Shown here one piece after another: positions 1-52,396 of a DNA stretch of 52,396 nt. This DNA is from Gemmatimonadota bacterium (GTDB lineage Bacteria > Latescibacterota > UBA2968 > UBA8231): NCBI GenBank assembly GCA_002724215.1, contig PBOD01000119.1, forward strand, positions 1-52,396. The letters run 5' to 3'. The stretch's first letter is position 1. Each line of letters starts with the position of its first letter. Under the pieces are notes generated by a model, which did no database searches, had not been told where the DNA came from, and worked only from the letters and a program-made list of their open reading frames with translations. Made by a program: the position numbers and the translations under genes.

Positions 1-1
1 C

Positions 2-3000
2 TTTGGCCCGGATCTCGAAGAAATCCGCGGTACGGTGGGCGAATTCGACCTTCTGAACGGTGTGCTCCGTCTGGCGGGTACTCCTATGCGCATTGCCGAC
101 GAAGCCGTTTTTCTCGATGGATCAACGGGTGAATCGCTTGATTATGGCGACCTAGAAAAAGGGGAGGGGCTCTATGTTCGCGTTCTTTGGAGCCATGCCG
201 AGGGCGGTCCCGAGCCTATCATTATCGAAGCGGTGCGCAATGCGGGACAGCTATCAGATGTCCCGGTCGAGTGGGTCGAGGTAGCTGGAGTGGTCGAAAA
301 GGATGGGGAGCGGGCTCTGCTCGTTGCAGGGCGCGAACTACTGGTCGCTTTTGATGCACCGGTTTTTTTGGGGCCCGATGCGACCGAGATCGACCAGGCC
401 GATATCAAATCTGGCGCCAGTGTCGCGCTGGGCGTGCGTTACGACGAGTTCGGAGAGGCGGTGGTCGCAGTGCATATCAATCCGCCGCGGCCGCCGGACA
501 GACATCCCGAAGGCTCCACGTGGGATATGGTAAACAGGATCTATGATATAGATGCTCACTACCGTTATATGCGCCTCGAAAATTGGCCGCAGGCGATTGA
601 CGAGGATACGGAGTTTTTCGATGCCTTTGGCTTTGAGATCGGCCCTGAAGATCTCTTTCCCGGTGATGCTTTGGTGTTGTGGGTGGACCACAGCAGGAAG
701 ATACCCACGGTGATGAGGGTTGAGATCCAGGATCCGGAGCGCCACTACGAATTTGAGGACAATCCGGAGATCGTTTTCTACTTTGCCCATTTAGCTCGTA
801 TTGAGGAGGGCGAAAACGGCGAGCAGTTGTTGATCACTTACGATCCCTATGGGCGCCCGATTTCACTCGATGCTCTTGTCCTCGACGAGCAGACGGGAGA
901 GGATCTTACCGCAGAGATTCGCGTCGAGGATCTCGTCGGACAGGTCGTGCGAATGCATATGCGCCACCGGCAGCCCGGTGAGGCAGGACCTGGTGATGAT
1001 TTGATTGTCGAAATCGGTCTCAATCCGAACGATCAGCCGCTGGGACCAGGTCAGCGGCCCGAGCCGACCGAGTTCTATGATGAGTGGGAAGATCTGGGGG
1101 TATTGGGCTTTATCGATCTGAGAAATCGTGAAATTGCCCGCAGGGGTATTCGGATTATCGTCAACCGGGACACCGAGATCTTCGATGAAAATGGAGCTCG
1201 GCTCTTTATCGAAGAAGTAGAAAAGGGAGCCTACATTGGGATCGACCCGCTAGCTACCAGGGACCTCGGGGTGGTACTGGCGCGCGAGATTCTCGTCAAT
1301 CCCTCCTGGGAGGATGATCGTCAATACTACGAGTGGCCCCGATTTACTTCTAATGTTTTGTACGTTGATGGCAATGAGATTCAAACCGAAAACGATCGCT
1401 TTTTTGTCGAAGATGCAACATCGCTATTCGACGGTGTAACCGGCGAGGAATTGGCTCTGGAGGATTTCAGCGTCGGTGACCCCATCGCTATCCGCGTTCA
1501 GAATACTGATATCGGCGCAATTCTTACTGCGCTTGAGCGCGATCCGGATAGCGAACGTTTTGGCCATTCTGGCGATAATAAATGGGAGGGCGACTTCGAG
1601 GTGTTCTCGGTGAATCGCGAGACGGGCGAAGTTCGTTTCGCGGGGCCACCGGTTTCCTTTATCGGTCGCACCAAGTTTTTCAACCGCGATGGGCGTGAGA
1701 TCAGTATAGATCAGATCCCCCTTGGCGAACCGATTGTAATTAACCAGACGGTTTCAGCGACGGGGGGACCGCCGATCGCCCGTTCGGTTGAGATCCAGAA
1801 CTACGACACTTCCTATGATGGTCCCACCTTTTTCTTTACGAACTTCGCTGGTATCGAAGGAGACCAGATTCTTACAGTGGACCATCCGCGTTATCTGGCG
1901 GTGGATGCCGAGTTGATAAATGGCAACATCAGCGATATAAAACGCGGAACTCGGGTCAGGGTGCGGGTAGAATATCCTACGGGTGGCATGTATTCGCCCT
2001 TCGGCGATGTGATTACACGGCTGGAGGTCGATCCCAAATTCGGCGGAGAAGGCGGACCGGATGTGCGTCCAGTGGAGACGGGTGATATTTCCGGTCTGGT
2101 CTATGATATCGACTTCGACCAACGCCGCTTGGAGTTGGAACCGATCGTTATTCGCACCGATTTTCGCACCGAAGTGGTCGATGCAGTCGATCGTGCGGAC
2201 CTGGACCTCGATGCGCTGATGGGGCTGGAGGGTGAACTGGTAGCGGTCAATGTATCGCAGGAATTCGACGGTCGACTTTTAGCCCGGCGAGTGACTTTAC
2301 TCGATCCGTTGCGGGTACCGACGCCGCTTCCCGAACTGATCGTGGCACCGTTGCAGGCGGTGGATCCGGATGGGGAGGAGATTTTCCTCAAGGGATTGGT
2401 TGCGGCAGTGACCGATGAAGATACTAAAGAGATTCGTCTCGCAGATGGCTCGTTGGGTACTTTTGCAGATATTCAGATCGGTGATGAAGTGCGGATGCAG
2501 ATTGTGGAGGGCGACGAAGGGGCGGTTATTTCGCGAATTAAAGTAGCTGGTGGCTTTGAAGGTCCGATTTTCGGTGGTGGAGGACTCGAAATAGTCTCTA
2601 CTTATCCCGGGCCTGATGAGGCTTTCGTGCCTCTTAGTCTCGAGCTTGAAGTGACTTTCAACGAAGCGATTCGCGATCTGCTAGCCGATGAAGATTTCGA
2701 TATCGGCCTTTTCCCACCTGTGGACTTTGATCTGGATTTGAGCCGTGATGGCCGCACCGTGATCCTCTCGCCGGATGAAAACCTTGGTGAAGATACGGTC
2801 TATCAGCTTTTCGTCGAATCCGGCCGCTTCGGGCGTTTCACGCTCAATTTCACCACGGGTGCGGAATTGCCTCAGGGCGGGATCATGGGACGTATAGATG
2901 CCCGCGATATTCCCTTTGAGCTGATTGCCCCGGAGCAATCGGGTGTGTTTCTGCTCGATGCGGAGGTTTTGGGGGATATTTTCGCCGAGGAGTCGGATGA

Positions 3001-6000
3001 GGCGTTGGATGTGGCGGCCGAGGAGTCAGGTGAAGCGCTGGATGAGGAGGCTGAGGACGCGCTCTTTGACGCCGCATTCGTGGCGGCCGCTCCCTTCGAT
3101 CAGGGCGGCGTCTATCGCTTCGAGAATCTGCCCAATGGCGATTATTTCGTTTTCGCGACGGTGGTGTTAGAGTTTGGTCCGGGCGACGAACTCTATTTGG
3201 AGGCGTTTCTGGATGAGGATGGCGATGGAGAGATGGATCCCGTCGCAGTGCGCGGTGGTCTGGTGGACCAAGTGGACCTGAGCGTCCTCCCGCCCGAACC
3301 GCTAGCGGTTGACGAGACCTTTCCCGTCGATGGCGCGGTAGAGGTCGATGCGGAAACGGAGATAGAGATCGTCTTCAGCGAACCTTTGCGATTCGATTTT
3401 GATGGCGTTCCGGTGGTCGATGGGGTGATCTTTCCCAAACCTCTATCGGGTCAGTTTGCCCGTGAGGATGTTGAAATTAGCGAAGACGGATCTAGCGTAT
3501 CGATCGATGTAGAATTGGAAGAGGATACCAACTACAGTTTGATGCTCTTCCACGCCGAAAACGAGAGCGGCCTGGGTCTCGAGGAGCCGGTAGTGGTGCA
3601 CTTCAGCACCGGAGCAGGGGGTGGCGAGTTCATTTCCGGGCGGTTGGGATTGCCCGACCAGTTGCCGGATGAGCGCGTCATTCAGCGACCGGCCCTGCTG
3701 GCGCTGATCCCCTTTCGCGATTTCGATCCCCTCGATCCCGATGTGAAGAATTTCGCGGTAGCGGGCGCATTGAGCTACGATGGTTTCTACGAATTCGAGG
3801 GGGTTTCGCCAGGGCGTTACGTGGTGATGGCACAAGTGAATGTGGAACTGCCACGCGATTTTCGCCTCGGCACTCGCGGCCTCAACGCCGATTTTCTCGC
3901 CTTTGAGCGCGAAGGCCGGTTTGGGCGCGAAGTCCCGCCCGACTTTGTTGGTTTCAGCTTCTTCGGCTATTCGGAAGACGAGGCGGGTGACGTGCGCGAC
4001 GATGTGCGCGCCGGCAGCGAAGATATCGATATTCTGCTGCGGCCGGAGGACGTGCGGCGCTCCGCTTTGCGCGTACTGAGTGTGAGTCCTTCTCCCGAAG
4101 ATCTGCAGGAAGCACCCGAAGTGATCGACATCGCGGTTGAGTTCAGCGAGCCGCTTATTTTCAGCCGCAACTTCGTTGAATTGGAGGCCTTGATGCGGCC
4201 CGAGCCGCTTTCCGGCTCGATTATGCGCAACTTCGACATTGAGGAAGACGGGCGGATCATCGTCTTTCGCGATATCGAGTTGGAGTCGGGCGCGGCCTAC
4301 AAGTTTTCCATTCCCTTTGCGCGCGGTGTCTCCGACCAGGATCTGGCCGAGCCGTACAGTCTCGTGGTGAGGACGCTCGGGGCAGAAGAATTGGTACTGG
4401 GATCGGTCAGTGGCACCGTGAAGCTGGAAGGTGACGAGATAAGCGAGGGAGCTGTGATCCTCTACGACCCGGATGACGATGATCTAGAGGGGCTGGCCGG
4501 CGCGCTGGTCGAGGGCGACGGCACCTTCCTGATTGAGTCGGTGGTCGAGGGTGAGTACGCTGCCTATTTAGAGCTGGAGACCGTGAGTGGCCTGGATATT
4601 CTTCTGCTCTACGAAGGAGACCCCTTCCTAGTCAGCGGGGGCGAAACAGCAGGTATTGACTTTTCCTTCGTCGTGGAAGTCGAGGAAGAAATCCCCGCAG
4701 GCGAGCCCGCACAGCTGACGCTGGATGCCGAATTGGATCTGAAAGACGAGCTGGCGGTTGAGGAATTCAAGGCTGATTTCGTCGATGAATTGGCCGCCAG
4801 TCTGGGCATCGATCCAGCGCGGATTTTCGTTGTCGAGTTGGCTGAAGGCAGCGTTCAGGTGACCTTTATAATCGCCGAGTCGGAGGATCCAGACGAACCT
4901 GCCCCCAGCGAGGTGCTGCAGAGTCTGGATGACCTGGTCGATGGTGACCTCGGCTCGCTGGGTGCAGTGGTTGCCACTGCGACCAAGGATGATGATGTCG
5001 AACTAATCAGTGCGGCCGGGCCCAATGCCGGGGCTCTGGTCACTCTGGATCTCGACGAAAACGCTGGCGACCAGGGTCGGGACAAACGCGAACTCGCGGC
5101 TGGTGAGACCATATCCATCTCGGTTTATGGAAGCGGTTTGCAGGATCTGACGGGCGTATCGCTCGGCCTCAGTTTCGATCCCGAGCAACTAACCTTCGAG
5201 GAGGCGCTCTCCCAGGGCACGGGCGAAGCCAATCTGCTCTTGTCGCAGGAGGAGGCGATTCCACTTTTCCTGCCGGCCCGGTTGCGCGAAAATGCCGATG
5301 GCAGCGGCGCGTCTCAGGTCGAGTACGGTGGGGCGATTCTGAGTCCGACGGGCAATACCGCTGCCAATGGGCAGGGCCTGTTGGGGATATTGCGGTTTAC
5401 TGCCCTCGAGGGATATAGCGGCGCTACGGTGACACTTGCTGAGACCATCTTCAATTCGCTGGGTGGAACTCAGGATACGTTGCAGACTCGGCCGACGGCC
5501 CTGTTGACGCCGCCGCTCGATCTCTTGAGCACGGAGAAGGGTACCTTCTCTTTCGATTTCGATCCGGGTAGTGCCACGCTTTTTCACCGGGGCGAGGTTG
5601 AAAAGGGCGAGGAGATAAATGTCGAAGTCTATATCAACGACATCAGTCAACTGGTCAATTACTCGATTACGCTGCTATTCGATCCAGAGCAGCTCAATTA
5701 CGTAACCTGGTCGGGCCAGAATTTCCTCGCCTCATCGGGGGGCCTTGCGATCGAACTCGATCCGCTGGTCACCGAAGAGAGTGCCAATGTTGGTGGTGCG
5801 ATTTTGGGGCCGGCTGCGGAGCAGGCCGTATCGGGATCCCATCTGGTGGGCAGCTTCACGTTCAGTACCAAGGATGCGTTTACCGAGACCGACCTGGTTC
5901 TAGTCAGCTATTCTACCAAGGCCTTCGGCGGCGAGCAGGTGGAGGTCGAGTCGAGTATTTTCGCCCGCTTGACCACCGAGGTCCTTTCCTCGGCCACCGC

Positions 6001-6883
6001 CGCGGGAGCGACCAATGCTGATTTCGACGGGGACGGTTCGGTGGGCTTCGGCGATTTCTTTCTCTTCGCCGACGCCTTCGGGGCGGTCCTGCCCGATCTG
6101 CGCTACGATCTCGATGGGGACGGCGATATAGGCTTTGGCGACTTCTTCGTCTTCGCGGATGTCTTCGGTGGTTTTGGTAAACAGGTGGCGCTCGACGATG
6201 GTTTGGCCCTTGAGGGCGCACTGGCGCTGGCGGCTGAGTCGACGGCTGAGGGTATTCGCATCGATCTCGCCAGCCACGGTCTGGCGCTGCGGGGCTATGC
6301 GGCGGTGATCGAATACGATCCGCGGTCCTTTCGCTTCGTCGAGGCCAGCGATCGCCGCAGCGCGCTGCGCGGCGGCCGGCCGGCACTGCTGATGCTGGAG
6401 GAGGCCGAGGGGCGGGTGCTGGTGTCTGGAAGTCGCACGGCCGGTGCCGGTGCGGTCGAGGGCCCGCTGGCCGAATTGTACTTCGCGCCGCTCCACCCGG
6501 AAAGCGAGGGCGTATTCCGCATCCGCGAGGCCAGGGTCCGCACGGCCGCCGGCGACTTCGGGCAGGTACTGGATCTTGACCAGCTTGCGGCGCGACAGAC
6601 TCCCGCCGCGTTTGCATTGCAGCCCAATTTCCCCAATCCCTTCAACCCAGCGACGACGATACCCTACCAACTCGCGGTTGATGCGCCGGTGCGCCTGGAG
6701 GTTTTCGACATTCTGGGGCAGAAGATCAAGACCCTGGTCGCCGAGAATCAGCCGGCGGGTTTCCATCGCGCGGTGTGGGATAGCCGCGACGACGGGGGCC
6801 GCCCGGTGGCGGCGGGGGTGTATTTCTATCGCCTGCAGGCCGGCGATTTCAATCGGGTTCGCAAGCTGCTATTGCTCAAATAG
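2..6883 (+). CDS. Giant modular secreted protein: DUF5666-like, Ig-like, cohesin-like, dockerin-like modules and FlgD-like tail (5' partial)
   Basis: The frame is open to the left edge, so the N-terminus and any signal peptide lie outside the window; a GTG at 35 is merely the first possible start inside it and sits mid-domain. Counting from that GTG (2282 residues), residues 1-850 hold about ten diverged modules of roughly 70-80 residues resembling DUF5666. Three SbsA-type Ig domains follow (about 850-945, 1090-1195, 1343-1450), each followed by a carboxypeptidase-regulatory-like beta domain. Two cohesin-like domains lie at about 1667-1990. A dockerin-like pair of calcium loops (DFDGDGSVGFGDFF and DLDGDGDIGFGDFF) occupies 1994-2050, and a third cohesin-like domain 2070-2185. 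The last 90 residues (from 2193) contain PNFPNPFNPATTI and GVYFYRL, typical of FlgD-Ig/type IX-style sorting tails. Likely a cell-surface or secreted adhesive or scaffold protein. It looks less GC-rich than the genes downstream. Exact function unknown. Confidence 0.85.
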   Translation, partial: FGPDLEEIRGTVGEFDLLNGVLRLAGTPMRIADEAVFLDGSTGESLDYGDLEKGEGLYVRVLWSHAEGGPEPIIIEAVRNAGQLSDVPVEWVEVAGVVEKDGERALLVAGRELLVAFDAPVFLGPDATEIDQADIKSGASVALGVRYDEFGEAVVAVHINPPRPPDRHPEGSTWDMVNRIYDIDAHYRYMRLENWPQAIDEDTEFFDAFGFEIGPEDLFPGDALVLWVDHSRKIPTVMRVEIQDPERHYEFEDNPEIVFYFAHLARIEEGENGEQLLITYDPYGRPISLDALVLDEQTGEDLTAEIRVEDLVGQVVRMHMRHRQPGEAGPGDDLIVEIGLNPNDQPLGPGQRPEPTEFYDEWEDLGVLGFIDLRNREIARRGIRIIVNRDTEIFDENGARLFIEEVEKGAYIGIDPLATRDLGVVLAREILVNPSWEDDRQYYEWPRFTSNVLYVDGNEIQTENDRFFVEDATSLFDGVTGEELALEDFSVGDPIAIRVQNTDIGAILTALERDPDSERFGHSGDNKWEGDFEVFSVNRETGEVRFAGPPVSFIGRTKFFNRDGREISIDQIPLGEPIVINQTVSATGGPPIARSVEIQNYDTSYDGPTFFFTNFAGIEGDQILTVDHPRYLAVDAELINGNISDIKRGTRVRVRVEYPTGGMYSPFGDVITRLEVDPKFGGEGGPDVRPVETGDISGLVYDIDFDQRRLELEPIVIRTDFRTEVVDAVDRADLDLDALMGLEGELVAVNVSQEFDGRLLARRVTLLDPLRVPTPLPELIVAPLQAVDPDGEEIFLKGLVAAVTDEDTKEIRLADGSLGTFADIQIGDEVRMQIVEGDEGAVISRIKVAGGFEGPIFGGGGLEIVSTYPGPDEAFVPLSLELEVTFNEAIRDLLADEDFDIGLFPPVDFDLDLSRDGRTVILSPDENLGEDTVYQLFVESGRFGRFTLNFTTGAELPQGGIMGRIDARDIPFELIAPEQSGVFLLDAEVLGDIFAEESDEALDVAAEESGEALDEEAEDALFDAAFVAAAPFDQGGVYRFENLPNGDYFVFATVVLEFGPGDELYLEAFLDEDGDGEMDPVAVRGGLVDQVDLSVLPPEPLAVDETFPVDGAVEVDAETEIEIVFSEPLRFDFDGVPVVDGVIFPKPLSGQFAREDVEISEDGSSVSIDVELEEDTNYSLMLFHAENESGLGLEEPVVVHFSTGAGGGEFISGRLGLPDQLPDERVIQRPALLALIPFRDFDPLDPDVKNFAVAGALSYDGFYEFEGVSPGRYVVMAQVNVELPRDFRLGTRGLNADFLAFEREGRFGREVPPDFVGFSFFGYSEDEAGDVRDDVRAGSEDIDILLRPEDVRRSALRVLSVSPSPEDLQEAPEVIDIAVEFSEPLIFSRNFVELEALMRPEPLSGSIMRNFDIEEDGRIIVFRDIELESGAAYKFSIPFARGVSDQDLAEPYSLVVRTLGAEELVLGSVSGTVKLEGDEISEGAVILYDPDDDDLEGLAGALVEGDGTFLIESVVEGEYAAYLELETVSGLDILLLYEGDPFLVSGGETAGIDFSFVVEVEEEIPAGEPAQLTLDAELDLKDELAVEEFKADFVDELAASLGIDPARIFVVELAEGSVQVTFIIAESEDPDEPAPSEVLQSLDDLVDGDLGSLGAVVATATKDDDVELISAAGPNAGALVTLDLDENAGDQGRDKRELAAGETISISVYGSGLQDLTGVSLGLSFDPEQLTFEEALSQGTGEANLLLSQEEAIPLFLPARLRENADGSGASQVEYGGAILSPTGNTAANGQGLLGILRFTALEGYSGATVTLAETIFNSLGGTQDTLQTRPTALLTPPLDLLSTEKGTFSFDFDPGSATLFHRGEVEKGEEINVEVYINDISQLVNYSITLLFDPEQLNYVTWSGQNFLASSGGLAIELDPLVTEESANVGGAILGPAAEQAVSGSHLVGSFTFSTKDAFTETDLVLVSYSTKAFGGEQVEVESSIFARLTTEVLSSATAAGATNADFDGDGSVGFGDFFLFADAFGAVLPDLRYDLDGDGDIGFGDFFVFADVFGGFGKQVALDDGLALEGALALAAESTAEGIRIDLASHGLALRGYAAVIEYDPRSFRFVEASDRRSALRGGRPALLMLEEAEGRVLVSGSRTAGAGAVEGPLAELYFAPLHPESEGVFRIREARVRTAAGDFGQVLDLDQLAARQTPAAFALQPNFPNPFNPATTIPYQLAVDAPVRLEVFDILGQKIKTLVAENQPAGFHRAVWDSRDDGGRPVAAGVYFYRLQAGDFNRVRKLLLLK

Positions 6884-6901
6884 TCGTTTGTGGCCGCCTG
6901 T

Positions 6902-6938
6902 AAGGGAGCGCTCCGTGTGAAGTGCTCCCTTTTTCTTT
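6902..6938 (+). terminator. Rho-independent terminator after the first giant gene
   Basis: An 11-bp stem (6902-6912 pairing with 6921-6931, one G-U pair) closes an 8-base loop and runs directly into a T-rich tract. It starts about 19 bases after the TAG stop, so it should end the transcript of the giant gene. With the promoter-like sequence just downstream it accounts for much of the 304-base gap before the next gene. Confidence 0.85.
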
Positions 6939-6940
6939 AT

Positions 6941-6969
6941 TTGACAAATTAGACCGACCATTGTACTCT
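6941..6969 (+). promoter_or_regulatory. Candidate sigma-70 promoter for the fibronectin-III giant gene
   Basis: A perfect TTGACA (6941-6946) lies 17 bases before TACTCT (6964-6969), a weak -10 (3 of 6). It sits right after the terminator in an AT-rich stretch and would give a 5' leader of about 210 bases. A second possibility is the TATACT at 7035-7040, inside the 10-base palindrome TAGTATACTA (7032-7041), but no good -35 precedes it. No other gene is visible in 6884-7187. Confidence 0.4.
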
Positions 6970-7187
6970 TGTAGGGCAGGAGCGGTTCCCCTCGTTCCCG
7001 ATTCTCTCCCAGTAAGTTACGCCTCACATATTAGTATACTATATGAAGTATGGCCCGCGATCCAGACCACCCCATATGGTCTACTCCCAGGAGCGCGGTC
7101 TTTCTTGCTGCTCTCCCCAGTCCTGAATCGACATAACGCTGCCTGTACCCGCTATTTAGCGTTTGGACAGTACGCGGAGAAGAGAAT

Positions 7188-10100
7188 ATGAAAGCCAAGG
7201 CTGCCCGCTGGGCCCTCTACGCGCTGGCGCTGACCTTTTTCAGTGCCGCCACCGCCACTGCTGCGCCGGGCGTCGCGACCGATGTCCGCGCTTCGCAGGG
7301 GCGTTTCGCTGACCGCATCGAAATAAGCTGGACCGCCGCGCCCGGCGCCCAGGTCTACAGAGTCTACCGCAGTAGCGAGGAGCAACCCGACCTGCGGGTC
7401 ATGCTCGGGGCCTGGCAGGCCGAGACCCGCTTTGTCGATCGCACCGTCGTTGCGGGCGTGCGCTACTTCTACTGGATCAAGGCATCCGACGGCGCTCAGA
7501 GCAGCGCCTTTGGCGAGTCTGGCAGCGGTTATTTGCAGGTCGACCGGCTCGACGGTGCCACCGCCCGGGTTTTGCTGCGCAGCGACGCGAGCGGGGTGCG
7601 TCTGGTATGGGACGAGGTCCTCGGCGCCGGTTTTTACCGCGTTTACCGCGGTGTGCGGGCCGATACGGCGGCGGCGGTGCCGATCAGCGATTGGCTGCAC
7701 GGCGCCGAATTTCGCGATGTCGAGGCCGCGCCGGGCCGCAATATGTATTACTGGGTCAAATCCGCCTTTGGCCCCCGCGGCAGCGGGGCTAGCGGTTTTG
7801 GGCCGGTGGTGCGCGGACGCCGCGCTTTAGCCGCGCCGGCTGGGCTAGTCGTTGAGGTCGGCCGGGCAGCAGCTGTGTCGCTTGTGTGGGACGAGACCCC
7901 GGGGGCGAAATTTTACCAGGTCTACCGCAGCGAGCAGCCCTATACCGCGACGGCCCAACCGATCAGCGGCTGGATCGGCGGCGCCGAATTTTCGGATCGC
8001 AAAGCCGTGCCAGGCAAGCACTATTCGTACTGGATCAAGGCGTCGACCAGTCCCTATCCGGGCGAGGCCAGCGCCTTCAGTGTGCCAGCAACAGGCCGTC
8101 GCCGCTTGAGTCAACCGACTGGCGTGGCAATTGCCGCTGTCGCGGGGGCTGTACAGTTGCGCTGGGACGAGGTCGAGGGGGCCAGGGCTTATCGCGTCTT
8201 TCGTGGCACCAGCTCCTATCCACAGGAGGCCGAGCCGGTCAGCGAGTGGGGCGAGGCTGCGGAATTTGCCGACGCCAGGGCCGAGCCGGGCGTGCGCTAT
8301 CACTACTGGATCAAGGCCGCGCTGAGCCGCTCGGGAGGGCAGCAGAGCGCCTTCAGTCAGGTCGTCGAAGGACTGGTTGCACTGGCGGCGCCCAGGGCAC
8401 CAGCGGTAAACTCGACCGGCGGACGCGTAGATCTCGAATGGGAACCGGTCGCCGGCGGCAGCCACTATCAGGTTTATCGCGGCGAGCGCGCTGACGGGAG
8501 CGATGCGGTCGCGCTCAGCCCGTGGCAAACGCGGACCGACTTTGTCGATGGCCAGACCGTGCCGGGCGTGCGCTACTACTACTGGGTCAAGGCGGCTAAG
8601 GGCGCCCATGGCCAGATGGCAGGTGTGCTCGGGGCGCGGGCTACTTCGTTTTGGGCGATGGCGGCCCCGGCGACCAATGAGGCCTCGCAGGGCCTGTTCG
8701 GCGACCGGGTCGAGTTGTCGTGGTCAGAGGTCGATGGGGCGTCGTACTATCGGGTCTATCGCAGCACCAGTCCCGATCCGGTTTTTCGCATGCCGTTGGG
8801 CGCCTGGCAGCCGGTGACCGAATACCGTGATGACAGCGTGCAGGCCGGGGTGCGCTACTACTACTGGATCAAGGCCGCGCCGCGGTCCGACGGCCAGGGT
8901 GCTAGCGGTTACAGCCCGATCAGTAGTGGTTTTCTCGGCGATACAGTCCTGCCTGCGCCGGCGCAGTTAACAGCGACCGACGGCGAGTTCGACGATCGCG
9001 TAGATATCGCCTGGCCTACGGTGATCGGCGGCAGTCACTATCGCCTCTACCGCAGCGAACAAGCTGATCCGACCACCGCCCGCGCGTTATCCGATTGGCA
9101 GGTCGATACCGTTTTTGCGGACCGCGAGGTGGTGCCGGGCACGGTGTATTACTACTGGGTGAAAGTGGCGACCGACGCGCGGGGGGGCAAAGCCAGCGAT
9201 CTGGGCTCGGTCAACAGCGGCTATCGCGCGCTGGTGGCGCCGAGCGCGGTGCAGGCGACGGTGGGCAGCCTTGGTGAGGTCGAGGTGTCGTGGGGGCCGA
9301 GCGAGGGCGCCGGCTTTTTCCGCGTCTATCGCAGCACCTCTGCCAATTCGGTTGGCGCCCGGGCGCTGAGCGGGTGGCAGTCCGACGTGCGCTATGTCGA
9401 TCGCACGGCGGCGCCGGGGACGATCTACTACTACTGGATCAAGGCTTCGCCGCGCGACAATGGTTTCAACGCCAGCGATTTTGGCGTCGCCGCCAGCGGC
9501 TACCGCGCACTGGCCGCGCCCGCGGGTTTGACACTGCAGGGGATGACGAGTCAGGTGCGTCTGGTTTGGGATCCGGTGGCTGGGGCGACGCACTACCAGG
9601 TGCTCCGTGCCACGGTGGCCGACCCGCAGCGCGCCGCGCCGCTGTCCGGTTGGCAGCGGGCGGCCAGTTTCGCAGACCGCACGGCGGCGCCGGGAGTGAC
9701 CTATTACTACTGGGTGCAGGGGGCCGTCGATGCTATGGGCAGCCGCACCAGCGCCGCGAGCGCGCCGCAGGATGAGTACCGGCGGGTCGCGGCCCCTGAA
9801 ATCGCCGATGCCTCGCAGGGCGATGAGGCCCAGGTCGCCATTTCCTGGGCGCCGGTGGATGGCGCTTCGCACTACCGGATCCTGCGCGGCGTGGTGCCCA
9901 ATTCCGCCGCGGCCCAGGTCGTGGGCGACTGGCAGGCGGCGAGCGAATTTACTGATGCGGATGCGATACCGGGCGCGACCTACTTCTACTGGGTAGAGGC
10001 GGCCGTCGATGCTGTGGGCGGGCGCGCCAGCGCGTTGAGCACGCAGCGGGACGGCTATCGCGGCCTGGCTCCGGTAGAGCCACAAATCATTGCCAGCGAT

Positions 10101-13100
10101 GAGCAGCGGGTCGATTTGGGCTGGCCGGCGGTCGCAGGTGCGGCGGTGTACCGGGTATTCCGCTCCGAGCAGCCGGATGCGCGCCAGGCGGCACCGATCT
10201 CGGTGTGGCAGACCGCGACGGATTTCACCGACAACGGCGCGCTGCCGGGTGTGACCTATTACTACTGGGTGCGCGCCGCCGCTGACGACCAGGGTCTGAA
10301 TGCCGCGGTTTTCGGGGGCAGCGCAAGCGGCTACCGCGTGTTGCAGAATGCCGGCGGGCTCAGTGCCACGCGCGGCGAATTGGCCGGGGTCGACCTGGCC
10401 TGGTCCGAAGTCTCTGGCGCGACGCACTATCGGATCTACCGGGGCGTCTCCGCCGATCCCGCCGCATCTGCGCCCCTGGGTGCCTGGGTGCCCTCCGTGC
10501 GCTATAGCGACGATACTGCTGCACCGGGGGTGACCTACCACTACTGGGTGCGCTCGGCGACCAGTGCGCTGGGCCACAAGGCCGGGCCTTTCGGGCAGGC
10601 GGCACAGGGTTTTCGGGGCCTGGCCGTTCCGGGCTTGCTGCTGAGTTCGACGGGCGACCCCGACAATATCAGCGTTGGTTGGCAGCCGGTGGTTGGTGCC
10701 ACGCACTATCAGGTCTATCGCACGCGCGATCTCGAAAACGAACTCGCGGCGCCGATCAGTTCCTGGCAGACCGAGCTGCTATTCACCGATTCCGATACCG
10801 AACCGGGGCAGACCTATCACTACTGGGTGCGCGCGGCGGTCGACGCTGCAGGCGGCAATGCCAGTCGCTTCAGCGAGGTGTCGGTGGGCTACCGCGGGTT
10901 GTTGGCACCAGCGCCGCCGCAGGTGACCAGTCATCGCCTGGGCGAGGTCTGGCTCGAATGGCCGGCGGTGCCGGGGGCCAGCCGCTACCGAATCTACCGC
11001 GGCACCGGGGCCAGCTTGCAGGATGCCGAATTGTTGACCGGCTGGCTGGCGGGGCGCGAATACGCCGATGTCGACGCCGAGCCCGGGGTAGTATACCACT
11101 ACCGGATACAGGCCGCGGTTGCCGCCGACGGCTCGAACTCCAGCGTGCCGAGCCCCGTTGTCTCGGGTTTCCGCGGGCTCGAACCGCCGGCGGTGCTGGC
11201 GGCGACTACTGGCGAGGCCGGGCGGGTCGAGCTGTCGTGGGATGCGGTGCCGGGGGCGTCCTATTACCGGATCTTGCGTGCGACGGCCGACGATCCGGCA
11301 GGTGCGACCTCCACCTCCTGGCAGCAGGAGTTGGCTCACACAGACACTGATGTGGAACCGGGGATCACCTATTACTACTGGGTCCAGGCTACTACCGACC
11401 TCGAAGGGGTAATCGCCAGCCAGCTGAGCGCGGGCGTGCGCGGCTACGAGACGCTGGTGGCGCCGGCGAATTTGCAAATCGAGCCGGCAGGTAACGCCAT
11501 CGCGCTGAACTGGGACGCCAATAGCGAGTTCGACCTGATGCGCTATCGAATCTACGTTGGTGCCGACTCGACATCGCTGACGCTGGCCGACTCGGTGGCG
11601 GCGACCGATCCGACCGAGTTGTTGGTTCGTAGCATTTTGCCGCTGCCGTCGAGCTTCAACCTCGGCGACATGGGTTTGAGCGTGCTCGACAGTCGCGATG
11701 CCATAAACGCGCGCTTTGTCGCGCTGGTCGGCCGCGATGCCACCGCCGCCGAGCTGGACGAATTGTTCAGCGGTCGCAAGCTGGAACGCGCATCCGTCGC
11801 CCCGCTCAGCCCGCACAGCAATTACTATTTCGAAATCAGCGCGGTCAACGCTCAGGGCCGCGAAGGCGTCCGCGTCCGCGGCCGGGTGCTGTCGGTGGAG
11901 ACGGTGGGCCTCGAGGTGGTCGACGGCGACGGCCGGGTCGATATCAGTTGGGCGCCGGTGTGGGGCGCCGCTGCTTACCGAATCTATCGCCACACCGACG
12001 ACAACCCCCAGGCCGCCGTGCCTGTGGGCGACTGGCAGCAGGCGACGACGCTGGTGGACGGCAGCGCCCAGCGCGGACGCACGTACTACTACTGGCTGCG
12101 CACCGCCGCGACTTTGGACGAGCTTGTGCCAGGTCCATTCAGTCGGATGGCGACCGGTTCTCGCCGGGTCGCTGCGCCGCCGCTGGTATCGGCCACGCGC
12201 GACCTCGCCGACCGGGTGCGTCTCGAATGGCACGCCGGTGAAGGGGCCGAGGCTTTTCGCGTCTATCACCACCGGACCAATGATCCGGCGACAGCCGCGC
12301 CAATCAGCGCGTGGCTGGAGGACAATAGCTTCGAGCACCTGACCGCGCCCCCGGGCGAAAATTACTATTGGATCAAAGCGGCCTCGGACACTGCAGGCGA
12401 TCATGCCAGCCCGCTGAGCGCGGTCAGCACCGGGGTGCGCACGACGCCGCTGGCGGTGCCGACCGATATCGAGGCGTCCTGGGGTGCCTACAAGGACCGG
12501 GTGATGATCACCTGGCAGCGCGAGCTCGCCGCCACCCACGTCAAGCTCTACTATCACACCAGCGACGATGTGGCCCAGGCGGTGCCGCTTACCGACTGGG
12601 TGACTTGGAACGGCTACGAGCATCTACAGGCCGCTCCCGACCAGGTCCATTACTACTGGGTCCGTGCGGCGACGAGCGCCGAGGGCGACCACGCCACCGA
12701 GTTGAGTGCATTCGGGCGGGGTTTTCGCTCGGGTGAACTCTTCGCGCCGACGGGTTTGGCGACGGCGACGACACCCGGCAAGATCTTTCTCAGCTGGGAG
12801 CCGAATCCAGAGGCCGACGTGGCGCGCTACCGCGTCTACGCTGGCACCGATCCCGATGGCCTGGCGCTGATCGACTCGGTGCAGGCAGATGACGATCCGC
12901 GCATTATCGTTCGCGATGTGGTGCCGCTGCCCGACCCGTTCAACCTGGTCGATATGGGGCTCGGTATCGAATCGAATTGGAACCAGATCTACGATCGCTT
13001 CGAGGAGCTGTTTGGCTTGCGGCCAGCGGTTGAGTGGGTGGACGAGTTATTTGCGGGCGGTGCTCTCGCTAAGACCGGGATCATCGGTTTGGAAGCGGGT

Positions 13101-13508
13101 CGGACGTATTATTTCAAGGTGGCGGCGGTTGATGAAGCTGCACGCGTGAGCATGCTTTCGCAATCGGCGGAGGTGCTGGCGCTGGCGGGCGAGGCGGGCA
13201 AGGTGGTGGCGACGGCGGGCGACATTCCGGCCGCGACCGGGCTGTCGCAGAACGCGCCGAATCCGTTCAACGCTGAGACGCTGGTGCGATTCCAGTTGAG
13301 CGCGGCCGGCGCGGTGCGCGTGCGATTGTACAACGCGTTGGGACAGCTAGTGGCGGATCTGGTCGACGGCGCGTTTGCGGCGGGGCATTACGCGGTGGGA
13401 TGGGACGGACGCGATCGCAACGGGTATGCGGTGGGGAGCGGGTTGTACTTTTGCGTGTTGGAGACGGAGCAGGGGGCGTGGAAACGGCGGATGACCTTGC
13501 TGCGTTAG
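7188..13508 (+). CDS. Giant secreted protein with ~20 fibronectin type III repeats and FlgD-like sorting tail
   Basis: The 2106-residue protein starts with a signal peptide (basic MKAKAAR, hydrophobic core, ATAAPG cleavage-like end). The ATG is preceded by GGAGAAGAG at good spacing. The body is a tandem array of about 18 short Fn3-like repeats of roughly 90 residues, each ending in a Y-Y-Y-W-(I/V)-K-A type strand, and two longer Fn3 units (DNA about 11455-11910 and 12745-13180). The long units carry an inserted segment with LP..FNL.DMGL. The last ~90 residues hold QNAPNPFN and GLYFCVLETEQ, the same kind of tail as the upstream giant protein. Likely exported and surface-anchored or released; the repeats suggest adhesion or a stalk-like scaffold. 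No enzymatic domain is visible. The array probably arose by internal duplication, but the repeats have diverged. Confidence 0.88.
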   Translation: MKAKAARWALYALALTFFSAATATAAPGVATDVRASQGRFADRIEISWTAAPGAQVYRVYRSSEEQPDLRVMLGAWQAETRFVDRTVVAGVRYFYWIKASDGAQSSAFGESGSGYLQVDRLDGATARVLLRSDASGVRLVWDEVLGAGFYRVYRGVRADTAAAVPISDWLHGAEFRDVEAAPGRNMYYWVKSAFGPRGSGASGFGPVVRGRRALAAPAGLVVEVGRAAAVSLVWDETPGAKFYQVYRSEQPYTATAQPISGWIGGAEFSDRKAVPGKHYSYWIKASTSPYPGEASAFSVPATGRRRLSQPTGVAIAAVAGAVQLRWDEVEGARAYRVFRGTSSYPQEAEPVSEWGEAAEFADARAEPGVRYHYWIKAALSRSGGQQSAFSQVVEGLVALAAPRAPAVNSTGGRVDLEWEPVAGGSHYQVYRGERADGSDAVALSPWQTRTDFVDGQTVPGVRYYYWVKAAKGAHGQMAGVLGARATSFWAMAAPATNEASQGLFGDRVELSWSEVDGASYYRVYRSTSPDPVFRMPLGAWQPVTEYRDDSVQAGVRYYYWIKAAPRSDGQGASGYSPISSGFLGDTVLPAPAQLTATDGEFDDRVDIAWPTVIGGSHYRLYRSEQADPTTARALSDWQVDTVFADREVVPGTVYYYWVKVATDARGGKASDLGSVNSGYRALVAPSAVQATVGSLGEVEVSWGPSEGAGFFRVYRSTSANSVGARALSGWQSDVRYVDRTAAPGTIYYYWIKASPRDNGFNASDFGVAASGYRALAAPAGLTLQGMTSQVRLVWDPVAGATHYQVLRATVADPQRAAPLSGWQRAASFADRTAAPGVTYYYWVQGAVDAMGSRTSAASAPQDEYRRVAAPEIADASQGDEAQVAISWAPVDGASHYRILRGVVPNSAAAQVVGDWQAASEFTDADAIPGATYFYWVEAAVDAVGGRASALSTQRDGYRGLAPVEPQIIASDEQRVDLGWPAVAGAAVYRVFRSEQPDARQAAPISVWQTATDFTDNGALPGVTYYYWVRAAADDQGLNAAVFGGSASGYRVLQNAGGLSATRGELAGVDLAWSEVSGATHYRIYRGVSADPAASAPLGAWVPSVRYSDDTAAPGVTYHYWVRSATSALGHKAGPFGQAAQGFRGLAVPGLLLSSTGDPDNISVGWQPVVGATHYQVYRTRDLENELAAPISSWQTELLFTDSDTEPGQTYHYWVRAAVDAAGGNASRFSEVSVGYRGLLAPAPPQVTSHRLGEVWLEWPAVPGASRYRIYRGTGASLQDAELLTGWLAGREYADVDAEPGVVYHYRIQAAVAADGSNSSVPSPVVSGFRGLEPPAVLAATTGEAGRVELSWDAVPGASYYRILRATADDPAGATSTSWQQELAHTDTDVEPGITYYYWVQATTDLEGVIASQLSAGVRGYETLVAPANLQIEPAGNAIALNWDANSEFDLMRYRIYVGADSTSLTLADSVAATDPTELLVRSILPLPSSFNLGDMGLSVLDSRDAINARFVALVGRDATAAELDELFSGRKLERASVAPLSPHSNYYFEISAVNAQGREGVRVRGRVLSVETVGLEVVDGDGRVDISWAPVWGAAAYRIYRHTDDNPQAAVPVGDWQQATTLVDGSAQRGRTYYYWLRTAATLDELVPGPFSRMATGSRRVAAPPLVSATRDLADRVRLEWHAGEGAEAFRVYHHRTNDPATAAPISAWLEDNSFEHLTAPPGENYYWIKAASDTAGDHASPLSAVSTGVRTTPLAVPTDIEASWGAYKDRVMITWQRELAATHVKLYYHTSDDVAQAVPLTDWVTWNGYEHLQAAPDQVHYYWVRAATSAEGDHATELSAFGRGFRSGELFAPTGLATATTPGKIFLSWEPNPEADVARYRVYAGTDPDGLALIDSVQADDDPRIIVRDVVPLPDPFNLVDMGLGIESNWNQIYDRFEELFGLRPAVEWVDELFAGGALAKTGIIGLEAGRTYYFKVAAVDEAARVSMLSQSAEVLALAGEAGKVVATAGDIPAATGLSQNAPNPFNAETLVRFQLSAAGAVRVRLYNALGQLVADLVDGAFAAGHYAVGWDGRDRNGYAVGSGLYFCVLETEQGAWKRRMTLLR

Positions 13509-13532
13509 TACTAAATCAAAAGATGGCAGAAG

Positions 13533-13565
13533 GGGCGGTGATCGTTTGCGGTCGCCGCCTTTTTT
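13533..13565 (+). terminator. Rho-independent terminator after the Fn3 giant gene
   Basis: An 11-bp stem (13534-13544 with 13549-13559, two G-U pairs) with a tight TTTG loop is followed by six T residues (13560-13565). It lies 25 bases past the stop codon and faces the convergent minus-strand methyltransferase gene. There is no matching A-run on the other side, so it appears to work in the plus direction only. Confidence 0.85.
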
Positions 13566-13580
13566 GCGTTCTGGTGGGTG

Positions 13581-14780
13581 CTAGCGCAGCACCTGGGCAA
13601 AGATGCATTTGAGGTAACGGCCGTCGGGGAAGGCGGGATCGACGGGGTGGTCGGCCGGGTGCTGGTTGTAAGTGAGGATGCGGGGGCGGACGCGGGCGCC
13701 GGTGGCGGCGCGGCGGACGATTTGGAAGAAGTCCTCTTGCGATACGCGGTTAGAGCAGGAGGCAGTGACCAGCAAGCCGCCGTCGTTGACCAGGCGCAGG
13801 GCGTTGCGATTGAGTTTGGTGTAGACGCCCATGGCCTGCTTGAGTTGGTTTTGCTTGCGCAGGAGTGAGGGTGGATCGCAGACGACGATGTCGTAGCGGG
13901 GGCCCTGGTCGGCGAGGTGGTCGACGAAGGCGAAGACATCGGCGGCGAGCAGGTCGGCGCGGGCGCCATCCGGGCGGTTGGCGTCGAGGTTGTGGCGAGC
14001 CGCGGGGAAGACCTGGGGGGAGATATCGACGTCTAGCGTGCGGGTGGCACCACCTTTGAGCGCGTGGGCGGAGAAACCGGCCGAGTACGAGAAGAGATTG
14101 AGGACAGTTTTGCCGGCGGCGAGGCGCTGGAGCAGGAAGCGGTTGTCGCGCTGGTCCAGGAAAAAACCGGTCTTCTGGCCACGGTAGAGGTCGGCGTGGA
14201 GGCGGGCGCCGCATTCCTGAATGGCGACGAATTCGGGCGGGGTCTCTCCGGCGAGCAGGCCGGTGGGGCGGTCGTCGAGGCCCTCGGCGCGACGGGTGCC
14301 GACATCGGAGCGCTCGTAGACGCTTTTGGGCGCCAGGACCTGATCGAGGGCGGCGAGAATGGCAGCGCGCTGTCTCTCCATGCCCGCCGTGTGTATCTGC
14401 AGCACGAGATAGCCGGCGTAGTCGTCGATAATCAGCCCGGGCAGGCCGTCGCTCTCGCCGTGGACCAGGCGCATGGCGTCGGTGTGGTGTGCCAGGTCGG
14501 TGGCGCGGCGGACGGCGACGGCTTCGGCGATGCGCTGTTGGAAGAAGGCATCGCCGATGACCTGGTCGGGGTCCCGGGTCAGGCTGCGCACGCGGATCAA
14601 TGAGCGCTTGTTGTAGAAGCCGCGGCAGACAAAGGTGTCGCGGTGGTCGAAGACATCGACAATGTCGCCGTTCTGCGCGTCCTTGGGGCGGCGCTCGACG
14701 GCACCGGAGAAGATCCAGGGGTGGCCGTTGCGCACGGTGCGCTCGCTGTTTTTGCGCAGGTAGAGCGGGGGGTAATTCAC
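13581..14780 (-). CDS. rlmI: Class I SAM-dependent 23S rRNA methyltransferase, RlmI family
   Basis: This 399-residue protein matches the RlmI/YccW family, which makes 5-methylcytosine in 23S rRNA. An N-terminal PUA-like domain (LYLRKNSERTVRNGHPWIFSGAV) is followed by the EEHxxL-like middle part and a Rossmann methyltransferase domain. Visible motifs are the SAM loop LNLFSYSAGFSAHALKGGA, the acidic ribose-binding segment LDVDIS, the DPPSL motif and a TASCSNRV segment holding the probable catalytic cysteine. Length is normal (about 396 in E. coli). The start is GTG and overlaps the stop of the upstream 134-residue gene by four bases (GTGA), so the two are probably translationally coupled. The exact target base cannot be told from sequence. 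Confidence 0.9.
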   Translation of the reverse strand: MNYPPLYLRKNSERTVRNGHPWIFSGAVERRPKDAQNGDIVDVFDHRDTFVCRGFYNKRSLIRVRSLTRDPDQVIGDAFFQQRIAEAVAVRRATDLAHHTDAMRLVHGESDGLPGLIIDDYAGYLVLQIHTAGMERQRAAILAALDQVLAPKSVYERSDVGTRRAEGLDDRPTGLLAGETPPEFVAIQECGARLHADLYRGQKTGFFLDQRDNRFLLQRLAAGKTVLNLFSYSAGFSAHALKGGATRTLDVDISPQVFPAARHNLDANRPDGARADLLAADVFAFVDHLADQGPRYDIVVCDPPSLLRKQNQLKQAMGVYTKLNRNALRLVNDGGLLVTASCSNRVSQEDFFQIVRRAATGARVRPRILTYNQHPADHPVDPAFPDGRYLKCIFAQVLR

Positions 14781-15181
14781 GATAGTTTTTCCAGTTGCTC
14801 GACGCGGTTGAGCAGGCGGCCGAGCTGGCGGCCGCGCTGCTGGAGCTCGGGGGCGAGGGTGATTTCACCGGCTTCGTAGCGGCCTTCGACTTCGCGATAG
14901 CGGTCGAGCAGGCGGCGGTAGAGCGGGCGTAGCGATTCGATGTCACCGGCGAGGATCAGGTCGCCGTGTAAGAGCTTTTTGGTCAGGTGAATGGCCTTTA
15001 GTTCGGTGGGGGACAGGTCTAAGGCATGTATAAGGCGGCACTCGTCGGGGGAGTAGGTCGGAGCGTCAAATTCCTCCGTGTTGCCTTCCGGCACCAGCCA
15101 CAAATCGGCGTCCAGCAGGCGGCTGTGGATCTTGAGGGGGCGATCCACCTTGCACAGCGGCAGGGAGAGGAGATCGGACAC
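14777..15181 (-). CDS. Conserved hypothetical protein upstream of rlmI
   Basis: A 134-residue, apparently soluble protein of no family I recognise. Residues 1-50 contain KVDRPLKIHSRLLDADLWLVPEG, which reads like a small beta-rich domain. The second half (TELKAIHLTKKLLHGD to the end) is strongly helical and charged, ending in a probable coiled coil (GRQLGRLLNRVEQLEKL). It has no signal peptide and no cysteine pair for metal binding. The GTG start has only a weak ribosome site, and the stop overlaps the rlmI start, which supports it being a real, cotranscribed gene. Confidence 0.6.
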   Translation of the reverse strand: MSDLLSLPLCKVDRPLKIHSRLLDADLWLVPEGNTEEFDAPTYSPDECRLIHALDLSPTELKAIHLTKKLLHGDLILAGDIESLRPLYRRLLDRYREVEGRYEAGEITLAPELQQRGRQLGRLLNRVEQLEKLS

Positions 15182-15220
15182 GGGGAGTTTCCATTCTCAG
15201 GCCGTATAACATAAGTAAAA

Positions 15221-16336
15221 TCAGAAACCCGCGCTTTTAGCACAGCGGAAGCCGATGTGGCCGGCGCCCTTGTAGGGATTGTGGTAGAGGCGGGCGCTGG
15301 TGCGCAATTCGTCGGGCGGCTGATTCCACGAGCCGCCGCGGGCGACGCGGTAATCGCCGTCGGCGGGGCCCTGCGGGTCTTTGGGCGGGCTGTGCTCGTA
15401 GTAGCCGGGTTGCCACCAGTCCCAGACCCACTCGGCGACATTGCCGGCCAGCTCGTGGACGCCGAAGGGACTGGCGCCCCGGGGCAGCGAGCCGATTTTG
15501 AGGGGTTTGCGTTCCTGGCCGCCGAAGCGGGCGAGGGCGGGATTGGGTGGGGTGTCGCCCCACGGGTAGGTGCCGCCGATGGGGCCGCGCGCGGCGTATT
15601 CCCATTCGGCTTCGGTGGGCAGGCGCGCACCGCGGCTGCGGCAATAGGCGTCGGCGTCGTTCCAACTGACGTTGACGACGGGCAACTGAGGGTGGCGGAG
15701 GTCGGCTTTTTTCTTGCGGCCCTCGGCGACGAGATAGCTCTCGTAAGCGAGGCGGGTGACTTCGTAGCGGTCTATCTCGTAGGCGCTGAGCGCGACGAGG
15801 TGGACTGGCTTCTCGTCGGGTAGACCGATCTCCGAGCCCATTTTGAAGCGACCGGCGGGGATTGCGACCATCTCTGCCGGGGCGAAGAGCGCGGCGGCAG
15901 TGATGAGTTGGCGGGCCAGGCGACTGACCCCGGCGGCGATTTGCTGCTGTGTGGTGCCCAGGTTTTCGCTTATGGTGCGCTGAACCTGATTGGTCTCGAC
16001 ATCGACGATCTGCACGGTCAGGGCGAGTTTGCCGCCGACGCGGTGGGTCTGCGCGTAGAAGATTTTGTGGACGTTGAGGTGTTGGCCGATGGCCACGGCG
16101 TTGGATTGATCGGTGACGCCGGACTGCTGGAAGGAGAGTTCCTCGATGGTTGCGGCGACTTTTTCGCGTTCGACCAGGGCGAATTGGCCGCTCTGCTGCA
16201 GCTCACCCTCGAGCAGGGCCTGGGCGTAGTCGACGCGGGGGCCTTTATTGGCGACGACGGCGATCTGGAGTTGGGTTTGGGCAGCGTTGAGCGAGACGCC
16301 GATGAGGCACAATAACACAATTGGTAAGCGGTACAT
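15221..16336 (-). CDS. Exported CsgG/LpoB-like domain fused to a formylglycine-generating-enzyme-like domain
   Basis: The 371-residue protein begins with a signal peptide (MYRLPIVLLCLIGVSLNAAQ). Residues 22-150 resemble the CsgG/FlgO/TolB-N type alpha/beta domain seen in envelope lipoproteins (GPRVDYAQALLEGELQQSGQ, VEREKV, GQHLNVHKIFYAQ). Residues 155-371 are an FGE-sulfatase (SUMF1) fold: MVAIPAGRFKMGS, YEIDRYEVT, LPVVNVSWNDADAYC, RLPTEAEWEYAARG, LAGNVAEWVWDW, ARGGSW, IGFRCA. The segment after GGSW, where true formylglycine-generating enzymes carry the copper-binding cysteine pair, has none here, so sulfatase-activating activity is unlikely. Such domains often act as binding or structural modules. 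It lies between an HD gene and a small unknown, all on the minus strand. Substrate and partner are unknown. Confidence 0.8.
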   Translation of the reverse strand: MYRLPIVLLCLIGVSLNAAQTQLQIAVVANKGPRVDYAQALLEGELQQSGQFALVEREKVAATIEELSFQQSGVTDQSNAVAIGQHLNVHKIFYAQTHRVGGKLALTVQIVDVETNQVQRTISENLGTTQQQIAAGVSRLARQLITAAALFAPAEMVAIPAGRFKMGSEIGLPDEKPVHLVALSAYEIDRYEVTRLAYESYLVAEGRKKKADLRHPQLPVVNVSWNDADAYCRSRGARLPTEAEWEYAARGPIGGTYPWGDTPPNPALARFGGQERKPLKIGSLPRGASPFGVHELAGNVAEWVWDWWQPGYYEHSPPKDPQGPADGDYRVARGGSWNQPPDELRTSARLYHNPYKGAGHIGFRCAKSAGF

Positions 16337-16580
16337 GTATTGCGTCCGGGATAGAGTCTTGTCTACATACTATCGGCAATTTTTAGACGCCCCAACAGAG
16401 CAGTGTTTCCGCAGCAGGCCGATCGCGTTGCGCGGCAGGGCTATCCTGCGGCGCGAATTGCTGGCTGCGGTTGTCGAGGCAATAGATGGCGAGGCTGTCG
16501 CGCAGGCCGGCGCGCCGGTGGGCGGTCGTCTGCCCGGGCACGGCGTTTAGCAGCTCTCAATCCCCATTAAAAAGTCCAAG

Positions 16581-17924
16581 TCAATTCAAGTGTCGCTTCG
16601 CTTCTTGCTCCACCAGCGCCCTGAGCTCGGGATCGTCGATGCAGAAGATGCGGAAGATTTTGGCCTGGTCCTCGAAGTTGTGCAGCAGCGAATCGCGCAG
16701 ACGGGTTACTTCGGGGTCGTCGAAGGTCAGAGGGTCGGTCTTGTCGGATGGGATCTCGCGGCCGTAGAAGACCTTGAGATCGACTTCGGGGGTTTTGTTG
16801 AAGCCGGGGATGTCGATGAGGATTTCGTGGCCTTTGAACGGGCGGCCGAGCTTGTGGCCGAAGATTTCGCACAGCTCGATCTCTTTGGCGCGGCGTTTGT
16901 TGGGGTCGTGGAAGAGGTCGTAGAGGTAGTGCATCAAATCCTGCTTGCGCTCGCCGGGATGGATCACCGCGCCGACTTTGTACAAACGGCGGTGCACGGT
17001 GCCGTCGAGCAGCGCGGCGGAGTTTTCTAGCCCGAGGCGCTGCTGCTCATCTTGCAAGATGGACACCAGTTCGCTCTCGGTGAGGCGGTGGAAGCCGGAG
17101 GAGTCGAGTTGGTTGTCGGGGTGGAGCAGGATCTCCTGCACCGAGCGTTTGAACATCGCCGAGGCCGAGCGCACCGCGTGATGCCAGTAGACATTGCGGT
17201 ACATCAGATAATTGGTGAAGACTAGGGCCTCGACTGCGGAGACGCCCTTGCTGGTGATGGCGAGCCGCTTGCGTTGGGGATCGAATTTGATCGAGGCGGC
17301 TAAGCGGTCGCGATTGACGCTCTCGCCGAAGGGCACGCCGCAGAACATCGAGTCGCGCAAGAGGTAGTCGATCTTGTCGGGGTCGAGGGTGCCGCTGAGA
17401 ATATTGGCCAATAGCAAATCTCGCGGCGGGATTTCGCGGTCTTTGTTTTTGTAGTCGATGACATTGGCCACGCGCACCGGGTCGATTTCGAACTGCTCGG
17501 CGATGACCTGGTAGATCGCGCTGTCGCTGTCCTCGATGATCTGGCGCGCGCGTTCTTCGTGCAGCACGAAGAAGGGCATCAGCTCCTCCAAAGTGTGCGA
17601 GAAGGGGTAGTGGCCGATGTCGTGAAGCAGGGTGGCGGCGATAAAGACGCGCACGTCCTCGTCGGCCAGCTCGAGTGGGGGATCGGAGTCGAGCAAGCGG
17701 GCGAGAAATTGCTTGGCGAGGTGATAGACGCCCAGCGAGTGCTCGAAGCGCGAGTGGCGAGCGCCGGGGTAGACCAGGTGGACATAGCCCAACTGGGTGA
17801 TATTGCGCAGGCGCTGGAAGTCTTCGGTGTCGACAAGGGCCAGGACGGGCGCGGGGACGTGGATATAGCCCCATACGGGATCGCGAATGGCCTTGCCTTC
17901 TTCGGCTAAGAGCGGATGGTTCAT
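16581..17924 (-). CDS. HD-domain phosphohydrolase, dNTP triphosphohydrolase-like (YwfO/EF1143 type)
   Basis: This 447-residue cytosolic protein has the full HD metal site: H62 in SRFEHSLGVYHLAK, H101-D102 in LLHDIGHYPFSH, and a later aspartate (D186) in DKIDYLLRDS. The opening DPVWGYIHVPAPVLALVDTEDFQRLR is characteristic of the YwfO/EF1143 branch of the dGTPase-like family, which hydrolyses dNTPs to deoxynucleoside and triphosphate and helps balance nucleotide pools. Length agrees (YwfO is about 433). The ATG start is followed by a coherent N-terminus. It stands divergent from ndk, another nucleotide-metabolism gene. Substrate preference cannot be read from sequence. Confidence 0.85.
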   Translation of the reverse strand: MNHPLLAEEGKAIRDPVWGYIHVPAPVLALVDTEDFQRLRNITQLGYVHLVYPGARHSRFEHSLGVYHLAKQFLARLLDSDPPLELADEDVRVFIAATLLHDIGHYPFSHTLEELMPFFVLHEERARQIIEDSDSAIYQVIAEQFEIDPVRVANVIDYKNKDREIPPRDLLLANILSGTLDPDKIDYLLRDSMFCGVPFGESVNRDRLAASIKFDPQRKRLAITSKGVSAVEALVFTNYLMYRNVYWHHAVRSASAMFKRSVQEILLHPDNQLDSSGFHRLTESELVSILQDEQQRLGLENSAALLDGTVHRRLYKVGAVIHPGERKQDLMHYLYDLFHDPNKRRAKEIELCEIFGHKLGRPFKGHEILIDIPGFNKTPEVDLKVFYGREIPSDKTDPLTFDDPEVTRLRDSLLHNFEDQAKIFRIFCIDDPELRALVEQEAKRHLN

Positions 17925-18029
17925 AGTGTCGGTGAATCTAGGGGAGGGGCGTTACCCTGTCAAGGCAGACATTCTCCGAACTCTTTATGGGCGAATCACT
18001 TACGGGGATTTTTATCTTCGTGCAGACCG

Positions 18030-18058
18030 TTGACATATACCAGACTAGCTCCTATTTT
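18030..18058 (+). promoter_or_regulatory. Sigma-70 promoter for the ndk-yceD-rpmF-fab operon
   Basis: TTGACA (18030-18035) is separated by 17 bases from TATTTT (18053-18058, 4 of 6). The stretch is clearly AT-rich compared with the surrounding coding DNA and lies 52 bases upstream of the ndk ATG. It is the only convincing promoter-like site in the divergent gap 17925-18109. Confidence 0.65.
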
Positions 18059-18109
18059 AAAAGACTTCGCTCTAATCTGACACTATATAAATAAGGAATC
18101 GGCATTTAG

Positions 18110-18511
18110 ATGGAACGCACGTTGATGATTGTTAAGCCCGACGCCGTCGGCAAAAACGCCATCGGCCAGATTATCGCCCGCGTCGAGGGCGAGGGCTTTG
18201 TGGTGCGCCAGTTGCAGATGGTCCAGTTATCCGCCGAGCGGGCGGGTCAATTCTACCATGTCCACCACGATAAGCCCTTCTACGGCGAACTGGTCGAATT
18301 TATGACCTCGGGGCCGGCGGTGCCGATGGTGCTCGAGCGCGACAATGCCGTAGCGCACCTGCGCGACTTTATCGGCCCGACCAATAGCAACGAAGCCCCC
18401 GCCGGCACCATCCGCGGCGACTTCGGCACCGACGTGCAGTGCAACGCCGTCCACGCCTCCGACTCACTCGAAAACGCCGCGATCGAGATCGCCTTTTACT
18501 TCGGCGAGTAA
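18110..18511 (+). CDS. ndk: Nucleoside diphosphate kinase
   Basis: Transfers the terminal phosphate from ATP to nucleoside diphosphates via a phosphohistidine. The opening ERTLMIVKPDAVGKNAIG and the active-site segment NAVHASDS with the catalytic His115 are diagnostic, and the RGDFGTD segment of the nucleotide site is intact. At 133 residues it is slightly shorter than the usual 140-150, with a compact C-terminus. An AAGGA lies 12 bases before the ATG, rather far. It is first in a run with yceD starting one base after its stop, so ndk is probably expressed with ribosome and fatty-acid genes. Confidence 0.96.
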   Translation: MERTLMIVKPDAVGKNAIGQIIARVEGEGFVVRQLQMVQLSAERAGQFYHVHHDKPFYGELVEFMTSGPAVPMVLERDNAVAHLRDFIGPTNSNEAPAGTIRGDFGTDVQCNAVHASDSLENAAIEIAFYFGE

Positions 18512-18512
18512 A

Positions 18513-19067
18513 ATGGCCGAAGCCTCCGCCAAAGCTCTGTTGGCGCTCGACGACCTCGCAGAGGGCCACAATGATGTGACCGTCGAGTTGAGTGCGGAGG
18601 AGTTGGAGTTGGAGGACGAGTTTTTCGTCTTTCGCTCGATGGTCACGGCCGCGGTGGCCGTGCGGCGCAGCATGGACAACTTCAACCTTGACGGCGTGGT
18701 CCGCTGCCAGATCAGCGGCGACTGCTATCGCTGCCTCAAGCCGGCGCAGCAGGACGTCGAGGCGCGGTTTCGACTGCTGGTGCAACGGCGCCAGGCCAGT
18801 CCTGAGGAATTGGAATCGGCCGAGGAAGACGGCTATATCGAGATCGTCGATCCGGGGATGCGCCAGCTCGACCTGCGCGAGTACATTCGCGAGGCGGTGA
18901 TCCTCGATTTGCCGGTGCGGATCCCGACGCCCGACACCGAAGGGCGCTGCCCGCAGTGCGGCGAGGATCTGGCGGGCGAGGTTGCCAGCGGCGAGGAAAA
19001 GGCCGTGGATCCGCGCTGGGCTGCGCTCGGCAAGATAGAATTTTCGCAAACGGAAGAAAGCACCTGA
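18513..19067 (+). CDS. yceD: YceD/DUF177 family protein
   Basis: A 184-residue YceD (DUF177) family protein. The family is nearly always found directly before rpmF, as here, and has been linked to 23S rRNA accumulation; its biochemical role is not settled. A beta-rich first half ends in GVVRCQISGDCYRCLKPAQQDVEARF, and the typical DLREYIREAVILDLPVRI strand follows. A Cys pair (CPQCGEDL) sits near the C-terminus. The start lies one base after the ndk stop. The tail after the cysteine pair (ASGEEKAVDPRWAALGKI) is the usual end of the family. Confidence 0.9.
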   Translation: MAEASAKALLALDDLAEGHNDVTVELSAEELELEDEFFVFRSMVTAAVAVRRSMDNFNLDGVVRCQISGDCYRCLKPAQQDVEARFRLLVQRRQASPEELESAEEDGYIEIVDPGMRQLDLREYIREAVILDLPVRIPTPDTEGRCPQCGEDLAGEVASGEEKAVDPRWAALGKIEFSQTEEST

Positions 19068-19080
19068 AAGGAGCTCCAAA

Positions 19081-19263
19081 GTGGCTGCAGTACCTAAAAG
19101 AAGAATATCGCGCACTCGCCGCGACAAGCGGCGCACCCACTGGAAGATCAAGGCGGCGGCCAGGACCACCTGCGCCCATTGCGGGCAGCCCGCCCTCCCC
19201 CATCGCATCTGCGCCAGCTGCGGTTTCTACCGCGGCCGCGAATACGTCGAGCCCGAAGTTTAG
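19081..19263 (+). CDS. rpmF: Large ribosomal subunit protein bL32
   Basis: A 60-residue basic protein with the bL32 signature AVPKRRISRTRRDKRRTHWK and a four-cysteine zinc ribbon (C31, C34, C44, C47). It is the zinc-binding (C+) form. The start is GTG, with a strong AAAGGAG about seven bases upstream in the gap after yceD. The yceD-rpmF pair leading into fab genes is a very widespread arrangement. Confidence 0.96.
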   Translation: MAAVPKRRISRTRRDKRRTHWKIKAAARTTCAHCGQPALPHRICASCGFYRGREYVEPEV

Positions 19264-19288
19264 TCCGGATTTCGGGATGGGGGATTGA

Positions 19289-20296
19289 GTGGCTGAAACG
19301 GAGAAGAAATTCCGGGCGGCGATCACCGCAACCGCGCGCTTTCTGCCCGACAAGGTCGTCACCAACGCCGATATCGAGAAGCTCGTCGATACCTCCGACG
19401 AGTGGATTCGTACGCGCACCGGCATTGTCGAGCGGCGCTTTCTCGAAGAGGACGAACCGACCTCCAAGATGGCGATCGCCGTCGGTGCAGATCTGCTGCG
19501 AAAGCGGGGCCTCAGCGGCGACGATATCGACCTGATCATCGTCGCCACCATCACGCCGGACATGGTTTTTCCGGCCACGGCCTGCCTGGTCCAGCACGGC
19601 ATCGGCGCCAACCGGGCCTGGGCCTACGATTTGTCGGCGGCCTGCTCGGGCTTCGTCTACGCGATCACCGCCGGGGCGCAGTTTATCGAGACCGGTGCGC
19701 ATCGCCGGGTGATGGTCATCGGTGCCGACAAGATGAGCATGCTGCTCGACTTCACCGACCGCACGACCTGCGTGCTGTTTGGCGACGGGGCCGGTGGGGT
19801 GATCCTCGAGCGCAGTGAGGACGGCGCGGCCGGGCTGCTCGACTTCGAGCTCTACGCCGATGGCTCCAGTGTCGACTGCCTCTACGTCAAGGCCGGCGGC
19901 AGCCGCGCGCCGGCTACGCACCAGACCGTCGATGCGCGCGAGCACTACGTGCGCCAGGAGGGTGCTACGGTCTTCAAATTTGCGGTCAGCAAGATGGCTG
20001 AGGTGTCGGTGAGCCTGATCGAGCGCAACGGCCTGACCGGCACCGACCTCAAGCTCTTCGTGCCGCACCAGGCCAACAAGCGCATTATCGACGCTGCGGC
20101 AGAACGCATGGATCTGCCGAAAGATAGAGTGGTGCTCAATATCGACCGCTGCGCCAATACCACCGCTGCCACCATTCCCATCGCGCTGTCCGAAGCCGAC
20201 GACGATGGCCGCTTGCAAAGCGGCGATCTGCTGCTGATGACCGGGGTCGGGGGCGGTCTGACCTGGGGCAGCGCGCTATTTCGCTGGGGTCATTGA
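19289..20296 (+). CDS. fabH: 3-oxoacyl-[ACP] synthase III
   Basis: Condenses an acyl-CoA primer with malonyl-ACP to start type II fatty-acid synthesis. The catalytic triad is intact: Cys119 in LSAACSGFVYAI, His260 in VPHQANKRI and Asn290 in NIDRCANTTAATIP. Length (335 residues) is normal. GTG is used as start, shortly after a GGGGGA stretch. plsX, which usually lies between rpmF and fabH, is absent; only 25 bases separate the two genes here. Confidence 0.95.
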   Translation: MAETEKKFRAAITATARFLPDKVVTNADIEKLVDTSDEWIRTRTGIVERRFLEEDEPTSKMAIAVGADLLRKRGLSGDDIDLIIVATITPDMVFPATACLVQHGIGANRAWAYDLSAACSGFVYAITAGAQFIETGAHRRVMVIGADKMSMLLDFTDRTTCVLFGDGAGGVILERSEDGAAGLLDFELYADGSSVDCLYVKAGGSRAPATHQTVDAREHYVRQEGATVFKFAVSKMAEVSVSLIERNGLTGTDLKLFVPHQANKRIIDAAAERMDLPKDRVVLNIDRCANTTAATIPIALSEADDDGRLQSGDLLLMTGVGGGLTWGSALFRWGH

Positions 20297-20297
20297 G

Positions 20298-21221
20298 ATG
20301 GGCATGGCTTTTCTGTTTCCGGGCCAGGCCTCGCAGGCCGTGGGTATGGCCCGCGATCTCTACGAGCAGCACGCGTTGGCGCGCGAGCGTTTTGCGGCGG
20401 CCGATGCGGCGCTGGGTTTTGAGTTGAGCACCGCGTGTTTCGAGGGGCCGCAAGAGCGGCTGATGCAGACGGAGGTCACGCAGCCGGCGGTCTTCGTCCA
20501 CAGTGTCATAGCCTGCGAGTTGCTGCAGGCGGCCGGGATTGGTCCCGAGGCCGTGGCTGGTCACAGTCTCGGCGAGTATTCGGCGCTGGTGGCGGCTGGG
20601 GCGTTGTCCTTCGAGGCGGCGCTGGCGCTGGTCGGGCCGCGTGGCAAGCTGATGCAGGCGGCCGGCGCTGAGCAGCCGGGGGCGATGGGTGCGGTGATCG
20701 GGCTGGAGGACGACGCGCAGATCGCGGCGCTGTGCGAGCAGGTCGATGGGGTGGTGGTCGCGGCGAATTTCAACTCGCCGGGCCAGGTGGTGGTTTCGGG
20801 CGAACAGACGGCGGTGGCGAATCTGGGCGCGTTGGCCGAGGAAGCCGGCGCCAAGCGCTTTGTCGAGTTGGCGGTCAGCGGGGCCTTCCACTCGCCGTTG
20901 ATGGAGCCAACGGCAAAGGCAATGGAGGCGCTGATCGCCGCCGCGCCATTGCAGGCGCCGAAGGTACCGGTGCTGACCAATGTCTCGGCCGCGCCGGTGC
21001 GCGACCCCGAGGAGTTGCGGTCGCACCTGATTCAGCAGATCACCAGCCCGGTGCGCTGGACCGAGACGGTGCGGGCGTTGGCTGGGATGGGCGTAGAAGA
21101 CGCGTACGAGGTCGGACCCGGGGCGGTGTTAAAGGGACTGGTGCGGCGTATAGAGCGCGGGATAACGGTAACTGCGGCGGGCACCGCAGAGGAAATCGCA
21201 GCGGCGAAGGGAGCGGAATAG
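20298..21221 (+). CDS. fabD: Malonyl-CoA:ACP transacylase
   Basis: Loads malonyl groups from CoA onto acyl carrier protein. LFPGQASQAVGM near the N-terminus, the nucleophile elbow GHSLGEYSAL with Ser90, the carboxylate-binding Arg115 in GPRGKLMQ and the catalytic His198 in GAFHSPLM are all present. It has a typical length of 307 residues. The ATG lies one base after the fabH stop. Confidence 0.95.
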   Translation: MGMAFLFPGQASQAVGMARDLYEQHALARERFAAADAALGFELSTACFEGPQERLMQTEVTQPAVFVHSVIACELLQAAGIGPEAVAGHSLGEYSALVAAGALSFEAALALVGPRGKLMQAAGAEQPGAMGAVIGLEDDAQIAALCEQVDGVVVAANFNSPGQVVVSGEQTAVANLGALAEEAGAKRFVELAVSGAFHSPLMEPTAKAMEALIAAAPLQAPKVPVLTNVSAAPVRDPEELRSHLIQQITSPVRWTETVRALAGMGVEDAYEVGPGAVLKGLVRRIERGITVTAAGTAEEIAAAKGAE

Positions 21222-21222
21222 T

Positions 21223-21969
21223 ATGGGCTTGTTGGACGGTAAAGTCGCGCTGGTCACCGGCGGCTCGCGGGGTATCGGTCGTGCCATCGCGCTGCGGTTG
21301 GGCCAAGAAGGTGCCGATGTGGCGGTTTGCGCGCGCAATGTCGAGGCGGCGGGCGAGGTAGCGTCTGAGATCGAAGGCCTGGGCCGCAAATGCCTGGTGC
21401 GCGCCTGTGATGTGGCGGACGCCGAGCAGGCCGGTGCATTGATTGCGGCGACCATTGAGGAATTGGGCCAACTCGATATATTGGTCAACAATGCCGGCGT
21501 TACCCGCGACAATTTGCTGATGCGGATGAAGGAGGAGGACTGGGACGAGGTGCTGGCAATCAACCTCAAGGGCGCCTTCAACTGCGCCAGAGCCGCGGTG
21601 CGCCCGATGCTCAAGGCCCGCGGCGGTCGCATCGTCAATATCACTTCGGTCGTTGGCCTCCAGGGCAACGCTGGCCAGGTCAATTACGCTGCCTCCAAGG
21701 CCGGTTTGATCGGCCTGACCAAGAGCCTGGCACGCGAACTGGCCTCGCGCGGTATTACCGCCAACGCCGTGGCGCCGGGGCTGGTCCCGGAGACGGGCAT
21801 GACCGGCGAACTTGCCGCGGAAGTGCAGCAGCAGATGCTGTCCGCCGTGCCGCTGGGTCGGGCGGGGACGCCGGAGGACGTCGCGCACGCGGTGGCCTTT
21901 CTGGCCTCCGAGCAGGCGGCCTATATCACCGGCCAGGTCCTCGCCGTCGACGGCGGAATGGTGATGTAG
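21223..21969 (+). CDS. fabG: 3-oxoacyl-[ACP] reductase
   Basis: NADPH-dependent reductase of the fatty-acid elongation cycle, a classical SDR of 248 residues. It shows the cofactor loop TGGSRGIG (12-19), NNAG (89-92), and the catalytic Ser142, Tyr155 and Lys159 in NITSV and YAASK. The C-terminal VDGGMVM end is typical. The ATG lies one base after fabD's stop. Confidence 0.95.
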   Translation: MGLLDGKVALVTGGSRGIGRAIALRLGQEGADVAVCARNVEAAGEVASEIEGLGRKCLVRACDVADAEQAGALIAATIEELGQLDILVNNAGVTRDNLLMRMKEEDWDEVLAINLKGAFNCARAAVRPMLKARGGRIVNITSVVGLQGNAGQVNYAASKAGLIGLTKSLARELASRGITANAVAPGLVPETGMTGELAAEVQQQMLSAVPLGRAGTPEDVAHAVAFLASEQAAYITGQVLAVDGGMVM

Positions 21970-21976
21970 ATAGCGG

Positions 21977-22006
21977 TTGAAAAAGAGATTGCAGTACGAC
22001 TATATT
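21977..22006 (+). promoter_or_regulatory. Internal promoter for acpP
   Basis: TTGAAA (21977-21982) and TATATT (22001-22006, 5 of 6) are 18 bases apart in the 89-base gap between fabG and acpP, the largest gap of the fab run. acpP often has its own promoter because the carrier protein is needed in excess; assigning this site to it is inference. Confidence 0.5.
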
Positions 22007-22058
22007 TGGCGCTGTAAGGAAAGGCAGTATTCACACCACTATCCCAAGGGGTTTCGAA

Positions 22059-22298
22059 ATGTCTGACATCAATGAACGCGTGAAGGACCTGGTCGTCGAG
22101 CAGTTGGGCGTTAGTGCCGATCAGGTGACCCCCCAGGCCTCCTTTATCGATGATCTGGGCGCCGATTCGCTCGATACTGTCGAATTGGTGATGGCCTTTG
22201 AGGAGGAATTCGGGATCGATATCCCGGACGAGGACGCCGAGAAGATGGTTTCCGTCTCCGACGCGATCAAATACCTGGAAGAAAACAGCAAGGCCTAG
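22059..22298 (+). CDS. acpP: Acyl carrier protein
   Basis: A 79-residue acidic helical protein with the phosphopantetheine attachment serine S37 in [18 protein letters not shown]. It carries growing acyl chains in fatty-acid synthesis. An AAGGGG ribosome site sits seven bases before the ATG, stronger than most in this run. It lies between fabG and fabF, the standard order. Confidence 0.97.
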
Positions 22299-22308
22299 GC
22301 GGCGGACC

Positions 22309-23553
<1,245 letters not shown>

Positions 23554-23562
23554 ACGGGCTTT

Positions 23563-24318
23563 ATGGGCTGGATCTCGAGCCTCTGGAAGCGCCTCAAGCC
23601 CTCGGGTGAACTCAATGAACTCTCGCCTGAGTCTCTGCGCTCGCTCGAAGACCTGGTCAGCTACCGCTTCCAGAACACTGATTTGCTGGTCAAGGCCCTC
23701 AAGCACCGCAGCTATGTCTACGCGCGCCAGGGCAGCGGCATCGAGTCGAACGAGCGGCTCGAATTTCTCGGCGACGCAGTACTCGACCTGCTGGTGGCCG
23801 AATTTCTCTTTCTCCGCTTCGAGGATAAGCGCGAGGGCGACCTGACCCAGATGAAGTCGCTGTTGGTCAGCCGCACGGTGCTCGCGCGGCAGGCGCACCG
23901 GCTCGGCCTCGATGCCTTCGTGCTGCTCAGCGCCGAGGAGCGCGATGCCGGTGGGGGCAAGCAGCCCTCGATTCTCTGCGATGCTTTCGAGTCGCTGATT
24001 GGCGCGATGTACCTCGACGGCGGCCTTGGGGCCTGCCGGACCTTCGTCCAGGCCGCGGTGCTCGACGACTTCCACGAGTTGATCAAAGAGGATGACTATA
24101 TCAACTTCAAGAGCAAACTGCTCGAACACACCCAGGGCCTGGGCAACGGCCACCCGCGCTATCTGGTCAACTCGGAAGAGGGCCCTGACCACGACAAGGT
24201 CTTCAGCGTCGAGGTCTGCGTCACCGGTGAGCGCATTGGCCGCGGCCAGGGCCGCAGCAAGAAAGAAGCGCAGCAGATGGCGGCCAAAGATGCGCTGCAG
24301 CGCCTGGATGCGCTGTAA
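23563..24318 (+). CDS. rnc: Ribonuclease III
   Basis: Cleaves double-stranded RNA in rRNA and mRNA processing. The signature NERLEFLGDAVL (63-74) holds the catalytic acidic residues, and DAFESLIGAMYLDGG provides the second acidic set. The C-terminal part from about residue 175 is a double-stranded RNA-binding domain (NFKSKLLEHTQG to KKEAQQMAAKDALQRL). The 251-residue length is usual. Its position after acpP-fabF is a very common arrangement. Confidence 0.95.
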   Translation: MGWISSLWKRLKPSGELNELSPESLRSLEDLVSYRFQNTDLLVKALKHRSYVYARQGSGIESNERLEFLGDAVLDLLVAEFLFLRFEDKREGDLTQMKSLLVSRTVLARQAHRLGLDAFVLLSAEERDAGGGKQPSILCDAFESLIGAMYLDGGLGACRTFVQAAVLDDFHELIKEDDYINFKSKLLEHTQGLGNGHPRYLVNSEEGPDHDKVFSVEVCVTGERIGRGQGRSKKEAQQMAAKDALQRLDAL

Positions 24319-25103
24319 TGGACGCCTGGCGAGTCCTCGACACCGGCGCGAGTACCGGCGCCTGGAATATGGCCGTGGACCGTGCACTGCGCGGACCGGT
24401 TTTGCGCTTTTACGGCTGGGATCCGCCGGCGGTATCCTGTGGTTATGGCCAGGTCGTCGAGCGCGAAGTAGATATGGCGGCCTGCCGCGCGCTGGGCGTC
24501 GATGTGGTGCGGCGGCCCACCGGCGGCCGCGCGGTATTGCACTGGCGGGAATTGACCTACAGCGTCGTCTGCGCGCCCGCGGATCTCGGCGCTGGCGAGG
24601 GAATAGAAGACGCGCATCGATTGATTGCGGAATGCCTGGCGGCGGGGTTGCGCGATTGCGGGATCGCCGTCGATATCGTGCGCAACCAGCGCCGGGTGGA
24701 GCGCTCGCGGGGCGCGGGGGCGACATCGCCCTGTTTCAGCAGTGCCGCGCGCTGGGAACTCTCTTGCGGTGGGCGCAAGCTGGTCGGCAGCGCCCAGCGG
24801 CGCTATCGCCACGGGCTATTGCAGCATGGGTCTATTTTGCTTGGACCGGCGCACCAGCGCCTGCCCGATTTGATGCGCATCGACGAGCCGCGGCGGCGGG
24901 CCTGGACTGCGGCGCTTGCGGCTGGCAGCACCGATGTGGCGCGTTGCGCGCCGGGGCTGGTGGACCGCGATGCATTGGTCGAATGCTTGGTCGGCGGTTT
25001 CGCGCGACGATTGGGGGCGCGGATGGAGCGGGGTGAATTGACCGCGGCGGAGGAATTGCAGGCCGCTGAGCAGACAGCGGCGTTGGAGGAGGTGGGGGTA
25101 TGA
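24318..25103 (+). CDS. Lipoyl/octanoyl transferase of the LplA/LipM family
   Basis: A 261-residue BPL/LplA/LipB-fold protein. It has [11 protein letters not shown] (65-75), the catalytic lysine motif [12 protein letters not shown] (K154) and [10 protein letters not shown] cysteine (C139) in [12 protein letters not shown] matches the position of the catalytic Cys of Bacillus LipM, pointing to octanoyl transfer from ACP to an apo-lipoyl domain. Placement right behind acpP and the fab genes fits an octanoyl-ACP user. The ATG overlaps the last base of the rnc stop codon. A true ATP-dependent lipoate ligase (LplA) is the alternative; the short length without a C-terminal accessory domain argues against it. 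Confidence 0.8.
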
Positions 25104-26080
25104 TGGCACGGGATCCCCTGCTCGAGGTACGCGATTTGCGCACGTATTTCTACACCGAAGAGGGCGTCGGTCGCGCCGTCGATGGGGTGTCGTTTGCCGT
25201 TGGTAAGGGCGAGACGCTGGGCATCGTCGGCGAGAGCGGGTGCGGCAAGAGCGTCGGCGCGCTATCGGTGATGCGGTTGGTCGCCGATCCGCCCGGACGG
25301 ATCGAATCGGGGCAGATTTTGCTCAAGGGGCGCGATTTGCTGACCCTCGACGAGGAGGAGATGTGCCGGGTGCGCGGCGACGATATCGCGATGATCTTCC
25401 AGGAGCCGATGACCAGTCTCAATCCAGTGCTGACCTGTGGTTTCCAGATCGCCGAGTCGGTGGTTCTGCACCAGCAGGTCTCGCAGCAAGAGGCTCGCGA
25501 TCGCGCCGTCGAGATGCTCAAGCTGGTGGGTATCCCCGCGCCGGAGCAGCGCATTGACGAGTACCCGCACCAGTTGTCGGGCGGGATGCGCCAGCGGGTG
25601 ATGATCGCCATGGCGCTGTCGTGCAACCCGGATGTGCTGATTGCCGACGAGCCGACCACCGCGCTCGACGTAACGATCCAGGCGCAGATCCTCGAGCTTT
25701 TGGAGGCGCTGCAGGAAGAATTGCACATGGCGATCCTGATGATCACCCACGACCTGGGGGTGATCGCCGAAGTCGCCGACCAGGTGACGGTGATGTACGC
25801 GGGCAAAATCGTCGAATACGCTGCTACCGCGGTGCTTTTTGCGCAGCCGTTGCACCCCTACACCCAGGGCCTGTTGCGCTCGATCCCGCGCCTGGACGAG
25901 GGCCGCGAGCGGCTCGATATCATTCCGGGCATGGTGCCCGATGCCCGCGCCTTCCCGCCGGGGTGCCGCTTTGCACCGCGCTGTCCGCTGGCCGACGACC
26001 GCTGCCGGAGCGAGGAGCCGCAATTGGCGGATATGGGCGATGGCCACTGGACTAGTTGCTGGCACGCCGGGGAACTATGA
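25100..26080 (+). CDS. Oligopeptide/dipeptide ABC transporter ATP-binding protein (OppD/DppD type)
   Basis: A 326-residue ATPase with Walker A GESGCGKS (44-51), the Q-loop in [11 protein letters not shown], signature LSGGMRQR (159-166), Walker B VLIADEP (179-185) and the H-loop in ITHDLG. The C-terminal cysteine-bearing extension ([17 protein letters not shown]) is typical of the Opp/Dpp ATPases. The ATG overlaps the stop of the preceding lipoyltransferase gene (ATGA). A paired OppF-type ATPase follows, but no permease or binding-protein gene lies nearby, so the substrate is unknown and the membrane parts must be encoded elsewhere. Confidence 0.9.
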
Positions 26081-27102
26081 GCGAGACCGCGCCGCTGGTC
26101 GAGGTCCGGGGTCTCAAAAAATACTTTCCCGTGCGCAGCGGGATCTGGGGCCGGGTCCAGGCCCACGTCAAAGCCGTCGATGGGGTCGATCTGGCGATCT
26201 ACCAGGGCGAGACGCTCGGCGTGGTCGGCGAGAGTGGCTGCGGCAAGACCACTTTGGGCCGGTTGATGCTGCGACTGGTCGAGGCGACGGCGGGCGAGGT
26301 GCTCTTCGAAGGCGCTGATTTGCTCAAGTTGGGCAAGGAGGAGATGCGGGCGCGGCGGCGCAGTATGCAGATCATCTTTCAGGACCCCTATTCGTCTTTG
26401 AATCCGCGAATGACGGTGAGCGGGATCATCGGCGAGGCCCTGAAGGTACATCGCCTCGCCGAGCGCGAGGAATTGCAGGCCAGAGTGGGGGAATTGCTGG
26501 AGATGGTGGGGCTGCCGCCCGGTTATGCACGGCGCTACCCGCACGAGTTTTCCGGCGGTCAGCGCCAGCGCATCGGCATAGCGCGCGCATTGGCGGTCAG
26601 TCCGCGCTTTATCGTCGCCGACGAACCGGTGTCGGCGCTGGATGTGTCGATCCAGGCCCAGATCATTAATTTGTTGCAGGACTTGCAACGCAATCTGGGA
26701 TTGACGTACATGTTCGTTGCCCACGATTTGAGCGTGGTGCGGCATATTTCGGACCGGGTGGCGGTGATGTACCTGGGGCGCGTGGTCGAGATCGCGCGGC
26801 GCGATGAGCTCTACGAGCGACCGGCGCATCCCTATACCCAGGCACTGCTGTCGGCGGTGCCTGTGCCCGATCCGCAAGTCAGGCGCAGCCGCACTGTCCT
26901 CGTAGGGGATGTGCCCAATCCGGCGGCGGTGCCCGCCGGCTGTCCGTTTCACCCGCGCTGTCCAGAGCGCGAACAGATATGCACCCGCGTGGTGCCGCGC
27001 CTGGTCGATCTGGGCGGCGGCCACTGCACGGCCTGCCTGCTGCGCTATCCCGCCGAAATGCGGGAGCAGCTGGCGGCCGACACGGCAAATAGCAGCGATT
27101 AG
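26077..27102 (+). CDS. Oligopeptide/dipeptide ABC transporter ATP-binding protein (OppF/DppF type)
   Basis: The second ATPase of the pair, 341 residues. Motifs are Walker A GESGCGKT (51-58), Q-loop [15 protein letters not shown], signature [15 protein letters not shown] (158-172), Walker B FIVADEP (178-184), and a C-terminal [17 protein letters not shown] extension. I chose the ATG at 26077, which overlaps the upstream stop as ATGA; the longer frame from 26056 would overlap the upstream gene by 25 bases and adds nothing conserved. OppD and OppF types usually work as a heterodimer. Confidence 0.9.
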
Positions 27103-27124
27103 ATAGCAGGAGATATAAAAGCTT

Positions 27125-28948
27125 ATGATGACGGTATTGCGCGAAAAGACGGGGTTGGTGCTGTGGGTGGTGATTTTTGCCTTCGTCGGCCTGATCGTGG
27201 TCGAGTGGGGCGCCGACTATTCGGGCGGAGGTCAGGTCGATGTCGGCGACGACGTCGGCGTGATCAACGGCCAGCGGATCGGACTCAGAGAATTCCAGAG
27301 TGCGCTGCGCAACATGGCGCGCCAGGTGCCACAGGAGCAGCGCGCCGAGCAGGGCCAGCTGGTGCGCGAGGTATGGGACGGCTATATCCGCGACATCCTG
27401 CTGATGCAGGAGATCAAGAGGCTGGGTATTGAGGTCACCGACAAGGAATTGGCGCACTATACGCGGACCAGTCCGCCGCCAGCGGTGCAACAGATCGAAG
27501 CCTTCCAGACCGAGGGCCAGTTCGACATGGCCAAGTACAGCGCGTTTATCGGCGACCTGACCAATCTCCAGGATCCCAACAACCAGGCCTTTGTCCTGCA
27601 GATCGAGGGCATCCTCAGACAGCAATTGCTCAGCTACAAGTTGCAGCGGATCCTGTCCGGTATGGTACAGGTGAGCCCGAGCGAGACGCGGCAGCACTTC
27701 GAGGAGGCCAACGAGAAGGTGGCGATCGAATACGTGTTTGCTCCGGGTGGCACTGCGGCCGACGACGCGGTCGAGGTCACCGACGCCGACGTGGCCGCCT
27801 ACTACCAGCAGCACCTCGCCGAGTACGAGCATCCCGCCCAGGTTAGCCTCGAGTACGTGTTCTTTCCCAAGACCGCCAGCGCTGGGGATTCGCTCGAAAT
27901 TGCCGAGGAAATAGGCCGCCTGCGCCAGGAGATCCTGGCTGGTGCCGACTTCGCCGAACTGGCCGAGGTGGTCTCCGACGACGAGGGCTCGGCGATCAAC
28001 GGCGGCGATTTGGGGACCTTCGGCCGCGAGCGGATGGTCGCGCCCTTTGCCGATGCGGCTTTCGCGCTGGAGCCGGGCGAGGTGTCCGAACCGGTGCAGA
28101 CGCGCTTCGGCTGGCACCTGATCAAGGTTGAGGAGCGGCTCGAGGAGGATGGCGAAGAAAAGGTGCGCGCCCGCCACATCCTGCTCAAGTACCAGGCCTC
28201 GCGCAAGACCGAGGATCAGTTGCGCGATTCGGCCGAAGCGTTCCAGCAGCAGGCCGAGACCGGCGGCTTCGCCGCGGCGTTGCAGGCTGCGGGATTGGAG
28301 GCCGCGGCAACGGGCTTTTTGCAAAAGGATCAGGGTGTCCCCGGCCTGGGCACCAGCACCTCCTGGCTGGTCAACTGGTTTTTCGAGCAGGAGCCGGGCG
28401 CGGTCAGCCAGGTCGTCGAGAACGACCGCGGGCTGGGGATCGTGCAACTGGTGGCCAAGCGCGCCGAGGGTACCGCGCCGCTGGCCGAACTCAAGGGGCG
28501 GATCGAGCGCCAGGTGCGCAGTCGTAAAAAGGTCGATCTGGCTGCATTGCGGCTCGAGGCGGTGCGCCGCGAGGTCTCGGGCGGGGCGAGCCTGGCCGCG
28601 GCGGCCGAGAGCGCGGGGTTGGAATTGCGCGCGCCGGAGGCCTTTGCGCGCAATGGAGCGGTGCCGGGCATTGGGCGCAGCAACGAGGTCATCGGCGCGG
28701 CCTTCCGCCTCGACAAGGGCCAGCTCAGCGAAGTGATCAAGGTCGCCGAGGGCGGCTACCAGGGCGCCTATTTGCTGCGGCAACTGGACAAGACGCCGGC
28801 GGACGAGGCGCTGTTTGCTGAGCAGCGCGGGGAGATCGCCGCCCAGCTTCAGGCCCAGCGCCAGCAGGAGGCGGTGCAAAACTGGTTCGCGCACATGTAT
28901 GAGACGGCCGAGATCGAAGACAATCGCCACCGCTTTTTCACGTTTTAA
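27125..28948 (+). CDS. ppiD: Membrane-anchored periplasmic chaperone/peptidyl-prolyl isomerase, PpiD-like
   Basis: The 607-residue protein has PpiD architecture. A short cytoplasmic start ([10 protein letters not shown]) is followed by a single membrane helix ([16 protein letters not shown]), a SurA-N-like chaperone domain (about 45-240, beginning [19 protein letters not shown]) and a parvulin domain (about 240-337, [21 protein letters not shown] and [12 protein letters not shown]). A second, degenerate parvulin-like repeat starts at [11 protein letters not shown] (about 345), and a C-terminal helical chaperone segment ends the protein. It likely helps fold exported outer-membrane proteins, implying a Gram-negative envelope. 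An AGGAG lies 12 bases before the first of two adjacent ATG codons. Confidence 0.85.
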
Positions 28949-28960
28949 GGAGAGCTAGCT

Positions 28961-29869
28961 ATGCCAGCAGCACCGGGACAGACGCAGATCGGCTTTATCG
29001 GTTTGGGCATCATGGGCGCGCCCATGGCCAAGCACTTGCTCAAGGCCGGCTACCAGCTCAAAGTCTACAACCGCAGCGACCGCCCGCGGGTGCAGGAGGT
29101 CGTCGATGCCGGCGGCGAGCGCGTTGGCTCGCCCAAGGAAGCTGCAGAGGGCGCCGATGTGGTTGTCAGCATCGTCACCGATACCCCCGATATGGAAGCT
29201 GTACTTATGGGTGAGGACGGCGCGATCCACGGCGTCAAGGAAGGCGCGACCGTTATCGACATGAGTACGGTGTCGCCCAAGGTCACCCAGGATGTCGCCG
29301 CCGCGCTCAAGGAGAAGGGCGTCAACATGCTCGATGCGCCGGTCTCTGGCGGCGATGTCGGCGCGATCAACGGCACGCTGTCGATCATGGTCGGCGGCGA
29401 CCAGGCGGTCTTTGACGAATGCCTGCCGGTCTTCGAGGCGATGGGCCAGAATATCAACCTGATCGGCTCAAATGGTGCCGGCCAGACCACCAAACTCTGC
29501 AACCAGATCGCGGTGGCGGTCAACAATATGGCCATGGCCGAAGCACTGATGCTGGCGGCGGCCTCGGATCTCGATGTGCAGAAGGTCATCGACGCCATCA
29601 GCGGCGGGGCCGCTGGCTCGTGGCAGTTGAGCAATCTCGGCTCGCGCATCGCCGCTGGTGACTTTGAGCCGGGTTTTATGGTCTATTTGCAGCAGAAGGA
29701 CCTGCGGTTGGTGTTGGGCGCGGCCAACGATGTCAAGCTGGCGTTGCCGGCGGTGAGCATGGCGCACCAGTTTTTCAATATCGTCGAGCGCGCCGGTTGC
29801 AGCGAAGAGGGCACTCAGGCGCTGATCAAGGCCTACGAGGCCCAGGCCGGTAAAGAGGCGCGGGTCTAG
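28961..29869 (+). CDS. Beta-hydroxyacid dehydrogenase family (GarR/3-hydroxyisobutyrate dehydrogenase-like)
   Basis: A 302-residue NAD(P)-dependent enzyme with the N-terminal cofactor signature IGFIGLGIMGAPMAKHLL, the substrate-binding DAPVSGG segment and the catalytic Lys178 in GAGQTTKLCNQ. The closest known types are tartronate-semialdehyde reductase and 3-hydroxyisobutyrate dehydrogenase; sequence alone does not choose between them. A strong AAGGAG precedes the ATG by eight bases. It is the last gene before an intrinsic terminator, so it closes the transcription unit that begins upstream. Confidence 0.88.
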   Translation: MPAAPGQTQIGFIGLGIMGAPMAKHLLKAGYQLKVYNRSDRPRVQEVVDAGGERVGSPKEAAEGADVVVSIVTDTPDMEAVLMGEDGAIHGVKEGATVIDMSTVSPKVTQDVAAALKEKGVNMLDAPVSGGDVGAINGTLSIMVGGDQAVFDECLPVFEAMGQNINLIGSNGAGQTTKLCNQIAVAVNNMAMAEALMLAAASDLDVQKVIDAISGGAAGSWQLSNLGSRIAAGDFEPGFMVYLQQKDLRLVLGAANDVKLALPAVSMAHQFFNIVERAGCSEEGTQALIKAYEAQAGKEARV

Positions 29870-29893
29870 GGTGGAGACCGCAGTGAGCAACGA

Positions 29894-29926
29894 GGGCCGT
29901 GCGGTTTCCGCGCGGCCTTTGTTTTT
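29894..29926 (+). terminator. Rho-independent terminator after the hydroxyacid dehydrogenase gene
   Basis: A 10-bp stem (29895-29904 with 29908-29917, one G-U pair) with a three-base loop is followed by TTTGTTTTT. It lies 25 bases past the stop codon and only 16 bases before the nadK start, so nadK must start its own transcript or depend on read-through. Confidence 0.8.
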
Positions 29927-29928
29927 GC

Positions 29929-29934
29929 TATTAT
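29929..29934 (+). promoter_or_regulatory. Candidate -10 element placing the transcript start at the nadK start codon
   Basis: TATTAT (5 of 6 to the -10 consensus) ends eight bases before the first nadK ATG. Transcription would begin at about 29941-29942, giving a leaderless or nearly leaderless mRNA. The -35 region overlaps the preceding terminator stem and is poor. No Shine-Dalgarno sequence is visible before the ATG pair. Confidence 0.35.
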
Positions 29935-29941
29935 TGACGCG

Positions 29942-30733
29942 ATGATGCTCGAATTGCGGAAAATCGGCGTGTTGCCGCGGGACGAGGACCTCGACTATCC
30001 CGTCGATGAGGTGCGCGGGCTATTCGATGCGCACGGCCTGGATGTGTCGTTCCTCGAGGCCGACGCCGCGCCCGCCGATCTCGATTTGGTCGTGGCCCTG
30101 GGCGGCGACGGCACGGTGTTGCGGGCCTTTGATCGCTTCCCGGGTTGCCCGGTGCTGGCGATCAACTTCGGCACGGTCGGTTTTTTGACGGCTGGCGACC
30201 GCAAGGATCTGGCGCAGATCGTGCAATTGCTGGTCGATGGCCACTACGTGGTCAGCGAGCGCCTGGTGCTTTTGTGCCGCTATCCCGGCGGCGAGGACCT
30301 GGTCTACAACGAGGTGACGCTGCGCGCTCGCCACAAGCTGCTGTTTACCGATGTCTTCGTCGATGACGCCAAGATCCGCACCATCCGCGGCGATGGCGTG
30401 GTAGTGGGAACGCCCACCGGCAGTACCGGCCTGTTGATGTCGATGGGTGCGCCGCTGGTAATGCCCGAGGTGCGCTGCATCATGCTCGACGGCATCAACG
30501 AATACAACTTCACTTCCAGGACCCTGATCCTGCCGATGGAGAAGCGGGTGCGACTGCGGGTGAGTCCGGACACACGCGACGAGCACGTGGCGCTGGTGGC
30601 CGATGGGCGCGAGATCCGGATGATGGATCCCGGCGACGAAGTGCACATCGTCCGCGCCGAGCACAGCGCGCGGCTGATCTATCTCGATGATAATTACTTC
30701 TTCCACAATTTGTCCGAAAAGCTTTCCTGGTGA
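29942..30733 (+). CDS. nadK: NAD kinase
   Basis: Phosphorylates NAD to NADP. The 263-residue protein has the GGDG motif (54-57), INFGTVGFL, the NE pair (N123-E124), GDG at 150-152 and TPTGST (157-162), followed by SMGAPLVMPEV. Two adjacent ATG codons (29942 and 29945) are both possible. It sits just after a terminator and ten bases before an SDR-like gene, so it heads a short operon with two Rossmann-fold proteins that may use NAD(P). Confidence 0.93.
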   Translation: MMLELRKIGVLPRDEDLDYPVDEVRGLFDAHGLDVSFLEADAAPADLDLVVALGGDGTVLRAFDRFPGCPVLAINFGTVGFLTAGDRKDLAQIVQLLVDGHYVVSERLVLLCRYPGGEDLVYNEVTLRARHKLLFTDVFVDDAKIRTIRGDGVVVGTPTGSTGLLMSMGAPLVMPEVRCIMLDGINEYNFTSRTLILPMEKRVRLRVSPDTRDEHVALVADGREIRMMDPGDEVHIVRAEHSARLIYLDDNYFFHNLSEKLSW

Positions 30734-30743
30734 TAGGGATCTG

Positions 30744-31343
30744 ATGAATATTACGGTTATCGGGGCGGACCGCCCGCTCGGCGCGGCGCTGGCTGCGGGG
30801 CTGGGTCCTGAATTCGAGGTGACGGCCATTGGCCAGACGGCGGCCGAAGGATGCCGGGCTGTCGATATACTGGAGCGCGATGCGCTTGATGCGGCGCTGG
30901 CCGGCGCGGGGGCTGTCGTTTTTGCCGCGGCCTTCGATGCAGAAGCCGACAGCGAGCAGGAGTTGCTCGATATGGCGGCGCGCGGCGCGTATGTCGCTCT
31001 GACCGCCGCGGTGGCGGCCGGCAGCGGACGGGTGGTGCTGATCAGTCGCCTCGACTTGCTGCGCGATTACCCGGAGCGATACGCGATCGACCCGCAGTGG
31101 AATCCCATACCGCGCGCCAACGCCCACGAGCTGGTGCCGTTGCTGGCGGAGCTCACTGGCCGCGAGATTGCGCGCAAGGGCGAGATTGAGGTCTGCTGCC
31201 TGCGGCTGGGGGCGATCGGTAGCGAGACCGCGCTGGACGACGCGTTGGCGGCATTGCGCACAGCACTCACCGAGGCGCGCACCGGGCACCACTGGTGGGT
31301 CAAGCACGTGGCGTCGCGCGGGCGTTTTGCGAAGGAGGCATAG
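30744..31343 (+). CDS. Short Rossmann-fold (SDR/epimerase-like) protein
   Basis: A 199-residue protein starting with a nucleotide-binding strand-loop (MNITVIGADRPLGAALAAGLG), then AVVFAAAF and GRVVLISRLDLLRDYPERY, the typical run of an extended SDR. The usual catalytic Tyr-x-x-x-Lys is not present after the RLDLL strand, and the protein is short, so it may be a binding protein or a partner of the next gene rather than an oxidoreductase. I chose the ATG at 30744; it follows nadK by ten bases. The next gene starts immediately after its stop. Confidence 0.7.
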   Translation: MNITVIGADRPLGAALAAGLGPEFEVTAIGQTAAEGCRAVDILERDALDAALAGAGAVVFAAAFDAEADSEQELLDMAARGAYVALTAAVAAGSGRVVLISRLDLLRDYPERYAIDPQWNPIPRANAHELVPLLAELTGREIARKGEIEVCCLRLGAIGSETALDDALAALRTALTEARTGHHWWVKHVASRGRFAKEA

Positions 31344-32144
31344 ATGGCAACGGTAAAGGAGGGCAAGGTGGTGTTGTTCGGGGCCGGAGGACCGGTCGGG
31401 GCGGCCGCGATCGAGTCGCTGAAAGACCACTATACCTTGCGGGTGACCGACCTCCGGCCGATGGAGGAGGTAGCGGCTGCGCCGCCGCAGAACGAACGCG
31501 CGCCGATTCCCGCCGTGCTGGGCGCGCCGCACGAGAACAGGGTGGTGGACATCACCGACTACGAGCAGGTGCGCGCCGCCTGCGAGGGCATGGACGCGGC
31601 GATCAACGTCTCGGTAGTCCGGCCGCACCCGGTGCTGGCCTTTCACGTCAATACGGTCGGTGCCTACAATGTCGCCAAAGCCTGTGTCGAGTGCGGGATC
31701 AAGCGGCTGATCCACACCGGGCCCTTCCACACCTCGCTGGGGTTCAACGCTGACTACTGGAACGATTTTCAGGTCGACGACAATATTCCATTGCACCCCG
31801 GCGATGACCTCTACGCGCTAACCAAGTACCTGGGCGGGCACATCACCCGGGTCTTCGCCGAGCGCGAGGGGCTGGAGGTGCTGACGTTTGTCTATACGAG
31901 TTTTCGCCCGTCGGCGGTCTTGCCCGAGGAACGGGGCCGGGGCCTGCATCCGTTCACGACCTCGTGGGAGGACACCGGCGAGGCCATGCGCTACGGGCTT
32001 CAGGCGCCGGAGATGCCGTCGCCCTATGAGAATTTCTTCATCTGCGCGCGGCTGCCGCACGACAAATACCGTCCCGACAAGGCCAAGCAGCTTTTAGGCT
32101 GGGAGGCCAAGGACACCTTCGCGGCGCTGTATACGCGGCCGTGA
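31344..32144 (+). CDS. NAD(P)-dependent epimerase/dehydratase (extended SDR)
   Basis: A 266-residue extended SDR. VVLFGAGGPVGAAAIESL is the cofactor loop, VVDITDYEQVRAACEGMDAAINVSV covers the adenine and NVA strands, and the active site is TGPFHTSL with Y-A-L-T-K (YxxxK). The PFTTSWEDTGEAMRYGL part resembles the C-terminal substrate domain of nucleoside-sugar epimerases. The ATG directly abuts the stop of the preceding SDR-like gene. The substrate is unknown; a sugar or sugar acid is plausible from the Gfo/Idh and M81 context. Confidence 0.85.
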   Translation: MATVKEGKVVLFGAGGPVGAAAIESLKDHYTLRVTDLRPMEEVAAAPPQNERAPIPAVLGAPHENRVVDITDYEQVRAACEGMDAAINVSVVRPHPVLAFHVNTVGAYNVAKACVECGIKRLIHTGPFHTSLGFNADYWNDFQVDDNIPLHPGDDLYALTKYLGGHITRVFAEREGLEVLTFVYTSFRPSAVLPEERGRGLHPFTTSWEDTGEAMRYGLQAPEMPSPYENFFICARLPHDKYRPDKAKQLLGWEAKDTFAALYTRP

Positions 32145-32409
32145 CCAGCTGGATGTGCGAGAGGGCCATTCCTCGCGCAGCGCGGCTACGTCGGCGGCGT
32201 AGGAGACGAGCTTGTGCAGATCTGCCGGGCTGCCCGGCAGGGCCGTCTGGCCCATACGCCTTGTGGAAGGCCAGTCGGCAACCGTCGGCGTCGAGTTCGC
32301 ACCGTTCTCCTGCCGAATGGGTGTCCTCGATCGCTTCGAGCTCGAAGACCACGCGATAGAAATCGGCGCACTTTTCGACGGCTGACAAGAAGACGATGAC
32401 GCGCTTCAT
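32144..32409 (-). pseudogene. Frameshifted and truncated VOC (glyoxalase/dioxygenase superfamily) gene
   Basis: From an ATG at 32409 (minus) the frame reads MKRVIVFLSAVEKCADFYR, then CELDADGCRLAFHKAYGPDG. This is a clear vicinal-oxygen-chelate half domain, with the FYRxVF helix and the strand that ends in the metal-site region. At about 32240-32225 it loses the frame; one base over, the expected continuation appears (GSPADLHKLVSYAADVAALREEW). That shifted frame then runs into the end of the convergent epimerase gene without the last strand. The gene therefore has an indel and no proper 3' end. A sequencing or assembly error could explain the shift but not the missing end. Confidence 0.65.
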
Positions 32410-32422
32410 CGCGGCTAACCTA

Positions 32423-33898
32423 TCAATCCTCCAGCGGAAATGGCGCTACCACGCCCTCGTCGAGCGGAAAAATCGGCCGCGGACATTGTGCGTAGGGCAA
32501 TGTCTTGAGGTTGGCGCTGGTCGAGCCGGGCACGTCGACGGCGACGATGCGGGCGGCGAGGTCCCCGTAGTGAATACGGAAGCCGTTGGGCGACTTGCAG
32601 ACGACGAGGTCGCATTCGGTCGGTTCGAGGCCGTGGGCCCGGAATAACCGCAGCCCGGTCGAGAACACGCTGCGCTCGGTGGCGAGGATGGCGAGGCTGC
32701 CGTGGATCAGCACGGCGCTGCGGCCGCCCTCGGCGGGCAGGCCACCCTCGTAGGTGAACTGGCCATCGGAGAGGGTCTGCACGTAGACTTCCAATTCGAG
32801 CGGCGTAAAGCGCCCCTTGTCGAGGCTGCCGCCTAAAGGCAAGGTCAGCGTGGCGCCGACGCCGGCGGCGTGGGCCGCCGCGACGGCGGGGGCATCGACC
32901 AGCGGCACCAGCGCCTTCTTGGCATAATTGTAATCGAGCAGGCCGTGCAGGATGGCATTGCTGTCGCCGGAGGCGCCCGAGGCGGTGGCGTCGGCGGCGT
33001 CGGAGAACACGGTCAGGCCGGCGGTCTCCTCGGCGAGGCGCACGGCTGCTTCTAAGGGCGTGAGATCGGCGACGAAGAGCGCGCGGTGGGTCCACATAAA
33101 GCGGGCCAGGCGCAGCGCTTCGCGCTCGGCGCGCTCGGGATCGCCGTCGGTGGTGACGAAGATATTGGAGCGCAGGTCGGGGGTGTCGGTGAAGGGATTG
33201 CCGATATTGACGCCGGCGGCCAAACCGCCTTCCGACGCCTCGATCTTCTGGCAGATTTCCATTGCCTCGCCGAATTTGCCGGTGGCGGTAATGAGCTGGT
33301 CGCCGCGGGCTAAGAGGGGGATTTGCACCCGGGCCGAAGTGGGTTTGGCGCCATCTTCCATAATGTCCAGTAGCACCCTGGCCGAGCGGCGTCCGGTCGA
33401 GCGCATATCAACGTGGGGGTAGGTGTGGAGCAGTACCATGGCGTCGGCCGCGTCGACCATGCGATCGGAGAACACGCCGTGAAGGTCGAAGTTGACGACC
33501 ATCGGCGCGTCGCCGATGTGGGCGCGGATACCGGCCAATACCCGGCCCTCCGGATCGCCTTCTGCTTCCCCGGCCATGGCGCCGTGCATGCAGATGCAGG
33601 CGCCGTCGATATTTTCGGTCTTGCCGACCTCGGCGAGCAGTTCGTCGATGAGGCGGTCGAGGTCGGCCTGGACGACGAGGCCGTTGCAGACCCGCGCCCA
33701 GGCGGCGTACGTGGGGACCATTTCGATCGCGCCGTGCTCGCTAAAAACTTCGATGACCCCATCGGTGCTGGTATTGGTGCCGCGCAGGTCGTCTATGAGC
33801 GCTGTGCCGCGGCGGATTTCGAAGTCGTCATAGCAGGTGGGCTGCGGATTGAAGCTACCGACCTCCTGTTTGAATACGGCCATCAAGACGCGTTTCAT
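32423..33898 (-). CDS. M81 family metallopeptidase (MlrC/DUF1485-like)
   Basis: A 491-residue M81-family protein, related to microcystinase C and to proteins acting on small peptides or amide compounds. It opens MKRVLMAVFKQEVGSFNP, with the DUF1485 N-terminal domain containing ACICMHGAMAGE and the likely metal ligands D138-x-H140 (NFDLHGVFSDR) and H162 (HTYPHVDM). The C-terminal MlrC domain has FSDAADATASGASGDSNAIL and GGSLDKGRFTPLELEV. Length is normal. It is transcribed away from a Gfo/Idh gene across an 80-base gap. Natural substrates of most members are unknown; microcystin activity should not be assumed. Confidence 0.85.
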   Translation of the reverse strand: MKRVLMAVFKQEVGSFNPQPTCYDDFEIRRGTALIDDLRGTNTSTDGVIEVFSEHGAIEMVPTYAAWARVCNGLVVQADLDRLIDELLAEVGKTENIDGACICMHGAMAGEAEGDPEGRVLAGIRAHIGDAPMVVNFDLHGVFSDRMVDAADAMVLLHTYPHVDMRSTGRRSARVLLDIMEDGAKPTSARVQIPLLARGDQLITATGKFGEAMEICQKIEASEGGLAAGVNIGNPFTDTPDLRSNIFVTTDGDPERAEREALRLARFMWTHRALFVADLTPLEAAVRLAEETAGLTVFSDAADATASGASGDSNAILHGLLDYNYAKKALVPLVDAPAVAAAHAAGVGATLTLPLGGSLDKGRFTPLELEVYVQTLSDGQFTYEGGLPAEGGRSAVLIHGSLAILATERSVFSTGLRLFRAHGLEPTECDLVVCKSPNGFRIHYGDLAARIVAVDVPGSTSANLKTLPYAQCPRPIFPLDEGVVAPFPLED

Positions 33899-33934
33899 GG
33901 GCTTGCCTCGCTGTGGTTTGTCGCGCGTAGAGCT

Positions 33935-33953
33935 ATTGCGTAATTTACGCGAT
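33935..33953. promoter_or_regulatory. Operator-like dyad between the divergent M81 and Gfo/Idh genes
   Basis: ATTGCGTAA and TTACGCGAT flank a single central T (33944); eight of nine positions are symmetric. It sits near the middle of the 80-base divergent gap. It overlaps a weak plus-strand promoter (TTGTCG at 33918-33923, 17 bases, TAATTT at 33941-33946). The length and form suit a dimeric repressor of LacI or GntR type; no regulator gene lies in the window. Confidence 0.5.
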
Positions 33954-33978
33954 CGACGACGGAGGGAACAAGCCCACT

Positions 33979-35112
33979 ATGACTGCAACGCCCCCATACC
34001 GGGTCGCGCTGATCGGCTGCGGCCGCGCCGGTCTGCCCCGCGCCCGCGCCTTCGACATGCACCCGCAGTGCCGGGTAGTGGCGCTGGCCGACACCGACGC
34101 GGAGAATCTCGAGTTTGCCCGTGCGGCATTCGGCGCGCCAGGCTACGACAGTTACGACGAACTCTTCGCCAACGAACAGATCGATATAGCGGCGGCGGTG
34201 CTGCCGGTGGCGCCCAATGCCGGCGCGGTGGCAGCCGCGGCCGAAGCGGGGTGCAGAGCCGTATTCTGCGAAAAACCGCTGACGGCGCGGCTTGCGGATG
34301 CGGACTGGATGGTCGAGGCCTGCGGTTCGCGCGGGGTGCCGCTGGTTTGCGGGGTGGTCATATCGAGCCACGCCGACTACCAGAAGGCCTATGCGCTGGC
34401 GGCGGCGGGCGAGATCGGCGCGGTGCGGCGGATCAATCTCTACGAGGGCAACGGGCAGGGCGGATGCCACGGTCTGAACCTGGCCCGGCGCTTCGCCGGG
34501 CGGGGGCAGGTCGATTGCGTGATTGGGCGGGTGCAGGGCGATCCGCACAGCGATTACGAGCAAGCCCACGCGGAGGGGGCGGCGGAGGTCGGGGCGGTGG
34601 GCGGCTATATCCGCTTCGCCAATGGGGTCGAGTGCTTCAGCAGTTGGGAAGATGTCGGCTGGCGGGGGATTGAGATAATTGGTACGGAGGGGATGATCTG
34701 CAACAGCAATAATACGGGGCTGGGTTTGCGGTTGTTCAAAAGCGGTGCCAGAAGCGCGGGTTTGCGCGAGGTCGAGGGGGTGTTCAGCGAGTATGTCGAG
34801 GAGGACAGGGGCTACGACGAGGAGGGCTGGCGCGACCCGGGGTCGACGATGAAGGGCATTGTGCAGGAGCTGGTCGATTATTTACAAGGAGGGCAACCAC
34901 CCGGCGCGACGAGCGGCGACGATATGCGCCACGCGCTGGAGATCGCCATCGCCCTGCGCGAGTCGCAGCGGCGGGGGCATGCCGCGGTGGAACTGCCGCT
35001 TGCAGACCGCAGCTTGGCCATGTATCCGGTCCGGGCGCGCTGGGAGTACAAAAAAGAAGTCTACGGGCGCGAGTGGTATATGGAGCAAATGACAATGGCT
35101 AAAAAGCCCTGA
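33979..35112 (+). CDS. Gfo/Idh/MocA family oxidoreductase
   Basis: A 377-residue protein with N-terminal Rossmann fold (YRVALIGCGRAGLPRARAF), the AVLPVAPNAG strand and the characteristic EKP motif (CEKPLTA), then the C-terminal beta-sheet substrate domain (AVRRINLYEGNGQGG to VECFSSWEDVGWRGIEIIGTEG). The family mostly oxidises or reduces sugars, inositols and related compounds with NAD(P). GGAGGGA lies before the ATG. The next gene starts nine bases after the stop, so this heads a group with two proteins of unknown function. Confidence 0.9.
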   Translation: MTATPPYRVALIGCGRAGLPRARAFDMHPQCRVVALADTDAENLEFARAAFGAPGYDSYDELFANEQIDIAAAVLPVAPNAGAVAAAAEAGCRAVFCEKPLTARLADADWMVEACGSRGVPLVCGVVISSHADYQKAYALAAAGEIGAVRRINLYEGNGQGGCHGLNLARRFAGRGQVDCVIGRVQGDPHSDYEQAHAEGAAEVGAVGGYIRFANGVECFSSWEDVGWRGIEIIGTEGMICNSNNTGLGLRLFKSGARSAGLREVEGVFSEYVEEDRGYDEEGWRDPGSTMKGIVQELVDYLQGGQPPGATSGDDMRHALEIAIALRESQRRGHAAVELPLADRSLAMYPVRARWEYKKEVYGREWYMEQMTMAKKP

Positions 35113-35121
35113 GGGGAAAGC

Positions 35122-37026
35122 ATGGCTGCGAGCGAGAACGGGGCCGGGATCACCGCTAGCACTTTGGCCCCACCGCCGTCGTGGGCTCTGTTGCAGCGCC
35201 AGTTGATGGCCTTGATGGAAGACGCCGCGCTCTATGCCGCGGCCAGATACAATCGCCCCGACGGCACTCCGCTCAATGTTCAGGATGCCGATGATGCATA
35301 CGAGGCGCATTCGTACCGGGGATTGTTTTACGCGCTGGGCGGCGGCGAGGCGATGCGCGCCCAGGCGGTTGATCAGTGGCAGGCAATTACCCGGCTCTAC
35401 GACGAGGCGACGGGTGGGTCGGACCACCCCAAATTCAAATTCGAACTGCGCGACGAGTACTATACCGACGACGACTGGTTCCACATGGGCGAGGGCAATC
35501 AGACCTTTTACAGTCTGGGGCTGGCCACGCCTGGCGACCCGGCCTATGCGGCGCGCGCCCGGCGCTTCGCCGACCTCTATGTCGATGAGCAGGCCGGAAA
35601 TTACGACCCGCAACACCGGATTATCCGCTCGCCCTTCCACGGCAGTGGGGGACCGCGCTTCCACGGCGAGCTGGAATTCGTCAAAAGGGCGCTCGATCCA
35701 GTCTACTATCCGGGGGGCGTCGCGCGCGGGCATGCGCAGCGCGCGAATCTGCATCCGCTGGTAGTCGATCTGGAAGACGACTGGCACGCAGATCCGCAGC
35801 GCCGCGACGAGATCTGCCGGCTTTTCGACAAGGTAGTTCTCTGCGGCGATATTCCCGACAATCTGGCCTGCACCGGGCTGGTGACAAACGCCTATCTGCA
35901 CACCGGCGAGGAGCAGTACCGGCAGTGGGTACTCGACTACTCGCAGTCGTGGCTGGAGCGAATCCGCGATAACGACGGCATCATCCCCGATAATATCGGA
36001 CCGGGCGGAAAAATAGGCGAGCGGCGCGGGGGGCAGTGGTGGGGCGGCTGGTACGGTTGGAATAGCCGCAACTCGGCGCGCAATGCCTTGCTGGCGGCGA
36101 CGGTCGCAGCGGAGTGCTGCCTGTTGCTGACTGGCGACTTCGGTTATCTGGAATTGATCCGCTCGCAGATCGAAATGCTCATGGACCGGGCGACGGTGCG
36201 CGAGGATGGGCAATTGCTGGTGCCGACGCGGATGATGCCCGACGGCTGGACGGATTTTCAACCGTTGCATCTACAGTGGTTGGGACGGCTCTACCACGCG
36301 TCGATGCACGAGCGCGATCGCGCGCTGATCGAGCGGCTGAAGGAGGGCGAGCGCGAAAGCGACTGGAACGCGGTGGAGAGCGCCGCCGATCGCAGCAGCG
36401 GCAATCTGGAAGCGCGCTACAATTACTATGCTGGCGACAATCCCGACTGGCCGTACGCGAGGCTGGCGGCGGAGTATCGCTTCGCGTCGGCGATGTACGA
36501 GCACATGCGGCTGGATCGGCGCGACGAGGCGGCGATCGTCGCGGAGAGCCGCTGGCCGCCCAATCCGGTGCTGGTTAAGGGGCTGGTGCAGGTCGCGATG
36601 GGCGCGCCGCCGCCGGTGTACAATGGCGGATTGCTGCGGGCGACGGTGCGCTATTTCGACGCCGATGAAAAACGGCCGGGATTGCCAGCGGATGTGGCGG
36701 CTTTGGTCGACGAGGTGGCGGCGGACCGCGTTGGCGTTGAGTTGGTCAATCTCAGCGCTTCGCAGGTGCGGAGGGTGGTAGTGCAGGCCGGGGCGTTTGG
36801 TGAGCATCAATTTGCGGATGTGGCATATGGCGAGGAGAGCCGGGAGGGATTGGCGCGGCACGCGGGGTTGTGGCTGCGCGAGGAAAGGCCGTGGGAGCAA
36901 AAACGGGTGGCGGTGGACGCGCGGCACTTCAGCGTCGAGTTGCCGCCGGCGACGAGCATACGGCTGGGCTGCCATTTGCGCCGTTTCGCGCATGCGCCAT
37001 CCTGCGCATTGCCCTGGGGCGGTTGA
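35122..37026 (+). CDS. Large hypothetical protein, probable alpha/alpha-toroid (glycoside-active?)
   Basis: A 634-residue soluble protein without a signal peptide. I cannot assign it to a named family. The first 450 residues show repeated helix pairs ending in aromatic and acidic turns (EAHSYRGLFYALGGGEAMRAQA, DDDWFHMGEGNQTFYSLGLAT, GGQWWGGWYGWNSRNSARNALLAAT). This pattern is usual for (alpha/alpha)6 toroids of glycosidases, lyases and related enzymes. From about 510 it becomes beta-rich (VGVELVNLSASQVRRVVVQAG), like an accessory beta-sandwich. Its position directly behind a Gfo/Idh oxidoreductase would fit sugar or uronic-acid breakdown, but this is inference. The next gene begins two bases after its stop. 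Confidence 0.7.
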   Translation: MAASENGAGITASTLAPPPSWALLQRQLMALMEDAALYAAARYNRPDGTPLNVQDADDAYEAHSYRGLFYALGGGEAMRAQAVDQWQAITRLYDEATGGSDHPKFKFELRDEYYTDDDWFHMGEGNQTFYSLGLATPGDPAYAARARRFADLYVDEQAGNYDPQHRIIRSPFHGSGGPRFHGELEFVKRALDPVYYPGGVARGHAQRANLHPLVVDLEDDWHADPQRRDEICRLFDKVVLCGDIPDNLACTGLVTNAYLHTGEEQYRQWVLDYSQSWLERIRDNDGIIPDNIGPGGKIGERRGGQWWGGWYGWNSRNSARNALLAATVAAECCLLLTGDFGYLELIRSQIEMLMDRATVREDGQLLVPTRMMPDGWTDFQPLHLQWLGRLYHASMHERDRALIERLKEGERESDWNAVESAADRSSGNLEARYNYYAGDNPDWPYARLAAEYRFASAMYEHMRLDRRDEAAIVAESRWPPNPVLVKGLVQVAMGAPPPVYNGGLLRATVRYFDADEKRPGLPADVAALVDEVAADRVGVELVNLSASQVRRVVVQAGAFGEHQFADVAYGEESREGLARHAGLWLREERPWEQKRVAVDARHFSVELPPATSIRLGCHLRRFAHAPSCALPWGG

Positions 37027-37028
37027 AT

Positions 37029-37796
37029 ATGTCGGGCGAATGGCAACTAGCGCTTGCGCAACAGACCGATCTCTCCATTGTCAGCGGCAGCAAAATAGCG
37101 CTGGCCGATGCCGTGCGCCGCGGTGCCGATTTGCGGCTTTATATGACTACCGACCGCTACGAGGAGACGATCTACTTCCAGCAGACCTGCGCCGGAGAAG
37201 GGGCTAATTGTGCCGGGTTGATGAGCCACCACCACGGCTACGTCCACCACGGCAACCGGGTTGAGCAGCCCAATCTCAGCATCTTCCGCTACGACACCTC
37301 CGGGGCCTTCGAACAGATTAAGTGGCTGTGGGGCGATATCGCGCTCGACGAGGGCCAGGCCTATCCCTACGGGATTTACAAGTGGTTCGTCTGCGACCGC
37401 TGGCGAGTGGTCTACGAGCACGACGCCGCAGGCAAAGCTATTGCCGGCGATCTCGACGAACTCAAGATGCTGGTGCGCGAGGGGCGAACGATACAAGTGG
37501 GCGTGCGGCAGTTGTTTGGGCTGGTAGAAGATGATCTGAGCGGTCCCGAGCACATTTCTTTTGCGGCCACCATGCAGCCGATGATCAGCGACGGGCAGGT
37601 GCAGTCCAATTGCGACCTGGTGGTGATCGGCGCGCCGAAATGGCCGATCGTCTGGCGCGACGGGGTGCACATTGCTGCGGTGAAGCCATCGACTTCCGGG
37701 GAACTTTTGTGCTTTGCCGCCGAGCCGGGGAAGATGCCCTTTACGCGATTGGAAAGGCGCCGGGCGATGCAGTGGCTGGTGGCGGAAATCGGGTGA
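37029..37796 (+). CDS. Hypothetical protein with histidine cluster
   Basis: A 255-residue protein of no family I recognise. It is predicted soluble and mostly beta, with many aromatic residues. A striking segment, SHHHGYVHHG (histidines at 67, 68, 69, 73 and 74), could bind a metal. Other blocks are RYEETIYFQQTC, FRYDTSGAFEQIKWLWGDIAL, PYGIYKWFVCDRWRVVYEHD and QLFGLVEDDLSGPEHISFAATMQP. I chose the ATG at 37029, two bases after the stop of the toroid-like gene; the longer frame upstream overlaps that gene. It forms a unit with the Gfo/Idh and toroid genes. Confidence 0.65.
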   Translation: MSGEWQLALAQQTDLSIVSGSKIALADAVRRGADLRLYMTTDRYEETIYFQQTCAGEGANCAGLMSHHHGYVHHGNRVEQPNLSIFRYDTSGAFEQIKWLWGDIALDEGQAYPYGIYKWFVCDRWRVVYEHDAAGKAIAGDLDELKMLVREGRTIQVGVRQLFGLVEDDLSGPEHISFAATMQPMISDGQVQSNCDLVVIGAPKWPIVWRDGVHIAAVKPSTSGELLCFAAEPGKMPFTRLERRRAMQWLVAEIG

Positions 37797-37809
37797 GCAG
37801 TGCGGTGTC

Positions 37810-37838
37810 TTGACATGCCTGGCGAGGACTTTTAGTTT
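37810..37838 (+). promoter_or_regulatory. Candidate promoter for the mgs-gmaS-mgd cluster
   Basis: A perfect TTGACA (37810-37815) is followed after 17 bases by TAGTTT (37833-37838), a weak -10. The 91-base gap before mgsA is the only real gap between the upstream trio and the methylamine cluster. A 6-bp inverted repeat (37822-37827 with 37843-37848) spans the -10 and could be part of control. Alternatively the cluster is read through from upstream. Confidence 0.4.
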
Positions 37839-37887
37839 CCCGCCTCGCTTATACATTTGTCCATCTTTGCGATCTAGTGGCGACCCC

Positions 37888-38790
37888 ATGTGTGGCATTA
37901 TCGGCCTCTATCTGAAAAAACCCGAACTGGCGGATGAAATCGGTGCCCTCTTCGCCGAAATGCTCATCTGCATGACCGGGCGCGGCCCCGACAGCGCGGG
38001 TTTTGCCCTCTATGGTAACGAGCCGCCGCAGGGCTATCTCAAAGTGACCCTGCGCCACGACGGGGACGGCTGCGACTGGGATGGGCTGGCGGCGCAGTTG
38101 GGCGCGCGCTTCGGTTGCGAACCCCGTCTCGAGATCAACGCCAATTACGCGGTGATCGCGGTGCGCGCCGACGCCGATGAGCTGGCCGCGGCCCTGTCGG
38201 GCCTGGATTCCGAACTGATGGTTATGAGCATTGGCCGCAGCATCGAGATCCTCAAGGAAATCGGCTCGCCCGAGTCGATCGTCGATCGCTTTGCAATCCG
38301 CGGCATGCGCGGCAGCCACATCATCGGCCACACGCGAATGGCGACGGAGAGCGCGGTGACCACCGACGGCTCACACCCCTTTTCCACCGGCATGGATCTG
38401 TGCCTGGTCCATAATGGTTCGCTGAGTAACCACAATAGGTTGCGCAACAAGCTCGAGCGCCAGGGGATCGAAATCCGCACCGAAAACGACTCCGAGGTAG
38501 CGGCCGGCTATTTGATGTGGCGGATGCAGGAAGGCGATACGCTGGAACGGGCCCTGGAGTCGGCGCTTAGCGACCTCGATGGCTTCTACACCTTTGCCAT
38601 TGGCACCGCCGATGGCTTTGCAGTACTGCGCGATCCCATCGCCTGCAAGCCGGCGGTGCTGGCTGAAACTGATGCCTATGTGGCGATGGCCAGCGAATTT
38701 CAGGCGCTGGCGGGATTGCCGGGTATCGACGACGCCGAGGTCTGGGAGCCGAAGCCGGCGCGCGTTTACACCTGGGGAGGGGCCAACTGA
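37888..38790 (+). CDS. mgsA: N-methylglutamate synthase subunit A, class II glutamine amidotransferase (GlxB/MgsA)
   Basis: A 300-residue class II amidotransferase domain whose nucleophile is Cys2, in MCGIIGLYLKKPELADEIG. The motifs TGRGPDSAGFALY, GHTRMATESAV and CLVHNGSLSNHNRLR are typical. As MgsA it would accept gamma-glutamylmethylamide in place of glutamine, releasing methylamine for N-methylglutamate formation by MgsC. The ATG at 37888 is required because the cysteine must be residue 2; longer upstream starts would bury it. A clear ribosome site is not visible. It heads eight co-oriented genes with little or no spacing. Confidence 0.87.
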   Translation: MCGIIGLYLKKPELADEIGALFAEMLICMTGRGPDSAGFALYGNEPPQGYLKVTLRHDGDGCDWDGLAAQLGARFGCEPRLEINANYAVIAVRADADELAAALSGLDSELMVMSIGRSIEILKEIGSPESIVDRFAIRGMRGSHIIGHTRMATESAVTTDGSHPFSTGMDLCLVHNGSLSNHNRLRNKLERQGIEIRTENDSEVAAGYLMWRMQEGDTLERALESALSDLDGFYTFAIGTADGFAVLRDPIACKPAVLAETDAYVAMASEFQALAGLPGIDDAEVWEPKPARVYTWGGAN

Positions 38791-38791
38791 A

Positions 38792-39490
38792 ATGGCGGAT
38801 GGGGCGATAGTCTACGATCTGGCGGCGGAGCCCTTGCGCACGTTGAATCAGAGGTTGCACCATTTAACCGCAGAGACCGCCAAAACGCCCTGGCGGGTCG
38901 TCCACCCCCGCGGAGCGCACGCGGTGGCGGCCGGGGTCGATGTCGCAGTGAAAATCGATATCGAAGGCCACTGCGGTTATTACTGCGCTGGCATGAACCA
39001 GCGCGCCGAGATCACCGTACATGGGATGGTTGGGGTCGGGGTCGCTGAGAATATGATGTCGGGACTGGTGCGGGTGAAGGGTCACGCCAGCCAGAGCGCC
39101 GGCGCCACCGCCCATGGCGGTCTATTAGTCATTGAAGGCGATGCTTCGAGCCGCTGCGGGATTTCGATGAAGGGCATCGATATAGTGGTGCACGGCTCGG
39201 TCGGCCACATGAGCGGTTTTATGGCCCAGGCCGGGCGCATGGTCGTGTGCGGCGATGCTGACGAGGCACTCGGCGACTCGCTCTACGAGGCGCAGATTTT
39301 CGTGCGCGGGCAGGTCAAAGAACTGGGTGCCGACTGCGTCGAGAAGGAACTGCGCGATGAACACCGCGCGGCGCTGGCCGAGCTATTGGAGCGGGGAGAG
39401 GTGCGCGGGGCCAAGCCCGAAGAGTTTCGCCGCTACGGCTCGGCGCGGCAGCTGTATAATTTCAATGTAGACAACGCCTCCAGATATTGA
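38792..39490 (+). CDS. mgsB: N-methylglutamate synthase subunit B, GXGXG beta-helix domain (GlxC/MgsB)
   Basis: A 232-residue protein of the GltB C-terminal (GXGXG) beta-helix type. Repeating short strands with glycines read EITVHGMVGVGVAENMMSG, VRVKGHASQSAGATAHGG, GDASSRCGISMKGIDIVVHG, then GSVGHMSGFMAQAGRMVVCGDADEALGDS. It is the structural subunit of glutamate-synthase-like complexes. I used the ATG at 38792, one base past the mgsA stop; longer frames lie inside mgsA. As a separate gene between an amidotransferase and an FMN domain it is diagnostic of GlxBCD/MgsABC. Confidence 0.87.
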   Translation: MADGAIVYDLAAEPLRTLNQRLHHLTAETAKTPWRVVHPRGAHAVAAGVDVAVKIDIEGHCGYYCAGMNQRAEITVHGMVGVGVAENMMSGLVRVKGHASQSAGATAHGGLLVIEGDASSRCGISMKGIDIVVHGSVGHMSGFMAQAGRMVVCGDADEALGDSLYEAQIFVRGQVKELGADCVEKELRDEHRAALAELLERGEVRGAKPEEFRRYGSARQLYNFNVDNASRY

Positions 39491-39492
39491 CG

Positions 39493-40815
39493 ATGAATCA
39501 GGACCACTACCCGCAAGGCCTGCGCGAATCGGCCACCTTCGACCGCAATGTGATCCACGAGATCCAGCGCGCCGCCCGCACCGGGATCTACGATATCCGC
39601 GGCTGGGGCGCCAAGCGCAGCGTGCCGCATTTCGACGACCTGGTCTTTCTCGGTGCCAGCATGTCGCGCTACCCGCTCGAGGGCTATCGCGAGCGCTGCG
39701 ACACGGATGTGGTGCTGGGTACGCGCTATGCCGAGAAGCCCATCCACCTCGATATCCCGATCACCATCGCCGGGATGAGTTTCGGCTCGCTGTCGGCGCA
39801 GGCCAAGGAGGCCTTGGGCCGCGGTGCCAGCGAGGTGGGCAGCAGCACGACTACGGGCGACGGCGGCATGACCCCGGAGGAGCGCGGGCAGTCGCAGACG
39901 CTGGTCTACCAGTTGTTGCCCTCGCGCTACGGCATGAATCCCGACGACTTGCGCAAGGCCGACGCGATCGAGGTCGTGCTGGGCCAGGGTGCCAAGCCCG
40001 GCGGCGGTGGGATGCTGCTGGGCCAGAAGATCTCCGATCGCGTCGCCCAGATGCGCACCCTGCCGGGAGATATCGATCAGCGCTCGGCCTGCCGCCACCC
40101 CGACTGGACTGGTCCCGACGATCTGGCAATCAAGATCTGCGAATTGCGCGAGATCACCGACTGGCAGGTGCCGATATATGTCAAGATTGGCGCTACCCGC
40201 ACGTATTACGACACCTTATTGGCGATCAAGGCCGGCGCCGACGTGGTGGTCCTCGACGGCATGCAGGGCGGCACCGGCGCGACGCAGGACGTCTTTATCG
40301 AGCACGTCGGTATTCCCACCCTGCCGGCTTTGCGCCAGGCGGTGGAAGCCCTCGATGAGTTGGAGATGCACCGCAAGGTGCAGTTGATCGTCTCCGGCGG
40401 TATTCGCTCCGGCGCCGACGTGGCCAAGGCGCTGGCAATGGGCGCCGACGCCTGCTCGATCGGCACCGCGGCGCTGATCGCGCTGGGCGACAACAATCCC
40501 GCCCTCGACGACGAGTACCGCAAGCTCGGCTCGGCGGCCGGTTTTTACGACGACTTTCAGGACGGGCAGGATCCGGCCGGCATCTCGACCCAGGACGAGG
40601 CTCTGGCGCGGCGGCTGGACCCGGTCGTCGGCGGCCGACAATTGGCCAACTACCTGCGGGTGATGACGCTGGAGTGCCAGACCATCGCCCGGGCCTGCGG
40701 CAAGTCGCACGTACACAATCTCGAGCCGGAGGATCTGGCGGCGTTGACGGTGGAGTCGGCGGCGATGGCCAAGATCCCGCTGGCAGGAACGAATTGGATC
40801 CCCGGTAACACCTAA
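39493..40815 (+). CDS. mgsC: N-methylglutamate synthase subunit C, FMN-dependent glutamate synthase domain (GlxD/MgsC)
   Basis: A 440-residue TIM-barrel glutamate-synthase domain, with SFGSLSAQAKEALGRGASEVG, GEGG-like TGDGGM, GQGAKPGGGGMLLGQK and VVLDGMQGGTGATQDVF, plus the FMN-phosphate region SGGIRSGADVAKALAMGADACSIGTAALIALG. It should transfer methylamine to 2-oxoglutarate, giving N-methylglutamate. The cysteine group that binds the [3Fe-4S] cluster in GltB is not visible before GISTQDE. ATG at 39493 was preferred to TTG at 39487, which overlaps mgsB. It is two bases from mgsB. Confidence 0.87.
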   Translation: MNQDHYPQGLRESATFDRNVIHEIQRAARTGIYDIRGWGAKRSVPHFDDLVFLGASMSRYPLEGYRERCDTDVVLGTRYAEKPIHLDIPITIAGMSFGSLSAQAKEALGRGASEVGSSTTTGDGGMTPEERGQSQTLVYQLLPSRYGMNPDDLRKADAIEVVLGQGAKPGGGGMLLGQKISDRVAQMRTLPGDIDQRSACRHPDWTGPDDLAIKICELREITDWQVPIYVKIGATRTYYDTLLAIKAGADVVVLDGMQGGTGATQDVFIEHVGIPTLPALRQAVEALDELEMHRKVQLIVSGGIRSGADVAKALAMGADACSIGTAALIALGDNNPALDDEYRKLGSAAGFYDDFQDGQDPAGISTQDEALARRLDPVVGGRQLANYLRVMTLECQTIARACGKSHVHNLEPEDLAALTVESAAMAKIPLAGTNWIPGNT

Positions 40816-40829
40816 CAAGGAGGCCCGTT

Positions 40830-42188
40830 ATGGCCAGTCGCGCAGCAGTCAAAAAACGCCTCAGGGCGGAGGGCATAGAATTCCTCCTCGTGCAGTTTGT
40901 CGATGTCACCGGTTCGGCCAAGGTCAAGATGGTGCCGGTCTCGGCGTTGGATGACGCGGTCGATGAAGGCGCCGGTTTCGCCGGTGCGGCGGTCTGGGGC
41001 TCCGGTCAGGGGCCGCACTCGCACGACATGCTGGCGAGAATCGACCTCGACTCCTATTCGCGCCTGGCCTGGCAGCCCAATACGGTGCGCTTCGCCGGCG
41101 ATCTCTTCGTCGACGACGAGTCCTATCCCTATTGTGTGCGCACTAATCTCAAAAGGGTGTTGGCCGAGGCTAAGGCGCAGGGCTATATCTTCAACGTGGG
41201 CATGGAACCAGAACACTTTCTGGTCTCGCGCGGCGAAGACGGATCGATCCGGCCGTGGGATCCCGATGGCGTCGATGCTCTGGCCAAGCCCTGCTACGAC
41301 TACCGCTCGATGTCGCCGGCCATGGCCTATTTGCAGGATTTGACCTTGGCGCTCAACGCGCTCGACTACGGGGTTTACCAGTGCGACCACGAGGACGGCA
41401 ACGGTCAGTACGAGGTCAACTTCGACTACGCCGATGCGCTGACGACCTCCGATCGCATCATCTTCTTCAAGATGGCGACTTCGCAGATCGCCAAGAAATA
41501 CGGCGCTATCGCCACGCATATGCCCAAGCCCTTCGCCGACCGCACCGGCAGCGGCCTGCACGCACACTTCCATCTCGCCGCTGCCCGGTCTGGCAAGAAT
41601 CTCTTTATCGATAACAAAGACGAGCGCGGCCTGGGCTGCTCGGAACTGGCCTATCACTTTATCGGCGGCATCATGCACCACGCCCGCGCGCTGTGCGCCA
41701 TTACCAGCCCGACGGTCAACTGCTACAAGCGCCTGCAACTGGGCGAGGGACTCTACTCGAGCCGTTCGGGTTTCACTTGGACTCCGGCGTTTATCACCTA
41801 CGGCGACAACAACCGCACCCAGATGATCCGCACCGCTGGTCCGGGGCACTTCGAGGATCGCGCCTTTAGCGCCGCGGCCAATCCCTACCTGGCGCTGGCC
41901 GCCTATTTGACCGCCGGGCTCGACGGGGTCAAGCGTGGGCTGGAGCCGGGCGAGCCGAATCTGGGCAATATGTACGAGCGCCCGGCCGCAGAGATCGCCA
42001 AGGCCGGGATCAAAGTCCTGCCGCAGTCGCTCAGCGAGGCGCTCGAAGAATTGCGCCAGGACGAGCTGGTGCAGTCGGCGCTGGGTCCGATAGCCGAGGA
42101 GTTCATCGCGATGAAGGCCAACGAGTGGGCCGAGTACGACCGTCAGGTCAGCCGCTGGGAGGTCGACCAGTATCTGACCTCGCTCTGA
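40830..42188 (+). CDS. gmaS: Gamma-glutamylmethylamide synthetase (glutamine synthetase type III-like)
   Basis: A 452-residue glutamine-synthetase superfamily enzyme. Motifs include the N-terminal beta-grasp VQFVDVTGSAKVKMVP, the metal/glutamate motif MEPEHFLVS, the glutamate- and ATP-site segment NGQYEVNF, SGLHAHFHL, the SPTVNCYKRL loop and the RTAGPGHFEDRAF region. It is clearly the short type III/GlnT form rather than the housekeeping GlnA. Between mgsABC and mgdABCD it is best read as GmaS, which makes gamma-glutamylmethylamide from methylamine, glutamate and ATP. A strong AAGGAGG precedes the ATG by seven bases. Use of ammonia instead of methylamine cannot be excluded from sequence. Confidence 0.88.
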   Translation: MASRAAVKKRLRAEGIEFLLVQFVDVTGSAKVKMVPVSALDDAVDEGAGFAGAAVWGSGQGPHSHDMLARIDLDSYSRLAWQPNTVRFAGDLFVDDESYPYCVRTNLKRVLAEAKAQGYIFNVGMEPEHFLVSRGEDGSIRPWDPDGVDALAKPCYDYRSMSPAMAYLQDLTLALNALDYGVYQCDHEDGNGQYEVNFDYADALTTSDRIIFFKMATSQIAKKYGAIATHMPKPFADRTGSGLHAHFHLAAARSGKNLFIDNKDERGLGCSELAYHFIGGIMHHARALCAITSPTVNCYKRLQLGEGLYSSRSGFTWTPAFITYGDNNRTQMIRTAGPGHFEDRAFSAAANPYLALAAYLTAGLDGVKRGLEPGEPNLGNMYERPAAEIAKAGIKVLPQSLSEALEELRQDELVQSALGPIAEEFIAMKANEWAEYDRQVSRWEVDQYLTSL

Positions 42189-42191
42189 TCC

Positions 42192-43436
42192 ATGCCCTAC
42201 CGGCTGCTCAAATTCGGGCTCGAGCGGGCGTATTCGGCGCCGCGGATGTTCCGCTCGCCTCCAACGCTCCGCGATAGCTACGACGTGGTGATTATCGGCG
42301 GCGGCGGCCACGGGCTGGCCGCCGCCCACTATTTGGCCCACGAGCACGGCATCCGCGACGTAGCGGTGCTGGAGCAGCGCTATATCGGCCACGGTGGCAC
42401 CGGCCGCAACACCGCGATCATCCGCTCGAATTATCTAACCGAAGAAGGGGCGCGTTTTTACGAGTTTAGCGTCGATCTTTACCGCGATCTCTCTCGTGCG
42501 CTCGACTTCAATCTGTTCTACTCCGAGCGCGGCCATTTCACTCTGGCCCACACTCCGGCGTCGCTGCGCACCCAGCGCTGGCGCGCCGAGGTCAATAAGC
42601 ATCTCGGCATCGATTCCGAGGTGGTAGATCCCGCGTTTATAAAAGAGACCATTCCCGAGATCGATCTGACCTGTGGCGGCCATCAGCCGCCCATTGTTGG
42701 CGCCCTCTATCATCCGCCGGGGGCGATCGCCCGCCACGATGCGGTGGCCTGGGCCTACGCGCGCGGTGCCGATCAGGGCGGCGTCGAGATCCACCAGCAG
42801 ACGTCGGTGACCGGGATCGAGATCGCCGACGGCAAGGTTGCGGGGGTACACACCGATCGCGGTTTTATAAAAACGCGCAAAGTGCTATCGGCGGTGGCGG
42901 GTTGGACCCCGCAGATTCAGCGCATGGTGGGGCTGCGCACGCCGCTGACGGTGCATCCGCTGCAGGCGCTGGTGACCGAGCCGTACAAGCCATGGCTCGA
43001 TGCAATCGTGGTGTCGGCGAGTTTGCACACTTATGTCAGCCAATCGTCGCGCGGCGAACTGGTGGCGGGCGCCAGTCTGGATCCCTACGAGTTGACTTCG
43101 ATGCGTTCGACGCTCGATTTTGCCGAGGGCTTGGCCGGCCATATGATGGATTTGTTTCCCTTTCTCGGGCATGTGAATGTGCTGCGGCAGTGGGCGGGGT
43201 TGTGCGATATGACGCCGGATTTTTCGCCGATTATGGGCACGACGCCCGTTGGGGGTTTTTATATTGACGCGGGGTGGGGGACGTGGGGGTTTAAGGCGTC
43301 GCCGGTTTGCGGTTATACTATGGCACACACCGTGGCGACGGGGGAGGATCACGAGTTGATCCGGGCTTTTAATCTTGCGCGGTTTGGGGGGTTTGAGTTG
43401 GTGGGGGAGAAGGGGGCGGCTTCGGTTGGGCACTGA
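42192..43436 (+). CDS. mgdA: N-methylglutamate dehydrogenase subunit A (sarcosine oxidase beta-like)
   Basis: A 414-residue FAD-dependent amine oxidoreductase of the DAO/SoxB family. The dinucleotide fold is DVVIIGGGGHGLAAAHYLA (36-45 for the glycine box). RNTAIIRSNYLTEEGARFYEFSVDLYRDL and LVTEPYKPWL follow, with the C-terminal FAD segment MTPDFSPIMGTTPVGGFYIDAGWGTWGFKASP. It probably holds the active site that oxidises the N-methyl group of N-methylglutamate. It starts three bases after gmaS. A 105-base gap with a large hairpin separates it from mgdB, unusual in an otherwise tight cluster. A heterotetrameric sarcosine oxidase is the main alternative identity. Confidence 0.87.
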   Translation: MPYRLLKFGLERAYSAPRMFRSPPTLRDSYDVVIIGGGGHGLAAAHYLAHEHGIRDVAVLEQRYIGHGGTGRNTAIIRSNYLTEEGARFYEFSVDLYRDLSRALDFNLFYSERGHFTLAHTPASLRTQRWRAEVNKHLGIDSEVVDPAFIKETIPEIDLTCGGHQPPIVGALYHPPGAIARHDAVAWAYARGADQGGVEIHQQTSVTGIEIADGKVAGVHTDRGFIKTRKVLSAVAGWTPQIQRMVGLRTPLTVHPLQALVTEPYKPWLDAIVVSASLHTYVSQSSRGELVAGASLDPYELTSMRSTLDFAEGLAGHMMDLFPFLGHVNVLRQWAGLCDMTPDFSPIMGTTPVGGFYIDAGWGTWGFKASPVCGYTMAHTVATGEDHELIRAFNLARFGGFELVGEKGAASVGH

Positions 43437-43450
43437 TGCTGCGTGCGTAC

Positions 43451-43500
43451 GGTCGAGTCGAGGGGGCACAACCGTTACAGTGTGCCCTCTCGACTCGACC
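43451..43500 (+). repeat. 20-bp-stem hairpin between mgdA and mgdB
   Basis: Two 20-base arms (43451-43470 and 43481-43500) are complementary over their whole length with a single G-U pair and enclose a 10-base loop. No T-tract follows on either strand, so it is not a standard terminator. In RNA it would be very stable and sits just before a gene with a TTG start. It may set the ratio of mgd subunits through RNA processing or stability, or be one copy of a dispersed palindromic repeat. Confidence 0.85.
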
Positions 43501-43541
43501 TCGGCGACTTCAGTGGAATGGGTTGATAAAAAGGGTGAATA

Positions 43542-43799
43542 TTGAAGGTTCTTACTTGTCCGATTAACGGCACGCGGCCGATACAGGAGTTTACCTACGG
43601 CGGCGAGGTGCGCGAGATGCCGGATCCGCAAGGGGCGGATGACGCGCAGTGGGCGGACTATGTCTTCAATCGCAGTGGCGAGCCGGGGGTGCAGCGGGAG
43701 TGGTGGTTCCACATCGCCAGCAATACCTGGTTTGTCGCCGAGCGCGACACGCTGACGGATGAGTTCGTGCGGACCTATTTGTGGGGGGAAGAAGCGTGA
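43542..43799 (+). CDS. mgdB: N-methylglutamate dehydrogenase subunit B (sarcosine oxidase delta-like)
   Basis: An 85-residue SoxD-family protein with CPINGTRPIQEFTYGGEVREMPDP, VQREWWFHIASNTWFVAERDT and a YLWGEE end. Sarcosine-oxidase delta binds zinc with a C-x-x-C pair and an H-x-x-x-C pair; here the second residue of each pair is Asn (N9, and N in HIASN), so the zinc site looks lost. The start is TTG at 43542, seven bases behind an AAAAAGGG run; no ATG or GTG fits better. It is the first gene after the intergenic hairpin and overlaps mgdC by four bases. Confidence 0.83.
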   Translation: MKVLTCPINGTRPIQEFTYGGEVREMPDPQGADDAQWADYVFNRSGEPGVQREWWFHIASNTWFVAERDTLTDEFVRTYLWGEEA

Positions 43800-46690
43800 A
43801 GTTTCGATTGCCCGCCCAGCCCGGGGAGTGGATTGACCGGTCGCGAGAGATTGAGTTTCGCTTTGAGGGAACATCGTATACGGGCTATGCCGGTGACGTG
43901 GTGGCCAGCGCATTGATGGCGCATGGGGTCAGGAGGACGGGGCGGAGTTTCAAGTACCATCGCCCGCGCGGGGTCTACAGCCTGGCCGGACACGATGCCA
44001 ACGCGATGTTGAGCGACCGGGGGCGCACGCACCTGCGCGGCGACAGCGCGGCGCTGACGCCGGGGATGGATCTCCGGGCGGTCAATACATTCGGCAGTCT
44101 CGCCAACGACCGCATGAATTATGTCGAGCGCTTCAGCGCCTTTATGCCGGTAGGTTTTTACTACAAGGCCTTTCACCGACCGGCCTGGGCTTTTCCCTTT
44201 CACGAAAAGCAGATCCGCAAGATCGCCGGTCTCGGCGAGGTGGATCCGGCCTGGCCGGCCACTACCAGCCCCAAGGACTACGCCTGGTGCGACGTGCTGG
44301 TGGTGGGGAGTGGCGCGGCGGGGCTGGCGGCGGCGGGGGCCGCAGCAGCGGCGGGGGCGCGGGTGTGGTTGGTCGAGGAGCAGGCGCGATTGGGCGGGAG
44401 TATGGCGTGGCAGCATGGGCGCGACGATGCGGCGCAAAAGATTCAGTCCGAGCGGATAGCGGCGCTGGACGGATTGGACAATGTCGAGATCCGCTGCGCG
44501 ACCACCGTCGGCGGGCACTATGCCGACCACTGGATCGCGCTCTTCGACGCGGAGAAGATGACCAAGCTACGCGCCGGAGCGGTGGTCTACGCGCCCGGCG
44601 CGATCGAGCAGCCGGCGGTTTTTGGCCACAATGACCTGCCGGGGGTGATGCTCGGCTCGGCGTTCCAGCGCCTTGTGCGGCTCTATGCGGTCGCTCCGTG
44701 TAGACGCGCGGTGGTGCTGGCAGCCAATGCCGAGGCCTATGGCGTGGCGCTGGATCTGCTGGCGGTAGGCGTGGAGGTCGCGGCGATCGCCGACCTGCGT
44801 CCCGATGGCGAGCCTTCGCCGCTGGGGGCGGAAGTTGCGGCGGCGGGGGTGGCGGTCTACCGCGGACACGGGGTGTATGAAGCGGCAGCGGCTAAAGGCG
44901 GTGTGCGCGGCGCGGTGCTAGCGCCACTGGGCGGGGCGGGGCTCGATCGAGAGCGCGGGACGACGGTCGCCTGCGATGGGCTGGCGGTATCGGTCGGCTG
45001 GATGCCCAATGCGGGCTTGTTGAGTCAGGCGGGGGTGAAATTCGCCTACGACGACGCGCTGGGGCAGCTGGTGCCGCGGGCGGTGCCGGAGGGGATCTTC
45101 GTCGCTGGCACCACCCGCGGGATCTACGGGATCGCGGCGCAGCGGGCGGACGGGCATAGCGCCGGGTTGGCGGCGGCGCGCTATGCGGGGCATGAGGCTG
45201 GAGCAGAGGTCGCACCAGAGCCGGACACCGTTGCCCACAGCCATCCCTATCCGATTTTTCCGCATCATGAGAAGAAGAATTTCGTCGATTTCGACGAGGA
45301 TCTGCACCTGGCCGACTTTGCCAACGCCCACCAGGAGGGCTATGACAGCGTCGAATTGCTCAAGCGCTATTCCACCGTGGGGATGGGGCCGAGCCAGGGC
45401 AAACTGGCCAATATGAACGCGGTGCGTATCCTGGCGCAACTCAACGATGCGACGATCGACGAGACCGGTTCGACCACCGCGCGACCCTTTTACCAGCCGG
45501 TGTCCTTAGGGCACCTGGCCGGCCGGCGCTTCCACCCGATGCGGCAGACGCCGATGCACGGGTGGCACGAAGAGCACGGAGCTCAGTTCTATCACGCCGG
45601 CGACTGGTACCGGCCCGAATACTACCGCGTCGGTGGGGCCGGGCGCGAGGAGTGCATCGCGGCCGAGGCGCGGCAGGTGAGGGCGAGTTTGGGGATGATC
45701 GATGTGGGTACGCTGGGCAAATTGCAGGTCTGCGGCCCCGACGCGGCGGCGTTGCTCGAGCGCCTCTACACCGGTCGCTTCGCGCGGCTGGCGGTGGGCC
45801 GCTATCGCTATGGTGTGGCACTCGATGAGAGCGGGGTGATCATCGAAGATGGCGTTGTCGCGCGGCTGGCCGAGGATCGCTTTTACGTGACGGCCACCAG
45901 CGGTGGCGCCGGGGCTTTCTACCGCGAGATGCAGCGCTGGGCCGCGATCTGGGGGCTCGACGTGACGCTGGCCAACGCCACCGGCCAATTGGCGGCGCTG
46001 AATCTGGCCGGCCCCCACAGTCGCCAGGCGTTGCAGCCACTGACCGATATCGATCTGGGGGCCGAGGCCTTTCCCTATCTGGGGGTGCGCGAGGGCGAGG
46101 TCTGTGGAGTTGGTGCGCTCTTGATGCGGGTGGGCTTCGTCGGGGAATTGGGCTACGAGGTCCACGTGCCGGCGGCGGCCGGGGACGAGGTATGGCGCAA
46201 ACTGCACGCGGCGGGGGCGCCGTGGGGCATACGGCCCTTCGGCGTCGAGGCACAACGGCTGCTACGCTTGGAGAAGGGCCACCTGATCGTCGGACACGAT
46301 ACCGACGCCTTGACCAATCCCTACGAGGCGGACCTCGCCTGGGCGATCGGGAAAAAGAAGCGCTTTTTTGTCGGTCAGCGCAGCTTGCAGGTCTATAGGG
46401 GCCGGGCCCTCGAGCGGATCCTGGTCGGCGTGCGTTGGGCCGAGGGCTATGGGGGGAGCTTGCCCGAGGAGTGCAATTTGATTATCCGCGATGGCCGGAT
46501 CGTCGGTCGCATAACCAGTATCGCGCCGGTTTCGACCCTGGGATATCCACTGGGCTTGGCCTTCGTCGAGCCCGATCTGGCCACACCCGGGACCCAGCTC
46601 GAGGTGCGCTTGGACAGCGGGGCGACGAGCGTGCCCGAGGTAGTGCAGCTGCCCTTTTACGATCCCGACGACGAGCGGCAAAGCACATGA
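43796..46690 (+). CDS. mgdC: N-methylglutamate dehydrogenase subunit C (sarcosine oxidase alpha-like)
   Basis: A 964-residue SoxA-type subunit. The N-terminal ferredoxin-like domain (about 15-105) includes SFKYHRPRGVYSLAGHDANAML. A NAD/FAD dinucleotide domain begins at about 166 (VLVVGSGAAGLAAAGAAAAAG), and the SoxA linker reads KKNFVDFDEDLHLADF and KRYSTVGMGPSQGKLANMNA. The aminomethyltransferase (GCV_T) folate domain spans about 610-870, then a C-terminal barrel. The folate domain would capture the methyl carbon as methylene-tetrahydrofolate. I chose GTG at 43796, overlapping the mgdB stop (GTGA) behind a GGGGGAAG; GTG at 43781 is the alternative. Confidence 0.88.
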   Translation: MKFRLPAQPGEWIDRSREIEFRFEGTSYTGYAGDVVASALMAHGVRRTGRSFKYHRPRGVYSLAGHDANAMLSDRGRTHLRGDSAALTPGMDLRAVNTFGSLANDRMNYVERFSAFMPVGFYYKAFHRPAWAFPFHEKQIRKIAGLGEVDPAWPATTSPKDYAWCDVLVVGSGAAGLAAAGAAAAAGARVWLVEEQARLGGSMAWQHGRDDAAQKIQSERIAALDGLDNVEIRCATTVGGHYADHWIALFDAEKMTKLRAGAVVYAPGAIEQPAVFGHNDLPGVMLGSAFQRLVRLYAVAPCRRAVVLAANAEAYGVALDLLAVGVEVAAIADLRPDGEPSPLGAEVAAAGVAVYRGHGVYEAAAAKGGVRGAVLAPLGGAGLDRERGTTVACDGLAVSVGWMPNAGLLSQAGVKFAYDDALGQLVPRAVPEGIFVAGTTRGIYGIAAQRADGHSAGLAAARYAGHEAGAEVAPEPDTVAHSHPYPIFPHHEKKNFVDFDEDLHLADFANAHQEGYDSVELLKRYSTVGMGPSQGKLANMNAVRILAQLNDATIDETGSTTARPFYQPVSLGHLAGRRFHPMRQTPMHGWHEEHGAQFYHAGDWYRPEYYRVGGAGREECIAAEARQVRASLGMIDVGTLGKLQVCGPDAAALLERLYTGRFARLAVGRYRYGVALDESGVIIEDGVVARLAEDRFYVTATSGGAGAFYREMQRWAAIWGLDVTLANATGQLAALNLAGPHSRQALQPLTDIDLGAEAFPYLGVREGEVCGVGALLMRVGFVGELGYEVHVPAAAGDEVWRKLHAAGAPWGIRPFGVEAQRLLRLEKGHLIVGHDTDALTNPYEADLAWAIGKKKRFFVGQRSLQVYRGRALERILVGVRWAEGYGGSLPEECNLIIRDGRIVGRITSIAPVSTLGYPLGLAFVEPDLATPGTQLEVRLDSGATSVPEVVQLPFYDPDDERQST

Positions 46691-47214
46691 GTGGCGATTA
46701 TTCGGTCGATCTCCAGGGTGTGCTGGAGCGCCCGGCAGGCACGGTGAAGCTGGGGGCGAAGGGGCCGCGCTTGCAGGCATGGGCTGCCCGGCACGGCATC
46801 GCATTGCCCGTGGCGATATACGATACCCTACCGGTTGGCACCGACGGGGTGCTGGCGCGGGTCGGCAGCGGCGAACTGATTCTCGAATGTGCGGCGGACG
46901 AACCGCTGCGCGGGCAAATGGAGGCGGCTTTGGCAGCGGCGGACGGGGATGTCTATCGGGTCGAGCAGCAGTCGCTGAGTCTGGTGCTCAAGGGCGATGC
47001 GGCGCTCGTGGTGCTGGCGCAGACCTGCGGGATGGATTGGGCGCGCGAGCCGACCGGTCGCATTGCCTATACGCGGGTGGCGGGGGCGTCCTGCGCCGTG
47101 CTGCCGTTGGCGGATGGCGATCGGCGCTCTTATCGACTGTGGGTCGATTACAGTCTGGCGTCCTATCTGTGGGCGACGCTGGCGCAGATCGCGGCGGACG
47201 TGCGGGCGACCTAA
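46687..47214 (+). CDS. mgdD: N-methylglutamate dehydrogenase subunit D (sarcosine oxidase gamma-like)
   Basis: A 175-residue SoxG-like protein, poorly conserved as usual in this family. It opens SGDYSVDLQGVLERPAGTVKLGAKGPRLQAW and has the GCV_T-like strand VYRVEQQSLSLVLKGDAALVVLAQTCGMDW and a C-terminal RLWVDYSLASYLWATLAQIAAD helix. The ATG overlaps the mgdC stop (ATGA). Identity rests mainly on position as the fourth mgd gene and on the overall pattern. Its end overlaps the convergent trkH gene by four bases. Confidence 0.8.
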   Translation: MSGDYSVDLQGVLERPAGTVKLGAKGPRLQAWAARHGIALPVAIYDTLPVGTDGVLARVGSGELILECAADEPLRGQMEAALAAADGDVYRVEQQSLSLVLKGDAALVVLAQTCGMDWAREPTGRIAYTRVAGASCAVLPLADGDRRSYRLWVDYSLASYLWATLAQIAADVRAT

Positions 47215-48659
47215 TTGCGCCAGAAGGTCGGACTGAACAACACGAGCAGGGTGAAGATTTCCAGGCGGCCGATGAGCATGGCGAAGCAGAGGATCCACTT
47301 GGACAGCTGGTTGATGTCGCCGTAGTGCAGGGCGACCTGGCCCAGCCCCGGGCCGAGGTTGTTGATGCAGGCGGCAACAGCGGAAAAGGCCGTCAGCAGG
47401 TCGAGGCCGGTGGCCAGCACCGCGACGAAGATCAACGAAAATACCAGAATATAGACGGAAAAAAAGCCCCAGACCGCCTCCATGACGCGGTCGGGCACGG
47501 GCTGGTCGTTGATTTTGATGGGAATGACGGCGTTGGGGTGGATCAGCCGTTTGATTTCGAGATGGCCCTGCTTGAGAATGAGTATCAGGCGAATCACCTT
47601 GATCCCGCCGCCGGTCGAGCCGGCACAGCCCCCGGCGAAGGAACAGAAAAAGAGCAAAAAGGGCAGGAAACTGGCCCAGACCGAATAGTCGGTGGTGGCG
47701 AAGCCGGTGGTGGTGGCAATTGACACGGTGGCGAAGAGCCCGTAGCGCAACGCCCCGGCCAGGCCGTAGTCTCCCTGTATGTAGAGCACGAACCACGCGA
47801 CCAGCGAGACCACCAGCAGGATGCTGAGGTAGATCCGGCATTCGATATTGTCGAGGTAGGATCGCGGCGTCGGCCGGCGCAGAAAGTAGAAGTGCAGCGT
47901 AAAGCTGATACCTGAGACGACGATAAAGAACACGGCGATCAACTCGATGGCGAAATTGTCGAAAAAGCCGATGCTGGCATCGTGGGTCGAGAAGCCGCCG
48001 ATCGACACGGTCGAGAAGCTGTGGGCGATCGCGTCGAAGGCATCCATGCCGGCCAGCCAGTAGGCCATTGCGCAGGCGACGGTCAGCCCCATATAGATAT
48101 ACCACAGGGCTTTGGCGGTCTCGGCGATCCGCGGGGTGATTTTCGAGTCCTTGACCGGGCCGGAGGTCTCGGCGCGGAAGAGCTGCATGCCGCCGACGCC
48201 GAGCATCGGCAGTACGGCTAGCGCGAGGACGATGATGCCCATGCCACCCAGCCACTGGAGTTGCTGGCGGTAGAACAGGATAGATTCGGGCAGGTTGTCG
48301 AGACCCTGGATGACGGTGGCGCCGGTGGTGGTCAACCCCGACAGCGACTCGAAGACCGCATCGACGGGGCTCAGATGGGGCTCGTCGGCGATCATCAGGG
48401 GCAGCGCACCGTAGAGGCCGAGCACCAACCAGAACGACACCGTTATCAGGAAGCCGTCGCGGATACCCATGTCGCCGATGCGGTTGCGGACCGGCAGCCA
48501 GCATGCGAGCCCGGTGCAGAGCGTGATGGCGAAGGCGGTGAGGAAGGCGTATTGGGCGCCGTCGTCGTAGAGCAGGGCGACGAGAAAGGGGACCAGCATG
48601 GTGCCGCTAAACAAGGTCAGCAGGATGCCCAGAACTCTGAATACGACCGCGACGTGCAT
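47211..48659 (-). CDS. trkH: Trk/Ktr potassium uptake protein, TrkH family
   Basis: A 482-residue integral membrane protein with many hydrophobic helices and the four filter loops of the TrkH/KtrB family: SGLTTTGATV, FSTVSIGGFST, TVSIATTTGFAT and AACINNLGPGL. FFCSFAGGCAGSTGGGIKVIR is also characteristic. It imports potassium, gated by a TrkA-type RCK protein, which is encoded directly upstream on the same strand (stop of trkA at 48662). It converges on mgdD with a four-base overlap and no terminator. Confidence 0.93.
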   Translation of the reverse strand: MHVAVVFRVLGILLTLFSGTMLVPFLVALLYDDGAQYAFLTAFAITLCTGLACWLPVRNRIGDMGIRDGFLITVSFWLVLGLYGALPLMIADEPHLSPVDAVFESLSGLTTTGATVIQGLDNLPESILFYRQQLQWLGGMGIIVLALAVLPMLGVGGMQLFRAETSGPVKDSKITPRIAETAKALWYIYMGLTVACAMAYWLAGMDAFDAIAHSFSTVSIGGFSTHDASIGFFDNFAIELIAVFFIVVSGISFTLHFYFLRRPTPRSYLDNIECRIYLSILLVVSLVAWFVLYIQGDYGLAGALRYGLFATVSIATTTGFATTDYSVWASFLPFLLFFCSFAGGCAGSTGGGIKVIRLILILKQGHLEIKRLIHPNAVIPIKINDQPVPDRVMEAVWGFFSVYILVFSLIFVAVLATGLDLLTAFSAVAACINNLGPGLGQVALHYGDINQLSKWILCFAMLIGRLEIFTLLVLFSPTFWRN

Positions 48660-48661
48660 GA

Positions 48662-50005
48662 TCAGCCCCCGAAGATCTTCAGCACTTCCTCATGGGTGTA
48701 GTGGCGGGTGAAGACCACCGCCTTGTCGCCGGGCTCAATGCGGGTGTCGCCGTGGGGGATGACCACGCGATCGTGGTGGACCACCGCGCCGATGATCGCG
48801 TCGCGCGGCAGGCGGATGTTGCGCAGTTCTTTCTTAGTGATCTTACTACCGCTATGGGCGATGTACTCGACGGCTTCGATATCTAGGCCGGGCAGGCCGG
48901 CAACCGAGGCGATGCGCTGGTGCCTGACATAGCGCTGGATGGCGTTGACGGTCAGGAGCTGTTTGCTCAGCACCGAGTCGAGGCCGATGGCCGGAGTGAT
49001 CGGCATATAGTCGACATTGTTGACCAGCGAGATGGTACGCGGCACCGAGAAGTGCTTGGCGATCAGTGTCGAGATTATGTTGATCTCGTCGTTACCGGTG
49101 ACGGCGATAAAGGCGTCGGTGTCGGTGATGCCCTCGACGGCCAAGAGGTCGTAGTCGGTGCCGTCGCCCTGAATGACCAGCACGTCTTTGAGCCGGTCGG
49201 CGACCTGCCACGATTTCTCGGTGCGGCTCTCGATGAGCTTGACCTTGATCTCGGGCGCGACGGTCTGGGCCACGAATTGCCCGGTGAGACTGCCACCGAG
49301 GATCATGATATTTTCGAGCCGGTGGTCGATATGGCCGGTCAGCTTGATCACGGCGGGCAGGTAGTCGGGGTCGCTGATGACGAAGATCCGGTCGTCGGCC
49401 AACAGCGTGGTGTCGCGGTCTGGCACCAGCGTCTGCTGTTTGCGCTGGACGGCGACAATGCGCATGGGGATATTGGCGAAGAGCTTGCCGACTTCGACTA
49501 GGGGGGCGTTGAGCAGCGGCGACTGGCGGTCTAAGCGCACCCCGAGCAAGACCAGTCTGCCGCCGGAAAATTCGATCAGATCGGTGGCACTCGACTGGCG
49601 GATGAGCCGCACGATGGCGTCGGCGGTCTCCTTCTCCGGGTGGATGAACTGATCGACGCCGAGATCGGGACGGCTGAAGATGAAGTCGGATTGGGCGAAT
49701 TCGGGGTTGCGGATGCGGGCGATGGTCGCCTCGACGCCGAGTTCCTTGGCCATGCGGCAGGACAGGAGGTTGACCTCGTCGTTGGTGGTCATCGCGGCGA
49801 CGAGGTCGATGCTGGAGATATCGATCTCCTGTAGGGCTTGCAAACTGGTGCCGCTGCCGACTTTGACCAGGATGTCGAGCTGCTCGCCAACGCGCTTGAT
49901 GCGCCGGTGGTCGCTGTCGATCAGGGTGATGCCGTGTCCGTCCTGGCTGAGTTGCTTGCTCAGCTGGAAACCGATGGCGCCGGCGCCGACAACCAGAATC
50001 CGCAT
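48662..50005 (-). CDS. trkA: Trk potassium system NAD-binding regulatory protein TrkA
   Basis: A 447-residue cytosolic protein with two RCK_N/RCK_C pairs. The first begins MRILVVGAGAIGFQLSKQL with a classical GxGxxG. The second (about 230 on) reads ENIMILGGSLTGQFVAQ, so its glycine box is altered (GGSLTG) and may not bind nucleotide in the same way. RCK_C segments are seen at LLNAPLVEVGKLFANIPMRIVAV and KITKKELRNIRLPRDAIIGAVV. It gates TrkH in response to NAD(H) or ATP. Start is ATG at 50005, divergent from the B3/B4-domain gene. Confidence 0.93.
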   Translation of the reverse strand: MRILVVGAGAIGFQLSKQLSQDGHGITLIDSDHRRIKRVGEQLDILVKVGSGTSLQALQEIDISSIDLVAAMTTNDEVNLLSCRMAKELGVEATIARIRNPEFAQSDFIFSRPDLGVDQFIHPEKETADAIVRLIRQSSATDLIEFSGGRLVLLGVRLDRQSPLLNAPLVEVGKLFANIPMRIVAVQRKQQTLVPDRDTTLLADDRIFVISDPDYLPAVIKLTGHIDHRLENIMILGGSLTGQFVAQTVAPEIKVKLIESRTEKSWQVADRLKDVLVIQGDGTDYDLLAVEGITDTDAFIAVTGNDEINIISTLIAKHFSVPRTISLVNNVDYMPITPAIGLDSVLSKQLLTVNAIQRYVRHQRIASVAGLPGLDIEAVEYIAHSGSKITKKELRNIRLPRDAIIGAVVHHDRVVIPHGDTRIEPGDKAVVFTRHYTHEEVLKIFGG

Positions 50006-50043
50006 GGACCGTTTTAGCCCTGTATGGCAGCGCGCAAGCGCCT

Positions 50044-50049
50044 TATAAT
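50044..50049 (+). promoter_or_regulatory. Candidate -10 element upstream of the B3/B4-domain gene
   Basis: A perfect TATAAT lies in the 95-base divergent gap between trkA and the B3/B4-domain gene, about 52 bases before the candidate AUA start. No good -35 box is seen at 16-18 bases, so the promoter may rely on an activator. Confidence 0.35.
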
Positions 50050-50100
50050 AGCGATGATGGTGATGTGTCGCATATGCCTGAAAAATAAGGAGAATATCCC

Positions 50101-50787
50101 ATAAACGCTAACGAACTGGTGTTCGATCTGGCGCCCGAGGCGGCCGCGTTGGGCCTGTGCGGGGCGTGCCTGGTATTCGAGGATTTGACCAACGCGCAGC
50201 GGGCCGAGGGTTTCGAGCGCTACAAGACGGATCTATGGGGCCGGTTGGCGGCGCGCTACGCGCCGGCCACGCTGGTGGAGAATCCGGTGCTGGCGGGTTT
50301 CCGCGACCTGCACGACAAAGTCGGGCGCTCCAACCGCAAGTTTCCCGCGTCGACCGAGCGGATGCTGGGGGTGTTCTTGAAATACGGGTCGCTTGCGCCG
50401 ATCAATCTGGCGGTGGATATCTACAATTGCGTGTCGCTGGAGACCTTGTTGTCGCTGGGGGCGCACGATATCGACAAACTGCGCGGCAATATCAGTTTGC
50501 GCCTCACCGATGGGAGCGAGCGTTTTACGCCTTTGGGGAAAGAAAGGGAGGAGCGCGTGCCGGCGGGCGAATACGCATATGTCGAAGAGGGTGGCGAGGT
50601 GTTGTGCCGGTTGGAATGTCGGCAGGCGGAGCGGACCAAGGTAATGATGGAGAGCCGACATTGCTTTTATATGATCCAGGGCAATGGCAATACCGAGGCA
50701 GAGTATATTATGGCGGCAGTGGACAAACTAGTGGAGTTGACGAAGAAGTACTGTGGTGGTGTGGAGCGGATGTTGTGGTCTGGCTAG
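50101..50787 (+). CDS. B3/B4 tRNA-binding domain protein (PheRS-beta-like editing domain)
   Basis: A protein of 222-228 residues related to the free-standing B3/B4 domain of phenylalanyl-tRNA synthetase beta. Typical segments are VGRSNRKFPASTERMLG, GSLAPINLAVDIYNCVSLETLLSLGAHDIDKL and a C-terminal MIQGNGNTEAEYIMAAVDKLVELTKKYCGG. Such proteins are thought to edit or bind tRNA, but roles are poorly known. The start is uncertain: the frame is closed upstream at 50086, and the only in-frame candidates are ATA (50101), CTG (50116) and GTG (50119). A good AAGGAG (50087-50092) is eight bases before the ATA and too far from the GTG. I therefore list the longer form but do not exclude GTG. Confidence 0.75.
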   Translation: MNANELVFDLAPEAAALGLCGACLVFEDLTNAQRAEGFERYKTDLWGRLAARYAPATLVENPVLAGFRDLHDKVGRSNRKFPASTERMLGVFLKYGSLAPINLAVDIYNCVSLETLLSLGAHDIDKLRGNISLRLTDGSERFTPLGKEREERVPAGEYAYVEEGGEVLCRLECRQAERTKVMMESRHCFYMIQGNGNTEAEYIMAAVDKLVELTKKYCGGVERMLWSG

Positions 50788-50884
50788 CGGTGGGCAGTCA
50801 TATCGAGGGCAGTCTCTAGGCTGATTCTCTCCTCGATCTGACCTCCGACCATTGGCGTGTCGCGCTGTAAAAAAGGATGTTAAG

Positions 50885-51598
50885 ATGTACACCGCTGAGG
50901 AAAAGACATTTTTTTTAGAGCATGGATATTTGCACGCGAAGGGAGTGGTAGAGGGTGAGCATCTCGAACTTTTGCGGCGTGAATTCGATCGGATCTGGGC
51001 GTTGGAAAACCCCAGAGTTAATCAGCACAAGTTGCTTAAGTATCCGGTCTATATCGACCTGATCGAGCATCCGCCGATTGTGGATCGGCACCGGGCGATC
51101 TTCGGGGCGCAGACGCAACTATTGCAATACGACTTTTTAAGGCAGGGGCCCAAAAGTGAGTCGGCGGAGCGCGGGTGGCACCGGGACTTCGTCTTCCCGG
51201 GCGACCGTCCGATATCGATCAATACCATTCTCTATCTCGACGATATGACCGAGGAGGTCGGGCCGACGCGGGTGGTGCCGGGCAGTCACCGCGGCGAGGC
51301 ATTGCCCGTGGCGCGCGACCAGCCGCATCGCGACGAGATTGCAGTATGCGCCGCGGCGGGCGACGCGGCCTTTATCAACGGGGCGATCTGGCATACGGGT
51401 GGGCGCAATAAAGGAGAGGGTTTGCGGCGGGGGGTCTACCTCTATTTTGGCTACTGGTGGCTCAAGCGCTACGAGTCGGAACAGGTGATCCCGTGGCAGG
51501 CGACCGAGAACGCCAGCGCGGCGCGGTTGGAACTCTTAGGGATTAAGATGCCGGATCGGGACATTCATATGTACCGGCCGGACGCGGGGTTTGTTTAG
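50885..51598 (+). CDS. Phytanoyl-CoA dioxygenase (PhyH) family Fe(II)/2-oxoglutarate oxygenase
   Basis: A 237-residue non-heme iron oxygenase. The metal triad is H99-x-D101 in GWHRDFVF and H170 in IWHTGG; the 2-oxoglutarate arginine is probably in LRRGVYLYFGYWWLKRY. SINTILYLDDMTEEVGPTRVVPGSHRG is the classic PhyH core. Substrates of bacterial members are very diverse (ectoine, halogenated and lipid compounds) and unknown here. The ATG at 50885 with AAGGA eight bases upstream was preferred to an upstream GTG at 50852. The gene appears monocistronic. Confidence 0.9.
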   Translation: MYTAEEKTFFLEHGYLHAKGVVEGEHLELLRREFDRIWALENPRVNQHKLLKYPVYIDLIEHPPIVDRHRAIFGAQTQLLQYDFLRQGPKSESAERGWHRDFVFPGDRPISINTILYLDDMTEEVGPTRVVPGSHRGEALPVARDQPHRDEIAVCAAAGDAAFINGAIWHTGGRNKGEGLRRGVYLYFGYWWLKRYESEQVIPWQATENASAARLELLGIKMPDRDIHMYRPDAGFV

Positions 51599-51764
51599 CA
51601 GGTGTGGGTCAATTTGTTTGGTGAAAAACCCGTTGTACTTGTGATTTGACCGTGCCTCAGCAGTACAGACAACAATATCTGGCATGGGTCTGAAAGCAAC
51701 ATACTGCATATTGATGGCATATAACTTGCTTATTTTGGGTGAGGAATAAAAAGTGAGGTTTGCC

Positions 51765-52396
51765 ATGGGTGCGACGACCTTCCCCAAAGATGCCCTCCCA
51801 GGCGATGCCGCCGAGGAAAAAGGACCGATCGCCAGACGCGAGATCTTTGGTCCCGACACCGGCGCTTTTATGGAGATCGAAATCTCCGAGGACCGCCAAC
51901 AGGCCGCAATCAAGACCCTATCTTTCTGCGGCGACCCCGCGCTCACTGCTGAAGATATCACTAAGGGCTTGGCGCAACTCTTCGGGATTAAGCACGGCGT
52001 GCTCGAGAGTACTGTGCGAGAATTGGCCGGTCGTGCCCAGGCCGCACCCGACAAGGTCCACCGCGATATCGTCATTGCCCGCGCCACGCCACCAGTACCC
52101 GGTGGTCCCGGCCAGATCGAGTATACCTTCCAGGCCGACGATGCCCCCGAGTTGAGTTGCGCTGGGCTCAGGACTGCCCTGGTACAGCAGTCGCTGGACG
52201 AGGTGCTGGCCGTCGAATTGCAGACCCTGCTGGTGGCGCCCGGTTGCGAACTGGCCGTGCGTACGCCGCCCGGCGCGGGCGAAGACGGCTGCGATATTTT
52301 CGGCCAAACCCTGCCCGCGCCCGTCCAGGAAGCCCGCGTCAAAGCCGGTGTCAACGTGCGCGAAGAAGGCGGGCGCATTTTAGCCGACGCCTACGG
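51765..52396 (+). CDS. FapA/DUF342 family protein (3' partial)
   Basis: The frame is open from an ATG at 51765 (GTGAGG seven bases before) to the right edge, about 210 residues. An in-frame GTG at 51753 is an alternative start. The segment VAPGCELAVRTPPGAGEDGCDIFGQTLPAP followed by VKAGVNV is the characteristic DUF342/FapA pattern (P-P-x-x-G-x-x-G-x-D-x-F-G). The first part (SFCGDPALTAEDITKGLAQLFGIKHGV) is the N-terminal domain often seen in this family. FapA-type proteins are cytosolic beta-helix proteins, some linked to flagella or polar organisation; the role here is unknown. The rest lies outside the window. Confidence 0.7.
   Translation, partial: MGATTFPKDALPGDAAEEKGPIARREIFGPDTGAFMEIEISEDRQQAAIKTLSFCGDPALTAEDITKGLAQLFGIKHGVLESTVRELAGRAQAAPDKVHRDIVIARATPPVPGGPGQIEYTFQADDAPELSCAGLRTALVQQSLDEVLAVELQTLLVAPGCELAVRTPPGAGEDGCDIFGQTLPAPVQEARVKAGVNVREEGGRILADAY

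Follow-up and report, generated by a model that had tools for sequence, protein, structure and literature searches.

The hairpin between mgdA and mgdB is most probably (we estimate about 80%) a copy, with an internal deletion, of a structured MITE-like element that is dispersed through the genome. It lies in a window of 52,396 nucleotides, which is the whole stretch of DNA that we analyzed, from a metagenome-assembled genome (MAG) of the Latescibacterota (92.7% complete, with 5.25% contamination). The 20-bp stem includes one G-U pair and encloses a loop of 10 nt, and its left arm (GGTCGAGTCGAGGGGGCACA, 43451..43470, + strand) and right arm (TGTGCCCTCTCGACTCGACC, 43481..43500, + strand) are 95% complementary. 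It ranks first among the 14 inverted repeats found in these 52 kb; every other one is shorter or far less complementary. The predicted RNA fold of positions 43437-43542 has a free energy of -47.7 kcal/mol (z -4.5), and none of 200 dinucleotide shuffles folded as well.

The gene upstream of the hairpin, mgdA (42192..43436, + strand, with its TGA stop at 43434-43436), encodes a soxB-like FAD oxidoreductase (TIGR01373, E 1e-133). The downstream gene, mgdB (43542..43799, + strand), begins with TTG and encodes a SoxD-like protein (PF04267, E 9.9e-29). Both genes belong to a cluster of the N-methylglutamate type, in which glutamate-synthase-like genes and a type III glutamine synthetase precede the soxB-, soxD-, and soxA-like genes (TIGR01372 for the last). 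The gap between mgdA and mgdB is 105 bases, which makes it an outlier, as the junctions nearby are overlaps or gaps of 3-14 bases. All of this agrees with an earlier sequence-only reading of the window, which had named the mgd genes and had picked out both the near-perfect stem and the unusually wide gap.

That reading had also remarked on the missing T-tract. Although the stem is GC-rich, we found no T-run 3' of it, as an intrinsic terminator would have, and no terminator-like site at the hairpin. Given also the z-score of the fold and the alignment to a repeat family that is described below, the chance that this is an intrinsic terminator or a fortuitous palindrome seems negligible. Another suggestion was that the hairpin blocks or frees the TTG start of mgdB. 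The ribosome-binding region and start codon (AAAAAGGGTGAA, 43528..43544, + strand) are beyond the hairpin, with the ribosome-binding region (43526-43537) 25 bases outside the stem, and the predicted mean unpaired probability of this region is 0.62 with the hairpin and 0.67 without it. Nothing in these predictions supports control of the mgdB start codon by the hairpin.

The exact arms occur only once in the genome, but a weak match at C67:36548 (E 0.002) and still weaker ones share more than the stem. Using one full copy as the query, we found about 40 copies, and we then built a covariance model, R1, from 26 copies. In the 5.85-Mb MAG, R1 identifies 73 copies at E<=0.001, a census that rests on model searches. 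So, the search for further arm copies that had been proposed does return a single exact occurrence, but the objection that a single copy would argue against a repeat family fails, because the family has more than 70 members. In a full copy, which is about 145 nt long, an outer stem of 20-25 bp (P1) encloses two inner arms, named P2 and P3, together with conserved strands at the junction (CGCTCATTCTCG and CACGACCGCTACG). Besides these full three-way junctions, the family includes variants of about 110 nt without P3, variants of about 178 nt with an extra arm, and copies reduced to the stem, of which the window copy is one. Some pairs of copies (L227/L228 and L242/L243) are on contigs that are nearly identical over some stretches, which may mean that the MAG contains more than one strain.

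The structure of the element is conserved, and its sequence is not. Across 85 aligned matches, 90.9% of the pair cells are standard pairs, and 38 of 44 pairs vary on both sides. The covariation score is 0.444, as compared to 0.127 for shuffled alignments and 0.04-0.07 when the structure was slid along the alignment. This alignment was fitted to the model and includes a few duplicate or partial rows, so we also compared the P1 arms without a structural alignment. On average, 18.9 of 22 positions pair with the arm's own partner and 13.2 with the arms of other copies, and in 45 cases the own partner ranks first among 55. Thus, the sequence of P1 varies among copies while its complementarity is kept. 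Among the P1 mismatches in this genome, G.U outnumbers A.C by 44 to 29, which is a weak difference given that the scoring is biased towards G.T.

In the genome-wide search, R1 matches the window hairpin at C45:43446-43508 (27.7 bits, E 0.005), a span that includes the left arm. Because a 20-bp stem alone can score in a covariance model, we turned to tests that give no credit for pairing. A pairing-free weight matrix for the right end of the element, made from 75 copies, has its best match among 104,682 window positions at 43467-43522, which is the 3' half of the hairpin. The corresponding left-end matrix has its second-best match in the window at 43436-43472. Also, a global alignment of 43440-43518 to the full copy at C159:33214 scores 53.8, while the maximum for 40 shuffles is 20.6. 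This alignment runs from end to end with one internal gap, which corresponds to the removal of P2, P3, and the left junction strand. By the R1 match and the alignment, the window copy contains an outer stem P1 with the family's end sequences; its right arm is identified by complementarity to the left arm as well as by the C159 alignment.

Several parts of the family's sequence can be recognized around the stem. The flank that follows the mgdA stop (43437..43450, + strand) includes TGCGTGCGTACGG, which resembles the left ends of the family in both the left-end matrix and the C159 alignment. The right-end matrix and the same alignment identify a remnant of the right junction strand, CACAACCGTTAC (43467..43478, + strand; CACRACCGCTACG is the family form), which overlaps the end of the arm and the loop and is identical at 11 of 12 positions to the right junction strand of C67:36447 (CACAACCGCTAC). 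After the stem, the right tail TCGGCGACTTCAGTGG (43501..43516, + strand) matches the tails of other copies, including TCGACGACTTCTGCGA in the C159 copy; in the alignment, CCTCGGCGACTTC of the window tail matches CCTCGACGACTTC. Since P2, P3, and the left junction strand CGCTCATTCTCG are missing and only the right junction strand CACAACCGTTAC is retained, we classify the hairpin as a deleted derivative and not as an intact member.

The position of the deletion suggests how it might have arisen. On its left side, the lost part borders on GGGGCACA, at the left arm end, and in copies such as C67:36447 these same letters come before ACCGCT. With GGGGCACA at both borders, the inner ~95 nt were probably lost by slippage between these direct repeats, at the left arm end and the right junction, so that only P1, the right tail, and some of the right junction strand would have remained. 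The element in the window also has TGAT on both sides, which could be chance.

The best left-end matrix match in the window, at 50781-50817, led us to a second decayed copy at 50791..50851 (+ strand; R1 17.3 bits, E 0.018). Its alignment score is 30.8, as compared to a shuffled maximum of 25.0, and it keeps the left junction strand (GCTGATTCTC, at 50820-50829). This copy begins 3 nt past the TAG stop (50785-50787) of a gene with a B3/4 domain and is ahead of a PhyH-like gene.

To learn if the hairpin is conserved at this site, we compared the same gap in related genomes, as had been recommended, and found that the hairpin is missing between mgdA and mgdB in seven congeners. Four of these (G001, G004, G006, and G007) have a clean gap of 14-18 nt; G006 lacks the hairpin despite having 98 copies elsewhere, and its absence there could be due to loss instead of non-insertion. 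The other three have unrelated palindromic sequence at the junction: G008 (L067) and G002 (L088) contain an A/T-rich palindrome, AATTACGAATTACG, and G010 (L069) contains GTAGGGGGCGGTTTCAAACCGCCCCCTAC and more. The mgdA-mgdB junction thus repeatedly accepts unrelated palindromes, and the hairpin in the window is lineage-specific. This fits the earlier proposal that a mobile palindromic repeat had inserted into the operon.

The family as a whole is patchy as well. Of ten congeners, G005 has 74 copies by R1, G006 has 98, and the other eight have none. Elsewhere in the phylum, the elements are restricted to the same family as the window's genus. At another site, C5:30719, there is no element in five congeners that lack the repeat family: they have a short gap there, or unrelated extra sequence in the case of G001 and G008. 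The elements at this site in the window's own genome (G000), G005, and G006 (L226, L289, and L290) differ widely in sequence and in the number of arms. Such shared sites may represent old insertions whose pairing positions covary as they evolve quickly, or else repeated insertion. We saw no clear target duplication at C5:30719.

These comparisons bear on whether the hairpin is a dedicated regulator of the mgd genes, such as a stabilizer of the mRNA or a site of pausing or processing that lets mgdA and mgdBCD be expressed at different levels. The stem is very stable and is at an operon junction, and REP hairpins can slow mRNA decay. The hairpins of MITEs (miniature elements of the kind discussed below) can be processed by RNase III (PMC2229807). 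However, seven congeners have a short gap or other repeats at this junction, the hairpin carries family sequence that is found beside many unrelated genes, and the ribosome-binding region of mgdB is free, so we consider a dedicated role improbable. If a deleted mobile element has any effect on the mgd mRNA, by acting as a barrier to 3' decay or as an RNase III site, it would be a side effect; protection of the mgdA mRNA and pausing of the polymerase, both of which had been raised for this hairpin, are possible side effects of this type.

To describe where the copies are found, we used a simple codon-based gene caller to orient the genes around them. Tandem genes face the element equally in both orientations (15 vs. 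15), so there is no strand preference; 19 copies are between divergent genes and 5 are between convergent genes. Where the gene on the left runs towards the element, its stop codon is mostly 1-13 nt before the element. These stops are TAG in 16 of 22 cases, as compared to 37 of 95 elsewhere (p 0.008). The mgdA stop is 9 nt ahead of the start of the R1 match, which is a typical distance, but the codon is TGA. Also, the 16 nt to the left of the copies in this genome are enriched in CTAG/TAG, which may be part of the target or part of the element. Beyond common gene families, no neighboring gene was recurrent, and no mobile-element ORF recurred near the copies in other phyla.

The family has many intergenic, palindromic copies, which close relatives lack and which show no orientation bias, and in this it behaves like a family of mobile elements. 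The conserved unpaired junction strands suggest that the folded strand is recognized. Most likely, mgdA and mgdB were once separated by a short gap, and the element inserted there once this lineage had diverged from its congeners. Its position directly after the mgdA stop is the usual one for copies whose upstream gene runs in the same direction. The copies would most likely be moved in trans by a putative enzyme that reads the folded single strand.

The element is not limited to the Latescibacterota. We searched GTDB genomes for the core pattern (CGCTCATTCTCG, then 8-38 bases, then CTCCGAGG, with exact matches required) and found at least 115 matching stretches. Most of these are from Nitrospirota, and others are from Desulfobacterota, Latescibacterota, and Parcubacteria. 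A few of the matches (L141 and L149, for example) appear fortuitous. R1, which was trained on the window's own genome alone, recovers whole elements in other phyla: there are 60 and 51 copies in two Nitrospirota MAGs, 25 in Desulfospira joergensenii, 23 in Desulfurivibrio AMeS2, 4 in a Desulfobulbaceae MAG, and 5 and 6 in two Patescibacteria (0.5-0.7 Mb). Among the P1 mismatches from other phyla (L096-L175), A.C outnumbers G.T by 74 to 36 on the CGCTCATT strand, which corresponds to G.U on the opposite strand. This excess hints at which strand folds, or a single conserved mismatch position may explain it.

The main rival explanation holds that the family is a structured RNA with a function in protein binding or catalysis, possibly from the strand opposite CGCTCATT, and that selection maintains it in many copies, the window copy being a dead one. 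Covariation in every helix, junction nucleotides that are conserved across phyla, and the excess of A.C over G.T mismatches would all fit such an RNA, although one conserved position may account for the mismatches. On the other hand, the orientation of tandem genes is unbiased, there is no shared family of neighboring genes and no match in Rfam, and the copy number jumps from 0 in eight congeners to 73-98 in three genomes. We think that a functional RNA is unlikely, and that a mobile element is the better account of the family.

We then asked if the element is already known. Rfam 15 has nothing relevant in the window, and full copies from four phyla have no match at E<=1; the scans gave two unrelated weak matches elsewhere in the loci of the copies. 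The LOOT RNA motif (RF03000), a structured RNA of 121 positions reported from Latescibacteria, OD1, OP11, and TM7, comes from phyla that overlap those of the element, but in 12 genomes, among them ten with the element, its covariance model finds nothing above the cut-off. We considered attC sites because the copies follow stop codons. Judging by architecture and context, we set attC aside: the long stem of the element encloses its conserved part, the neighboring genes are unrelated, and no cassette array is seen. The family has no match in plasmid, phage, or IMG/VR records. In the literature that we searched, the exact core string appears only in one unrelated paper on human cancer, and we found nothing on repeats from Latescibacterota or Nitrospirota.

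The closest described elements are bacterial MITEs such as ERIC, Correia/NEMIS, and RUP, which are also short, mostly non-coding, and present in many intergenic copies with terminal inverted repeats. MITEs are 100-200 bp and their termini pair into a long stem (PMC2229807). Unlike MITEs, the element has a three- or four-way junction with conserved inner strands, and its outer stem varies between copies. It also differs in that we saw no TA termini and no clear target duplication, in that no parent IS was apparent, and in that it is present in at least four phyla.

REP/REPIN sequences with their RAYT transposases are similar in being numerous extragenic palindromes that are unevenly distributed among relatives. 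REP stems are 5-13 bp and carry a GTAG or CGTC tag (PMC3733652), while the stems of the element are 20-25 bp and enclose two inner arms, with no such tag. No Y1 transposase (PF01797) was detected in the window's own genome, a MAG that is 92.7% complete, which led us to reject RAYT/IS200 as the mover. A dispersed extragenic palindrome at gene ends could be a REP, and the CGTC families seem to lack a dedicated transposase (PMC3733652), but with these differences it is very unlikely that the family is a REP of the GTAG or CGTC super-families that is moved by a RAYT transposase. We also searched for reverse transcriptases across the genus: none was detected in the window's own genome (G000), G005, or G006, and they were found only in congeners without the element, so we rejected these as the mover too.

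The element works like a MITE, but its architecture is unlike that of described MITEs and REPs, and the copies that we tested have no match in Rfam 15. It may already be known under another name. We tentatively suggest, at somewhat less than even odds, that these elements are an uncatalogued mobile class in Latescibacterota, Nitrospirota, Desulfobacterota, and Patescibacteria. What marks such a class for recognition would be a folded junction of several arms, with single strands that are conserved, instead of a fixed terminal sequence. Its members would be placed next to stop codons and would be copied by machinery unlike Y1 transposases or reverse transcriptases. One odd hairpin thus provides a handle on a structured repeat that is absent from Rfam although genomes from several little-known phyla each carry tens of copies. 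Because the element is present in Desulfospira joergensenii DSM 10085 and Desulfurivibrio sp. AMeS2, cultures should allow tests of how it is transcribed, how it folds, and whether it moves. The reduction of a full junction element to a plain hairpin, of the kind described here, is also a possible origin for "orphan" hairpins in operons.

Finally, one record that contains the element, JABHFS01 (L162), is titled Gemmatimonadetes bacterium SI037_bin186. Its element coordinates and scores are the same as those of G006, from the window's genus, so this title appears to be misassigned.
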